The notes under the pieces were generated by a model. That model saw only the letters and a list, made by a program, of their open reading frames with translations, was not told where the DNA came from and did no database searches. Positions 1 through 64,000 of a DNA stretch of 64,000 nt are shown in pieces. Made by a program: the position numbers and the translations under genes. Position 1 is the stretch's first letter, and every line of letters starts with the position of its first letter. This DNA is from Labia minor (lineage: Eukaryota > Arthropoda > Insecta > Dermaptera > Spongiphoridae), in assembly GCA_963082975.1 (NCBI GenBank), contig OY720345.1, forward strand, positions 29,458,611-29,522,610, written 5' to 3'.

Positions 1-211
1 TATTTATTATTCAATACAAGTTGGAAATTCAGAACTATAAAATAAAATAACAAATAAAATTATTATATTTAATATATAAACAAATATAATTTTAATTTAA
101 AAAAATTTGCAATTTTTTTAAACACAAAATTACTTCAAAGGCTAGGAATGGACGCGGGCGCGGCACAAAAAGGAAAAAATAGGAAGCTTTCTTAAAAAAA
201 AGTATTGAAAT

Positions 212-1204
212 CTAATCAAAAACATACCTGTTAAAAAGGGGGCCAAGTTCCTATCGGCTATTTGTTTGCCTAAAAAAGGGTTCAAATCCATCCCAATGCC
301 AAGTTTAGATGCACTTAAAAATCATTCATAATCATTTTTATCAACAGCCTGATCCACTGGTAAACATTTGGCATTCCAAAGAATCGCCACCACACCCAGT
401 CCTCCGCCTCCTGCATCCAGGCACGCCACTTTATTCACGTCAACGGTCCATCTGGCCGAAATTCACTTTACCATACACCCAACTTAAAATATGGTATAGT
501 TGTTAAAATACGTAGGTACATGGTTTAAAATATCTAAAATTATAATACTTAGAAATTTGAACTTGGCAGGTTTTCGTACTGTACGTAACACTAGATTAAT
601 TGTATAATTATATTTATTATTTAAATATATAAATTAACCTACTAATTCTAAGTATTAAAATTGTAGATATTTTAAACCAAGTACCTACGTATTTTTACAA
701 CTATACCATATTTTAAGTTGGGTATATGGTAAAGTGAATTTCGGCCAGATGAACCGTTGACGTGAATAAAGTGGCGTGTAGTGTGCCTGGATGCAGGCGG
801 CTGAGGACTTGGTGTGGAACTGAGTGTCTTGTACAGCACGAAAACCTGCCAAGTTCAAATTTCTAAGTATTATAATTTTAGATATTTTAAACCATGTACC
901 TACGTATTTTAACAACTATACCATATTTTAAGTTGGGTTTATGGTAAAGTGAATTTCGGCAAGATGGACCGTTGACGTGAATAAAGTGGCGTGCCTGGAT
1001 GCAGGAGGCGGAGGACTGGGTGTGGTGGCGATTCTTTGGAATGCCAAATGTTTACCAGTGGATCAGGCTGTTGATAAAAATGATTATGAATGATTTTTAA
1101 GTGCATCTAAACTTGGCATTGGGATGGATTTGAACCCTTTTTTAGGCAAACAAATAGCCGATAGGAACTTGGCCCCCTTTTTAACAGGTATGTTTTTGAT
1201 TAGA
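212..1204. repeat. Large inverted repeat with ~370-bp arms and a partial third copy
   Basis: The left arm (about 212-584) and right arm (about 831-1204) are near-identical reverse complements. The left arm begins CTAATCAAAAACATACCTG and the right arm ends with its complement. The left arm ends GTTTTCGTACTGTAC and the right begins GTACAGCACGAAAAC. The spacer contains a third, shorter copy (about 653-830) in the same orientation as the right arm, diverging near GTGCCTGGATGCAGG. The unit is much less AT-rich than its surroundings and has no believable long ORF; the short ORFs in it read through both arms. It could be a foldback transposon or a tail-to-tail pair of SINE-like units. High arm identity suggests recent formation or conversion. 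Confidence 0.85.
279..289 (+). promoter_or_regulatory. Possible pol III B box in the repeat arm
   Basis: GGTTCAAATCC fits the tRNA-type B-box consensus. About 38 bp upstream, GGCCAAGTTCC loosely resembles an A box. The mirror copy is at 1126-1136 on the minus strand. The flanks do not fold into a tRNA T-stem, so this is at most a tRNA-derived SINE promoter, and it may be chance. Confidence 0.3.
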
Positions 1205-2451
1205 TATATATTTCTGGAAAATGGAACACCCGCAGCTCAGCTCAGGAGTTACCTAAGATTCTAATTTCTTTTTTATTTTTCATCATTTGAGGTACCCTTC
1301 ACCTCAGAAAAATTTGGTTACCTTACTCCTTGTAGTTTAGGCTCTGGAGTTTTTTGCGTACAGACGGACACTATCGTATTAAATATATAGATTACAATGA
1401 AAATTAAGATTTATGCCAGTTCTAATAATAAATTGATACATACTATATTTATCATATACTATTGACGAATTTATCCAGTTGAAAATCCCTACATCTTTTA
1501 ATTTATTAATTAGTATGAAGAATTTTGAATGTTTTATTTTAAATAATTTTTTTTTATTTTGAATAATCAGTATGATTGACAGTTAGTGATAAGGAAGCTT
1601 GTTTTAAATGATGATTTAATTATATATTTAAACTAATATAAAAAATCAATTTGAAATGCTTGCCAAATGTTCTAAATTTAAATTAGAATTAATAAAATTT
1701 TACGATTTAAAATTCGTTAAAAAATAAAATAAAATTTTTCAACGAATGTCTTAAGGATAATTAGAACATGATTTTTTAAAAACTAACATTAATCAGTCAT
1801 TAAGTTGTGATAATTTCGAATTAAATTTTTGTTTTATTCTTGTTGAAGTGAATGACCCATCAAAGGAAAGAGTGAACGTTTATAAAACCTTACAGTAAGA
1901 GAGAGAAAGAGAACGAGAGAGTGAAGGGCACGGACGATGACACACCTCTCCGACCGCCCACACATTTTATAATAATTTCAAGGTTGTATCTGAGATTAAA
2001 AATTCTGTCGCTATTGACTTTTAATTTTTTTCTATTTCATATACAATTTCATTATTCTAAATATATTAATGTAACCGAAATAGAAGAGCGTTTAATATTG
2101 GTTTATTATATAAGTTAGTAGGCATCCATTTCTGGTGTCTATGTTTAAGGATGATCGCTTTGGCATCTGCAACGTTTGGCAAATAGAATTCAAATTTCGT
2201 AGAAAAAACTGTATTTTTAGACAAAATCATACTTTCCGTACTCTTGGTCGGTTCTTTTTACTATTTAAATATTTTTTTTATAAAGTTTTTATTTAAATTT
2301 AATTTACGATTGATTAATTTAAGATTTTATTTTAACAAAGAGAGAGAAGAAAGTCTAAAGTAGGAATTTAAAAATACAATTATATATACAATTAATATAT
2401 CAAAATAAAAAAAGATCTTATACTTATCATTATTCTATAGTCAACATACTA
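1205..2451. other. AT-rich stretch without recognised genes
   Basis: AT-rich DNA with short purine runs (GAGAGA near 1900-1920). No ORF here resembles a protein I know. I see no terminal repeats. Confidence 0.6.
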
Positions 2452-2944
2452 CATGGACTGAAAAGTCCCAGTATTTTTCAATAGGTGACGCCACTAGAAA
2501 ATGAACATGACTCATTTCGAGAGGCTCATCTGTCACTAGTTTATATATGAAGAATCAAGACATTTCGTGCATTCGTTTACAAGCTACAGTCGTTTATGTG
2601 ACGCTACTTTTGCCTTCATGAGAAAAATGGAAAAACAGAAATATCGCGTCTTGATTAAACATTGTTTTTTAATGGGAAAAACTTGTGAACAATCATTGCA
2701 GAAGTTGCAGGAATGTTATCCCACATCTGCTCCTTCAAGAACAACACTTTACCAAGACACGATATTTCTGTTTTTTCCATTTTTCTTATGAAGGCAAAAG
2801 TAGCGTCACTCAAACGACTGTAGCTTGTAAACGAATGGACGTACTTCATACATAAACTAGTGACAGATGGGCCTCTCGAAATGAGTCATGTTCATTTTCT
2901 AGTAGCTTCGCCTATTGGAAAATCCTGGGACTTTTCACCCCGTG
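2452..2944. mobile_element. Foldback mariner-like element with two inverted 5' ends
   Basis: The element lies between TA dinucleotides (2450-2451 and 2945-2946). Its termini match: TACATGGACTGAAAAGTCCC on the left and the complement of TACACGGGGTGAAAAGTCCC on the right. The complementarity runs inward for about 190 bp. Each arm encodes the start of a mariner-type transposase: on the plus strand from about 2627 (MEKQKYRVLIKHCF, helix-turn-helix region), and on the minus strand from about 2781 (MEKTEISCLGK, shifted in frame). No catalytic domain is present. It therefore looks like two 5' halves joined head to head, not a simple internal deletion. Confidence 0.75.
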
Positions 2945-4188
2945 TAGTATATATATATAGTTAAATTATAAATCATTATATGAATAAACAGCTTTGTTCT
3001 CGATAGATCAATGGAATTAATCGAATTCGCCTGAAAGTTATACCGCCATTGATACATACAAATAGGTATACATATTTATCATGTTGAATATTAATAATCA
3101 TTGATTGATCTTTCTAATTCATATGCATTGAATGTAAAAAAGCAAAATTACTACAAAGAATCATCAACATCCAAAATCATAAGCTAAATAAACCGATTTA
3201 TTCTTCGAATAAATTTTTTCCAGATTAATGAGTTGTAACCATATATAAGTATATATTTCAAATCAAATCTAAATAGATTAATAAAATAGAAAATTATTTT
3301 ACCTATTTTTATAATAATGCTATTTTTTTCAAAAAAAAAAAAAAAATTAAAATGTAATACTTAATTTATATAAGTACCATGCGAAATTTAAATTTCACCT
3401 GTTTCAAAGCATGACATCTCTTAATCAATTTCTTGTTATTTAAATGAAAAAAAAAACGAAGAATGAAAAGATATAGTAGGAGAGGGAGTGAATATGAAGC
3501 ATGAAGCTTTTTTTATATATGGAGCATCAGGGAATTTTGTTTTGGCCAAGGTCCAAAATTCAAATCACTTTTTCACATTCTATTTTAATTTTGACATTCT
3601 TCTTTTTTCAAATGTTCATAAGAGAAATACCTGAATGTCATACGCATTAATTTATTTAAAAATGTCTTTTAAAAAGATTTTTAGATAATTAATATAAAAT
3701 ATGTTTATACAATATACATATATATATATATAAACTAAAAAAATAATCATTTCATTAAGTTCATTAATGAAAAATAAAATGGTAACGAGGGAAATAGTTT
3801 TAGAATTGATATAGTAATAATTGAATGGCTTTATAAAAGTAAATTGAGATGGCCCTGTGGTGTTCCCATGGCGGGTTACCCCATTGGCATGCATGTTTCT
3901 TTCTTTACATTTTATTTTAGCTATTTTTATACGCTGAACTAAGCTTAAAGAGAGTCACAGACACCCGAGAGAATAAATAACACAACGAAACGATCACCAA
4001 CAAAAACTACTATAAATGTGTAAATTCAGAGAATTCAGCGGTGAAAAATGAAAAAAAAATAAATACATGTACACATTGAAAAAAATATAAAAACAAACAA
4101 CTTAAGCTTTGACTTGATCAAAAAAAAAAATTATATATTTTAAGTATGGCTAGGAAATAAAAAATAAGCTGGAGTGTCTCCACTCGAC
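2945..4188. other. AT-rich stretch without recognised genes
   Basis: Contains a poly-A tract near 3331-3347 and an AT microsatellite near 3718-3734. Short ORFs are low-complexity. No gene seen. Confidence 0.6.
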
Positions 4189-4739
4189 TATCTCGCAACT
4201 TGGATTGGATTAAATAACATATATTATATTTAAATTAAATTTAATTAATTAAATTATAAAAATTAATAAATAATATTTATTAAACCAGCGTATGTTTGGC
4301 TCTTTGTTGATGGCACCACGAATACGTGCTGGCGCCTGATTTGCAGTGTTAAAAAATTAATTCTGGTACTTTCAGCAATTCAATCAAGCTGAAATTCTAT
4401 ATATAGCAGTTTTATATAATTTTTAATCATGTGAAAAATTATCAAATATATATCTTTATTTTTACGGTCACTTTAGAGGAAAACAAATCAAATCGTGGAA
4501 GGTAGTGACCCTCTTCCGACTGAGCTACATTACTCAAAAGTTGATAGAAAACTACGAATTTTGAATAATGCCCATAGACCATATTTCATGATTCTAAATC
4601 AAATCGTTTTTGCTATATAAACACATACACACATACATATATATAAATATATACAGACATTTTTCTCTGCCTTGGTGAAAATGACTCAGGGACCTTCAAA
4701 ACGTATAAAAACATCAAAATCTCGACATCGAAAATTTTC
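4189..4739. repeat. Dispersed repeat R1, uninterrupted copy
   Basis: This ~550-bp unit recurs at 32995-34199. It starts near TATCTCGCAACTTGGATTGG, includes the segment around GTGCTGGCGCCTGATTTGCA, and ends ACATCGAAAATTTTC. On the minus strand TAGCTCAGTCGG (4517-4528 reversed) is a good tRNA A-box match, and a degraded B-box-like stretch follows, so a tRNA-derived SINE origin is possible. CTTTAGAG at 4471-4478 is the empty counterpart of the hAT insertion site in the second copy. Confidence 0.8.
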
Positions 4740-5848
4740 GTGATCGCAATACTATCTCTGGTGAGATAGCAAAAATTATTAAAAAATTTGAAAATTAAAT
4801 ATTATTTTAACAAATATAATTATCCGATGGGGAAAAATGCAGAAACCAAAAGTTGTGGTAAACAAATATAAAAAAATTTGATTAATTAATTAATTAATTA
4901 TATATAGGGATATATTTTTAATTAAAATACGTGATTCATGCTAATTTGTTACTTCCGGAGATATCTCCAATGTAAACTATGGAATTGTTTGATCCAAATA
5001 CCAAGAAGAATTGGATTTGAGGAATGAGGCATGGCATTTCCTACTTACACTATTATTTGGTTAGTGTTTCAAGTTTACAAGTTAACGTATGAACTAGAAG
5101 AGGCGTTTTTTTCAAAAGTAAAATACTCTTATCTCAATAACCATTCAGGCCGTAGTCGCCACGAATTTGTATAAAAGCGTCCAACTTTACAGCTCATTAA
5201 ATCTTTTTCTGTCAGTACAATTAAATTTTGAGAAAAGGGTGACTCATATTTTCCAACACAGAGGCTATTATAAAATAAATTTATAATTTCGAAATATATT
5301 AGAAATAATCAAAATAATTAATAAACATATATTCATGGTCATGACCGTATAAGTATATAGTAAATAAAATAAAATAAAAAAAGAGAATAAACATTAACAT
5401 AAAGCATTATAATAAATATTAAATTAATAATTGTTTTTATTAATTAATCCAATTAATAAAAACAAATCAATTTGGGATTAAAACAAAGGGTATGATCTTA
5501 ATATAAATAAATAATAGATAATCAATTTTTGAATGATGGGAACAAAATCGGAAGATCAAGCAGGTGAAAATTTATTTTTAAAAGGCCTTGAATATAGAGA
5601 CAGAATTCTTGTTGTAGAAACAATTCATTACAGTAGGATAGGATATATGGCCTTCAGCTAAAGATTCAATGTAGGTATATTATAAAAAATAAACAAGGAG
5701 TAATATTTTTTAAATAATTTTAATTATTAGGAAAAAATAAATATTTAAGTTATTTAAATAAAAGTTTAATCTCACTTTTATAAATTTCTACAAACTATTT
5801 AAAAATAATTTTACTACTTTAAAGTGAAGAAAAGAAACAAGTATAATA
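4740..5848. other. AT-rich stretch without recognised genes
   Basis: AT-rich DNA with a short TTAA run near 4880. No ORF or terminal-repeat structure was recognised. Confidence 0.55.
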
Positions 5849-6377
5849 TGAGGGCAAGTCAATAAGTCCGTGACTTTTTGAATGAAACACAGATTTTTTG
5901 ATAAAAAAATTATTTTATTTTTCAAAGTAGTTTCATTTGAGCTCTATACACTTCGTTCAACGTTTCTTCAATTTTTTTAACCATTCCAAAAAATATGATT
6001 TGTCAAGGACATCAAAAAATAGGTATTTGTTTGTGAGATGATTTCATCTTTGGATTTAAATCTCTTTCCGCCGAGCCATTTCTTTAGGTTTGGAAACAAG
6101 AAATAATCAATCGCAGCTAAATTCGAAAAATAGGGCGGATAATGGACCAATTCGTATTCCAATTCATGGTCTTTCATGGAAATTCGCTTTTTTCCATTTT
6201 CTTCTCAAAACTCGAGGTAGTCTGCTATTAATGGATGTCCAACAAAAACTAAAAGAATCAGCTGGTTCAAATTTCGACAAGAGTCAGCTGATAGTTGCCT
6301 GTTGACAGGAGCTGTATTGCCATTTCATTTAAGAGACAGGAAATTCAAAAAGTCACAGACTTATTGACCAGCCTTCG
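5849..6377 (-). mobile_element. Internally deleted mariner element
   Basis: Bounded by TA (5847-5848 and 6378-6379). The inverted termini are TGAGGGCAAGTCAATAAGTC on the left and the complement of CGAAGGCTGGTCAATAAGTC on the right. At 529 bp it is less than half a full mariner (about 1.3 kb). It keeps the 5' end and the transposase C-terminus on the minus strand. The related elements at 16105-16615 and 54976-55481 have the same termini and size, suggesting that one deletion derivative was amplified. Confidence 0.85.
5950..6177 (-). pseudogene. Mariner transposase C-terminal remnant
   Basis: The minus-strand reading contains YFSNLAAIDYFLFPNLKKWL and then GGKRFKSKDEIISQTN, matching the end of mariner transposases around the third catalytic Asp (family pattern SPDLAPSDY). 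The Asp of IDY is kept, but the preceding SPDLAP is altered to SNLAA. The two upstream catalytic aspartates are deleted, so no active enzyme can be made. Confidence 0.85.
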
Positions 6378-6379
6378 TA

Positions 6380-7392
6380 TACAACTAAAATAAATTTTAC
6401 TATATGAATTATTATAGGTATTCAAATAATCATCTTTTTCTATGTATTTTTTTATTCAAATATTTAATATATCATATTAGATTGGTGTCAAAGGTCTTCA
6501 AATATGACGAGAGTTATATACTTAATTTATAGAGAGTAATTTGTATATATTTGTTGATTTTATTGTATATTCTTTAAGTAGCCATTTTATTATTCTATTA
6601 TTATTGATGAATATATTTACATTTATATAATAATAATAATAATAATTGAGATTGTGTTAATATGTAGCGTAACTTGATTAAATATTAAATAAAATTTCAT
6701 TTACGAGATATAAATTTTTTATTGAAGATCATATGGATAATATGAAATTGGTTATTATTTATATTAATCCAGTTCCAATGAATTTGAATGATAATGGAAT
6801 TTGAATATGGTTGATTAATAAAAAATATTGTTATTCTATAGTATTAATGTAATACATAACAAATAAATAGTAGAACTTTTGTTGCACCCTTTTTTAGTTA
6901 ATAAATTGAATTCCTCTTTGATAACAAATTAAAAGATAAAAAAAAAGTTGATTTCAATTGGCCATGAGTGTCCAGCTTAAATTTAGTGAACGCGTGAAAC
7001 ATAAAAAAAAGAGGATATTTGGTCAATTTTTTTTAACTTCTCGCTTTCTTTCACTCCCTCGCCTATAATTAGGGTTACATTATATTGAATGAATATACTT
7101 GGCAGGTCAATTTTCATTTCTTGGTGAAAGAGAAAAAAAATATAGAAACAAAATTGAATTAACTTCGTGTCATTCTTTGGAAAAAAAACGTATTAAGCAA
7201 ACTTTTTCGTTGTTTCTGTATTCAGATTTTAGGGGAGATCCTTTTCCAGTCTTTAAATAGCACCCCGAATAATTTTCCATGTAATGCTTATTCAACACTG
7301 TGATCTTGACAAGAATGTAAAAAAATAAAATTTTTAGTATATAATATACGCTTCAATATTTTCTATCATTCATTATTAAGCTAAGACCGAAT
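6380..7392. other. AT-rich stretch without recognised genes
   Basis: Contains an ATA-type microsatellite near 6626-6646. No gene or transposon ends were recognised. Confidence 0.55.
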
Positions 7393-7915
7393 TAGGTAAC
7401 AATTTAGTGGAAATGCCTTGAATTTCGAAATAAGGTCAAATTTTTCCAGAAACAAATCAGTTTTCACTACCATACATAACATATTCGTAGGCATGCTTGT
7501 TTCTTGCATACCAGCTGACTTCACGATATTTTGTTCTATTAATAATATAGAAATTATACCACCTCACACATCATTGCTTGTTCTGGCCAAAAACAACACC
7601 GTAATCATGCCTCAACCACCGTATTCACCAGGTTTGGCTCCGTGCGACTTTTTCTTATTCTAAAAACCGAAGAGACCAATGAAAGGAACGCGTTTTGCCA
7701 CAATTGATGAGCTAAAGTCGGAATCAAAGAACGAGCTGATGGCCATACCGAAAAGCGCATTTCAGAAGTGCTTCGACTATTGGAAGAAGCGCTGGCACAT
7801 AAGTGCATTGTATCTGAGGGAAATTACTTTGAAGGGAACAAAATGGATAATGATGAATAAATAAATACTTTTCGAAATAATTCAAAATTCAAATTTCTTT
7901 TGAACATACCTCGTA
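7393..7915 (+). mobile_element. Truncated mariner element (second family)
   Basis: The right end is the complement of TACGAGGTATGTTCAAAAG, a mariner-type terminus at a TA. The left end near 7393 is a degraded match. The inside retains only the 3' part of the transposase. A 5'-end fragment of the same family is at about 52488-52660 (shared segments around TTGTTTTCAC and TTTCTTGCCTACCAG). Confidence 0.65.
7604..7864 (+). pseudogene. Mariner transposase C-terminal remnant
   Basis: The plus-strand reading MPQPPYSPGLAPCDFFLF, then an in-frame TAA (7661-7663), then KPKRPMKGTRFATIDELKSE and FQKCFDYWKKRWH. This is the C-terminal third of a mariner transposase. The third catalytic Asp (APCD) is kept. 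The SPD Asp is Gly, a stop interrupts the frame, and the N-terminal two thirds are absent. Confidence 0.85.
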
Positions 7916-10499
7916 TGTATTAATCAACTATCCAAAAATCATTATTGTCTAAAAAATTGAAATATCAATATAATAATAACTATTTTAATTAGTAATGATT
8001 ACTATAAATGTTTCTGAGTAAATCTACTCAATATATCGAATAATAATTAAATCTTTCTTCTTTCTTTGTTTTTTTTTTCTTTGAATGTTTCTTTCAACTT
8101 GGTAAAAGTTGTATGAGTAAAATGTAATCAATGAAGAAGCAATATCAACTAAAAACACGCTTGAGAGATTACTGAATTTTCACAAAGAGGATCTAATGAA
8201 GTTTTAAAAGGTCGCTGAGCGACAACGGCACACTCACATGCATTTATATACAGAACACAGAAGAATATTAACTAATTCCATCCACATTTTATTGATCTTA
8301 ACGTCTTTTATTTTAAGGAGACCATTTTAAAGATCAATAACAATATAAAGATTGTCTAAGTTTATTTATGAATCATTTTTTTTACATAAAATATCAAATA
8401 AATTGAATACCATTAAATATACTTAATATTTAAATTTGATTAAATCGAAAAATATAGGAAATAAATATATTAGAAAAAAATATATATTAAGATTCTGAGA
8501 ATTCAATATATAATAGATATATTAATGGGAGGAATAAAATTCTATTCTATTATGGAAATTATTTTATTATTGAAATGGAATCTATTATCGAAAAATAGTA
8601 TAGATATAGAATAATAAATAATAATAAATATTAACAATAAAAATAATAATAAGATAGTAAATTTTTCAATGTCTTGTCATTATTTCATCCTTTTTAGTTG
8701 GAAATAAAATATACATTTTTATCATAAGGCTAATAAAAGAAAAGCCCTTGTTTTAATATATAGAACACTTCTTTTTTTTTTTTTTTATTCCATTTAGAAA
8801 ATGTAATTTTCTAAATGGACGCCCACACGAATACAATGGTAATAATCTTTAATTTTCACCCCTCAAAAGATAGATGTAATCATGAATTGGTTATCATGAT
8901 ATTAAATTGGGCTAATATTCATCTTCAATTAAAGAAAAGAAACGTTGAATGAAGTGAAGGAATTAAAAATAATCTAGTGAAATGATCACACTATACATTG
9001 AGAGAAAAAAAATAAGTAAAATTTATTAATTTTTATAATTTGAATATAAAAAACTTGATTTCTTAAAAAAAAAAATATTTAATTTCTACATGTCGGACTT
9101 TGAAATTATAATAAAAACAAATTTCAATAAATATTTAGTGTAAAATTGTAAATAATTAACTGCATTTTCGAATAAATCCCTGATAAAATATATTATTATT
9201 TCACCAAGAAGTGGCTGTTACATCTAAAATAAATTCAATAAGTTCGTAGTATAAGTAAGAAAAAAATTTCTTTCTAGCGAGCATTGATTTTGTAAAAGGA
9301 GTTTTGGTGGACAGGTCTGGGAAGTAAGGTTGATGGGAACCCAATACATAACAGGATTATTGCAATTACATTGTTTTAAACATAACAAAAATTGCTTCAA
9401 TAAAAACTAATCCCAATTTTGACAATTATCATTTGAAAAATGACTTATTCAAGATTCGAGATTTTAGATAGTGATACCATCTTCTGTTGTTCTAAAGACT
9501 TTTTGGCTGGCCTATTAATTTAATAAAGAGTTGAAATAAAAGCATGCAACTAAATAAAAAGTAAATTTCAAACTGAAAACTATAATAATAATAGGTATAA
9601 AGGTATATAAATTAAATGATAAATTAATAAATAAAATGCAAATTCCTTTTATTAGTTAGAAGGAAATGTTTAGTATGCTAGGACACAATTAATATATCTA
9701 TATAATTTTAAAAACTTAAAATGAGAAATAAAAATTTCTCTATTACTTTTTACTCAATTATTTGTATTATTCTTTAATTCTAGACAATAGTCATCTTGGC
9801 TGCTCAATATAAAAAAAGAATGATTGTAATGTTCGAGTAAAAAGTAAAAGTTGCAACAAAAAGAAAAAAAGAATGAATAATGAAGAAAGAAAAAGAGTAA
9901 AAGAAATAAAAAAAAAGGAGAATTTTTGGCTCTTCGAATGGAGTGACGCCAGCCAGTTTATCTTATTTATATTTTAAGAGTCAAGCAACGGGAGGATCTG
10001 TTTCAAAGGAAAAATGGAGGTAGTTGCGCTTTTATAGGTCGCTATTTATTCACTCCAAAGAGAAAGGGCGAGAGAGTAGGCAGACAGCCGCCCTTCTACG
10101 ATTTATTTCTATTTGACAATTGAACAGGGATGGATTATAGATGAGTAAGTGGATTTACTTTAGAAATTAGAGAATTAAATATTTATATGGCATTTAAAAA
10201 AAAAAAAAATTTAAATTAGATCTCTAAACTTGCATTCAAGTGTTTAACAATTCAAAAATTTTAAGAGTTTTTATATTAGAATTTTTTAGAATTTATAGAA
10301 TAAAAATATTATTAAAAAAGTGAATATAAAGAAATAATTTTTTATTTATTTATTTATTTATTTTAATGATTCCGTTTTTCGCCTTTGACCATTTTGGTCT
10401 TTAGGCTCTATACATAAATTAACATATATACATATCATAACCAAACAAAAAAAGAACATAAATTTTAATGTACTTTATTTTTTATTTTCTTTCTTCCCC
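7916..10499. other. AT-rich stretch without recognised genes
   Basis: About 2.6 kb of low-complexity DNA with homopolymer runs (8769-8786, 9066-9075) and a TTTA microsatellite near 10340-10362. A slightly GC-richer patch at about 9940-10110 has no readable ORF. Confidence 0.55.
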
Positions 10500-11190
10500 T
10501 TTTCTTCCATTTTGACCAGCAACTCAATGATGTGGTCCTGTATTACTCCCGATGTTAATTTCTTCTTCAGACTCTCCCAGGATTCCTCGTCTCTTCCTTC
10601 CTGATTTTTGTATATATTTCCACCAGACTTTCTTCTTCCAGTCTTGGACTTGCTTCTCCATCAGATATTTCTCTAGTCCCAGCTTTATTTTCTTATAGTG
10701 GGTGAAGTAGGCAGATCTTCCAATCCTCTTCCACTGTATTTGTATTTCATGCTCTATACCTTTTTTTAAACCTTCTTCCATTCTGTTGGTGATTTCTTCC
10801 TTGCTCCATTCTTCCAAATTTATAACTATTTCAGGTTCCCTCCACTTTTCCCAACTTTGTTTAAAATTTGCGCCCCAGACTGTCTCGCTATCGTTTTAAA
10901 TATTTCTTAAAATGTTCCTTAAGCATATTTTTGGCCAACTTTCATCTTCCATTTCTAATATTCTTAATATATATTTTCCAATTATTTTGGTTTGTCGAAT
11001 GACCATTTTATTTCTTCCCGTCTCCATTTTCCAAATATAATTTGGGATGTTTCTTGTGGGACCTAATATCATTTTAAAATACTCCCCTTGGATCTTCTCC
11101 TCTTCATCTCTCTCTTGCCATCCCCATATTTCCACTCCATAAAATACAATGGAGCTAATTAGGGCTTCAAAGAGGTAAGATATTTTGTTG
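10500..11190 (-). pseudogene. Non-LTR retrotransposon ORF2 C-terminal remnant
   Basis: Two minus-strand segments in different frames. Upstream (about 10896-11175): a reading with YGVEIWGWQERDEEEKIQ and FKMILGPTRNIPNYIW. Downstream (10524-10817): Lys/Glu/Trp-rich with RSAYFTHYKKIKLGLEKYL. The pattern VEIWGWxE...IQxxYxKxxLG...PxYIW is common after the reverse-transcriptase domain of arthropod non-LTR elements. The RT core is missing and a frame break lies near 10820-10900. No 3' tail is evident. The element clade is not determined. Confidence 0.7.
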
Positions 11191-11952
11191 AAGTCGTTAA
11201 AGAAATAATTATTTTATAACGTGTTTATCAACTTCGTTTCATGTCTGTTTGTTCGCTTTTATGACAAATTGAAATCGATTTTTCATCAATTTTAAATTGA
11301 GCTAGACTTTTGAAAATTTATATAGATATTTCAATGGATCCCTAGAAGGTATGGAAGAAATATAATTAAATTATAATTAATTAATTGTAATTTAATTAGC
11401 AATTAATTGTCTTTAGTATTTGAATTTTTATTCACGCCATCTGACGGATAATTGGGTTGGTTTTCATTTTGAAAAAATTCAAAATAATTTATAACATTAA
11501 AAGAGGAATTTTTAATTAATATAATAAATATATTTTAAAAACATTACTTCAATAAAAACATTTACTTAATATAAATAGATAAAATCAGTTTTAGAAGATT
11601 AATATTTTTTTTTGTTTTATTTAATTTGCAAATTTTCGTAAAACATCATCTTTTCTATTTCTCTCGTTATATTAAATAAATTTATCGAATTAAAATTGCG
11701 ATAAAAAGAATGAATATTTATATTATTATGATAATTATTATTAATTTTTAAAAAAAAGTTAATTTTTTGATATAATTCATTGTTATTTAAATAATAATAA
11801 TTTTTTTTAAATTTATACATATATAGAAAGATAATTTTTTTTTTTAATAAAATGAAGTTATTTTTTTAAATCAATATAAGTTAGTAGTCAAGGAACAAAA
11901 TGACTTTTGAGTAGGGTTGACTCAACAAATATTCTAAGAGCTTAACCTAAAG
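11191..11952. other. AT-rich stretch without recognised genes
   Basis: Low-complexity DNA; the longest ORF is Asn/Tyr/Lys-rich from AT bias. ACCTAAAG at 11945-11952 is the left target duplication of the next element. Confidence 0.6.
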
Positions 11953-12274
11953 CAGTGATTCTCAACTTTTTTTTACCTCGGCAGACTTTTAACGGTTTAA
12001 GCGGCACACAAAGAAAAAGATAACTGTAAAAGTTTACCATATTGAAAAAAAATGGTCCCAAAAACGGTTTACCTTTTTTTTCGTTAGAACCATATTGAAA
12101 AAATTTAGAAAGAATGTTTAAAAGCCTAGTCCCAAAAACGTTTTACCTTTTTTTTTTTGTGAGAAAATTTAGAAAAAAAGTTGGAAATGTTTAAGAGCCT
12201 CATAATCTCGCTGCACACTTTTGAAAATCTCGCGGCACACTAAAGTGCCGCGGCACAGTGGTTGAGAATCACTG
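11953..12274. mobile_element. Non-autonomous hAT-like element
   Basis: Termini CAGTGATTCTCAAC on the left and GTTGAGAATCACTG on the right are perfect inverted repeats, flanked by a perfect 8-bp duplication ACCTAAAG (11945-11952 and 12275-12282), as expected for hAT transposition. Subterminal GCGGCACAC is also mirrored. The interior has two tandem copies of an AT-rich module (ACC, T-run, ACCATATTGAAAAA, then ATGTTTAA), seen in other hAT elements of this window. No coding sequence. Confidence 0.9.
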
Positions 12275-12282
12275 ACCTAAAG

Positions 12283-13310
12283 TATCAAATATTAATATTA
12301 TAATTATTATTAAAAAAATGTTCCTGGTTTTTGAAAATTATTTTTTTTTGGAACTCAAGTTAAATTCAAATTTAACATTCCCAATTTTTATTACTTTATA
12401 TTTTATAAAATCGTAATGGGTTTCAACCCAGGAAAACTGGTCAATTTTAGTGACATTCAATTACCTAAAAAGCTCTTTTTTTAATATCGATGGCGATTTA
12501 TCCTTCCTCTCTTTACTTTAGAGTGTAGGGTGTGGCCCTTGAAGCGGCATCCATCATGCTTTCTTGTCTGTTATCATTGTGGTAGAACTAACCTGATCAC
12601 ACAATTTAACCATGCTAGAAAAACCTCCATTACAAGTGTGATAAAGAAGGGGAAGGTTTTTTATTATCTGAAAGGTTGAGTCATCATTCAGCACAACTTT
12701 TAAAGAAGAAAAATAAAATACGAGTCCTTTGATATGTTCTCTCTGCTATATCGATCACTCCACCACAACACTTACTTCATTAAATTTTACTTTACTCATA
12801 AATATTTATTTATTTATTAATGTTTAGGTGAAGCTATTTTGTTTGTGGGTTTAATGAGCTTATCATAGAAAATGGCAAATACCTTAAAACCAGTGATTTT
12901 ATTAAAAAAAAAAATTTCAACAAAAAAAAATGTATTCTATACAATATATTTAGGTAACATATGTACTAAAATTTAATAAAAGATTTTTAAAGTTTTCAGA
13001 GTAGGGGGGAATAGTAGGGCCAATTGAATACCAATATATCATTTTTATTTATCGACAATTTAGAGTCGTTGCGTGTCAAGCACTTAAACGACCAATTTTA
13101 TCATTATTCGCCATCGAACTTGAAAATATGATTTATACTAAACGGAAGGGAAATAAGTTTTTTTTAATGTGAAATCATCTTAGTAGAAAAAATGAATAGA
13201 TCGAATCAGAACGATATTACATTCTTCGTACGAAGATTTTTAACGAATTTTCTTTAAAACCCCTTCTAATGACCTAAGAAATTGAATTGAATATATAAGT
13301 TACAGATTCT
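12283..13310. other. Gene-free stretch with one GC-richer patch
   Basis: 12490-12770 is less AT-rich, but its six frames show no recognisable protein. The remainder is AT-rich. Confidence 0.5.
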
Positions 13311-13312
13311 TA

Positions 13313-13690
13313 TGGTGCAACGCGGCAGCAGAATTCATGACGTCATCAATTCTTCAAGCTCATCACAAAATTGATTATAAAAGAAGGCGCTTCACGCTTA
13401 TAATCCGTTCTTTGTTAACTCATGTCATATCCGGAGGCTCTGCCTGTTTGACCAGGAAATCTTGGCAATCACCTGTACAAGCTCACCCAGGGATTCTTTG
13501 AAACGCCTGAATTTGTTATCAATTCACGTATAATCGTTATATTGTGACACAAAATCATACATTCAATTTGAATTACTTTCATCGATCTCTTTGCTTTGAT
13601 CTCTTGTTTAACCGTGCTAACAAGCACAATTTGTTATTACCTATTATTGTAATCAATTTGCATAATCATTACAATAAATAAAACTAAAAA
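13313..13690 (+). promoter_or_regulatory. Promoter-like cassette, possible solo LTR
   Basis: In order: a CRE-type palindrome TGACGTCA (about 13339-13346), a TATA-like ATTATAAAAG (about 13374-13383), a GC-richer transcribed-like stretch, and AATAAATAAAA (about 13672-13685). That spacing resembles the U3-R-U5 layout of an LTR, or a pol II promoter with a short exon. I could not fix TG...CA ends or a target duplication, and no coding region follows. Confidence 0.3.
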
Positions 13691-15109
13691 AAGTAGAAAT
13701 ACTTTTTTTTAAACACTGTTTCATTGAGTATCTTTGAGCCACATTGATAGATAGATATAACATACAATAATAATATATATAATTAATTTCCTGATTAAAT
13801 TAAAATATATTTTAAATAAGAACACAAAAAGAAATGAATGTTTTATGTAATATACTGATTGCAACAAAATGGATGAAAACCTTTTACATACAGACTTTCA
13901 ACCAAGTACTATGTACCACCGGGGGTACAGGCGCTCTAAGCAGCTAGTAATAAATAAATTCAAAGTAATTAGAATCAGCATCATATAATAGATTTATTCA
14001 AAATTAGACCAATCTTTAAAAATCTTTAATGTAATCAAAATATATTCAACAACTTATTAATATATATTACTATAAAAATTAAATATAATATAAATAAATA
14101 ATAGTATTGTGTTAAAATGATTCAAATCTAAAGATTTAATGTGTTTTTTTTATTTCTAATGATAATTTTAAAATTTAACATATACTTATAAAATTATTAT
14201 AAAAATTTAATAAAATATGGTGGTATGAATATTTTTACCAATCCAAAATCACCAAATAAAATTAAAAATATTCACTTATAAAAATGAAACGTTAGTAAAA
14301 TGTATTTAAATTAATTTATAATGATATTTTATTTATTAATTGGAATTAAAATAAATTTTTTTAAATCTTAAAATTAAAAAAAAATAATAACATTGCTAAA
14401 TCCAAATTTATTTTTTTCTTAATTCATATTTAAAAAAATAGACTTAATTTTATTCAAATATAACTTAATTTCTTTAATTTTCATTTCGTTTTTAGATATA
14501 TTTTTAGATAACTTAAAAGAAAAAACTGGAAAAAAGCCAATTGAGATTAATTGCCTATTTGATATGGCCATTCGTTCCGTGATTGTTAAAATTAATCCGT
14601 TCACGATTCAATTGACTTCAAAGGTCCCTGGGCCTTTGCTAAGATTTTAATTGTGATTGGCACCTTTTTAATTCATTGAAATGAGAAAAAAAGAAATAAA
14701 ATGCGTTAATCCATTGAATTTAACTTAGTTCTTTGTGATTATTTATTTAATAGATAATAATCATGGAAATTTAAGTCATTTCAAAAAGAGTCGTTAGGGC
14801 GATGGGGGGAGGCAAATACTATGAAATCCTATTTAGTTAAGAATCGATTAAACAAAGAGTATTTCAAGGTTTGTGTAATTTGGAAAATCCTCTGGATTAA
14901 TGAAGACTGGACTAGAATAGTGGTGCTTAAATGGGGTGGAAAAGGGACATTGGAGAGAGAGGAGGGGAGGTAAAAGGCCAATGTTCCAATCTATTTATTA
15001 GCATAGTATTTAAAGTGACTCGAATACATTAAAGACAGTCAAGATTAAAAATAAAAAAATTTTAGTACCACACATCATGTATATAATATATATATATAGT
15101 GATTTGGAA
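13691..15109. other. AT-rich stretch without recognised genes
   Basis: Low-complexity DNA. ORFs reflect AT bias only. No repeat ends found. Confidence 0.55.
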
Positions 15110-15525
15110 AGGGTTGAATCCTTGTCTAGGGGTATATTATCTCGATAGAGCAACAACACTTCTTGTTTGGGGTTTTCTATAAAATGGTTTATTTACTATA
15201 AATATACATAGGCAAATACACACACTCTCTCATCATCATAGTCATCACGAATCTAAACAGAAGAGTCCAAGCGAATCCCAAAACGAATAGAGTCTCTTGC
15301 GGGAGTTCGTGTTCCAATTTATATCTTCCCTTCCCTAGTCGGTTGTCGGGAGAAGGGGGTGGGAGACTTTTTCCTGGCCGTCACCAAAGGCCTATATCGA
15401 GCATGATTAGGGTTGAGGAGACCCGTGGTACCCTCGGTAACATTTTACAACCAGGGACAAGGAAGTGGAGTGAGGAGGTCGAAACACCTTTGTCATCAAC
15501 ATCCCTTGACCTCAATTTTAATTCC
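15110..15525. other. GC-richer unidentified segment
   Basis: About 400 bp with higher GC than the flanks, from GGGTTGAATCCTTGTCTAGG to CCCTTGACC. The plus-strand ORF at 15343-15579 starts at a non-ATG codon and resembles nothing I know. The composition would suit part of an LTR or a decayed insert. No termini could be fixed. Confidence 0.35.
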
Positions 15526-16104
15526 CACATATATATATTAAAAAAAATAAAAATTAAATATAATCTAACATTTAGATAGAGTTTATCTTTGAATCCTTTT
15601 CAGGTTAATGAAAGATACATAGATAAATCTATATTTATATTAATATAACCACATGTCTTATCTGTTGAATAATAGAAGATAGTAGTACAACTAATAAAAA
15701 CGAGAAATCTCAATTATCCCATTAAATAACAATAGTTTAGTATTAATATTTTCGATATATTTATTAAATATCATTGCCATTATACCAATTTAATTATATA
15801 TTTCTTTTAAATTCAATAAAAAGAAAACCTACATATATATATATTTTTAATAAGAATTTATAATACTTTAAATAAAAAATATTACCATAGAATTTAATAA
15901 ATTGTATGAAATACATTTAATATTATGTTCATATTTCTTGAATGAGGAAAAAACTCATATTTATTTTATACACACATTTTTTTAGAGTTAATATATTTTC
16001 AGTCATTACAAATATAAGTATTTTTATTATTTATATTATTATTAATAGAAAGGGCGCATCGAAACATTTATTGGTACATCCTGAAGAATAAAATATAAAA
16101 CATA
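15526..16104. other. AT-rich stretch without recognised genes
   Basis: Low-complexity DNA with a short TA run near 15835. No gene seen. Confidence 0.55.
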
Positions 16105-16615
16105 CGAGGGCTGGTCAATAATTCCGCGATTTTTTTAATTTCTCGTCTTTTAAATGAAATGTCAACACTACTACTCCTGTCAGCAGGTGATGCTGACTGA
16201 TGTCGAAATTTTAAACAGCTGGGTTTTTTTAGTTTTTGTTTGACATCCATTTATAGCAGACTACCTCATGATCTGAGAAGAAAATATTTAGAAAAATGTG
16301 AATTTCCATGTAAATCCATGAATTGGGATACGAATTGTTCCACCCTATTCTCCGGATTTAGCTCCAGTGACTATTTTTTGTTTCCAAACCTGAAGAAATG
16401 GCTCTGCGGAAAGAGATTTGACTCCAACGATGAAATCATCTCACAAACAAATCTATTTTGATGTCCTCGACAAATCTTATTTTTTGGAAGGGATAAACAA
16501 TTAGAGAAACGTTGGACGATGTGTATAAAGTTCAAAGAAGTTGAAGAATGAAATAATTTTTTATTCAAAAACCCGTGTTCCATTCAAAAAGTCAATGGCT
16601 TATTGACCTGCCTGG
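16105..16615 (+). mobile_element. Internally deleted mariner element
   Basis: Same family as 5849-6377, opposite orientation, between TA at 16103-16104 and 16616-16617. Left terminus CGAGGGCTGGTCAATAATTC; right terminus is its diverged complement. A plus-strand remnant (about 16330-16550) reads FSGFSSSDYFLFPNLKKWL, then DEIISQTNLF with a stop, then a shifted LEKRWTMCI. The third catalytic Asp (SSD) is present; the other two are deleted. Confidence 0.85.
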
Positions 16616-16617
16616 TA

Positions 16618-18393
16618 TTAAAGATATTTATACTATATAAAATATGAACCCTTGCAAACTTTTTTTGAATTTTTAATCAGCTCTTCAAGTCCACTTTTTT
16701 ATCTAAATTTTGTGTATTCAAATATTTTTAATAAAAATATTAATCGGTAAGATTAAAATGAAATGGAGATTTAATTCAAATTTATGAAGGAACTCCAATC
16801 CTTCACTCTTCTGTTTTGTTTCTTATTATAAAATATAAATAATCATTAATTATTTGATAATATTGATTTATAATGAATTGATTGTGATTACAATTCATTG
16901 TATTTATAAGATCAAATAAAAAATGTGACAGGTATATTCAATTAAGTAAATCCTATTTTATATAGGGAACGACATTTTGCACTTGAAAGCAGATGTCCTG
17001 GTCTAAAGGGTATCTCATTTGCATTCACTTTATTCACTTCCCCATCCTATCAATTACCAAAATGCCACTGTTTATTATCATTTTTATCATTTTTTTCTCC
17101 AAGTTTATAAATTTCCATAGAGTGGAATTCACACTTTACATGCTGTTTTAATATAATAATAAATGATTATCATAATCGATAGAGACGTTTGCATCATTAG
17201 ACTGAACATCTTTATTATTCATAAATTTTAAATTATTAATAACAAAATAGATTCATTTGATTGAAAATTAATTTAATTAACATGCATTTTTTTTTGTTTT
17301 TAAGACAAAAATAAACCAATGAGAATATTTTTGGCTCTAAAATACATTTTTTTTAAGACAAAATTATGATATTTTTGTAAAAGAAAAATTAAAAACAACG
17401 ATTTTGAAATAAATCGATGACGAAGGGGTTGATAATGCATGAAGTTGGAGTCGGTGACGCGATGGGGTTATTGATGATGAAACGAAAATAAAGATACAAA
17501 TAAAAAAAAAGTTAATACAATTATTATTTGCATTTATTAAAAAATATTTAACACAATCATTATCAATAAAAAAATATTATTTTGAAATAATTAAATTTTA
17601 ACTAAACTTTTTTTTTGCCTATTTGATCAAATATTTTTTTATTGAATATAAAGTATAATCTTCAATTAATCATTTCTAAATGGAAAAAATACACAGTTAT
17701 TGATACAAGATAAAATTATTTAATTTCCATTACTTCTGATATACATATATATGTTTTTGTCTCTTTTTATATATAACTTCAATTGTACAGTAATGTGAGG
17801 AATAAACACAAAAAAGCCTTTAAAGCTAAACAAATAAATCAATTTTTTTTCCCTTTAATGTGAAAATTATTTGAATTCACTCTGGTTTAAATTTTTACTA
17901 AAAGGATATGTAAACTTATTGTTTGATTTATGTACATTATAATCATTTATTGAAAATTTTTTTTTTCTTTGAATAGGTGGAAATTTCAAAATTTAATCTC
18001 AAGTATAAATTATATATATAAATAACATAAACAATGAAAGGAAGTCAAAGTGTTTAGTGTGTTGAAAAAAGAATTAATAAATTTTAAAGTCAAATCACAT
18101 TTTTCTCTTTTGATATATGAAATGAGTTTTATTAAATTTGTTGAATGGAGGGGTAGAAGAAAAAAAAGAAAGAATTAATATTTTATATTAAGGAAAGGAT
18201 TAATTTAATAGACAAGAGAAAAGAAGAGCGTTGTATGGCTAAAGACAAATATGTACTTATTTCCTATGAATGGATTTTTTAAGAAATAAAAGTAAAAGAG
18301 GGTTAAAATTTCAATTATTAAGAAAATCTTCTTATAAAAAAACCTTGAAAGACTATAAATTTTTTAACCTTAAATATTTTCATTTTATATATA
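16618..18393. other. AT-rich stretch without recognised genes
   Basis: Low-complexity DNA. No ORF or terminal repeat recognised. Confidence 0.55.
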
Positions 18394-18446
18394 CGAGGGT
18401 TGAATTGGTTGAATTAGTGGAGGCATTACTTTACATTCAACCCTCG
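18394..18446. mobile_element. Very short mariner-type MITE or solo terminal pair
   Basis: Inverted ends CGAGGGTTGAA and TTCAACCCTCG lie between TA (18392-18393 and 18447-18448) with only 53 bp in all. The CGAGGG start matches the larger mariners here. It may be an extreme deletion derivative, or chance. Confidence 0.5.
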
Positions 18447-18448
18447 TA

Positions 18449-19724
18449 TTAGAAAGTAAAACTAATTCCTGTATTAAGAAAAAGACCACAATTTTATCTA
18501 CAAATATAAATTAATTTAAAAAACAAAAACCTTTGTCTTTTGTACATCTGACAAAAGCACAGTGCCTATCAAGTCAGTTGCCGCCTAAGCAGGATAAAGG
18601 TGTTCTATGATCAGTAGAACGGAGATGACCTCTTAATCTTAATTTTCTTAGCTTCCCAATTTTGAGCCCGGACCCCAGCTATAGAAATTATATATTAAAT
18701 AAAAAAACTTAATTGAAATTCTTATTATTATTAAAATGAATTCATGATATTTTGATTATTTTGTTAATTATTTTTTATTACATCGAGGCATAGAAAAATA
18801 ATTAATTTTTATTTTAATTTTCTTTCATCTCAAATAAATATTTGGCGGTTAAAAATTGTCTAACAGTATTTATACTACAAAGAGACCTAAACATGGCTAA
18901 ATTGAATTTTCAAAATAGATTGAATTGTAGTTTTGATTCTTGTAGTTAAAATTTTTTTAGGTAACCTGCTATATAAAGATCCAGATATACACTTAAAATA
19001 GATTCTGAGGATAGCGAATTTCCTAGCATTAAAGTTGATTTTGTCGTGAAACAGGTAATCAATAAGGATGTCTTTCTGAGAGTGACAGAGAGAAGAAACA
19101 AGCAATTTCCTGTGGCCTTTGGAAAATTAGATATCTCGATTTTTTTATATATATTTTTAGTTTTGCTAAAGTAGAAAAATGTTAGTGACGATTATTAACA
19201 TACGTGAGGTGATTTTTCAAACAATGGTTAAAAGTTTTGCTTTAGAATAAAATATATAATATTCACATCACTTTTTTTTGTAACTGGGAATAAAAATTCA
19301 TAACCATAATATATATATATATATATATATACAAAGGTAGGTAATATGGAGGGCAGGCGTGCGAAGAGAAACATCAGATTGCAATAAAAATGAAAAATAA
19401 CATGAAAAGTGCATGTCCTATTTCTTTGATTTATACGATTTGATAGACAACACAAGTAAAAAGGAAAAAAAAGAGGGAGATAAAAATGCTTGACATGTTG
19501 TAATAAATAATTAAAATAATCTATGTGATACCGAGAAAATATGACACAATTATTAAGTATCAAATAACCCTTTGAAGGAGTAATTTACTAAAGGCGAGAA
19601 TTAGAGAGAAGAGAGAAGATGATCTGGTTGTTCAATTGGCGGGAGAAATAGGAGAGCGCTCGAATATAATTTTCTAGATCGTGAATAATCCATTCCTTTT
19701 AAATAAAATAGTATTTTTATATAA
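18449..19724. other. AT-rich stretch with an unidentified GC-richer patch
   Basis: 18540-18680 is GC-richer but not coding in any clear frame. A TA microsatellite spans about 19306-19331. A minus-strand ORF at 18887-19105 has no recognisable domain. Confidence 0.5.
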
Positions 19725-19962
19725 CAACGGTAGCCAAACAGTGACTCTTTTCGAGTTGATTGTGGCTCAATTAAGAAATTTAAAGTCATGACACAAAAAA
19801 AAAATTAAAATCTTTTTGCGATCAGACTCTTAAACATTTTCGATTTTTTTCAATTTTTTCAATATGACTCTAAAAAAAGATAAAATTTTTTTCCGATTTG
19901 GCTCTTAAACATTTTCGATTTTTCAATATGGTTCTAAGTATCACTAAGTGTAGCCACCCCTG
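19725..19962. mobile_element. Non-autonomous hAT-like element
   Basis: Termini CAACGGTAGCCAAACAGTGA on the left and the complement of CAGGGGTGGCTACACTTAGT on the right, flanked by a perfect 8-bp duplication TTATATAA (19717-19724 and 19963-19970). The interior carries two inverted-orientation copies of the shared AT-rich module (TCTTAAACATTTTCG, T-run, CAATATG). No ORF. Confidence 0.85.
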
Positions 19963-19970
19963 TTATATAA

Positions 19971-20828
19971 TATATAATTAAATAAATTAATAAAAATTTA
20001 TTTTTGAATTTTATTTTTTTAAATAACTACCTCCATCTTGAAGTTAAACAAATAAAATAAAAAAACTAAACAAATACAATATCATATTTTCTAATTAGTG
20101 AGATATCTATTTATATAAGTTAATAAAACTTTTGAATTGAGCATTAATTTGACTCTTCAAAAAACCAATTAATTTTAAAGCGAGAAGCAAATAAAAGATA
20201 TTTTGTGAAAAAGAAGCATCTCTCTTTTCTTTGTAAATCCAATTCATACTTGTATATTGAATTTAACATTATAATTGAATTATATGTGAAGCTAATTTTC
20301 AAAAAATATATTAAAAGATAAAAAGTTTTAAAAAATTAAATAATTTAATAAATGATCATCATATTATTGTGCTATATAAGACGGTACTAGTCATAAAAAA
20401 ATATTTTTCATTAAATAACCGAATGGAATAAAACATGGGATATATAGTACTTTACAATACCTTTAGATTGCGTATTTTTTAGTTGATATCGAAAGGGGGC
20501 GGGCCCAGTATCAGTACGTTTACAACCTTTGCCCGGGATGGAAAAATTAAAAAATATACTATCGTCAAATAATAAATAACCTTCGTATAAGTAAATAAAT
20601 GTTTTCATTAAAAATAGGGGCGTTTTCTTTAAATCTATTATATATTTAAATATTTCGAATTGAAAATTTCGTTTAATACATTTTTTTTGTAATGGTAATA
20701 TAAGTATTATATTCATATAGATTATGTTCATATAAAATTTTCTTTTAATTCGGATTAAATAATATACAAATCGAAAATCCTTAAAATGTTAGTCAAAACT
20801 ATGAATATTCAATATTTTGACAGTTTTT
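19971..20828. other. AT-rich stretch without recognised genes
   Basis: A short GC-richer patch at 20488-20540 (GGGGGCGGGCCC) is isolated. The 106-residue minus-strand ORF here has no recognisable domain. Confidence 0.5.
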
Positions 20829-21090
20829 TACCGACCGATGATAGGAAGGGAAGGCATTGTTTTCACACAAAATTTCACATGTGGAGATTTTTACATATCA
20901 CCACGAATCATTTTGTTAACAGAAAAAAGTATTTTTAGCATGATGTCGGTCTGTCCGTCCGTCCATCCGTCCGTCTGCTTGAACGGCTCAATGGATTTTG
21001 ATAACATTTGGTATATTTACTTAATGCATCAATAGCATAAATTCATTAACGTTTGGAAATTAATTTATTTCAAATCGTCGGTCGGTTCTG
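20829..21090 (+). repeat. Dispersed repeat R2
   Basis: Begins TACCGACCGATGATAGGAAG and ends near GTCGGTCGGTTCTG. Contains a CCGT microsatellite (about 20949-20976). A reversed, longer copy is at 53912-54516 and one end recurs at 44470-44505. The GAxCGACCGA-type ends are inverted, suggesting a DNA transposon, but no target duplication could be fixed. Confidence 0.7.
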
Positions 21091-21496
21091 TGCCTGACCA
21101 CAGCTCATATTTTTTTAAATTAATATTAGATTACAAAAAAATCTACCCGCTAGAAGAGCGTTGGGTGTTTATTCCAGCAAATTGGCTATCAAGTTTAAAA
21201 TTTACATTGTCTGAATGAAGACATAAAACAGAATATATTTAAAAACTTCTGGGAATGCTAGGAAGCATTACTATCAACGAACATTTATTCATATTTATCA
21301 CGAAATTGCATAAATAATTCCAATTTATAGTAGAAAGCAAAAAATATTTAAAAATAGATATTTATTAATAAATTTATTTAATTTACAGAATGAAAATGTA
21401 ATTTTAATCAAAATAAGAAACAATGTTTTTAAAATGTTTTCAAGATTTATAATTACAATATATAAATATAAATTTTAATATTAAATCTATATATCT

Positions 21497-21729
21497 GTGT
21501 GTCTGTCGCCAAAAATTTTCGATTTTTTAAATTTTAATTTTGGATTCGAGTAGAGCTTAAAAAAGTGTAATTGTGTAAAGTGGTCTTGGTTATTTAAAAT
21601 TCGGTTGGGAACTTGGTCAAATCGGCGGACAAAGTTGATAATTTCCCATATATTATAAGACTTTTTTAAGCTCTACTTGAATCCAAAATCAAAATTTAAA
21701 AAATCGAAAATTTTTGGCGACAGACACAC
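21497..21729. repeat. Foldback with ~70-bp arms
   Basis: The left arm (21497-21566) starts GTGTGTCTGTCGCCAAAAAT and the right arm (21660-21729) is its near-perfect complement, around a 93-bp spacer. The arms end at AGAGCTTAAAAAAGT and ACTTTTTTAAGCTCT. No coding content. Likely a foldback MITE. Confidence 0.8.
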
Positions 21730-22130
21730 CGTCATGTAGATTTTATAAACGTACTAAAAGTTCGTTGAAAAAAATGAACCAAAATGAGCGAATGAATTCC
21801 CACAGTGAGCTCCAGCTTTATCAATATTAAGTTATATAAGCTTTAACCATTGTTATGAAAAAAGACAAATAGCAAATAAAAGGAACATCATACGAACTTT
21901 AGGATAATTAATTTTAATTTGTATATTTTCAAATGTCTAATAATAATATATATTAATATTGTAGTAAATTGGAATCAAGGATGTTATCATTAAATGTCAG
22001 ATGATAAAGAAAAATCTTCAAAACTATTCTTAACTGTGCATTTTCGCTGAATTTTTTTTTATACTTACTTCTTCATTAAATTTCAAAGTTTTCTACAAGA
22101 GTCAAGTTTATATATATAAAAAGAAATATA

Positions 22131-23047
22131 AAGGGTGTTTCTTTTAGAGGTATAGAACTTTAAATTGCAATAAAACAACGATGGATTATTCGATTGACAT
22201 GAATTTTATTTATACGAAAGATAATCTTGTGGCATTACATTTTATATATGATTTCTGTTTATATATGACGGTTGTCTCGGATGTAGTCCAATCTGGACGT
22301 CCAATTTTCGATAACTTTTTCCAACATTTGTGGTTGTGGCCGTATATCGGCAATAACACGGCGAATGTTGTCTTCCAAATGGTCAAGCGTTTGTGGCTTA
22401 TCCGCATAGACCAATGACTTTACATAGCCCCACAGAAAGTAGTCTAGCGGTGTTAAATCACAAGATCTTGGTCACAGGTCCAAAACGGGAAATTAGGCGG
22501 TCACCAAACGTGTCTTTCAATAAATCGATTGTGGCACGAGCTGTGTGGCATGTTGCGCAGTCTTGTTGGAACCACAGCTCCTGGACATCATGGTTGTTCA
22601 ATTCAGGAATGAAAAAGTTAGTAATCATGGCTCTATACCGATCACCATTGACTGTCACGTTCTGGCCATCATCGTTTTTGAAGAAGTACGGACCAATGAT
22701 ACCACCAGCCCATAAAGCGCACCAAACAGTCAGTTTTTCTGGATGTAACGGTGTTTCGACATACACTTGAGGATTAGCTTCACTCCAAATGCGGCAGTTT
22801 TGTTTGTTTGTTGACGTAGCCATTCAACCGGTAGTGCGCTTCATCGCTAAGCAAAATTCGCTTATGAAAATCGGGAACAACGGCAAAATAAAATTGCACT
22901 ATTTGCAAGCGTTGTTCACGCGTGAGTCTATTCATGATGAATTGTCCAACCAAACTGAGAATAAATCATTTGACTGCTGTTAAATCGGTCGTCAACTTGA
23001 ACATTAATGCCAACTTAAAGTTCTATACCTCGAAAAAACACACCCTT
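22131..23047 (-). mobile_element. Internally deleted Tc1/mariner-superfamily element
   Basis: Inverted termini AAGGGTGTTTCTTTTAGAGG (left) and the complement of AAAGGGTGTGTTTTTTCGAG (right), both next to TA (22129-22130 and 23048-23049). The subterminal TATAGAACTTTAA is mirrored. It holds one decayed transposase gene on the minus strand. At 917 bp it has lost part of its N-terminal coding region. Confidence 0.85.
22210..22935 (-). pseudogene. Transposase pseudogene, Tc1/mariner superfamily
   Basis: Minus strand from ATG at 22935: MNRLTREQRLQIVQFYF (N-terminal helix) runs directly into DFHKRILLSDEAHYRLNGY, so the DNA-binding and linker region is deleted. The frame then shifts at a 4-bp AAAC expansion near 22800. 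The next frame continues from NKQNCRIW through EKLTVWCALWAGGIIGPYFF (catalytic core), WFQQDCATCHTA (second catalytic Asp; the usual Gly after it is Cys) and ISRFGPV. A second shift precedes CDLTPLDYFLWGYVKS, which holds the third acidic residue, and RRVIADIRPQ. At least two frameshifts make it non-functional, but the reading is clear enough to suggest fairly recent decay. Confidence 0.9.
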
Positions 23048-23049
23048 TA

Positions 23050-23421
23050 TATATATCTCGGTGACGCTGATCTCGAATGAACTTGGCTTCCTATTCTGAG
23101 CCACTAAATCTAATTCTTAATCTTTCCCAATCCTACATTTTTGTTTTATATTTACACATAAACTGACAAACCGACGTTGATTAGGTGTGTGTGTAAGATA
23201 GGCAATTAAACTTTTCCCATGTTTTCTTCACTTATTCGAGCCACATGACACGCTCATTATACTATTTAATAAAATTTAATTATATTATTTTAATAGATGG
23301 TACTTTATTTATTTATAAAATTAAATAACTCCCCTTCTCTTGATAAATTCACATGTACTTTTGATTGGAATTTTAATTTATTGAAATTTTAAAATGAAAT
23401 TGATGAAAATAATTTATTTAA

Positions 23422-23455
<34 letters not shown>

Positions 23456-25328
23456 TACAAAATCGGAGTTAGAAGTTGCAAAGTGAATTAATTACTCCCT
23501 CCCTTTTAATCAATTTAAATAATTTTAATATATTTAAACTGAGTCTCCCTTTAATTTAGTCCTCGTTAGCATTTATATCAATTATAAACGTTTGCAAAAA
23601 CTTTCAAATTATTCTCTATTAGAAAAGATTTTTAATTAGATTAACAGAATATTAAATCATCTGCTTATATGAATACAAAGCATTTATTTATTTATTTATT
23701 TTCAAATTTGTTTATAAAAAATATATTTTTTTCTTTTTCAAAAAAATTATAATTTTCATTTTATAAATATAATAATATTAGAAAAAGAGATATATCTTCA
23801 ATTCTTGTTCTCTATCAACTCAAACATACAAAAACTCATTTTCCAACTACATAGTAACAAAATTTAATCAAGTCATTTCACCTTACCTTTGTTTCAAAGT
23901 TTGAATTTATATAGGAATGACCCTGAATGGGGTGGTGGTGGTTTTGAAGTCTTTTCGTAAAAGAGAGCCTGACAGTAGATGATTAAGACAAGGAGAAATA
24001 AAGGAAAAAAAAGAAGTATATATATATATAATAAAACAAAAATATTTTTTAATATTAATATATTATGTTTTCTTATTTATATTTTATAACAATATTTTTT
24101 AACTCATCAGAAAATATCTATAATTTTTACACTTTTTGTCATAACATCATTGTAACTAGTTTTAAGTGCTCTAAAAAATTTAATTTTATTTTCCTCCTCA
24201 AAAAAGAATATTTTTATTTATTATAATTATTATTATTCATCTAAAATTATGTGGAAATGTGAGTCATTGAATTTTTTTATTCATCTTATTTATCGATCTC
24301 AACTTACTTAGACTACTGGTCGAAGTTTCCCTTTATAATTGAGGGTTACCTCCAAGTCTCTCAAATTTCAGGTTTTAGGGGCTCCTGAGAGACACATAAA
24401 TTGTACATCTTAAACATAATAGGAATTAACATTTCCCTTGTAACTAAATATACATTCGTTATTTGGTCAACACCATTTCTTAAACCTATATTATAACTTA
24501 ATTATATAATATTATAACTAAGTTATTATATAGATTTGGTAAAAAAATAATTTCGGGAAAAATAAGAAGAGATGAATAATATTTATTTGATGAAATTAAA
24601 CAATTTCTAATCTTTTACTATTAAAAATTTAGATTATAACGTTAGCAGATTAACAGATAAAATTTATCTTATTTATTTTCTAAAAACTTGTAATGAATGA
24701 AGAATTTTTTTAGGAAAATTAATGTTTAAATAACATTTTTTTTTCTTATAAGAAATTAGTATTCTATCTACCTATCTTGTTATCTTTAAGGTCAGATATT
24801 AATCAGAAGTAAAAGAAAGAAAATAAAAAAAAAATAGTTATAGTATCCTTATTAAAATATTATCATATAAATTGAAATTGATTTTTGACTTAAATATTAG
24901 AAAATTCATGATCTTGTATTTATTTTTAAAATAAAAAAAACACATATCCCATTAATAATTGAATTAACATAAATAAAAATTAGTTACTATTTAATTTAGT
25001 TTAATTTTATCATAAAATGTTCACCTGAAATTTAAACATTTTGAATATATATTTAGAAATTTACAATAACATAAAACTTGCCTCTCTCTCTCTCTCTCTC
25101 TTTTGATAAGAACCCTTGGACTTGGCTAACAAGCTATTTAGGAACCACCCCCTCTTTTCACTTGCCTCAAATCGAGACATGAACTCTCAAGAGAAAGGTA
25201 GTTGAGAGAAAATTTCCTTTACTAAAACATTTGAACTGTTAATATACTTATAATAGATTATATTATACATAAGTTTCTTGCTTTTCATGGAATTATTTTA
25301 ACAACTGAATTATTATTATTTTCTGTTC
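23050..25328. other. AT-rich stretch without recognised genes
   Basis: TA microsatellite near 23424-23448, another near 24017-24031, and a CT run at 25083-25102. No gene or transposon ends recognised. Confidence 0.55.
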
Positions 25329-25336
25329 ATCTAGTT

Positions 25337-25696
25337 CATAGGTTCCCGAATTTTTTTGTGTCGTAGACCCCTTGCCATGTTTTTCGGCTTTGGGTAGACC
25401 CCCTGAATTGATTTTGATTTTTTATACCCTTTTTTTAGAGCCTTATTGAAAAATCAAAAATGTTTAAGATTCATGTCGGAAAAACAATTTACCTTTTTTT
25501 AGAGCCATGTTGAAAAAATCAAAAAATGTTTCAAAAGTCATGCCGGAAAAAATATTTACCTTACTTTTAGAGCCCTAAAACAGGTAGACCCCCATTTTCA
25601 TTTCGTGGACCCCCAAATTTTTTATTGGCTGGCGTAGACCCCTTAAAGGTTACCATAGACCCCTGGGGGTCGATATAGACCACTTGGGAACTTCTG
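25337..25696. mobile_element. Non-autonomous hAT-like element
   Basis: Ends CATAGGTTCCCGAA and TTGGGAACTTCTG, with 8-bp duplications ATCTAGTT (25329-25336) and ATCTAGTA (25697-25704), 7 of 8 matching. Subterminal repeats of GTAGACCCC occur in both orientations. The interior has three stretches of the shared AT-rich module (TTTTTAGAGCCxTxTTGAAA). Related copies: 26968-27276 and the short 33843-33916. Confidence 0.8.
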
Positions 25697-25704
25697 ATCT
25701 AGTA

Positions 25705-26926
25705 CTTATATAATGTTTTAATTTTAGATCAATATTATAAATTTGAAAATTTGAAAATAATATCTGGAATTTTTATTTTTACAAAAGTTGAATTGACAAA
25801 AATAATATATTTTAGAATAGAATTTAAAAGAGATAAAGAAAATAATTAATAAATTAGACCTCAAATCATAATTAGCGTAAAATGAAATCAAAAATGTATA
25901 TTTGCTTAAATTAGATATTTTATTTTATATTTTTGATGAACCGATTTATAATTAATAGATAAAAAGAGTAGTTCATTGGAATGTGCTATCCAAATAAATT
26001 TAAAGATAATTAATCAAACCTAACCAAGTTCACAAAAATTTAATATAATAAAATAAATCATTAATTATTAATTAATAAGTAAATAAACGCGTAAACTAAT
26101 TAATATGTACTTAGATCCCTAGAGGAAATAAATGAAAAATATAAATACTTAATAATAAATATATAAATACTCGTATATATATATATATATATCTTTCTTT
26201 TAATATTAATTATTTTATTATTTATTAATATAGAATATTAAAATAGAAATTAAATTAATTTCATTTTTAAACATCTTCAAGTCCTATAAAAATGAATATA
26301 AGATATGAAAAGGGGAATATTAAAATCTGTTCTTTAGGGATAATACATAATATATTTCTGTGTTCAGATAAACAAGTATAAATGTATATACGATATATAC
26401 ATATATATAAAATACGTATTTATTTATCAGAAACTAAGATTATTGAATAAATAGAAGTTATTAAATTCCTGAAATAATAGAAATTTTTTGAGAATGATAA
26501 TTATCTTTTAGTAAACTAATCAAGTTGAATTTCCATTTACGTTATAAATCCTAATAGATAAAGATTTTAAACAAATAAATGAAATATTTTTTTTTCTCTA
26601 AGTTATTAATAATTGAGTTCCTGATAGTTTTTGTTTATTTTTTTATAAATTAAAATTTATTCAAAATCTTTAAAGATTAAAAAAGAAAGATTTAAAAAAT
26701 ATTTATTTATTTGTATTATAAAAAGTGTAAAAATATACCTTATTTAAAGAAAAAATAAATTAAAATATTATATTTTATTATTACCTTTTTTTAATGATGT
26801 TTTTTTTCAAATCATCACTTTATAATCTAACTAAATAATTTACTACTATTATTAATATTATTTTTACAAAAAAGTTGATAATATATATTGATTAATTATA
26901 AAAATGATTTCAGCAAAGTTAAAATA
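25705..26926. other. AT-rich stretch without recognised genes
   Basis: TA microsatellite near 26172-26191. No gene seen. Confidence 0.55.
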
Positions 26927-26967
26927 TAACAGGTGTAGAAGTATGAAACCGAATTTTCTCTATAGAT

Positions 26968-27276
26968 CAGTGATTCCCAAAGTGGTCTTATCGACCCCAG
27001 GGGCAACCTTCAAGGGGTCTACTTTTTTGTGTCGAAGACCCGTTGCCATATTTTTCGGTTTTGGGTAGACCCTTACTGAGAATTATCTCTCTGGATCTCA
27101 AGCTAATTTACTTATATTATACTATCTTATAATTCAATTCTATATGGCCCTAAAAATAAAAAAGTAAAATTTTTATACAAAAAAATAAATTTCAGGTTAA
27201 GTGAGGGGTCTACCCAAAACCGAAAAATATGGCAACGGGTCTTCGACACAAAACAGTTTGGGAAATGAGGTGCTCG
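26968..27276. mobile_element. hAT-like element nested in the mariner
   Basis: Starts CAGTGATTCCCAAAGTGG. A near-perfect internal inverted repeat (TTTTTGTGTCGAAGACCC against its complement near 27237-27254) shows the same family as 25337-25696. The right boundary is uncertain (27272-27276). Flanks CTATAGAT and CTATCTAT match 6 of 8, a decayed duplication at best. Confidence 0.65.
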
Positions 27277-27409
27277 CTATCTATTAGCTATTATTACACC
27301 GTAAGACCGCTTCTGTAGCGCCATCTTCTCCCTCTAACAGCTAACGAAGTTTGTCAACACACAATAACCTAAGTTTCAGACACCTGTATACTTTTCTATA
27401 ACCTCAAAA

Positions 27410-27740
27410 ATGTCGAGTTTGGTGCCTACGAACTATGATTTGCAATATGCAAAAAGGCAACATAAAGTCATTTTCCTTCATGATATTGCCCCCTCACACA
27501 CAGCAAAACGGATAACGGATTCGATCGAGGCGTTCAATTGGGAAGTACTAGCACATGCGGCTTATTCACCAGACTTGGCTCCGTTTGATTATCATCTATT
27601 CGCATCAATGTGACATCAAAAAACACTTCTATTCGTATGAAAATGTTGAAAATGGCTGGAGAATTGTTTTTTGGCGTGGCATTCATAACTTGCCGAAGAA
27701 GTGGGAAAAATGTATAATGGATGGAGACTAGTTTGAATAA
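27410..27740 (+). pseudogene. Mos1-like transposase C-terminal remnant
   Basis: The plus-strand reading carries LHDIAPSHTA (second catalytic Asp, residue 25 of this ORF) and YSPDLAPFDYHLFASM (third catalytic Asp, residue 60). That is exactly 34 intervening residues, the D34D spacing of mariners. A TGA stop follows at 27611. Downstream, a shifted reading gives WRGIHNLPKKWEKCI. The N-terminal half with the first Asp is missing. Confidence 0.9.
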
Positions 27741-27805
27741 AATATTTTTTATAATTGTTCAATTTTTACAAAAAAATTCCGGTTTCATACTTCCACACCT
27801 GGCAT

Positions 27806-29396
27806 AGAGTGTGATCAGTTTCCTTTAATAATTTTAACTTTTGAATCTAAAACGCATAGATTTGTTATACAAATTAAGGAAAAAAATGTTCATACACATG
27901 TATTATATTTGATTAATTAAATTATATTATAAAGTTAAATTCATTCTATCAATTTCTTTTGAACTCAAAAGTCATGGCCTGGAAAAATATTTCCCCCACT
28001 AAAAAGAACTACATTTATCCTCTAACTCTATTCTCTCCCAATCCTCAAATATTATTTTTTTTTTCCTTCATAAATATGGTTAAAATTAAAATTTTATTAG
28101 CTCCCTATAAATTACTAAAGAAAGAAATATACAAAACCATATAAATATAACATTTATTAAATGATTTGCCATAGACAATGAATAGTAATTTTTTTAGTCT
28201 TTTATGAAGATGACAATCATTAAAAGCACATTTATGTCACAACTATAAATTTTATTATAATTTTAAATTTCTAAAACTTTTATGAGTATAATTTATTATA
28301 TAAAGGTATATATAGATCATAAATAATGGAAGCGATTCGTTGTACTAATTAATTTTGACTTGTTTGTTGAAAGGTATATTTTAATAATTTTTATTATGAT
28401 TATCGTTCATTATTCATTTGCCTACTTTAAAATTTTATATTGTTTAATAGACTTAATATAATAATATATATTTTATTTGAAAAGAGGATGTTAGTGATAA
28501 TTGAACTAAATTCAATTTATTTGGTTCTTGTTGAAGTTTTAAAGTGTAGGAGATGAAAAATAGAATTCCTAATACTCATGTGTATCTTGCTAATTGATAA
28601 AGGAAAGAAAAATAGAGAAGCGAGAGGAGGTAAAAAAAAAACGGGCCAACCGGTTCTACTTTCTCTCCCCTACCTTTTTTGTCCTCCATTGAGTCATTTG
28701 GAATTTCTAGATAGGGAAACACGAATGAACAGATGGGCATAACGTTTGAATTCAAAATGAAGAAAGAAAGAACAAAAAGTTAATACTAATATTAAAAAAC
28801 ATTCTAGAATATATTTTGATTAAATTATAATATAAGATATCTAAAGCTCTCTTTAAATATTTAATCAAGGCTTTAGATTATGAGATTAAAATTTTAAATT
28901 ACAATTTGCATGTTATATGATAATAGTCAAAGACTCAATGGTATATCATAGGGAAATAAAATAGTATTAATTTTTTAAAAATTTCAGAATATTATACAAG
29001 TTAAAATGTTATAGATTTTTTTTTTTTCAAATTTAAAACAAAACAAAAATGTAAGTTTTGTTTATTTTTGCAAATGCATTTGGTTTACAGGATAGAAAGA
29101 AAATTTACCAATTACCAGCCATATATTTTCACAAAGAATATGATAGAATGAATTAAAAGGACCAATTGACAACAAATTTAAAAAGGACTAAAGAGACTTG
29201 ATAACGTATATAAGCCCTAAAAGGAGAGTTGATGAATAATTTACATTTATTAAGTGTAATAAATATTAATTTATAATCATTTGAAACTGGAAAAAGTGTT
29301 AGTTGTCATCCAAATCCTATTTATTCCTATCTCTCTTACGTCCTTTCCTACCATCCACGTCTATGGTCTTCCAATCGGACGTTTCCCAATATGTCT
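27806..29396. other. AT-rich stretch without recognised genes
   Basis: Low-complexity DNA. A patch at 28610-28700 is GC-richer without an ORF. No gene seen. Confidence 0.55.
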
Positions 29397-29850
29397 ATCT
29401 ATCTATCTCTGTGTCTCTACGAAACTTCAAAGTTCTTGGCCGCAGCAACCACACTTCTCAAAGAATCCCTATTCTGAGCCCCACAACCTCCAATCCCTAC
29501 CCTCTCCCTTCTCTCTCACGTCCCTTCCTACATAGTCCATTAACCGCATCCTTGGTCTTCCAAGCGGCCGTTTCCCACTCGGTTTCCCCACCAATATATT
29601 TTTCGCCATTCTTTCCTTTCCCTTTATAGCCACGTGCCCTGCCCATCGCAGCCTTCTCGATTTTATAATTCTAACTATATCTGGAGTTGCATAGAGGTCA
29701 TGCAATCCCTCGTTATGCAGTCGCTGCCATTCCCCGGTGACCTTATCTTTCTTTGGCCCATAAATGTTGCAAAGAATCCTAATCTCAAATACTCTAAATC
29801 TACTCTCGTCTCCTAAGGTCATAGACCATGCCTCACACCCATATAATAAT
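29397..29850 (-). mobile_element. 3' end of a non-LTR retrotransposon, family N1
   Basis: 5'-truncated copy on the minus strand ending in a (GATA)n tail (TCTATCTATCTATC on the plus strand, about 29395-29410). The longest reading (29469-29847) contains YGCEAWSMTLGDESRFRVF, YGPKKDKVTGEW, SRRLRWAGHVA and GKRPLGRPRMRLMDYV, the C-terminal region downstream of the reverse transcriptase in many arthropod non-LTR elements. The other N1 copies (35715-35845, 38765-38890, 41500-41590, 44194-44460, 60023-60580) end with the same AAGAACTTT...TTCCGTAGA...CACAGAGATAGATA signature. Confidence 0.85.
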
Positions 29851-31703
29851 ATAATATTTAAATTTTTCTACATTTTCAAATTCTGTTTTGTATGTTAAAA
29901 TTTTGATTGTTTGTATTAATATAAATAAATTTTATTTTATTAAAATAAAAAAAATAATTTTATTATATAATAAATTTTAATAAATTTTAATAAATTTTAT
30001 TATTTTTAATAATAAAATAATTCTAAAAATATTTAGATTTTTTAATTAAAATTAAAATTTATAAAAAATCATATATACATGTATTATATATAAGAATTTA
30101 TAAATAATCAATCTATTAATGGGAGCTTAATGCTATTTTATAAAATTGGTGTGGTTTAAGTTATTTATTTATCCCTTACTTCTTAAATTTGTTATAAAGA
30201 TTAATAAGTATTCAGCATAAATCGTCAATAGAAATATATTTTTTTTAATAAATTGATTGATTTGAAAAAATTAGTTCATTTTAGAAAAAACTTATAAAAG
30301 AAATAAATATAAAAAAAAATAAAATAATTACACAAGGAATAATTAATATTATTATTTCTTTACTTTTTATTTTTTTCTAAAGTGACCTCTGGAATATCAT
30401 TTATATAAAACTTTAAAAAAATATATCATCTTTTTTTCAAGAACTTTTTTTTCATCTATTAAGTTATAATCAAGTTAAAAAGAAGATTAAACAATTATTT
30501 AAAAATTTTTACTCTTACTAATTTTTTCATGTATAATTATTCAAAAGAAATATTTTTTTTCTTGGTGTAAGAAAGGAAAACGTTCAGCTTTTTTTATAAT
30601 AATTCAAAATAAAGTGATTTCCAATAAATTAGTTTAGGTTTTCTAATTACATAATGAATTAAGATTGCTAATAATTAATGATAACATAAATTAACAAATG
30701 ATGTGTAGATACGATTAGGGCATATCTATCAATACAAATACTACATCTTTGTGATCTTTTATTAGTTTCCCTCAGGTTAAGTAATAATTATTACACTTTA
30801 TATAATTTATATATATTTATATCTATATATATATATTAAAAGTATAATTCACAATCATGATTAGATAATAAATCACAACTTATTTTTATGTATATAAATA
30901 TGTTGATTTTTATAGAACGGTTAAAGTTCTTATTAATTATGTATTTACATTTAAATATATATATATATATATTGAATATGAAATGCATCCCATCATTGAT
31001 AAACTTTCATAGTTGTATTTAATTTAGAATGATTTCGAACCAAATAATAATATATAAATAATGTCACATATCAATAATATATTAAGTAGATTATATTGTT
31101 ATATTAAATTATTATAATAAAAAATAATGAATCGTATAAATAAGTGGAATTTGTCATATATTTTTCAATAATATATGTATAAAAATCTTTTTGAAAAAGT
31201 TGAGAGTATAAAACAGCAAGCATATACCCATATATTTTTGAGGTTGGAGGAAAACTATTTCTACATTCTTGTAAAGAAATCAATTATCAAGATTCATTTT
31301 GTTTGTATCTTGATAAACTAAAGATACAACGTTCGGACTAAAGTTAAAAGGACTTTTTAAAAATAGCGCAATCTAGTTCCGCCAACCATTTATAGTTGCG
31401 TTTATAGAAAGCTAAATCTTTCACTGACGTTCTGTTAAACGGGTATGATCATCGAAAAAAAAGTTGAGTTATTGCCTTATAAATGACAGTGCATTTGATG
31501 CATCGGGGAAAAAATGAAGAACGTACAAAGAACCAACATTTGGTTCTGTTTTTATTTGGTAAAACGTTTACCGTAACTCACTAATCGATGCAGCAGGATT
31601 ATGAATGTTTACTTCGAACCTCGTCCACTTTAAGGTTAGTCGTAAAGGAAACAATGATGATCAACTTGTTGGATAAAGTGCTAAATAGAAGAACTCAGGT
31701 GTA
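29851..31703. other. AT-rich stretch with one GC-richer patch
   Basis: 29850-31200 is extremely AT-rich with short tandem AATTTTAATA units. 31330-31700 is less AT-rich but gives no coherent reading frame. TA microsatellites lie near 30820-30838 and 30953-30972. Confidence 0.5.
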
Positions 31704-31800
31704 CAGTGACAGAGAAAAATAAACGCTAGAGTGGCTGTTGAGGGGCAAAACGCCTTCTTAACCGGTTGAATGCGGTTAGCGTTTATTTTTTCTGTCACCC
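31704..31800. mobile_element. 97-bp MITE with mirrored ends
   Basis: GTGACAGAGAAAAATAAACG (31706-) pairs with the complement ending CTGTCAC (31798), between TA at 31702-31703 and 31801-31802. There is no coding space. A Tc1/mariner-type MITE fits best. Confidence 0.65.
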
Positions 31801-32088
31801 TACAAGATTGTTGTGCTTTAACTTGATGTTTTTATGTGTTTAGTGAGGGTATTCATCGTATTAAGTGTAAATATCGCGAAGATGGTAGTTAATTGGTTGC
31901 TTGCTCAACTCATCGATCGACATTAGTGATTTTTTTGAAGAAAAAAAAATAAGTATTTTAACCATCAAACAAATTAATAGACCACTAATAGTCGATTCTA
32001 ATAGATTTTTTAAACTAAAATTAAATTTAAAAAATATAAAACTTAATAAAAGAATAATATTTAATGAAAACACTAGAATTGTTTTTTT

Positions 32089-32186
32089 CTTTATGCGCAT
32101 TTGGATGAGTGCACTAATGGTGGAGATTATTGGAAAGTTGTGCTTACTCATTTAATGTTAGTGCACTCATCTAAATGCGCATAAAG
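32089..32186. repeat. Hairpin with 29-bp arms and 40-nt loop
   Basis: The left arm (32089-32117, CTTTATGCGCATTTGGATGA...) and right arm (32158-32186) are complementary with a single mismatch. The loop carries GGTGGAGATTATTGG, which recurs without the arms at 32287-32320. Read in either direction it makes chance ORFs only. Confidence 0.8.
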
Positions 32187-32286
32187 CTTTTAGTAAGATC
32201 AAAAAAATATATACAACTTAATATAAGTAGTATAAGTATAATATATTTTAAGATTATCAATAATTTCAGTGTTTAATAATAAATCA

Positions 32287-32320
32287 TGGTGGACATTATT
32301 GGAAAGTTGTGATTACTCAT
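32287..32320. repeat. Arm-less copy of the hairpin loop
   Basis: A 34-bp match, two mismatches, to the loop of the hairpin at 32089-32186, in direct orientation about 170 bp downstream. Confidence 0.7.
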
Positions 32321-32994
32321 GTCAACATTTACCGTCTCTTGTCCCTTATCAGTTTATGTCAATAGAAAGACTCAGATGAAACGTTTTAAATGAATGAATG
32401 AAATAAATAAGGGAAACCATGACCTACTCCCACTCATTTCAAAGAAAGGCTTCCACAATTTATCTTTAGGTATTCTTATCAACATTTGAATATCCTGCTA
32501 TTTATTTTGATATTGAAATAATTAGAATCTAAAAGATCGATAAAATATTAACCAAACTATAATGTTTTTTTTAATTTGTTTAATACGTCAAATATAGTGA
32601 ATTCGATAATAATTATGAAATCTAAAATATATTTTTAAAAAAATATTCATTATTTAAATAGATTTTATAATAATATATTTTTGAAATTTAATAAAAAAAA
32701 AAATTTTATACTAAAAACTCAAATTTCTGCTGAATTGCTCTGTCCCATAATTTATTTAATTAGTCAGTTCAAAATTGTTTTTTTAAGATAAGTATTGATA
32801 CATGAGTGAGTTTTTTCTTGGAAATTAAACAGTTTAAAGAACAGGAAGCAACATTACTAATCTGAAGATAACAAGTTCAAAGCAGTTTGCGAATCATCAC
32901 TGATATACACCTATATATACACAAGATAATTAACAATGAAGTTATACCTTAGAAATTTAAAGAAAATATCTGAAGTGTTCAATTCAAATTGCGA
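32321..32994. other. AT-rich stretch without recognised genes
   Basis: Low-complexity DNA, no gene or terminal repeats recognised. Confidence 0.55.
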
Positions 32995-33307
32995 GATAGT
33001 CGAGTGGAGCTATCTCGCAATTTGAATTGGATTAAATAACATATATTTTATTTAAATTAACTTTATTATAAATTATAAATTAAAATTAATAAATAATATT
33101 TACTAAACTAGCGCGAGTTGGGCTCTTTGTTGATGGCACTACGTCACGTGCTGGCGCGTGATTTGCAGTAGTGTTAAAAAATTAATTCCGGTACTTTCAG
33201 CGATTCAATCACGCTGAAATTCTATACAAAGCAGTTTAATACAATTTTTAATCATATGAAAAACTATCAAATATATACATATCTTTATTTTTACGGTGAG
33301 TTTAGAG

Positions 33308-33547
33308 CAGGGGTAGGCAAATATTTTTAAGCGCGGGCCAAAATGAAATTTTCAAAATGTTTCCCGGGCCGGAGGACCATATTGAAAATACCAAACCGGA
33401 ACATTTGTAAAAAAAATTACCCTTTTTTAGAGCCATATTGAATGAAAGATCGAAATAAGAGCCAAACTTTTTCAACGGGCAGGCGGGTCGGATAAAATAA
33501 GCAAAAGGGCCGGATCCGGCCCGCGGGCCGGCTTTTGCCCAACCATG
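33308..33547. mobile_element. hAT-like element A
   Basis: Starts CAGGGGTAGGCAAATATTTT, ends TTTTGCCCAACCATG, flanked by GTTTAGAG (33300-33307) and GTTAAGAG (33548-33555). A relative is at 62494-62700 (shared GGCCGGAGGACCATATT). GC-rich ends mirror GCGGGCC. The interior has one copy of the shared AT-rich module. No coding sequence. Confidence 0.8.
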
Positions 33548-33555
33548 GTTAAGAG

Positions 33556-33834
33556 CAGGCCTTCTTAAAATATGGGTCACGACCCCAAAGAGGGTCGCGT
33601 AGCAAAATTCTGGAGGCGCGAGAGATTTTAATGTCAAATATTTAAATACACGATTTTGTGAACTATAATAAATATATTTTTACAACTTTTTGTGCAATTT
33701 TTAATTTTAGATTTATATGTATGTATATTGTTACCTAATAAATAAATCATCAAAAATTTTTTATATATCTTTCTTTTATATTTATACGGGGTCGCCAGGA
33801 AACTCGCAATCATAAATGGGAATAAGAAGCCCTG
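33556..33834. mobile_element. hAT-like element B
   Basis: Inverted ends CAGGCCTTCTTA and TAAGAAGCCCTG, flanked by GTTAAGAG (33548-33555) and GTTTAGAG (33835-33842). Subterminal GGGTCACGACCCC on the left and GGGGTCGCC on the right are mirrored. AT-rich interior, no coding sequence. Confidence 0.8.
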
Positions 33835-33842
33835 GTTTAGAG

Positions 33843-33916
33843 CATAGGTTCCCAAACTTTTTTGTGTCGTTTTTTTTTTTTATTCGCTGCCATGGACCAC
33901 TTTGGGAACCTCTAAA
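33843..33916. mobile_element. hAT-like element C (short)
   Basis: A 74-bp element. The left end CATAGGTTCCCAAACTTTTT matches the family of 25337-25696; the right end is TTTGGGAACCTCTAAA. Flanks GTTTAGAG (33835-33842) and CTTTAGAG (33917-33924). The exact right end is uncertain by a few bases. Confidence 0.65.
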
Positions 33917-34199
33917 CTTTAGAGGAAAAAAATGAAAATGTGGTAGGTAATGACCCTCTTCCGGATGAGCTATATTTCTCAAAAGTTGATAGAAAACTAC
34001 GAATTTTGAATAATGTAAAAATTTCGAATATACCAAATTTCATTACTCTAGCTCAAACCGTTTTTGCGTAATCTTGTCTACATACATACATACACATACA
34101 CAGAGAGAGAGAGAGAGACAGACATTTTTCTCAACCTTAGTGAAAATGACTCAGGGACAAACATATAAAAACATCAAAATCTCGACATCGAAAATTTTC

Positions 34200-35714
34200 T
34201 GGCGACATAGTACAAAGTCGATTACATTTTGACAAAAGCTTAACGAAATTTAAAATTTTATATAAATTGAATATCAATATATAATTTATAATTTGAATTG
34301 AATGATTTGGCTCAGATTATAAATTATTATAATTAATATTAATATTACTGGCAATGTTTGCACAATTTGTTGGCATCAATAATTAATACAACCAAATGAA
34401 TTTATAGACAATAATTTGTAAATAGTTTGCCAAATTATTTAATTTTTAAATTAATTTTAATTATAAATTATATTCTATATAGACTATTTAATGAATTTAT
34501 TTATTGTATTAAACAAGAACCATATTTATGATTTGTTTTTTGTTTGTTTGTTTTTGTTGTATTTTTTATTGAAATAGAATGAGAAATTGAGATTATCTTC
34601 CCGAATTAATTAAATAAATTAAAGAATAATAATTTAACATATAAGAATATTAAAAACAAATAATAAAAGATTAATATTATTGTATTATAAAAATAATAAT
34701 CTATTATTATTTATTATTTTTTTAGATTCACTTTCCTTTATAATGATATTGAAATGTAATCTGTTTGAATTGTTTTTCTAATTTATTTCCTAACTAATAA
34801 AATGAAAAATAAAATTCTTTTAAATAAAATATATCTGTTACTTTGTTTTTATGATTTGAATATTTAGTAATGATCTAATGATCTATTAAATAGTGTATAG
34901 CAATATTGTATCTAGAGATTCTTTATATTTAGTTTTTAGTAAAATTTAAAATTTGTTGTAATTAAAATATAATTTATTGATAATATTAATTATTAATATT
35001 AACTAATTAAGGTAACTATTTTTTAAAGATTCTATTATTATAATGAAAAGAATATAATAAATGATATTTGATTGATTTTTTCAGATCAAATTCAAATTGT
35101 AAAATTTTTAATTTATTTACTATACAATAACTTCAAGATTCTATTAAATTGTTTAATTTGTATCGAAATGGTGTCTATTAAATGGGATAAATTGTAAATG
35201 TGAAAAATTTACAATATGGATGGGAAATTTGTTAAAATTTCACATATTCTTGGACATACTAGAGAAGAATATTTTAAAAGTTGAATTCTCGAGGGAACAT
35301 CGAAAGATATGCAAATAGCATGTTCCTCTTTAATATGTAAAATAAGGGTTTGGAATGAGTGACACCTGAGGCTAGGGGAGATGAAAGATTCCCTTGGGGG
35401 GCGGGGGAAGGGGGCTTAATGAAGATGAATCATCACCAGAGTATAGTGTTACCTATAGCACAATTATAAATAAATATCTTCTAACAACATTCAAAAATTA
35501 ATTTTAATTATCATTATTATTTTATGCTAAATATATTTTCAAAATGTGTAAAAATAGAATTTTCGATAAATATTAATATTTATAGAGAACAATAACATAA
35601 AAAGCATAATAATAATAAATTTCTAAAAATTGTTAGCTCGATTATTTTCTCCGCATTATAATTATATAAATATAAAAATAAATATGTACTTAATTTTATA
35701 AACGATATATAATA
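34200..35714. other. AT-rich stretch with one G-rich tract
   Basis: Mostly low-complexity AT DNA. 35375-35414 holds runs of 4, 6, 5 and 5 G, the last three separated by one and two bases, so it could form a G-quadruplex. No gene seen. Confidence 0.55.
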
Positions 35715-35845
35715 TATAATGGGAGAGGATAGGGACTGGAAGGTTGTGGCTCAGAATAGGAATACTTGGAGGGGTGTGGTTGCTGCGGCCAAAAACTTTC
35801 GAGTTCCGGAGAGTCACAGAGATAGATAGATAGAAATATATAAAA
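35715..35845 (+). mobile_element. Non-LTR family N1, 3' terminal fragment
   Basis: Only about 120 bp of the 3' end: GGTTGTGGCTCAGAATAGGA, then GGTTGCTGCGGCCAAAAACT, ending in a GATAGATAGATAGA tail. Plus orientation. Confidence 0.8.
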
Positions 35846-35857
35846 TATCCTTAAATA

Positions 35858-36421
35858 CGAGGTAGGGTCAAAAAGTTCGCGGAATTGGTTATTAAAAATT
35901 TATTAAAAATATTTATAACATTCTTACATTATTTCCCTTCAAAATACTCTCCTCCTGCATCTACACATTTATTCCACCGTTCATATAATTGTTGGAAACA
36001 CTCTTGAAAGCCGTTTTTTGAAAGTTCCTTCAGCCGCTCCGTCGCATTTTCAATCTCCTCTGACGAGTGCGACCGTCGCGAAAACGCTTATGCCACTCGT
36101 AAACTGCTGTTTTCTTCATCGCAGAATTTCCGTATGCTTTTTTTAGCATCTCAAGAGTCTCCGAGGGTGATTTCTCCAGCAACACACAGAATTTAATATT
36201 GCCACGCTGCTCTAATGACGACATTGCACAATCCGACGAAAGAAAGAAACTACGATCTACAATATTAAACACCGAACGCACGGAACCAACTACAACTGCC
36301 TGCTAACCTCAAAAGCCCATTCACTACCAGTTATGCCAACCTCACAAACAAAAATTTCCCTTTCAGCTAAGAAATACTTGACTATAAGCGACCATTCCGC
36401 GATCTTTTTGACCCTACCTCG
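35858..36421 (-). mobile_element. Internally deleted mariner (third family)
   Basis: Termini CGAGGTAGGGTCAAAAAGTT and the complement of CGAGGTAGGGTCAAAAAGAT, between TA (35856-35857 and 36422-36423). At 564 bp it joins the start of the transposase directly to its end. The well-kept terminal repeats mean it could have been mobilised in trans. Confidence 0.9.
35930..36281 (-). pseudogene. Mariner transposase deletion derivative
   Basis: On the minus strand, MSSLEQRGNIKFCVLLEKSP, then SETLEMLKKAYG and VYEWHKRFRDGRT form the N-terminal helix-turn-helix. The frame then breaks and continues as ATERLKELSKNGFQECFQQL, YERWNKCVDAGGEYFEGK and a stop, the transposase C-terminus. All three catalytic aspartates are deleted. 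The DNA-binding part is nearly intact, so an N-terminal peptide could in principle bind the ends. Confidence 0.9.
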
Positions 36422-36423
36422 TA

Positions 36424-36785
36424 TATAAAAAAATATGAATTTCAATCTGGGAGCATGATTGATTGGATTTAGTGTCAAACAAAAATAGAAAGGTAATGGA
36501 TTTAAATGATTTTTACAATGATAAGATTAATATACTTATGTATAAATTAAATTCTAAATATTTACATTTATATTTATACGTAATATTTTATTATTTGTTC
36601 ATTTTTGTTGACCTCTATCTATATTTATATAAAATTATATTATATATTTATTTTATTTATTTTTAATTAAGTTTATAAACAATTATTCAAATAAAAATGT
36701 TTTTAGGTATTTAAAATTAATTACTCCAATGATCTGAAAAAAGAAGCATTTAATTAAATCGTTTTGAATATCATAAAAATCAATG
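36424..36785. other. AT-rich stretch without recognised genes
   Basis: Low-complexity Tyr/Leu/Ile-coding AT DNA. The ORF at 36463-36666 is compositional. Confidence 0.55.
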
Positions 36786-36793
36786 GCTTAGAG

Positions 36794-37233
36794 CAGGGGT
36801 GCGTCAACTTTTTGTAACGAGCCCCTTTTTTCTTCCAAGTAAATTCTTGAACCCTTCACATTTTTTTTATAGGGGAGGAGAAATCCGTCATGGACATTTC
36901 AGTTAAAGTTGTTGGTCCTAGTGCCGGACTCTTACCGACTAAAACCTCTGCCCTAGGCTTGAGAGGGGTGTCCCCCCTCGATTTTGCCGTGTAGCATTAC
37001 TTCGAGGGGAAAGTAGCCTTTTCCTAGTTTTAGTTTTCATCTTTTTTTTAAATCTCCTTTGAATGATTGGTTATTGTCTACCAAGCCTTTTCGTTTTTGA
37101 GCATATTTTTCGCCATTGGGTGGACAATATAATCCCCAAAGCCCGTCCGACTATTGCCCTGGTATGTTCTCCTCTTTGCCACATGTGTGTCCTGTATACC
37201 ATAATGGCCGCACATGTCATTATAAGTTTAGCC
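36794..37233. other. hAT-like left end plus unidentified GC-richer insert
   Basis: GCTTAGAG (36786-36793) followed by CAGGGGTGCGTCAACTTTTT looks like a hAT left end beside its target octamer, but no matching right end was found. 36860-37225 is GC-richer. The minus-strand reading includes GRALGIILSTQWRKICSKTK and then a stop; I do not recognise it. Confidence 0.35.
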
Positions 37234-37646
37234 CAGTGATGGCGAACCTATGACCCGTGCGTCCGACACTCACCCGCCCAAGCTTTTTAACTGACCCACA
37301 CTTTGATTTTTATTTTGTATATGGTTCTAAACAAAAAGGTAAGCCAAAGTTTTAGACATTTTTTTTTCAATTTTTTTTTAAAAAAAGGTGAGAGGTTTTT
37401 GCGATGCTGCTCTGAGACATTTATAGGATGGCGCGATGAAACTTATGATTGAAAATTGGGCCGTGAATACTAAAAGGAAACACTGATATACCTATTAATT
37501 ATTTATAAATATTTATACAAAATATATATTGTATGTGATTTTCTTTATTCCTTTTTCAATTAAATACTTAGTGACCCTCGAGCTAGATCTAAAAAAAAGC
37601 AATGATCAAAATACGACCCACTTCTCAAAAAGGTTCGCCATCTCTG
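37234..37646. mobile_element. Non-autonomous hAT-like element
   Basis: Ends CAGTGATGGCGAACCTATG and AGGTTCGCCATCTCTG, flanked by GTTTAGCC (37226-37233) and GTCTAGTC (37647-37654), 6 of 8 matching. Same terminal family as 62762-63759. One inverted copy of the shared AT-rich module lies near 37313-37375. No ORF. Confidence 0.75.
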
Positions 37647-37870
37647 GTCTAGTCTATTCTTTTTAGATATGAATTGAAGTTTCCGTGACCGCTTATAATT
37701 TAAGTTATGTGGAATTCCACTTCCCCAAATTCTCTATATTTCACATGTTATGTATGATTTTTGTAAAAATTATTTTGGAGGATAAATAATTAAATTAACA
37801 CAAGAAATGATTTTTAAAAAAAAATGTTTTTTTTATATAAAAGAGTAATTTTTACAAATTTTTTTTTTTA

Positions 37871-38507
37871 GTATTGACAATCGTCGCGCCGTTCGCATAA
37901 TCTGGAGTGCTCCAATTTTTGCGCCCCATAGTTCACGCATCTTTGGCTTAGACGCTTAGAGAAGCGGTTTTCAAACTTGAAGGTGCACCTCCTCATAGAA
38001 ATCCGCCGCCTGAATGTTGAAGGAAAAACCTCCCACTTGATGGTCTCAAGGAGATTCTGTGTGACATTTGCCCTGTGAGGTCGCGCATTGTGGTGCAAAA
38101 AAAACACTTTTGAGCTGAGTTTCCCTTTTTGCTTATTTTTGAATTGACCTTCTTATCCTTCTACCTATCAGAGTTTATTGTAGCACCACGTTCCAGTATA
38201 TCGACAAGAATCACACCTTTTCTGTCCCAGAACACTGTTATCATCAACTTCCTGGCAGACAACGTTTGCAAACACTTTCGTGGCTTTTTGGGAGAATGTG
38301 TGTTGGCTCAACACTCAGGCGGCGGATTTCTATGAGAAAGGAATTCCGAAGCTCGTTCATCGCTACAATAAATGTCCCAACTTTTTTGGCGATTATGTAG
38401 AAAAATAGTATTTTAGTTGCTCTTTCAAATGTATATAATAAAAAACATTTTCCTGTACTAGTTTTGTCTTAATTCCAAAACGTAACCTACTTTGTGAATT
38501 GCCCTCG
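37871..38507 (-). mobile_element. Rearranged mariner fragment with transposase remnants
   Basis: The right end is the complement of CGAGGGCAATTCACAAAG at TA 38508-38509. Minus-strand remnants: MITVFWDRKGVILVDILERG (first catalytic Asp in FWD), then FFLHHNARPHRANVTQNLLE, where His replaces the usual catalytic Asp of HDNARPH, then WEVFPS and a frame break. A 29-bp inverted repeat (37992-38020 and 38308-38336, AGAAATCCGCCGCCTGA) shows internal duplication and inversion. The left end is not identified. Inactive. Confidence 0.8.
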
Positions 38508-38764
38508 TATATTAAAATTTTTGATTTTGATATTTAAACATTCATCCACAATTTACATAACTAACGATTTTACTCTTCGATAAACAATAGAATGATAAAA
38601 AGAATATTAAAGCATAACTATGTATAATTAATTGTTCTTCTTTTCTCCATAAAAGCTACTCTGTATCCGTTCCAACCCTAGATTATACAAATAATAGTTA
38701 TATAGTCATAATATATATATATATATATATATATATACATTAATAATGCATTGGTCAAACAATT
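38508..38764. other. AT-rich stretch
   Basis: Ends in a TA microsatellite (about 38709-38736). No gene seen. Confidence 0.55.
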
Positions 38765-38890
38765 TAAGAAGAAGATGGGAGAATAGGAATTGGTTGGGGT
38801 GGCTCAGGATAAGGTCGTTTGAAAAAATTTGATTGCTGTTGTCAAGAACTTTCAAGTTCCGTAGAAACACAGATAGATAGATAGACAATA
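38765..38890 (+). mobile_element. Non-LTR family N1, 3' terminal fragment
   Basis: GGGTGGCTCAGGATAAGG, then TCAAGAACTTTCAAGTTCCG and a GATAGATAGATAGA tail. It is continuous with the duplicated segment that follows. Confidence 0.75.
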
Positions 38891-39183
38891 TTATTTGCAA
38901 TTTTTTTCTTAAAAAGATTTCACTTAATTATATGCATCGTTCTACAACCACCCTATTCACATGATTTGGCTCCAACCCGAAAGTTTAAAAAAAAACACAA
39001 TTCCTGGTCTATTTTTTAATTTTAAATCACAGTAGGTAATATATATGTTATTATACTCGATTATTATTCGAAATATATATATATATAATTTTCGAAGATA
39101 TATTGTAAAATAGTTTCAAATAAGTTTATTGGTCAAGAAGTTTGAAAAGACTTGAAAAAAAACTTTGAAAAAGTTGAAATAAA
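38826..39183. repeat. Segmental direct repeat D, copy 1
   Basis: About 360 bp repeated nearly identically at 41531-41893. The unit joins an N1 retrotransposon tail, a mariner-like scrap (reading QPPYSHDLAP) and AT-rich DNA with CGATTATTATTCGAA. Copies extend past the retrotransposon tail, so this is a duplication of genomic DNA or a composite repeat, not two independent insertions. Confidence 0.85.
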
Positions 39184-39250
39184 TTTTGAAAAATAAAAAA
39201 AAAAATACTTTTGTTTTATTCGTTCATTTATTATTATTACTATTATTATT

Positions 39251-39358
39251 ATACTCGATTATTATTCGAAATATATATATATAAAATTTTCGAAGATATA
39301 AATTTTTTTCTTAAACAAATTTCACTTAATTATATGCATCGTTCTATAACAACACTAA
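39251..39358. repeat. Permuted partial copy of repeat D
   Basis: The ACTCGATTATTATTCGAA block is followed directly by the CTTAA...TTTCACTTAATTATATGCAT block, the reverse of their order in the full copies. This suggests a tandem or circular intermediate. Confidence 0.7.
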
Positions 39359-40133
39359 TCATGATAGATAAATATTGATACTCCCTGATAATGTCTATTT
39401 AAAAAAAATATATGTTTTAATTAATATATTTTATTAATATTTTTTCTTAAATGAAACAATTGCTTTTCATCCTATATATAGGATCATATATAATATAATA
39501 TAATATATAATTCACATAACGCAAACAACTTCAAACGGTCCCTATACCTTTGATCTTATTTGTATTTTATACCTATATATCTATTTATATTGACTCTATA
39601 TATATGAGGTGAATTAGTTATTCTCAATAAGACTGAGTGATTGATGGTGAAAGTTAAATTAAAAATTCCTGAATAATTTATTTTTATATAGATAATATTG
39701 AAAAAAATTATATATATATATATATAATAAATAGATTCATCTATTATAATCAAATTCAAATCAATGAATTTAATTTCAATAATTTTTTAAAATGATAGTC
39801 TTTATTGAAAATTAAATACTGAAGCTATAATAATTAATTCTACTATAAACAGAAGGTAAATAATTAGAATGGAGATGAAAACTAAATTTTAACAAAAATC
39901 TATTCATGTAAATTATATGGAAATATAATATCTTAAATGCGTGATTCAAACAATAATCAGATTGTATAAAATGCGTGTTGTTTTATACCTGATTTATTAA
40001 TCGATTAATTTTTTTAACGTATTTTACTTTTTATCAGAACAAAATTCATCATTCAATTCAGATATATAGATAAATAAATTTGAAAATTTTGTATCTTGAT
40101 ATTTGAAAAAAAAATTCAAAGAAAATCGTTTTT
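39359..40133. other. AT-rich stretch without recognised genes
   Basis: TA-rich microsatellites near 39484-39512 and 39708-39727. No gene seen. Confidence 0.55.
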
Positions 40134-40743
40134 ACTTTCCCGCATACTTCGTATAAGGGAACTATTGGAATCTTCAAAAATTTCGACTTCGAGATTTCGA
40201 TAGATCTTGACGTTTTAGACCTCCCTGAGTCGGAAAATACCATTTTTCGAATTATGTCTGTGTGTGTGGGTATGTATGGATGTATGGATGTATGGATGTT
40301 TGGATGTATGTAATGTTTATCTGTGAGCAAATTTACTCAGAAACTAATCAAGCTAGGACTTCGAAATTTGGTACACCGATATTATTCACGGTTTGTAGAT
40401 TTCTATCAAAATTTCGTCAAAATCGGTTAACCGGAAGTGGTACTTTACCTACACTCGTTGCGTTTACCTTTCAAGTAAAGTACCAGTTTGCTTCGAGATA
40501 TTTACTTCCTATTTTGTATATAGATTTAAAAATATGAAAAAAATTCAGATACCAAATTTCATCATGATCTGACTACCGGAAGTGACATTTTACCTATACA
40601 AGTAGCGTTAGGTGTAAATTATAAATATATATAATAGTGTTAAACCATTTTACTTTATAATTTAAATTAATTAGTTTGTTAATTTTTATTGATGTTAAAA
40701 CATAATAATAATAACCTAATTACCTATTTATATGCGGGAAAGT
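40134..40743. mobile_element. Possible DNA transposon with 13-bp inverted ends
   Basis: ACTTTCCCGCATA (40134-40146) and TATGCGGGAAAGT (40731-40743) are perfect inverted repeats about 600 bp apart. The inside holds a GGATGTAT microsatellite (40270-40312) and two related segments, CCGGAAGTGGTACTTTACCT and CCGGAAGTGACATTTTACCT. No target duplication was fixed and no coding sequence recognised. Confidence 0.5.
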
Positions 40744-41067
40744 ATATGGGAGGACACTCCCGATTTTTTTTTTAATTTACAGAAATATTCTTAATTAAAT
40801 ATATTAAATTTCACGCATTTATTCAAATGCATAATTTGTTTCTTATGTTGTAAACATTGCTGACATATATTGTAAATTTGTTGTTAATTAGTTACGCTTG
40901 TTAACGTATGCTTCTAAAAGTTTATTCTTCAAAATAGAACAAAATCAGTTGTTTGACTTCCCTGGAAATGTTGAGAAGGGTATTTGGGGATAATACTGTC
41001 TGTTGCGAATGTTTTTGATTAGATTTTGAAAGAAGAGAAAGAGGCAGTGTTGATAAAGGGGAGGGTG
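40744..41067. other. AT-rich stretch
   Basis: No gene or repeat recognised. Confidence 0.5.
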
Positions 41068-41250
41068 ATGGCCATCATTCGACATCTGCCGAAGAGAAAA
41101 AAAAATCTAAAATTTGATGTTACAAAATGGTCGTCGATGAGAGACATTGTAGACATCAAAATTTCATTTGAGTTGATTCAATTGATTTCAAAAGATTATT
41201 TACACGACAATGGTTATTCGGACAATGACAGTGATGTATTGGTAAAATAA
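41068..41250 (+). CDS. Unidentified 60-residue ORF (fragment?)
   Basis: From ATG at 41068: MAIIRHLPKRKK, a central WSSMRDIVDIKISFELIQL, and an acidic end NGYSDNDSDVLVK before TAA. Codon content is less biased than the surrounding AT DNA, and the frame stays open upstream to a TTG at 41026. I recognise no domain. It could be a scrap of a transposon protein or an exon. Nothing in the neighbourhood supports a gene model. Confidence 0.2.
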   Translation: MAIIRHLPKRKKNLKFDVTKWSSMRDIVDIKISFELIQLISKDYLHDNGYSDNDSDVLVK

Positions 41251-41499
41251 GAAGTAAGGGAACGCATAGTGGGAGCAAAAAAAAAGTTCTATTTTCAGCA
41301 AACTATTTTTTTCTATATAAGTTTTTATTTTTTCTTATTCTTACTATACAAAATATTTACGAACACAAAAAAATAAATTCTAAGAGTAGATTTAAGTGGG
41401 AGTTGTCGGGACATGAAAAAGTACTGGAACGCGTTCCGATTCTGAAAAAGGTAAGAGAACGTCGTTCCCCTGCGTACCCCTCCCAATACACCACTGAAA

Positions 41500-41590
41500 G
41501 TAGGAAGGGATGTAAGAGAAAAGAGGAGAAATTTGATTGTGCTGTTATCAAGAACTTTATAGTTCCGTAGAATCACAGAGATAGATACAT
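41500..41590 (+). mobile_element. Non-LTR family N1, 3' terminal fragment
   Basis: TCAAGAACTTTATAGTTCCG, then CACAGAGATAGATACATAGA, as part of repeat D copy 2. Just upstream, 41395-41512 ends in TACCCCTCCCAATACACCAC, which resembles a reversed hAT terminus (CAGTGGTGTATTGGG). Confidence 0.7.
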
Positions 41591-41893
41591 AGACAATGTT
41601 ATTTGCAATTTTTTCTTAAAAAGATTTCACTTAATTATATGCATCGTTCTACAACCACCCTATTCACATGATTTGGCTCCAACCCGAAAGTTTAAAAAAA
41701 AAACACAATTCCTGGTCTATTTTTTAATTTTAAATCACAGTAGGTAATATATATGTTATTATACTCGATTATTATTCGAAATATATATATATATATAAAA
41801 TTTTCGAAGATATTGTAAAATAGTTTCGAATAAGTTTATTGATCAAGAAGTTTGAAAAAGCTTGGAAAAAAAACTTTGAAAAAGTTGAAATAA
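41531..41893. repeat. Segmental direct repeat D, copy 2
   Basis: Matches 38826-39183 in the same orientation about 2.7 kb downstream, including the sequence beyond the retrotransposon tail. The microsatellite inside differs in length. Confidence 0.85.
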
Positions 41894-43429
41894 AAAAATA
41901 TTTTTGTTTTAATCGAAAACTCTTACTATTCTTTCAACGCAGTTCTTTGGAGCATCTTTTGTATCAGTTTAGTTTGTTTAGGAGACCAAAGAATATAATT
42001 TTCACAATAATTTTATAATTCTAATTTTAGTTTTTTTTTATTTATTATATATACTATAATACTAATAATATTACAATATACTTATATAAAACATACACAA
42101 AGAAATTATATAAATTAATATATTTCATTAGAAGATTACTTTAAAATATTTTATAAATAGTATCAAGAACAAATAATTTTTATTTTAAATCATCTTGAAA
42201 AAAATCATTTATAATGAGAAATTTATATTAAAATATAATTAAAATATAATAAAAATCAAATAGTAATCTAATGACTAATTATTAATCAGTAAAGATAATC
42301 TGTTTTCCTTTTCTGTGGTTTATTTTTATTTTATTTTATTTATTTTTTTTTTTAAATAAAGAAAAATCATCTATCGAAATGGAAGTTCAATGAGCAAAAG
42401 AATCCTCTGAATATTTAAACACTAATAGATAATAAATAGTAAAAGGAATGCCTCGCCCTCCCACACTTCGTCTATCTGTCAGTTTGTCTCTCTCCTTCAC
42501 GCACGCATTCCCCACTTCTCGCTGGTAAAGTGCAGGTCAACTACTTTCTATAGCCTAGTCAAACTGCTTGTGTAGTACTTAATATTGAGCGTCATCGCAA
42601 ACTCTACGCTAAAATAGCGATGATCCCGGACCCTACTAATGCAGATCTTTCTCACCCCACCTTTACCCCCACCATTCTCATCTTAATCTCCCCTCCGCTG
42701 ACGAAGCAAAACAACATGTAAAATATGTATATTAGCTAAACAAAAAAACAGACACACACATGGAAGATAATCTTTTTCAAAATACTTATTATAAATCTAA
42801 ATAAAATAAATAAATAAATGTTTTATAAATTTCTTATTTCTAGGAATAAATAAAATAGAAATAGGTTGATATTCTTGTAAAAAAATATAAAAATAAATTA
42901 AATAATATTATAATATATTAAAGAAATATTAAATTAATATATGAGATGAATAGATGAAGAAAAGAAAATAATTTTTATCACTTCCATAGCTGAAATCCTT
43001 TTAAATTAATTAGTGAATAGATTTGGAGGAAGGGTTTTTATATATAAAAATATTTTTTTTTTCATAATTATGTAAAAATATATGTGTATACAGGAAATGA
43101 TGGATAAAATATATTTATCAAGGAATGACGGAAGTATTGAAGAAATAACTGGACTTACACAATTTTATGTTAAAAATAAGAATATAATTAATTGATTTAA
43201 AAAGAATTCAAAAAATATAGTATTGAAAATAAAAATGTCAAAATGATTAATTTTAATCAATGAATGTGATAATGAATGAAATAGTAAATAAATTAAAAAG
43301 AAAATAAATAATTTTATTTTTAATTTGTTTGGATTTATTATTTTAATTATTATTATTATTATTATATAATCTCTATGTTGTTGTTGTTGTTGTTGGGAAT
43401 GTGATGTTTGTTTATGTTATGATTTAAAG
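41894..43429. other. AT-rich stretch with a GC-richer patch
   Basis: 42440-42720 is pyrimidine- and GC-richer (CTCTCTCCTTCACGCACGCA) with no readable ORF. ATT and TTG trinucleotide runs lie at about 43345-43396. The rest is low-complexity. Confidence 0.5.
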
Positions 43430-43830
43430 ACCGGCTCTTTCAAGCTAACATGGTTGACAGGTGTCAGTCAGCTGCTATCCTGTCAGTGAGGAAAAAGAGG
43501 AGCCAATTGGGTGATTGAGTGAAATATTATAAAATGACTTACCCCGTTCGTGATTGGAGTGGTTATCCAACATGATATCTTGTGTGGTCGATGTATTTCA
43601 AGAACCAACAGAGCACTAGACCTAACCACCTGACACACAGCCATGATATCGCGTTGAAGACCTGCGGCCGACTGCTCGCCCAACGCCCGGTGAAGGGACA
43701 AGTGGCGCCAAGCATGGACAAAGGTGGAACTTTAAGCCAAAGCGCAACTCGCTCCCCCCTTCCTGAAACCGCCGGGCTCAGCACAATGATATATTATGCA
43801 TGTCTAAATTCATTCAAACATTAATTGAAT
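43430..43830 (-). other. Unexplained GC-rich island with a strong splice-donor match
   Basis: About 370 bp of balanced composition in very AT-rich DNA. On the minus strand an open reading of about 60 codons (residues include RDIMAVCQVVRSSALLVLEI and then CWITTPITNG) runs to GGG|GTAAGT near 43546-43541, a perfect donor consensus. The other minus frame starts MLGATCPFTGRW. The plus frame is also open (RLLAQRPVKGQVAPSMDKGG). None is a protein I know, and no convincing acceptor precedes it. Options: first exon of a minus-strand gene, a structured RNA gene, or an old insert. Confidence 0.3.
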
Positions 43831-44193
43831 CAACACTTAGAGATCCCCTTGAACATACTTACTATCATATCCAAATATTTGTATACTTTTTTTTTGTTGT
43901 TGTTGTTTTTTTTTAATTTTAATTTATTTTTGAAAAACAATTTTTATAGAACCAAAAAAAACATTAAATATTTATTATTCCACAACACTTCATTTAATTC
44001 TACATTGGTTAAAATCATAATATTTAGAATTTATACAATTTTGAATATGAAAATTTTATCATTCGTTGTGAGTTATATTAAAATAAATCAATATCCCAAA
44101 TAAGCCCCCAAGAAATTCGACCATAAGCTGTAAGTTCACTCAATTAATTAGTTGAAATTAGTAAAAAAATGTTAATTAGGCTTTTATCTCTCG
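43831..44193. other. AT-rich stretch
   Basis: Low-complexity; the Asn/Phe/Leu-rich ORF at 43825-44103 is compositional. Confidence 0.55.
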
Positions 44194-44460
44194 ATGGCTA
44201 ACCGGCTTTTCCAATCCATTGAAATAAACTATCTATCTATCTCTTGGCCGCAGCAAGCAAATCCCTCTCCCGAGCCACATCCATCCAATTCTTACCCTCT
44301 CCCATCTCTTCCTACATTTTCCACCCACATGGTCTTCCAAGTGGATTTTTCCCAATCGGTCTGCCCACAAATATATTTTTCACCAGTCTTTCCTCTTCCA
44401 TTCTAACCACATGCCCATCCCAGCCTTCTCGATTTTATAACCCTAACTGAAATAAACTAA
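44194..44460 (-). mobile_element. Non-LTR family N1, 3' fragment
   Basis: Plus-strand CTATCTATCTATCTCTTGGC is the reversed tail. The rest matches 29410-29640 with small deletions and frame breaks, so it is an independent, more degraded minus-orientation copy. Confidence 0.75.
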
Positions 44461-44469
44461 AAGTTAACA

Positions 44470-44505
44470 ATACCTCCCTTACTATCGTCGGTCGGTAAAA
44501 ATTGA
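44470..44505 (-). repeat. Terminal fragment of repeat R2
   Basis: ATACCTCCCTTACTATCGTC followed by GGTCGGTAAAAA is the same end as at 54484-54516. Confidence 0.65.
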
Positions 44506-46969
44506 ATTGTCAATTGATTCAACGTATAAAAATAATACCACAATAATATTAATATTAAAAATATATTCTTCATTAAAACAGAATAAATATTGTAATTTAT
44601 TTATTTTGTAAATTTAATTATACATACATATTTTACCTTTTCAAGTTCTATGTGAGTAATAATAGAAAATTGATTCAACTAGCTCATTTTTTTTTTAATT
44701 TTTAAAAATCAATTCAATATTAATTAAATTTATTAATAAATTATATCGTTGAAGAGAGTGACAAATTAATATTTGATAATAATTTTAAATATTGTTGTAT
44801 TTGTTTAATAATTGATTTATAATTAACATGAACACATTTTGAAATTATTTAATTTCTTTTTCTGTTTTTCTTTTCGAATGATTAAAATTTAATTTTTATT
44901 AACAAGAAATACAATCACAAATACATTCATATATAGTGAATGCATCTATTTTAATTTATTTTGAACAAAATTTTTTTTTTTTTTCTCAAATTAAATATGA
45001 TTAGTTATTCGCTGTTGAGGGACATGTTAACTCAATACAAAAAAATTACTACAATGTTTCAATTAATAAATTTGTTTATTTTTAATTTCAATTTGAAATT
45101 GTAGGGGATCAAATTATAATAATAAAAATTTTTGCTTAGTAGAATAAAATAAAATAAAAAATTGGCAATATATATTAATTTATATTGAATTTTAAACTTA
45201 CCAATGTTATTATAGTTAAATATGTAATTAAATTTTTCTTTTCACACAATGACAATTTTTACCTTTACAATTTGTTTTGTATTACATCTTAAAATCTTAT
45301 GTTTAATTACATTTATTTATTTTAAGTGCATTCTTCAATATTAAGATTTTTTTTTGTTCTTTTAGAGAGAGATAATCAATTTTTTTTTTTTAAAGTTAGA
45401 AAGACTAATGGGAATGAGTAGATACTCCATGACCCTTGTAAGAAAAAAATTTGGTGATTTTAGACTGTCCATCTTGAGCTAAAAAAAAAATAGAGGGTGT
45501 AAAATACGTATTTAGAGAGAATAAAAAAAATATAACTGACTCAGGGATTCATTAAAAATAAAATATCCTTAGAAAAATAAATGACATGTCTGAGATTAAA
45601 GAATAATTCTCTAGCATTTGTTTTTAGAAGAAAAGTTCTCTTTTAACGAGAGTATCTTGAAATTTAGTTAGAAACCATTGCAAAAATAAAATAATTAAAT
45701 AAATTGTGTTTAGTTTTACTATGGTAATACAATAAATACATATCAAAAATGTAAAATTCCCTATCAAATAATAATAGAACAAATATTACAAAGTAAATAC
45801 ATGTTCTATTATATGAAATATAATATATTATTAAATATAAAATTTATTAATATTAAATTACACATTAAAATTGACTTGAACTAAGATATCATATTAGAGA
45901 AGACACCTCTTAACAACTCAAGTTTTTAACTATGACGTTGTAAAAGTTCACATAATCATTAAAGATTTTCCATTATCCAAAATTCAATAGAAATTTAAGA
46001 TTAAATTAAATAAATATATACTTAATATACAATGTAAATGAGTTTTTAAATATAAACTTTAAGATAATAATGAGTATTTATAAAAAATAAATTATATGAT
46101 ATGTTAAAATAATAATATACACGGTCATTAAAGTGGAAATGGTTTCCTGATATAAAGTATAAAAAATGTTTAAGGGCTCATCGAAAAGATTATATTTTTA
46201 TTAACATAGTATAATAGTATAGTATAATAGTATTAAAAAAATATTTTATAATTAATTGAAACACTTTCTTAAGAGTTAATTATAAATTAAACATGAATAG
46301 TTATCATTTATTTTCTTTTACTGATATAAGAATATATAGAATATTTATGTGCCATTTTCAAGATAATATTTTAGGAAGGAATTTTAGGGATTCTGGGCTT
46401 TAGTCGTGTTACCAAGAGCCAATCCAGGGATTTTGGGTAAACTTTGACATACTGAAAAATCTTCGGCACTAGCACTAACAATAAAACACTAAAATCCCAA
46501 CATTGACTCTTTGCCAAGAATCCGTAAAATTCAATCATAAAAATCTCTCTTCTCTCCTGAAAATAGCATCAAAATAGACACCGATACGCTGAGACCCAAA
46601 TTTCCCAAATATAAATAAATTTCATTGAAGTCTAGACAAATATATATTTATTTTAAATTTAAATTATGAATGAAACAATTTTTAAATTTAAATTTGGTCT
46701 TGATCAATATATAATCAAATATTAATAAAATATATTTATTATTAAATCTATATAATCTAAAATATTAAAAAATATATCTTAATAATTTTATGACTAGAAA
46801 TTAAATATAAATAGATAATATTAAATTTACAACATCAACTAAGCCGGGAAAATATATATAATCATTACATATGTAAGATGAAGAAAAACTATATCATAAA
46901 TAAATATTCATTATAGTAATAATTTAATTGGAAAATATTCAAAAGAAATATATTGATGTAATTTTTAAA
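44506..46969. other. AT-rich upstream region of the transporter gene
   Basis: Gene-free. 46380-46600 is somewhat GC-richer and could hold part of the promoter or an untranslated 5' exon, but no TATA or initiator is convincing. Confidence 0.45.
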
Positions 46970-47140
46970 ATGATTAAAGATATCCCTGAAACGGACTGGA
47001 TAGATGAAGATTTAGAAGTAGAGCTTATATTATATCAATTATCCTCTTTACAAACATTTCTACGTTTAATTTTAGGCCTATTGGCAAGAGCTGGATTTCT
47101 TATCATTCAAATTGGAAATATACCAACTACTAATGTTTCA
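46970..47140 (+). CDS. Transporter exon 1 (residues 1-57)
   Basis: Starts MIKDIPETDW. An acidic N-terminus leads into the first membrane helix, ending ARAGFLIIQIGNIPTTNVS. Compared with the Amt pattern SGFGLLESGxVxxKNxVN, the helix-1 end is recognisable but the Glu is replaced. Donor TCA|GTGAGT, phase 0. Confidence 0.75.
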
Positions 47141-50100
47141 GTGAGTGAGCTTTTCATATCCTTCAAATAGAAGTGTAATTAAATAATTTAAAAATTAATT
47201 AAAATGTATATATAAATTTTTTTTAGAATTCTGTTTTTTTACATAAAAATAGTAATTTTTTTTAAATAATATTTATTTTTATTATTGGTCGAACCATGAA
47301 TCTAAGAATATTTAACAAGTTTTAATATTGTCTTATTTGTAATTAAATATACATTAACCTAAAACATTTTATATTTAAAATCTCAGAAAATTGTAAGATT
47401 TGAATTCTTGTCCTCAATTTCCTTATTATATATATATAGATAGTTTAAAATATTTTAAAACTAGCAAAATAATGGCATTCTTATTGAATACATTGTTAGG
47501 AGTTTGGGCCAAAACGCTCAAATATTGGAACCTGAATTGCTTGAATTTCAATTTAAATTTTAGGGTTTCAATAACGGCAGAATAAGTTTCAAAAACTTTT
47601 GCTTTTAAGAACACGAGGGCGTTAAAAATCGGAAAATCTTATATCTGGGTCAGAATTCATATTTTTCTGTAATTTTTTAAGACTGGAAATCGTATTTTTT
47701 ATTTGTAATTTTACAATCTTCCACTGTTTCTCTTCACTTTTTTTCCTTTAATTGATTATAAATTTACAATTTTTAACCTTGTTTTAATCGATCCCAAAAA
47801 ATCCCCCGTTTCACTAACGCACTTTAGTACTATACCAGTCGTTAATGATCCATTTCCATTATCATTCGTATCAGAGAAATTCCATGGAGTAGCAAAAAGC
47901 TGAGAACACCGCAAAACAGAAAGGCAAACATTGAAACACATTTAAAGTCAGTTAATAATTTAGTTGAGTGTAATGTCTTCTACAAATTGAATCTCTATTT
48001 AAATATATTTCATCTATATATATGGATTTTATTATATATATATTATATAGAGGTATATTATATTTATTATAATATATATATATAATGAAATACATTAATA
48101 TGGTTAATTTTTCTTCTAATTAGTTATGATATGATATTTTAAATTTAATTATAAAGAATTTTTGTAAACTCTAGATTTTCAAATATTACTAACTAGGGAG
48201 GGGAACAAATCGAATTCAATTTAAACTATATAAATAGAAAATTAAAAAAAAAACAACTAGATAGATCAATCTAATTAAATTTACATAAGAGGTGAATACA
48301 AATATACAAGAGTGGAAATAGAAAAACAAGAAAATTTCGGATAAATTTCACTTAAGTATTTCGATCTGATTGATTTGGATCAAGAGAGGTCAGTTGAAAA
48401 AGAGATTTCCATGGATACTAACCAATCCACCCCTCACATTACCCGAAAGCTCCCAAAATACATTTAGCAATATATTTAGATTCAAGAAAAGATCTGATTG
48501 TATCCAATAAATTTAAAAGCATTTCAATCTTGTCTCGTTTCTTTGATATGTGATTTGCAAATAGTAAATGGATCAATATTAGGTCATTTTATTTATTATT
48601 CCTTTGCAGTTCATAGTGGTATCAATAATATGAATATTCATGGTCCCTTCTCATTATAAATTTGTACTCAAAAAATTAATCTTATTTTTAAATTATATTA
48701 TAAAATTTCAAGCAAAATGACAGTACTTTTTTCATGAAGTATATTTAAAAAAAAATTAACAAATATTAATGTTAATTTATTAACAAAATTCGTTTTTTCT
48801 AAGAGGCAGGGCTGGTTCTAGGATTGTGAGCGCCCGGGCAAAACAAAATTATCGCCCTTTCATACAAGAATATAAAAATTTACTGCAAATTAAAAAAAAA
48901 AAAAACAAAAAAGAAAAGAACAAAAAAATCAAAATTACACAAAAATAATCAATCTAAAAATATTTTTTATTTTTATATCGGCGTCCCTCAAAATTTGGCG
49001 CCCCGGTATGTCGCCCGCCTTGACCGCCACATTATCCAACATTGCTAAGAGAAGAAAATAATGAAGTATGGTTGATAACTTTAAATGGCAGATAGTAGAA
49101 TCGAGGTTTATGAAGATTAAATTTTTAGCAAGGAATTGCAATATACTAATGTTATTTCTTCATTTCCAAACGTTGACTTAAATTTTATACATTAGTATAT
49201 ATCAAACATGTCTATCTTAGGCAATTGAGAAGATTACATGTTTCGTACTTACAAAGATTTATAAATTATGAATTTATAGGGAATTCAATTAGCAAACTAC
49301 AAATAGGTAGATCAAGAACGCGTTAGGCAGGAGGAGGCTTTATATTAAACAAAGAGGGAGGAGGATTTAGATTAGATGCAGTTGGAGCAGAATAGGATTG
49401 ATGGGAAGTTTTCGAATTCAGCAACATTAAGTAGATAGATTAATAATTAATCAATTGAAAGAGTGAATTTTTAAACCAAAACCCTGGATCGATGATTGAT
49501 TTAGAATTACAAAGCATTTCTCTTTCAAGCTTTCCACAATTTAAACACCCGCTAGTATATTTTTATTTATTTATTTAACATAGTATTCATTGTTTTATTT
49601 TAAATAACATTGCTTTTTAACATGTCAACATATGAAAACCACTTTTTCGGTTCAACAAATTCATAAAAGTTATGTCAAAATTAGTAGAGTGGAAAATATA
49701 TAAGTGTATAAACAATTTTTACGCCCTTATACTTATATTAAAAATGTTTAAAAAAAAAACTTAATCAAAAAACATTTCCGCTACCTTCTACAGAGTTGAT
49801 TGTGAGTTCAATTTTCGGAATCCAATTAATTATCGTCACTATAAAGAAATTTATAACAAAGACACACCCCATTTAATTCCCCTTAATAGGATTTGAATAC
49901 ATGAAAAACAAATGTTGATTAGAGCTTAGCTTTTCCAGGCATATTGAATTCTTAGAATGGATCTTTGCAATATATATATTTTACTTTATAATATTTCTAT
50001 TCAAAACATTTATCTCAATATATATTCATGTATCAATTATATAATTTATTTTATATTCATTTATATTCTCCAAATATAGTCTATAGACGTATAGACTGTA

Positions 50101-53100
50101 ATATAATATAATATATATATATAGAATTATTATTTAAATTGTAAATTGTACAAATTATATTTTAATCTCATAACATATATTTATTTCATTTTCTGATGAC
50201 AATCACATTAATTTAATCAAAATTAAAGACTATACTTTTTTCAAAATAAACCAAATCATTATGGACTTTTTTTCATTATACAAACATAAACTAAGATGAT
50301 TGTATTTCAAGTGCCATGGGCGCCAACTGAAGGGGGCGCGAAAATGCACCGCACCCCACGTTAAAATATTTATATAGATCTAAATATCAGTATTAAAAAA
50401 CTAAATAGGCAAAATAGAGGCATTACGAAAAATGAAAAAAATGCAAGATGAAATATCTTGTTCCAAAAAACAAATCATACCAATCATCGGGGATTGGTGT
50501 TTGCCATAAGTGCCATTTACCCGAGGTTCGCCTCTGGTATTCTCTAGATGTGACTACTTACTAGCTCTCTCCATTGAGAAATACTCATCTGACCCCATAT
50601 AAAATGAATAATAATTATAATATAAAGTTAATCTGTGGATTTCACCGAGGCACTTATTTAAGTTTTAGTTTGAGAAATAATATAATTAATGAATCACACA
50701 CACACACACACACAGAATTTTAGACATTAGTATATATCAGAAATGCCTATCTTAGACAAGGTCATGGATCAGGAAGCAAATATCACAACTAATCAAGAGT
50801 CAGATTATATAAATATATATAATATAAATAATAATAAACAGATAACTATCACTTTTACAATTCTTATTTATTATATATGGGATAAAAATATTTAATAAAT
50901 AATGTAGATACTTAGTTAAAGTTTGAAATATGGACTGACGAATAATTATTATAATTTTAAGAAAAAAATTGTGAAAAAATTAAACCATACAATGTGGAAA
51001 TGTATGTAATAAACAATTATTTCAAATTAAAAAAAAATAATCCATTGATGTCAAATTTTGTGGAATAACTACACAGAACTTCAATCATTTTTCACATTGC
51101 ATTATATACATTTATAATATTTAAATTAATATAAATATCTTTACATGTGTCAATGGGTCAAGTTTAGTACGATATAAAAAATGTTCCGATGGTCAGTTTT
51201 GATATTTTTCATAATTAATATAAATAAATAAAAATTTTTTGCTTTTTTTTGTAATCTCTTGTCACTGTTATAGAACAAAAGGATCTTTTAATCAATTTTA
51301 TTTATAATTTTTTTTTTTTTTTTTGATTTTCAAAAATAATTTTTAAATCTGGCCTCAGATAGGGCAATAATCAAATATCTCATATAGATAATAAATTCAA
51401 AATAACAATTTATAAATTTTTATAGTTTAAGAAAAAATATTACTTAAAAAAAAGAAAGCGTAGTAGAGAAATTAGAATGAGCAGGAGGGGGATGAGAAGT
51501 AAGAGAAGAAATAAGGAAATTGGATATAATTAAGAAGGGGACAGTCTGCTAGCATTCATGAGCGCCGACTCTGGTCCTAGGACAGCGTTCTGGAACCTCA
51601 GAATGTGATATTGAAATTGGATGTTTTAGTATTTTATTTATATAATTGGTTTTTTTTTTCTTATTTCTTAATCAATTTCAAATTTGTTTTAGTGTATTGT
51701 ATTTCAAAATCTAGTGGATATTGGTGTAACTAGTCTCGCTTTCTTTTTAATTGGATTCCCACTCGCCTTTGGTGACACGTTCTTTGGCATTTTCGGTTAT
51801 AATAAATGGATTTGGGAGGAGAGAAATCACGAGTGGTCTGAAGATTTAATTCTCGGCTGGATAACATTAATAATTGGATCTGGAATTATCACAACGATGA
51901 CTGTCGGCCGTATGCATCCACTTGGATATACTCTCGTAAGTCCTTTTAATTGGGAAGCATTTTAATTAAAAAGAATATGTAAATTTATAATTTTTACTTT
52001 AAAATATATATATAGAGTCTGAATTATATATTATATATTATATATTATTAGATATATTGAATAATTTGAATTGAAAATACGTAGTTTTTATTCTAATAAA
52101 AATAGCAACAAAATAAATATTTAAATATTTGAATTACAGAAGAATGTTTGTCAAAATAAACATATGTATACAATAACATGAATACAGCTCCAAATATATT
52201 TTTATATCTTTCTATAAGTAATTCTCACACTTGCTAGTATGGATGCTTTTACTCATGTATTGATTCAAATATGAGAATCATTTGAAAATATTACTATTGT
52301 AGCTAAAAATTTTGAAAGATCTGGTGAGGTAAGGGGAAGATGAGCCCAATTGGCCCATGTCGAAAGAAAAAAAGAAGAAAACACTATTTATGTTTATATC
52401 TGGTAAGCAAAATAACAGGATGTTAAGATAAGGAGAGGTAATCAATTTTCTCAATACCTGGGACTGATTTTAAAATTTTTAAGACCCTATTCAACAATTT
52501 AGTGAAAATACCTTGAAATTTTAATTTTTTAAAAGAACAAACTTGTTTTCACAACAAATCGCTACAGCACTACACAACTGGTAATCTTTCTGGTTTCTTG
52601 CCTACCAGTGACGTCACCATGTTTTCTTCTAGAGTAGTTAGTATCACTAGAAAGAATTTAAACCATGGGAAATGGGAAAATGTGGGTATTAGGATCTTTT
52701 GAGGAAGATCGATAAAATAACTTAAGTTATAGGTACTCAAAAGAATACGTCACACAGATTTGATTTCAGTAATGATTCCAACCTTTTGATTCCAAGACAG
52801 ATTGTGGTATCGAAACCATTTTAAAAATCACTTTACTTCATGTAGATTTTTCTCTTTCTGTTTTTCGTGTAACACTAATTATTTTAATAATACAAAAATA
52901 TTTTCATTTTGTTTTGTTTAAAAAAAGGTTCAGTTAACTTCCCTATAATTACCATAACCTCTACAACCATTAGAGATTTGTAGATTTATATATAAATAAA
53001 ATTAATTAATTTATTTATTTTTTGTTGTTAAATTGAATAAATTTAAAATGTTTTTCATACTCGTAGGGATGAGAGTGTCTGTTTGTGTTTTGACAAAAGA

Positions 53101-56100
53101 AAAAAGAATTGGTTGATTGAGAACAAACTGATATGATGGGGTGGAGGGGTGAAGTTCTTGGAGTTCTTAAGAGTTTGTTCATCCCCTGGGGCTTTTGAAA
53201 TGGTTTCTTAAAAGCCTGTCAAATGTTTATCCAATTGAGAGAGAATTTAAAGGGAGATGATTTATTATACAAGGAAAATATGCTAATTTGAACCGGGATT
53301 CAGGTGGTAAACGAACTGGATTCCCACAGGATTAACTCAAAAAATACGTACTTGTTTACGAACAGTTTTGTTAAATTTTATAAATAGATAATTCGTTGAA
53401 ACTCACGTTATTTTTAATTTGACTCATATAATAGAAAGAGAATAAAAATTCAAAGTTAAATTATAATAGATTCGTTATGGAATTGTAGAAAATATTTATA
53501 CTCGTATAATAAGATATTGTATAAATATTTATACTTATATTTGATTTCAGAATATCAGTCCAAATTTCCAAAAAAAAAAATTTGTCTTTTCATGGAGATA
53601 TAATAAGTACTATACTTTTTTGTTTTAATCGATGGATATGGGATTAGATAAGCTACCTGTTGAATTTGCATGATTAAAGAATAAATGGATTTGCGTGACT
53701 TATAAGTAGAGGAACTTGAAAATATAATGTACTAGATCATTTTCATTTTATTCCAAATAACATGCAAAGTTTAGTCAGACTTATATCCAAGTAAAAATGT
53801 TGATCTAAAAAAAATTTTTTTATTTTTTTTATTAAATATAACTATTATATTCTTTTATAAATTTGCACTAATAACACAAAAACAAAATTTAAATAAGTTG
53901 ACCTGTGGCCATGTCCGAACCGACCGACGGTTTAAAGTAAATTAATTTCCAGCTACAGAAACAATTTCAAATAATTTTAATATATCTATTAATGTAATAA
54001 AAAATAGATAGGCATACATAAATAATAAATATAAATATTTTTAATTTTATTTTATTTATAATATATATGTAAGACCAGGCTGTGACGTCATGAATGGCTG
54101 GATGACGTCATATAATTTTAAATAAAGAAGATTTTTCTCGAGAATAAAACCAATACAAAGTGCATGATTCGTGGTGATATGTTAAAAATTTCCTCATGTG
54201 AAATTTGGTGTGAAAATAACCCTTCCCTTCCTATCGTCGATCGCTAATACTACCACTTCCGGTTTCCGGATTTGCACCAAAAGTTGATCAATTCATCCCA
54301 CTGATGCATTAAGTAAATATACCAAATTTCATCAAAATCCGTTGAGCCGTTCAGGCTGTGCTCATCTATACGGACGGACGGACGGACAGACATCATGCTA
54401 AAAATACTTTTTTCTGTTAAGAAAATGCATGATTCGTGGAGATATGTAAAAATCTCCACGTGTGTAATTTGGTGTGAAAACAATACCTCCCTTACTATCG
54501 TCGATCGGTAAAAATCAAGAAAAATAATTTTAATTTAAATATTTTTAAAGCCAGAGAGATTATATAAATTTCATAAATTTTTAATTTTTGTTTTTTTTTC
54601 TGTATATATCATTTGTACTATATATAGATCTATTTAATATCAGCTGGATTGGTTCATCCCCTTATTTTACATTGGACTTGGCATCAGGATGGTTGGTTAC
54701 GATTGGAAATGTTAAACCATCAATTGTCATTTCATGATCAGGTGAATTAAATTTTTAATACTTTCATTTGTTTATCATTTATAAAATAAAAGAAATTATG
54801 ACACAATTTTAACTCTCCGTCCTCAAAAAATAAATAAATAATAAACCTTAACGATTTATTTCGATGATTGTTCTAATATTTATTAAAAAAATATAATATA
54901 TATTTTTTAAATATACAGAATATGAATATAGTTTGGAATACCGGAAACGAAAAAATAACACATATAACATATATACGAGAGAGAGTCCGTGACTTTTGAA
55001 CACAGGTTTTTGAATAAAAAATTATTTTATTTTCCAACGTAGTCTTCTTTGAGCTCTAAACACTTCGTCCAACGTTTCTTAAATTTTTGTTCAATTATTT
55101 ATAAAAATAAGATTTGTCAAGGACATTCAAACTAGGTATTGTTTGTGAGATGATTTCATCGTTAAATCTGTTCTGAGCCATTTCTTCAGTTTTGGAAACA
55201 AGAAATAATCACTTGGGGCTAAATCCGAAAAATAGGGCGGATGAGTGAGTAATTTGTATCTAAAATTAATGAATTTTCATGGAAATTAACTTTTTTTCAT
55301 TTTCTTCTCAAATAACGAGGTAGGCTGCTAATAATGGATGCGACCCAAAAAACTAAAAGACCCAGCTGGTTCAAATTTCGACAAGGGCTTTCTGATAGTT
55401 GCCTTCTGACATGAGCAGTGTTGTCATTTCATTTAAGAGACGGGAAATTCAAAAAGTCACGGACTTATTGATCTGCCCTCGTATTTATATTTATTATTTC
55501 TAATCAACAAAGAGACTTAAAAGCTTCACTCCCCCAACAATATTTTTAATTGTATTATAAACGAAATAATTTCAATATTCCAAAATCAATAGGTTATCCA
55601 AATGAAGGTGACCATACACTCGGTTTGGGAAAGAGTTTATTGATATTAATCTAACAGAGAGCTTAGACAAAGCCACCTTTGAAGATATCTTTAATTAAGG
55701 AACGAATTTCCCGTAACCCGTTTGATCCACCACAGCCACCAAGAGGGCGACATAATTTAAGAGGAGAACACTATGCCACATTGGTGGAGCTTGATACTCT
55801 ATCTCCGCTTTGCTATATGGTAATGTGACAGTCGTGTCCGTAGGTAGTTATTCCAACAATATTGTCCATTGTCGTCAAAGAAGCACAATAACATGATTTT
55901 AAATATCAGGACCTTTTGTTGGTTCTTCAATTAGCACTGAAGCTTCTTCATCCAGGGTATCAATCGCTTGTTTACTTTGGAATATTTCTTTCTATCTGCT
56001 GATTTTGTCCAGCTTATCTGTTTAGTCTGTATTATTCTTTATTCTCTGCACAAAGTTATATTATTATCATTAAACCATTTTTATAACTATTGTTAACGCT

Positions 56101-59100
56101 TGCCTCCCTCCACAAAAAAAAATTTATTTTATGGTATTATCATATGAGATTTTAGTAGACATACTTCTTATTAGGGTTCACTCATCCTATACCATTTGGT
56201 GTCACTGTTTTTGACCATATGCTCATTCATAATATTTAATACTTAATTACTTATGATAATTATTATACTCATATATCGATAAATGTTTTTTCCAAAAACA
56301 AACCTATGAAATATAACACTGATTTCAAAATACAAAAATCTTGCAACAACCCATTTCTCAAAGAAAAAACAAATTATACGTAAGCTAAGAATGTTATTTA
56401 AGAGTAGGCATAATCCCAATAACAATTCTCTTTTCCAGGGAGGAGGATTTATCTGTCAGGTATATGGTTCGATATGGGCTTGCGTTGGGATGTTGTTCCT
56501 TGGACGGCGAATTATCCGCCTTTCCGACCTGGACGAGACCTCCCTACCCTCGGCCTCACCTGCCCTCATCTTACTTGGCTATATTCTCCTAACAGGTGGA
56601 ATCCTGGCAATCCCTTTGCCGACACTGAAAGGGATTAGGGACACTGGTTATTTGGATGGATTTGGACCGGTGGGAGTCAATGGGATCATCGCCTTTGCCA
56701 CTGGACTAGTTGGCGAAATTATCTGTTCTGGAGTTCAAATTAAGACGCCAGTCGATTATTGGACAGGGCTCAGGTGTATAAGAGGTGAGTAGATTATCTA
56801 TATTTCAATTCGGATCCATTTATGCGCATCAATAAAACAGCAGACAAACACTCTAGCAGGTGGTGGCTGGGTAATAATTTTATTAAAAATTTCTATATTG
56901 CCCTTTTTTCTATTTTAAAGAATAAAAGTATTTACAAGTAATAGAATGAAAAATGAATAAGAACAAGGGATTCAATATATCTATAATAAATATTCATTTT
57001 AATAACTTTAATTTTAATATAAATTTAAGTAAAATTTTATTTTCATTTTTTTAAAGATTTTTTTCTATTTTAAAGATATTTTATTTATAATTACAATAAT
57101 TCGTTGAATTCTCTATGTATATATATATTATATAATAATATAAAGGTGGACATGAGGAAATTTGGAGTAGATAGGAATTGATTAGATAGCTCAAAAAATG
57201 AACGATTGGAGCTTATTGATGCGATCTTGAACTATCGAGACAGTGAGATAGATCGATTTATCTTTATAGAATTATTAAATAGAAAAATATTTAAGAATAC
57301 AATAGACTCTCTATTATTCAGATTGAGAAAAAAATTATCTTAAATATCCAAAAACTGGAATAAACCATGACATATTAAAAAAATTGAAAAATTACACCTA
57401 ATGTAAAATTGTGAATTTTCAGAGTTATAAATTAATTTATATTTTTAAAATTGAAAAATTTACTATATAAATACATTATTTTATTTTCAAAAAATTTCAT
57501 TTTTTTGTCAAGTAATTTTTTTTTAACTTTGAGCAAATAGATTCTCACTATCCCTGATAAATATGTTTTTAAAACTTTCTTTATATAAGAATCCATTTGG
57601 TTTCATTTCAGCTGGATTGGCTGGAGTGGTGCTATTGCTCCCAGGTATTGACACATACCATCCTACAATAGCCCTTTTACTCTCCCTTTTGGGCACTTTA
57701 CTTTTTGTCTGGAATTCCCGTTTGAATTTCAAATTAGCCAGCGAGGATTACTGCAATATCCTGGAAGTCCATTTAGTGCCTGGACTTTTAGGAACCCTTC
57801 TTGCTCCTATTTTTGCCATCAATTGGAATACTTTTCTTAATTCCCCGGTAATTTCAAATTTTATTTCTTTTTTTCTTTTATAAACTTGAAATTGCTTTTT
57901 AGCTTACTCTCCGACGGATTGGTTGGCAATTTTTTGCAATATTCTTTCTTACAACATTTATTACTTTATGTGCATTGGCCACTTTAGTTTTTATTACCTG
58001 TGCCAAACTCTTAAGAAACGTCACTGATCAGACATGCCATAATTTAGCGATGAAAATGAAAAAAATATGCGAAGCGAAAATATATGCCCGTTTATTTCCG
58101 ATTGGTTCAACATCGGTTGTTCTACAACCTGGAAAGGTAAAAATCATTTTATGTTCTTTTGAACATTTTCATAAACAGAATATTTACGAAAATTATGATC
58201 TCTCCAACTTTTTTGATCAAAAGAAAAAATAATAATCGATTGAAGTTTTTTAATATTTTTTTTTGAAATAAAAAAGTTCTGAGAAATATTTATTTTCCTA
58301 GATTTCAATGTGAGGGTAAAAAGGAATTCTTCTAATTTATTGTATATAATTTAAATGGTTGACAAAAAAATTAAAATATAAGATTGTTCCTTTATTATTG
58401 CTATTGCTTTTACTTAACAGTCACACAATAACAGTATCAATAATAAAATATAATTTATCCTAGGTTCAGTGGCGTACCGTGAGGTTCTTGCGCCTGGGGG
58501 CAACTGAGAAATCAGCGCCCCTTTCGAATATATATATAATTTAATTTTTTTTAAAGAATATTAATGACGAATAACGAAACAGGTTTAACAGATTTTAATA
58601 AGCGTATAAATAATATTTATTGACTTACACAAAAAATACAGTTTAACTTTAAATATTAATTCTTCTTTTGTTTCAAATTGGCTTCCCTAAATTTGCGCCC
58701 CCTAAATTTGGCGCCCGGGGACATATATCCCCCCTGCTCCCCCCTAGTTACGCCACTGCCTAGGTTATAAATCTAACTTTAGGAATTAAATTAACAAAAA
58801 TTACTGACATACACATATATCGTATAATATAAAATGCATCAGAAATATTGTATCAAACTTATATTCTCTTTCAGTAAAAATATTACTAAGCCTCCACTGC
58901 AAATTATTTTTTTATAATTTTTAATAGCAAAGATATAATTATGTATTCATGTTTTTACCTTTTTCGTAAAATTTAGTATAGAGGGGTAAATTAAAAATAT
59001 TATTTTTTGAAATTATGAAACTATTTTTTTAACTCAGAATAATAAGGTAATATAATTTTTGCCAAATGTGACCATCACCGCACCTGGATCGCTTTATTAG

Positions 59101-60875
59101 CCACTTGGAGGGGAAAGGGGAGGGTAGTGCCTTCTTTGGGAATCATTGTTCTAGGTCAGAGGTTCTTAAACTGTGGTCCGCGGACCCCTGGGGGTCCGCG
59201 AAGCCTTTAATGGGGGTCCGCAAAGCCATCGTACAGGTGCACGAGAAAATGATGAGTCAGTTAAAACTTTAATTAATATAAAAGAAGCGATGGCATGGCT
59301 TTGTGAGGAAACAGAGATCAAATACCCAAATTCAACGAAATGTGCAAGAAAACTATTGCTACCGTTTCCATCTTCATATTTAGCTGAATTTTCTTTCTTC
59401 AATATTATAATTTCTAATAAAATGTGTTCTACTATATGCAAAAAAATCGTTATTCACCAATCACTGTTAGAAATATCCATCATATATCCTTGTTCTTATG
59501 AGATCGTAAGCCAGAAATTAACTAATAAAATGACGTAAAGTACCTAAAGTTGGGATGGGGTCCGTCAAAAATTTTTTTTTCAAGTGGGGGTCCGCGGAGC
59601 ACAAAGGTTTAAGAACCTCTGTTCTAGGTTAAATACGATTCGTCATAAGGATTAAGTTTTAAATGGAAAATTTCAATCTTATGTTATTTCCGTGTTAAGG
59701 TTTCCATTTAAAACTTAATCCTTATTATATTCTATATTTACTCTAGAATTTTGTCCTAACATAGAAATTCTGCCCTTTAACTTGTAATCAGCTACTTTAA
59801 CCAGCTACTTCTGTTTCTTTTCCCAATCTCTTGGAAATGTGAATTTGTCAGATAAATAAACCTAGAAGATATCTGTGGATACCGTTCCGTACGCACTGTT
59901 ATAATCGTTAGCTTATATTATACGTCTAAACATTTGGAATGCGCATAAAACAAGAACTATATAAATTGAAACTATCAAATAAATATAAAACTTTTATTTT
60001 TACTATTTATTAATCTTGATCGTGTATGCATAAATTAGTTCTTTCGATCTGGCATAGGGAAAAGATTCCTTTAGAATGGCAGGAGGCAGTTATTATCCCA
60101 CTCTTTAAGAAGGTTTATAGAACCAACTGCAATAACTACAGAGGATTTCTCTTTTGACTTTTAGGTAACGAGAGTAGATTTAGAGTATTTGAGAATAGGA
60201 TTCTGCGAAGCATTTATGGGCCGAAGAAAGATGAGATCACCGGGGAATGGATGAGAATGCATAACGAGGAATTGCATGACCTCTAAGCATCTCCAGATAT
60301 AATATTAATTAGAATTATAAAATCGAGAAGCCTGCGGTGGGCAGGACACGTGGCTAGAATGGGGGGGAAAGAATGGCGAAAAATATATTGGGGGGAGACC
60401 GAGTGGGAAACGCCCTCTTGGAAGACCAAGGACGGGGTGGGTGGATAATGTAGGAAGGGAAATGAGAGAGATGGGAGAGGAGAGGGATTGGTGGGTTGTG
60501 GCTCAGAATAGGGAAACTCGGTGAAGTGTGGTTGCTGAGGCCAAGAACTTTCGAGTTCCGTAGAGCCATAGAGATATATAGATTAATCTTGATATTTTCA
60601 AAAACTAGTTTAACTAATTATATAGTTAATATATTTATTTTATAATTGATATTCATTGATAATTTATTTATCAACTTTAATTGTAGCATTTAATAAAATC
60701 CGAAATCAATGTGAATGAAATTCAAATTAACACTGAAAGATTTTATGATTCATCTACAAGAAATCAACTCATTCTCCAAAAACAAAAAGATTTTGTAAAT
60801 TCCAATGAAATAAACAAAAATCAAGCGATTGATACTCCAAAATTCAGGGAAGATTCAAACCCCTCAGCTCCATAG
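46970..60875 (+). CDS. Amt/Mep-family ammonium transporter-like protein, seven exons
   Basis: Joining 46970-47140, 51693-51935, 54628-54741, 56439-56784, 57612-57847, 57903-58136 and 60687-60875 gives 1,533 nt, 510 residues plus TAG. Every junction is GT-AG and keeps frame. Amt proteins conduct ammonium or ammonia across membranes, usually as trimers with 11 helices; about 10-11 hydrophobic segments are seen, with a hydrophilic tail of about 100 residues. Family landmarks: FGYNKWIW (91-98), HWTWHQDGWL (153-162), LSFHDQGGGF (171-180, Asp175 at the conserved vestibule Asp), CIRAGLAGVVLLLPG (289-303), SEDYCNILEVHL (335-346, His345 at the second twin-His). The first twin-His position is Gln183. 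The usual FNxGS of helix 5 reads AIPLP (233-237). The family call is secure in outline; transport function is not, given these changes. Introns 1-4 and 6 are 0.8-4.6 kb and transposon-rich; intron 5 is 55 bp. The start is the first ATG after an in-frame TAA (46925), with A at -3. An untranslated first exon may lie upstream. Confidence 0.85.
48807..49044. mobile_element. hAT-like element in intron 1
   Basis: Starts CAGGGCTGGTTCTAGGATTG and ends ATTATCCAACATTG, flanked by CTAAGAGG (48799-48806) and CTAAGAGA (49045-49052), 7 of 8 matching. Mirrored GCGCCC blocks sit near both ends. AT-rich interior. Confidence 0.6.
50695..50714. repeat. CA microsatellite
   Basis: Ten CA units in intron 1. Confidence 0.9.
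51693..51935 (+). CDS. Transporter exon 2 (residues 58-138)
   Basis: Acceptor TTTGTTTTAG|TGT. Encodes CIVFQNLVDIGVTSLAFFLI (helix 2, the N-VD pattern of Amt is kept as QNLVD), GFPLAFG, an extracellular-type loop with IFGYNKWIW, and helix 3 ending TMTVGRMHPLGYTL, where the family has AERxxF. Donor CTC|GTAAGT, phase 0. Confidence 0.85.
52488..52660. mobile_element. Mariner 5'-end fragment in intron 2
   Basis: CAATTTAGTG, AATACCTTGAAATTTTAA, ACTTGTTTTCAC and TTTCTTGCCTACCAG appear in the same order as at 7400-7520, so this is the same family. No transposase coding left. Confidence 0.6.
53912..54516 (-). repeat. Dispersed repeat R2, long copy in intron 2
   Basis: The left end (CCGAACCGACCGACGGTTTA) and right end (TCGTCGATCGGTAAAAATC) correspond to the reversed copy at 20829-21090. 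Its terminal ~95 bp is duplicated in tandem-like fashion (54150-54245 and 54415-54515, ATGCATGATTCGTGG-type). A GGAC microsatellite is at about 54371-54388. It ends about 110 bp before exon 3. Confidence 0.75.
54083..54110. promoter_or_regulatory. Pair of CRE-type palindromes
   Basis: TGACGTCA occurs at 54083-54090 and again at 54103-54110 within a near-tandem repeat (GGCTGTGACGTCATGAAT and GGCTGGATGACGTCAT). The core is a textbook CREB/ATF site. It lies inside repeat R2 in intron 2, so a role in the transporter gene is unproven. Confidence 0.4.
54628..54741 (+). CDS. Transporter exon 3 (residues 139-176)
   Basis: Acceptor ATATATAG|ATC. The competing AG 14 bp further on would break the frame. 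Encodes helix 4 IYLISAGLVHPLILHWTW and HQDGWLRLEMLN, ending SFHDQ with Asp175. Donor CAG|GTGAAT, phase 0. Confidence 0.85.
54976..55481 (-). mobile_element. Internally deleted mariner in intron 3
   Basis: Same family and size class as 5849-6377. The right terminus is the complement of CGAGGGCAGATCAATAAGTC, the left terminus has a ~12-bp deletion (CGAGAGAGAGTCCGTGAC), and TA flanks at 54974-54975 and 55482-55483. The transposase remnant is scrambled; only DEIISQT and LDKSYF-like scraps remain. Confidence 0.8.
55620..56020 (-). pseudogene. Unidentified coding-like stretch in intron 3
   Basis: Less AT-rich than the intron. On the minus strand one frame reads SKQAIDTLDEEASVLIEEP to a stop. A later stretch reads TLPYSKAEIEYQAPPMWHSV, then LLLNYVALLVAVVDQTGYGK, with an overlapping frame ending LREIRSLIKDIFKGGFV and stop. 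AATAAA follows near 55648. This looks like the 3' end of a decayed gene or processed copy. I cannot name it. Confidence 0.3.
56439..56784 (+). CDS. Transporter exon 4 (residues 177-291)
   Basis: Acceptor TTTTCCAG|GGA. Encodes GGGFICQVYGSIWACVGM (helix 5 start, Gln183 at the twin-His position), LGRRIIRL, and a second helix LLGYILLTGGILAIPLPTL. Then NGIIAFATGLVGEII and the loop to LRCIR. Donor AGAG|GTGAGT, phase 1. Its composition is clearly less AT-rich than the introns. Confidence 0.9.
57128..57255 (+). mobile_element. Diverged retrotransposon 3' tail in intron 4
   Basis: GGTGGACATGAGGAAATTTG, then TAGCTCAAAAAATGAACG and GAGATAGATCGATTTATC. The layout resembles N1 tails but with much divergence. 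Confidence 0.4.
57612..57847 (+). CDS. Transporter exon 5 (residues 292-370)
   Basis: Acceptor TTTCATTTCAG|CTG. Encodes AGLAGVVLLLPGIDTYHP, helix ALLLSLLGTLLFVWNS, then SEDYCNILEVHLVPGLLG (family pattern DDxxDxxxVHxxxGxxG, second twin-His as His345) and TLLAPIFA. Donor CCG|GTAATT, phase 0. Confidence 0.9.
57903..58136 (+). CDS. Transporter exon 6 (residues 371-448)
   Basis: Acceptor TGCTTTTTAG|CTT after a 55-bp intron. Encodes the last membrane helix (RRIGWQFFAIFFLTTFITL, then ALATLVFITCAK) and the start of the cytoplasmic tail with RLFPIGSTSVVLQPGK. Donor AAG|GTAAAA, phase 0. Reading on into the intron would add about 31 residues before TAA at 58230, a possible alternative end. Confidence 0.85.
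58467..58758. mobile_element. Non-autonomous hAT-like element in intron 6
   Basis: Perfect inverted ends CAGTGGCGTA and TACGCCACTG, and a perfect 8-bp duplication CCTAGGTT (58459-58466 and 58759-58766). GCGCCC/GGGCGC blocks are mirrored inside. No coding sequence. Well preserved, so probably young. Confidence 0.9.
59157..59621 (+). mobile_element. hAT element with residual transposase in intron 6
   Basis: Perfect inverted ends CAGAGGTTCTTAAAC and GTTTAAGAACCTCTG, with a perfect duplication TTCTAGGT (59149-59156 and 59622-59629). Subterminal GGGGGTCCGCG is repeated and mirrored. It keeps the 3' part of its transposase gene, so it links the non-coding hAT elements here to a real hAT source. 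Confidence 0.9.
59239..59538 (+). pseudogene. hAT transposase C-terminal (dimerisation) remnant
   Basis: The open reading includes CARKLLLPFPSSYLAEFSFF and NIIISNK, matching the C-terminal hAT dimerisation motif, whose family pattern is LPFxTTYLCExGFSxLxxIKxK. It then runs SLLEISIIYPCSYEIV to a stop at 59538. The BED zinc finger and catalytic core are absent. The element type is close to the ZBED-like hAT group, judged by eye only. Confidence 0.75.
60023..60580 (+). mobile_element. Non-LTR family N1 copy with internal deletion
   Basis: Reads IPLEWQEAVIIPLFKK and RTNCNNYRGF, an early reverse-transcriptase block. It then jumps directly to NESRFRVFENRILRSIYGPK, GEWMRMHNEELHDL and SLRWAGHVARMGG, the C-terminal region, so most of the RT domain is deleted. 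It ends in AAGAACTTTCGAGTTCCGTA and a short GATA-like tail about 100 bp before exon 7. Stops and frameshifts abound. Confidence 0.85.
60687..60875 (+). CDS. Transporter exon 7, C-terminal tail (residues 449-510)
   Basis: Acceptor AATTGTAG|CAT. Encodes a hydrophilic Asn/Lys/Glu/Gln-rich tail, HLIKSEINVNEIQINTERFY to NPSAP and TAG. No domain, but frame and phase fit and the composition is coding-like. Less certain than the membrane exons. Confidence 0.7.
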   Translation, partial: HLIKSEINVNEIQINTERFYDSSTRNQLILQKQKDFVNSNEINKNQAIDTPKFREDSNPSAP

Positions 60876-62493
60876 AAATGTTTTGATATTTGTAAAACAC
60901 TGCAAGATGTGTACACAGTACATTTTATTTATTTAAATATATATAGAAAATATACAAATTTAAATATTTAGCTAATGAATGTATATAATATAATGATTTA
61001 TATATATTATATTATATAAGTATATAATAAGAATTATTATTATTTATTATATATAATTATTATTTTTGCTTTACTTGGTTAGAAGAAAATTATGAAGATT
61101 GTATTCATTGTTATGATTATTATTTTATTAATGTTTTAAAAAGTAAAATCGTGAATTATTTTATAAAATTTATTTCTATATTTTTTAGTAGAGTATTTCA
61201 ATTCAAAAACGATTGCCTGGAGAGAGCTGGAAATATTTATTAGTTAGAAAAATAGTTTGTTTTTTTTACTATTAAAAATTTAATTTTTAAAACCAATAAA
61301 GAATGAAGAAGAAGAAAAAATACGTGTTTATATATTTTTTATTAATTTTATTAATAATTTTTTCAAAAGATTAGTGGTTTACAGGCTTGAGATATTTTCA
61401 GGATCAAAGAACTGAATTTGCAAGTGAATTAAACGGAACGATTTTGCTGCCATCTTCTGTAATCTAAATAAATATTCAATATCAACATAATCAAGTTAAC
61501 AAATTCTTTAATAGATGGCAGGTGAATTCATTTTTGTGTATAAATTTTCATTGAGAAAAACATTTTAATAATAAATAATTTTTCACTTACCTGGAAATTC
61601 TACAAAGGCTCTCTCAAAGGCAAATTTTCATTAAGATTTTTTTTTTTAATTTAAATATTTTAAAAAGTGTGGTAAATGAAACACTGATTTTACAAAATCT
61701 GGCAAAAAATTTAATTTTGTATTTTATTTACTCAAATTCACAGTTTTAGAAAGAAAATATTTTCCCCAGCTATAAGTAGATCATTTTAGCTTTCCTCATG
61801 GAATGAGGATAGCTTATATGATGGTCTGAAAATTTTGAAAAATTTTGCTCTGAGATTTTTTCAATGTATATAATAGATAATTTATAAATTGTGTTTAGGA
61901 GAATAAATAATAAATGTTTTTTTAATATTTTTAATTTTAAAAATAATTTTTAAATATATCCATATATATATATATATATATAATGTAATATATAAGAAGA
62001 AAAATGCCTTTTAAAAGACAAAGGTGGGAACAAGAAATATTTGTGTCTCATAATTCAATGTATTTGAATAAATATAAACATATTCTTTATGCTGAGAAAT
62101 TTTGAGAAAAATATTTTTCTGTTGTCCACAAACATAATTTTTATATATATATACATATAGAAAAATTGTAAACAAATAAAAAAGTAATATCCATTTACAA
62201 TAGTAATTACTTAAATTATTATTATTATTATTATTTGCGTTTGAACCATTTAGGATCACGCAAAGCTCCCATATACAAGGGTATTGATGTTAAGTGGGCC
62301 CATATATGAATGTTCTTTAGGTGTTAACTTTATTCTTCTTTTTGTCTGCTCGTGAAGATCCGGATCCTCTAGGGTCTAGATACTTTGAATAAAGAGCCTA
62401 ATTAAAATGAATTAGTTAATTAATTTTCTAGGGATCTCTCAAATAAAACGCTTGCATTTAAATTAAAAATGGTGACAATATTAAAAATTAAAT
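60876..62493. other. AT-rich 3' flank of the transporter gene
   Basis: 3' UTR and flank. An imperfect palindrome CTTTCCTCATGGAATGAGG lies near 61792-61810. Microsatellites near 61966-61983 (TA) and 62216-62235 (ATT). No further gene seen. Confidence 0.5.
61295..61300 (+). terminator. Candidate polyadenylation signal
   Basis: AATAAA about 420 bp after the transporter stop codon. No closer canonical hexamer was noticed. In AT-rich DNA such hexamers occur by chance. Confidence 0.3.
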
Positions 62494-62700
62494 CAGGGGT
62501 GGGCAAATACCAAAATGAAATTTTCAAAAAGTCTTCAGGGCCGGAGGACCATATTTTGAAAACACTAATAAAAAAAAATTTTTTCTTTTTTTTTCTTTTT
62601 TTTAGAGACATTGAACGAAAAATCAAAATAAGAGCCAACTTTATCAACGCGCCGGCGGGCGTTCAAAAGGCCCGCGCTTTAAAGTATTTGCCCACCGCTG
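62494..62700. mobile_element. Non-autonomous hAT-like element
   Basis: Inverted ends CAGGGGTGGGCAAATAC and GTATTTGCCCACCGCTG. Same family as element A at 33308-33547, with one copy of the shared AT-rich module. Flanks AATTAAAT and AACTAATG match only 5 of 8, so the duplication has decayed. Confidence 0.75.
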
Positions 62701-62761
62701 AACTAATGACAAAAACTAAGCCCGTGTAAACTAGGCTTTATTTATAAAGATTACCATACAC

Positions 62762-63759
62762 CACGGATGGCGAATCTTTTTCAATGTCCGTGCCAAAAAA
62801 TTATAAAAAAATCTTTTTGAAGTAACTAACCTGCCGCAAAATTGTCATTTTTTTTTCTCTACCACCTGTACCCCTTTTAGCTTGAATATATAATCGAATA
62901 TTTTTGTATAACTTCTAACTATCCTGTAAAAAAGTGTTATAATTTTAAATATTAAACTTTATTCCAAAAAAATAAAAATTAGGAATTTATTTTTGGTAAA
63001 AATATATCTTTCCAAAATTTTTTTTTTTATTTTTATTGTATGGAAATTCTTTAATTGATTTTAGTTTGTAGTTTTTAGTTGTAGATAATGACAAAAAAGC
63101 AAAATTTATATATTTTACCGTGAACCACTTACATTTTCTTGTTTTGATAATGATATGTTAAATTCTAGAAAAATATTGCGATTCTGGCACTCTATTCTCG
63201 AACCGTCCTATGCTTCAAGTAAAGCAAAGCTTGATATAAATTTTATAAAATTAATTTTTCTTTTTTTAATAAATATTGATAAAATGTACAGCATATATTA
63301 AAATAAGAGTATATAAAAATATTCTGGTAATAGGTGTATTTCATCGCCCCAATCAATTTTGAGTTTATAACTTCACAATTTCCCAGATAAAATGACAGAC
63401 ACGGAAAATACAAAAGTCATATTTGGGTTCCCCAGATCATGAAGAGTAAAGATTTGCAAAAAAATTTGAAATCCTGAACAATGCTATTTGTACGGTAACA
63501 ACACGCAATGACATAATCGAAGTCCAAACTGTATACACTGAGTCTATCTATCATGAATGTTTTTATACTGCGAGGGAATTAAAGCTATCGCTTCAGCTTA
63601 ATAAAATGTATAATTTGCCGGTTTAATCTACTAAGATAGATAAATAAATATTCAATACTTCAAATTTCATAAATTTTAATTTGAATGTGATTTATTCATT
63701 TTTAATTTATTTCTATTGTATTCTTTTGGCACGCGTAGTACATAGGTTCGCCATCGCTG
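62762..63759. mobile_element. hAT-like element, 998 bp
   Basis: Ends CACGGATGGCGAATC and GGTTCGCCATCGCTG, with a perfect 8-bp duplication CCATACAC (62754-62761 and 63760-63767). The largest hAT-like copy here. A less AT-rich interior (63340-63610) may be transposase-derived but has no long ORF. Terminal family shared with 37234-37646. Confidence 0.85.
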
Positions 63760-63767
63760 CCATACAC

Positions 63768-64000
63768 TATTTAAAATTTAATGTTTATTATGAGTAAAAA
63801 AAATAATTATTATTAAATGATTTATAAAATATTTTATATTATATTCCTCCCTTTTTTCTTATTATTAATTTAAATTTTTAAAATAAAAGATACCTAGATA
63901 TGGTAAATTAAATTTATATAAGTATAAAATAGTTTTCAAATTTGAATCGTTTTAAAGGAGATTGTTGAGGTTTAATTTCAGTAACATTAATAAGTTTTTT
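63768..64000. other. AT-rich window end
   Basis: Nothing recognised. Confidence 0.5.

What the first reader, a model, noticed from the sequence alone, without database searches (positions are those of the whole stretch)
33300..33924. Three hAT elements end to end, each at the same octamer, with an empty site in the same window
Elements A (33308-33547), B (33556-33834) and C (33843-33916) have different termini but are separated by single copies of GTTTAGAG or GTTAAGAG, and the series ends at CTTTAGAG. The paralogous R1 repeat at 4471-4478 shows the uninterrupted CTTTAGAG. The simplest history is serial insertion, each new element landing in the target duplication left by the previous one.
Basis: seen in the sequence. 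Interest (0 to 1): 0.75.

Follow-up and report, generated by a model that had tools for sequence, protein, structure and literature searches.

The report
hAT transposons stacked at one octamer
Three small cut-and-paste transposons sit end to end because each landed in the 8-base duplication left by a neighbour, and the same stacking recurs at dozens of places in this genome, more often than the 8-base sequence alone would predict.

Summary
A, B and C belong to three separate short hAT families and are joined by single octamers. Both flanks belong to repeat R1, whose other copy at 4471-4478 is uninterrupted. Elsewhere A and B have their own private 8-bp duplications. No fixed A-B-C composite turned up among the places examined, an incomplete test. 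Serial insertion is the best reading.

The locus is one case of a genome-wide pattern. From a family-C end to another hAT start (CANNGGT), spacers of 4-12 bp were allowed: 51 of 56 matches have exactly 8, and 50 of those 51 octamers have a TA core. I read two of five further arrays as three-element. The target consensus is nTYTARAn. R1 carries a near-optimal octamer and is a recurrent landing site: 110 filled, 16,512 empty for an exact flank.

Octamers beside a family-C end are occupied more often: 16 of 136 in the best class, against 0.66% in R1. Octamer sequence alone therefore does not explain the stacking. Whether resident ends attract newcomers, or unmeasured accessibility is responsible, is open, as is the window's insertion order.

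The parts
33010..33307 (+). left part of the R1 repeat copy, up to and including the first octamer
   Evidence: 87% identical to window 4188-4478
33300..33307 (.). octamer 1, GTTTAGAG (left outer duplication)
   Evidence: sequence; R1 alignment
33308..33547 (+). element A, short hAT (240 bp), termini CAGGGGTAGGCAAA / TTTGCCCAACCATG
   Evidence: 28 rows at 27 loci (L020 twice), window included; 20 of 28 rows have identical octamers on both sides, 3 differ at one base (window among them), 5 do not match; window copy 93% to the computed family consensus
33548..33555 (.). octamer 2, GTTAAGAG (one change from octamers 1 and 3)
   Evidence: sequence
33556..33834 (+). element B, short hAT (279 bp), termini CAGGCCTTCTTAAA / AATAAGAAGCCCTG
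   Evidence: 14 rows including the window; matching octamer pair read by eye in 9 of the 13 others, one of them with two extra bases
33835..33842 (.). octamer 3, GTTTAGAG
   Evidence: sequence
33843..33916 (+). element C, 74-bp shortened member of the CATAGGTTCCCAAAC family; right end irregular (extra AA)
   Evidence: longer copies in L013, L029, L068; the family's 14-base end, with a non-G base at the 16th position beyond it, occurs 949 times in the genome
33917..33924 (.). octamer 4, CTTTAGAG (right outer duplication)
   Evidence: sequence; R1 alignment
33916..34199 (+). right part of the same R1 repeat copy
   Evidence: 79% identical to window 4470-4739
4188..4739 (+). second R1 copy, uninterrupted (paralogous empty site); octamer CTTTAGAG at 4471-4478

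Best explanation
A, B and C are three independent, probably non-autonomous hAT elements that entered one R1 copy one after another. The first landed in the R1 octamer and duplicated it. Each later element landed exactly in one of the octamers flanking a resident element, so n insertions leave n+1 octamers and one octamer between neighbours. Shown: the breakpoints, the private duplications of A and B elsewhere, recurrence of the architecture, and the preference for nTYTARAn. Inferred: transposition by Buster-like hAT transposases, and any order at this locus, which the octamer differences do not settle. Two things feed stacking: the shared octamer preference, which makes R1 a landing site, and an additional excess of hATs beside resident family-C ends that octamer class, the next bases and local hAT density do not account for in the limited samples I could examine.
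For: R1 breakpoints. Private octamer pairs for A and B copies elsewhere. A copies sitting in R1 octamers (L001, L010, L026, L027) are not each other's closest relatives: L010 is identical over the alignment to L035 at an unrelated site, and L027 is 99.2% to L037, so R1 was hit repeatedly (in L026 only the left R1 flank matches). A and B hit the same octamer position of another shared repeat (L019, L046, by eye). Junctions: 4 of 5 at spacer 8 for A ends and 51 of 56 for C ends, reversed controls 0 in both; the 51 show 40 different octamers and 47 different octamer-plus-partner strings. Further arrays L013 (A-C) and L029 (B-C), and L068 to L072. Two-step series L073/L074 to L075/L076. R1: 110 filled, 16,512 empty. 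C ends of class STYTARAS: 16 of 136 occupied, odds ratio 20, p = 5e-15.
Against: C's right end is not clean (extra AA, octamer changed). One search tested the A-B junction only with the window's decayed A end, and its reversed control gave 1 match. Some junctions are copies of one event: three of the 51 share CACTAGAC, and the two fetched (L075, L076) carry what looks like the same C beside a matching short left flank. In the first 100 listed C ends none of the 5 STYTARAS octamers is occupied. No transposase was identified.
Confidence: 0.88

Rival explanations
1. A-B-C is one composite element that moves as a unit between the outer ends of A and C.
For: Outer octamers 1 and 4 differ at one base only. 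Host repeats can carry an array into several places (L075, L076 look like copies of one event).
Against: In the 625-base search, of 46 matches listed only the window locus covers all three elements (only 40 of 2225 candidates were scored). The one exact A-N8-B junction found is the window's own; the six others, at 2 mismatches, do not look like hAT junctions by eye, and the reversed control gave 1. A and B occur alone with their own duplications. Pairs A-C and B-C occur elsewhere with other octamers.
Confidence: 0.04
2. Pure octamer preference: stacking is what independent insertions into good octamers give, and a resident element has no effect of its own; any excess beside hATs reflects more accessible sites.
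For: GTTTAGAG and CTTTAGAG weigh about 500-580 times an average site in a simple site model; at an assumed 1 hAT per 5-20 kb it predicts about 2.5-10% re-hits for GTTTAGAG. R1 octamers, hit without a resident neighbour, show that the sequence attracts insertions. Only small samples speak against an accessibility effect.
Against: Counting the same kind of hAT end (CANNGGT) on one side, R1 octamers are occupied in 110 of 16,622 (0.66%), all C ends in 51 of about 1,090, and STYTARAS C ends in 16 of 136. For the R1-type octamers alone the excess is weaker: 3 of 55 listed (odds ratio 8.7, p = 0.006). Flanks of A and B copies hold no more loosely matching hAT ends than the random sample: 5 in 63,113 bases against 20 in 200 kb. 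Next to 80 unoccupied TA-core C ends, A is common at +2 (50 of 80) but C at +1 is not (8) and G at +3 is rare (4), so a CAG end does not complete a better motif.
Confidence: 0.3
3. Recombination between hATs at different loci through the shared octamer, or tandem duplication, built the series.
For: Octamers are shared and R1 is abundant.
Against: A, B and C are different families, so the series is not a duplication. Both flanks continue one R1 copy. Octamers vary across the genome-wide junctions: 40 different octamers in 51.
Confidence: 0.04

Closest known systems
Mar, a hAT MITE of the Buster family in Drosophila willistoni (PMC3517528; passages seen)
   Same: Termini CAG(G/A)GGTAGGC, as in element A; 8-bp duplication with consensus nnnTAnnn; a MITE
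   Different: The terms nested, tandem and adjacent had 0 occurrences in that paper. Here the consensus is tighter (nTYTARAn). Host lineage here is unnamed.
SaTar MULE arrays of guayule and rice (PMC5907723; abstract and two sections read) and pineapple mMITE clusters (PMC8449440; passages seen)
   Same: Linear arrays of different short elements, end to end and not nested inside each other
   Different: MULE / Mutator-like elements linked by microsatellites rather than one octamer; the SaTar authors judge many flanks inconsistent with cut-and-paste. Here the spacer is a single duplication of hAT length.
Target motif of hobo in Drosophila melanogaster (PMC3276498; passages seen)
   Same: 8-bp duplication; palindromic motif reaching beyond the duplication
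   Different: hobo motif GTNCGNAC; 'nested' had 0 occurrences in that paper

Membership tests
hAT superfamily | 8-bp target site duplication | tested here: met
   A: 20 of 28 rows identical, 3 with one mismatch, 5 not matching; B: 9 of 13 non-window rows, by eye
hAT superfamily | short terminal inverted repeats | tested here: met
   A 11 of 14 and B 11 of 14 terminal positions; C CATAGGTTCCC / GGGAACCTCTA, decayed at the very end
hAT superfamily | mobilised by a hAT transposase | not tested
   no transposase was sought
Buster branch of hAT | target consensus nnnTAnnn | tested here: met
   TA core in 86 of the first 100 listed C ends and 50 of 51 junction octamers, 12% in the random sample; consensus as quoted in PMC3517528 and PMC3499496
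Buster branch of hAT | transposase phylogeny | not tested
   none obtained
composite transposon A-B-C | several loci with the same inner junctions and new outer duplications | tested here: inconclusive
   none among the candidates scored; B-junction search did not complete, consensus A-B junction not searched
SaTar-like modular array | elements linked by microsatellite | tested here: not met
   spacer is one octamer

The most novel reading that the evidence does not exclude
Resident hAT ends attract new hAT insertions into their flanking duplication across families, so that every insertion makes further insertion beside it more likely and arrays grow by themselves. A possible cause is docking of the incoming transposase complex on the resident end. 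The difference in occupancy is about 18-fold for the best octamer class (16 of 136 against 0.66%).
Probability: 0.33. Interest if true: 0.72.

Novelty: new variant of a known kind. Interest (0 to 1): 0.5.

Why it matters
The R1 repeat gives more than 16,000 exact copies of one near-optimal octamer in a fixed setting, and family-C ends give octamers of the same class beside a transposon. That is a natural experiment on what guides hAT insertion. If resident ends attract newcomers, target choice is not set by the 8-base motif alone, and transposon clusters would partly be self-made.

Tried and rejected
Composite element: no support among candidates scored. Shared descent of R1+A: rejected, because A copies in R1 are as close or closer to A copies at unrelated sites. 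Extended motif supplied by a CAG end: not supported (of 100 listed rows, those without a TA core and those already followed by a hAT-like start or by the CACTAGAC repeat were dropped, leaving 80). Local hAT clustering: not seen in 63 kb of flanks, a small sample. Order of insertion from the octamer differences: if the ancestral octamer were CTTTAGAG, C would be first, but R1 copies with GTTTAGAG exist, so the order is left open. A simple site model gave 0.6-2.5% expected re-hits per average duplication; it counts all hATs at assumed densities and is not directly comparable with the CANNGGT counts. In the 200-kb sample 0 of 2072 oriented nTYTARAn sites were followed by CANNGGT. Not obtained: total A ends, B junctions and the genome count of STTTAGAG-CANNGGT (asked, never answered); the consensus A-B junction (never sent). 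The figure of about 1,090 C ends is 949 counted divided by 0.87, because that pattern omits ends with G at the last position. The first 100 rows listed all lie in the first 85 Mb of C1 and hold 5 STYTARAS octamers, fewer than the genome-wide 136 of about 1,090, so they are not a random sample. Literature: nine searches listed no paper that I recognised as describing hAT arrays on a shared octamer. I saw listings; for six papers (PMC8721813, PMC3276498, PMC4744444, PMC8449440, PMC3517528, PMC3499496) passages; for PMC5907723 the abstract and two sections. No whole paper was read, and subscription journals are mostly not held.

Full report
What is there. The window reads R1-left, GTTTAGAG, A (240 bp), GTTAAGAG, B (279 bp), GTTTAGAG, C (74 bp), CTTTAGAG, R1-right. 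R1 occurs again at 4188-4739 without interruption, and the two alignments, 87% on the left and 79% on the right, meet at the octamer. The window lies in an unnamed 604-Mb genome, about 26% GC in a 200-kb sample.

The three are separate elements. From the whole-genome search with the 625-base series I read 28 rows of A at 27 loci and 14 rows of B, the window included in both. In 20 of 28 A rows the two octamers are identical, in 3 they differ at one base, and in 5 they do not match. For B, 9 of the 13 other rows show a matching pair once the real right end is used, one of them with two extra bases; the rest are truncated or unclear. C belongs to a longer family; one copy lies between CTCTAAAT octamers in L029, next to an inverted B that shares the middle octamer. 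L013 is A-ATATAAAG-C. L023 looks by eye like A followed by yet another hAT.

Target preference. In the first 100 listed family-C ends, of 949 counted, 39 have an octamer nTYTARAn and 86 a TA core; positions in the 200-kb sample give 0.52% and 12%. Those 100 rows all come from one end of contig C1, so they are not a random sample. Copies of A in the R1 octamer are not each other's nearest relatives, so R1 was hit several times. Four of the 100 listed C ends abut R1, two in each orientation (by eye). With an exact R1 left flank, 110 sites are filled by a CANNGGT end and 16,512 have the empty continuation, reversed controls 0: 0.66% occupied.

Arrays genome-wide. An A end followed by 4-12 bases and CANNGGT gives 5 matches, 4 with exactly 8 bases and one with 7. 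A C end gives 56 matches: 51 with 8, four with 7, one with 11; 50 of the 51 octamers have a TA core. Reversed patterns gave none in these two searches. The 51 junctions hold 40 different octamers. Five arrays were fetched, chosen for octamers of the best class, and L068 also because two junctions lie about 300 bases apart. I read L068 and L072 as three-element arrays, L069 and L071 as arrays in R1 octamers, and L070 as two elements within the piece fetched. L071 has an extra CTTTATA beside its octamer, which looks like an excision footprint. These readings are by eye.

A visible series. L073 and L074 carry C alone at CACTAGAC beside a transposase-like gene (PF13843 for the L073 fragment; the right flanks are 99.7% alike). 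L075 and L076 carry what looks like the same C with a second hAT in its right octamer; only 8 and 14 bases of left flank before the octamer are seen there, and they agree with L073 or nearly so. This shows the proposed steps, and also that not all 51 junctions are independent: three share CACTAGAC.

Is sequence enough? Occupancy by CANNGGT hATs on one side is 51 of about 1,090 for C ends (4.7%, 95% interval 3.5-6.1%), 16 of 136 for octamers STYTARAS (11.8%, 6.9-18.4%), and 110 of 16,622 in R1 (0.66%, 0.54-0.80%). For the R1-type octamers alone, 3 of 55 listed C ends are occupied (odds ratio 8.7, p = 0.006), or 7 of an estimated 75 (the 75 is extrapolated from the first 100 of 136 rows). Against this: none of the 5 STYTARAS ends in the first 100 rows is occupied. 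R1 copies look older than A copies if divergence is a guide (most alignments to the window's R1 copy are 80-90%; A pairs average 93%), so R1 has probably not had less time, although the exact-flank R1 copies counted may be the younger ones. Flanks of A and B copies are not richer in loosely matching hAT ends than the random sample (5 in 63,113 bases; 20 in 200 kb). Bases beyond the octamer do not favour the CAG of a resident end. So an excess beside resident ends is likely. Its cause is not shown: sites that already took one element may simply be more accessible.

How it works, most likely. A Buster-like hAT transposase cuts out a short element and joins it to a staggered 8-bp break at nTYTARAn. 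Repair doubles the octamer, and each copy is again a good target. A later element of any family with the same preference enters one of the two. The result is a non-nested chain with one octamer between members. Breakpoints and preference are shown; the enzymology is general knowledge of the hAT superfamily, not tested here.

Known relatives. Element A resembles the Mar MITE (termini CAG(G/A)GGTAGGC, duplication nnnTAnnn; PMC3517528). Non-nested chains of MULE-type elements are reported in guayule and pineapple, linked by microsatellites (PMC5907723, PMC8449440). I recognised no report of hAT chains on a shared octamer in nine searches of an open-access library, which is weak evidence of novelty.

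Limits. Several planned counts did not complete. The window's insertion order is open, and C's right end is irregular.

Noticed in passing
L071, positions 540-554: R1 octamer with an extra CTTTATA (reverse strand) beside CTTTAGAG, next to an array; looks like the footprint of an earlier hAT excision at the same site.
   Followed up: no
L073-L076: Four loci carry a C insertion at CACTAGAC; in L073 and L074 it lies beside a transposase-like gene (PF13843 for L073), and L075 and L076 also carry a second hAT in C's duplication.
   Followed up: partly
L019 and L046: A and B inserted at the same octamer position of another shared repeat (left flank TTATTTATTTATTCATAA, right flank TATACTTAT, by eye).
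   Followed up: no
window 11953-12274 and 59157-59621: Two further hAT-like elements with perfect 14-base termini and identical 8-bp duplications.
   Followed up: no
window 32980-33029: Perfect inverted repeat with 20-base arms overlapping the left edge of the R1 copy.
   Followed up: no
L020: Several partial and inverted A pieces within about 700 bases, besides a nearly full copy.
   Followed up: no
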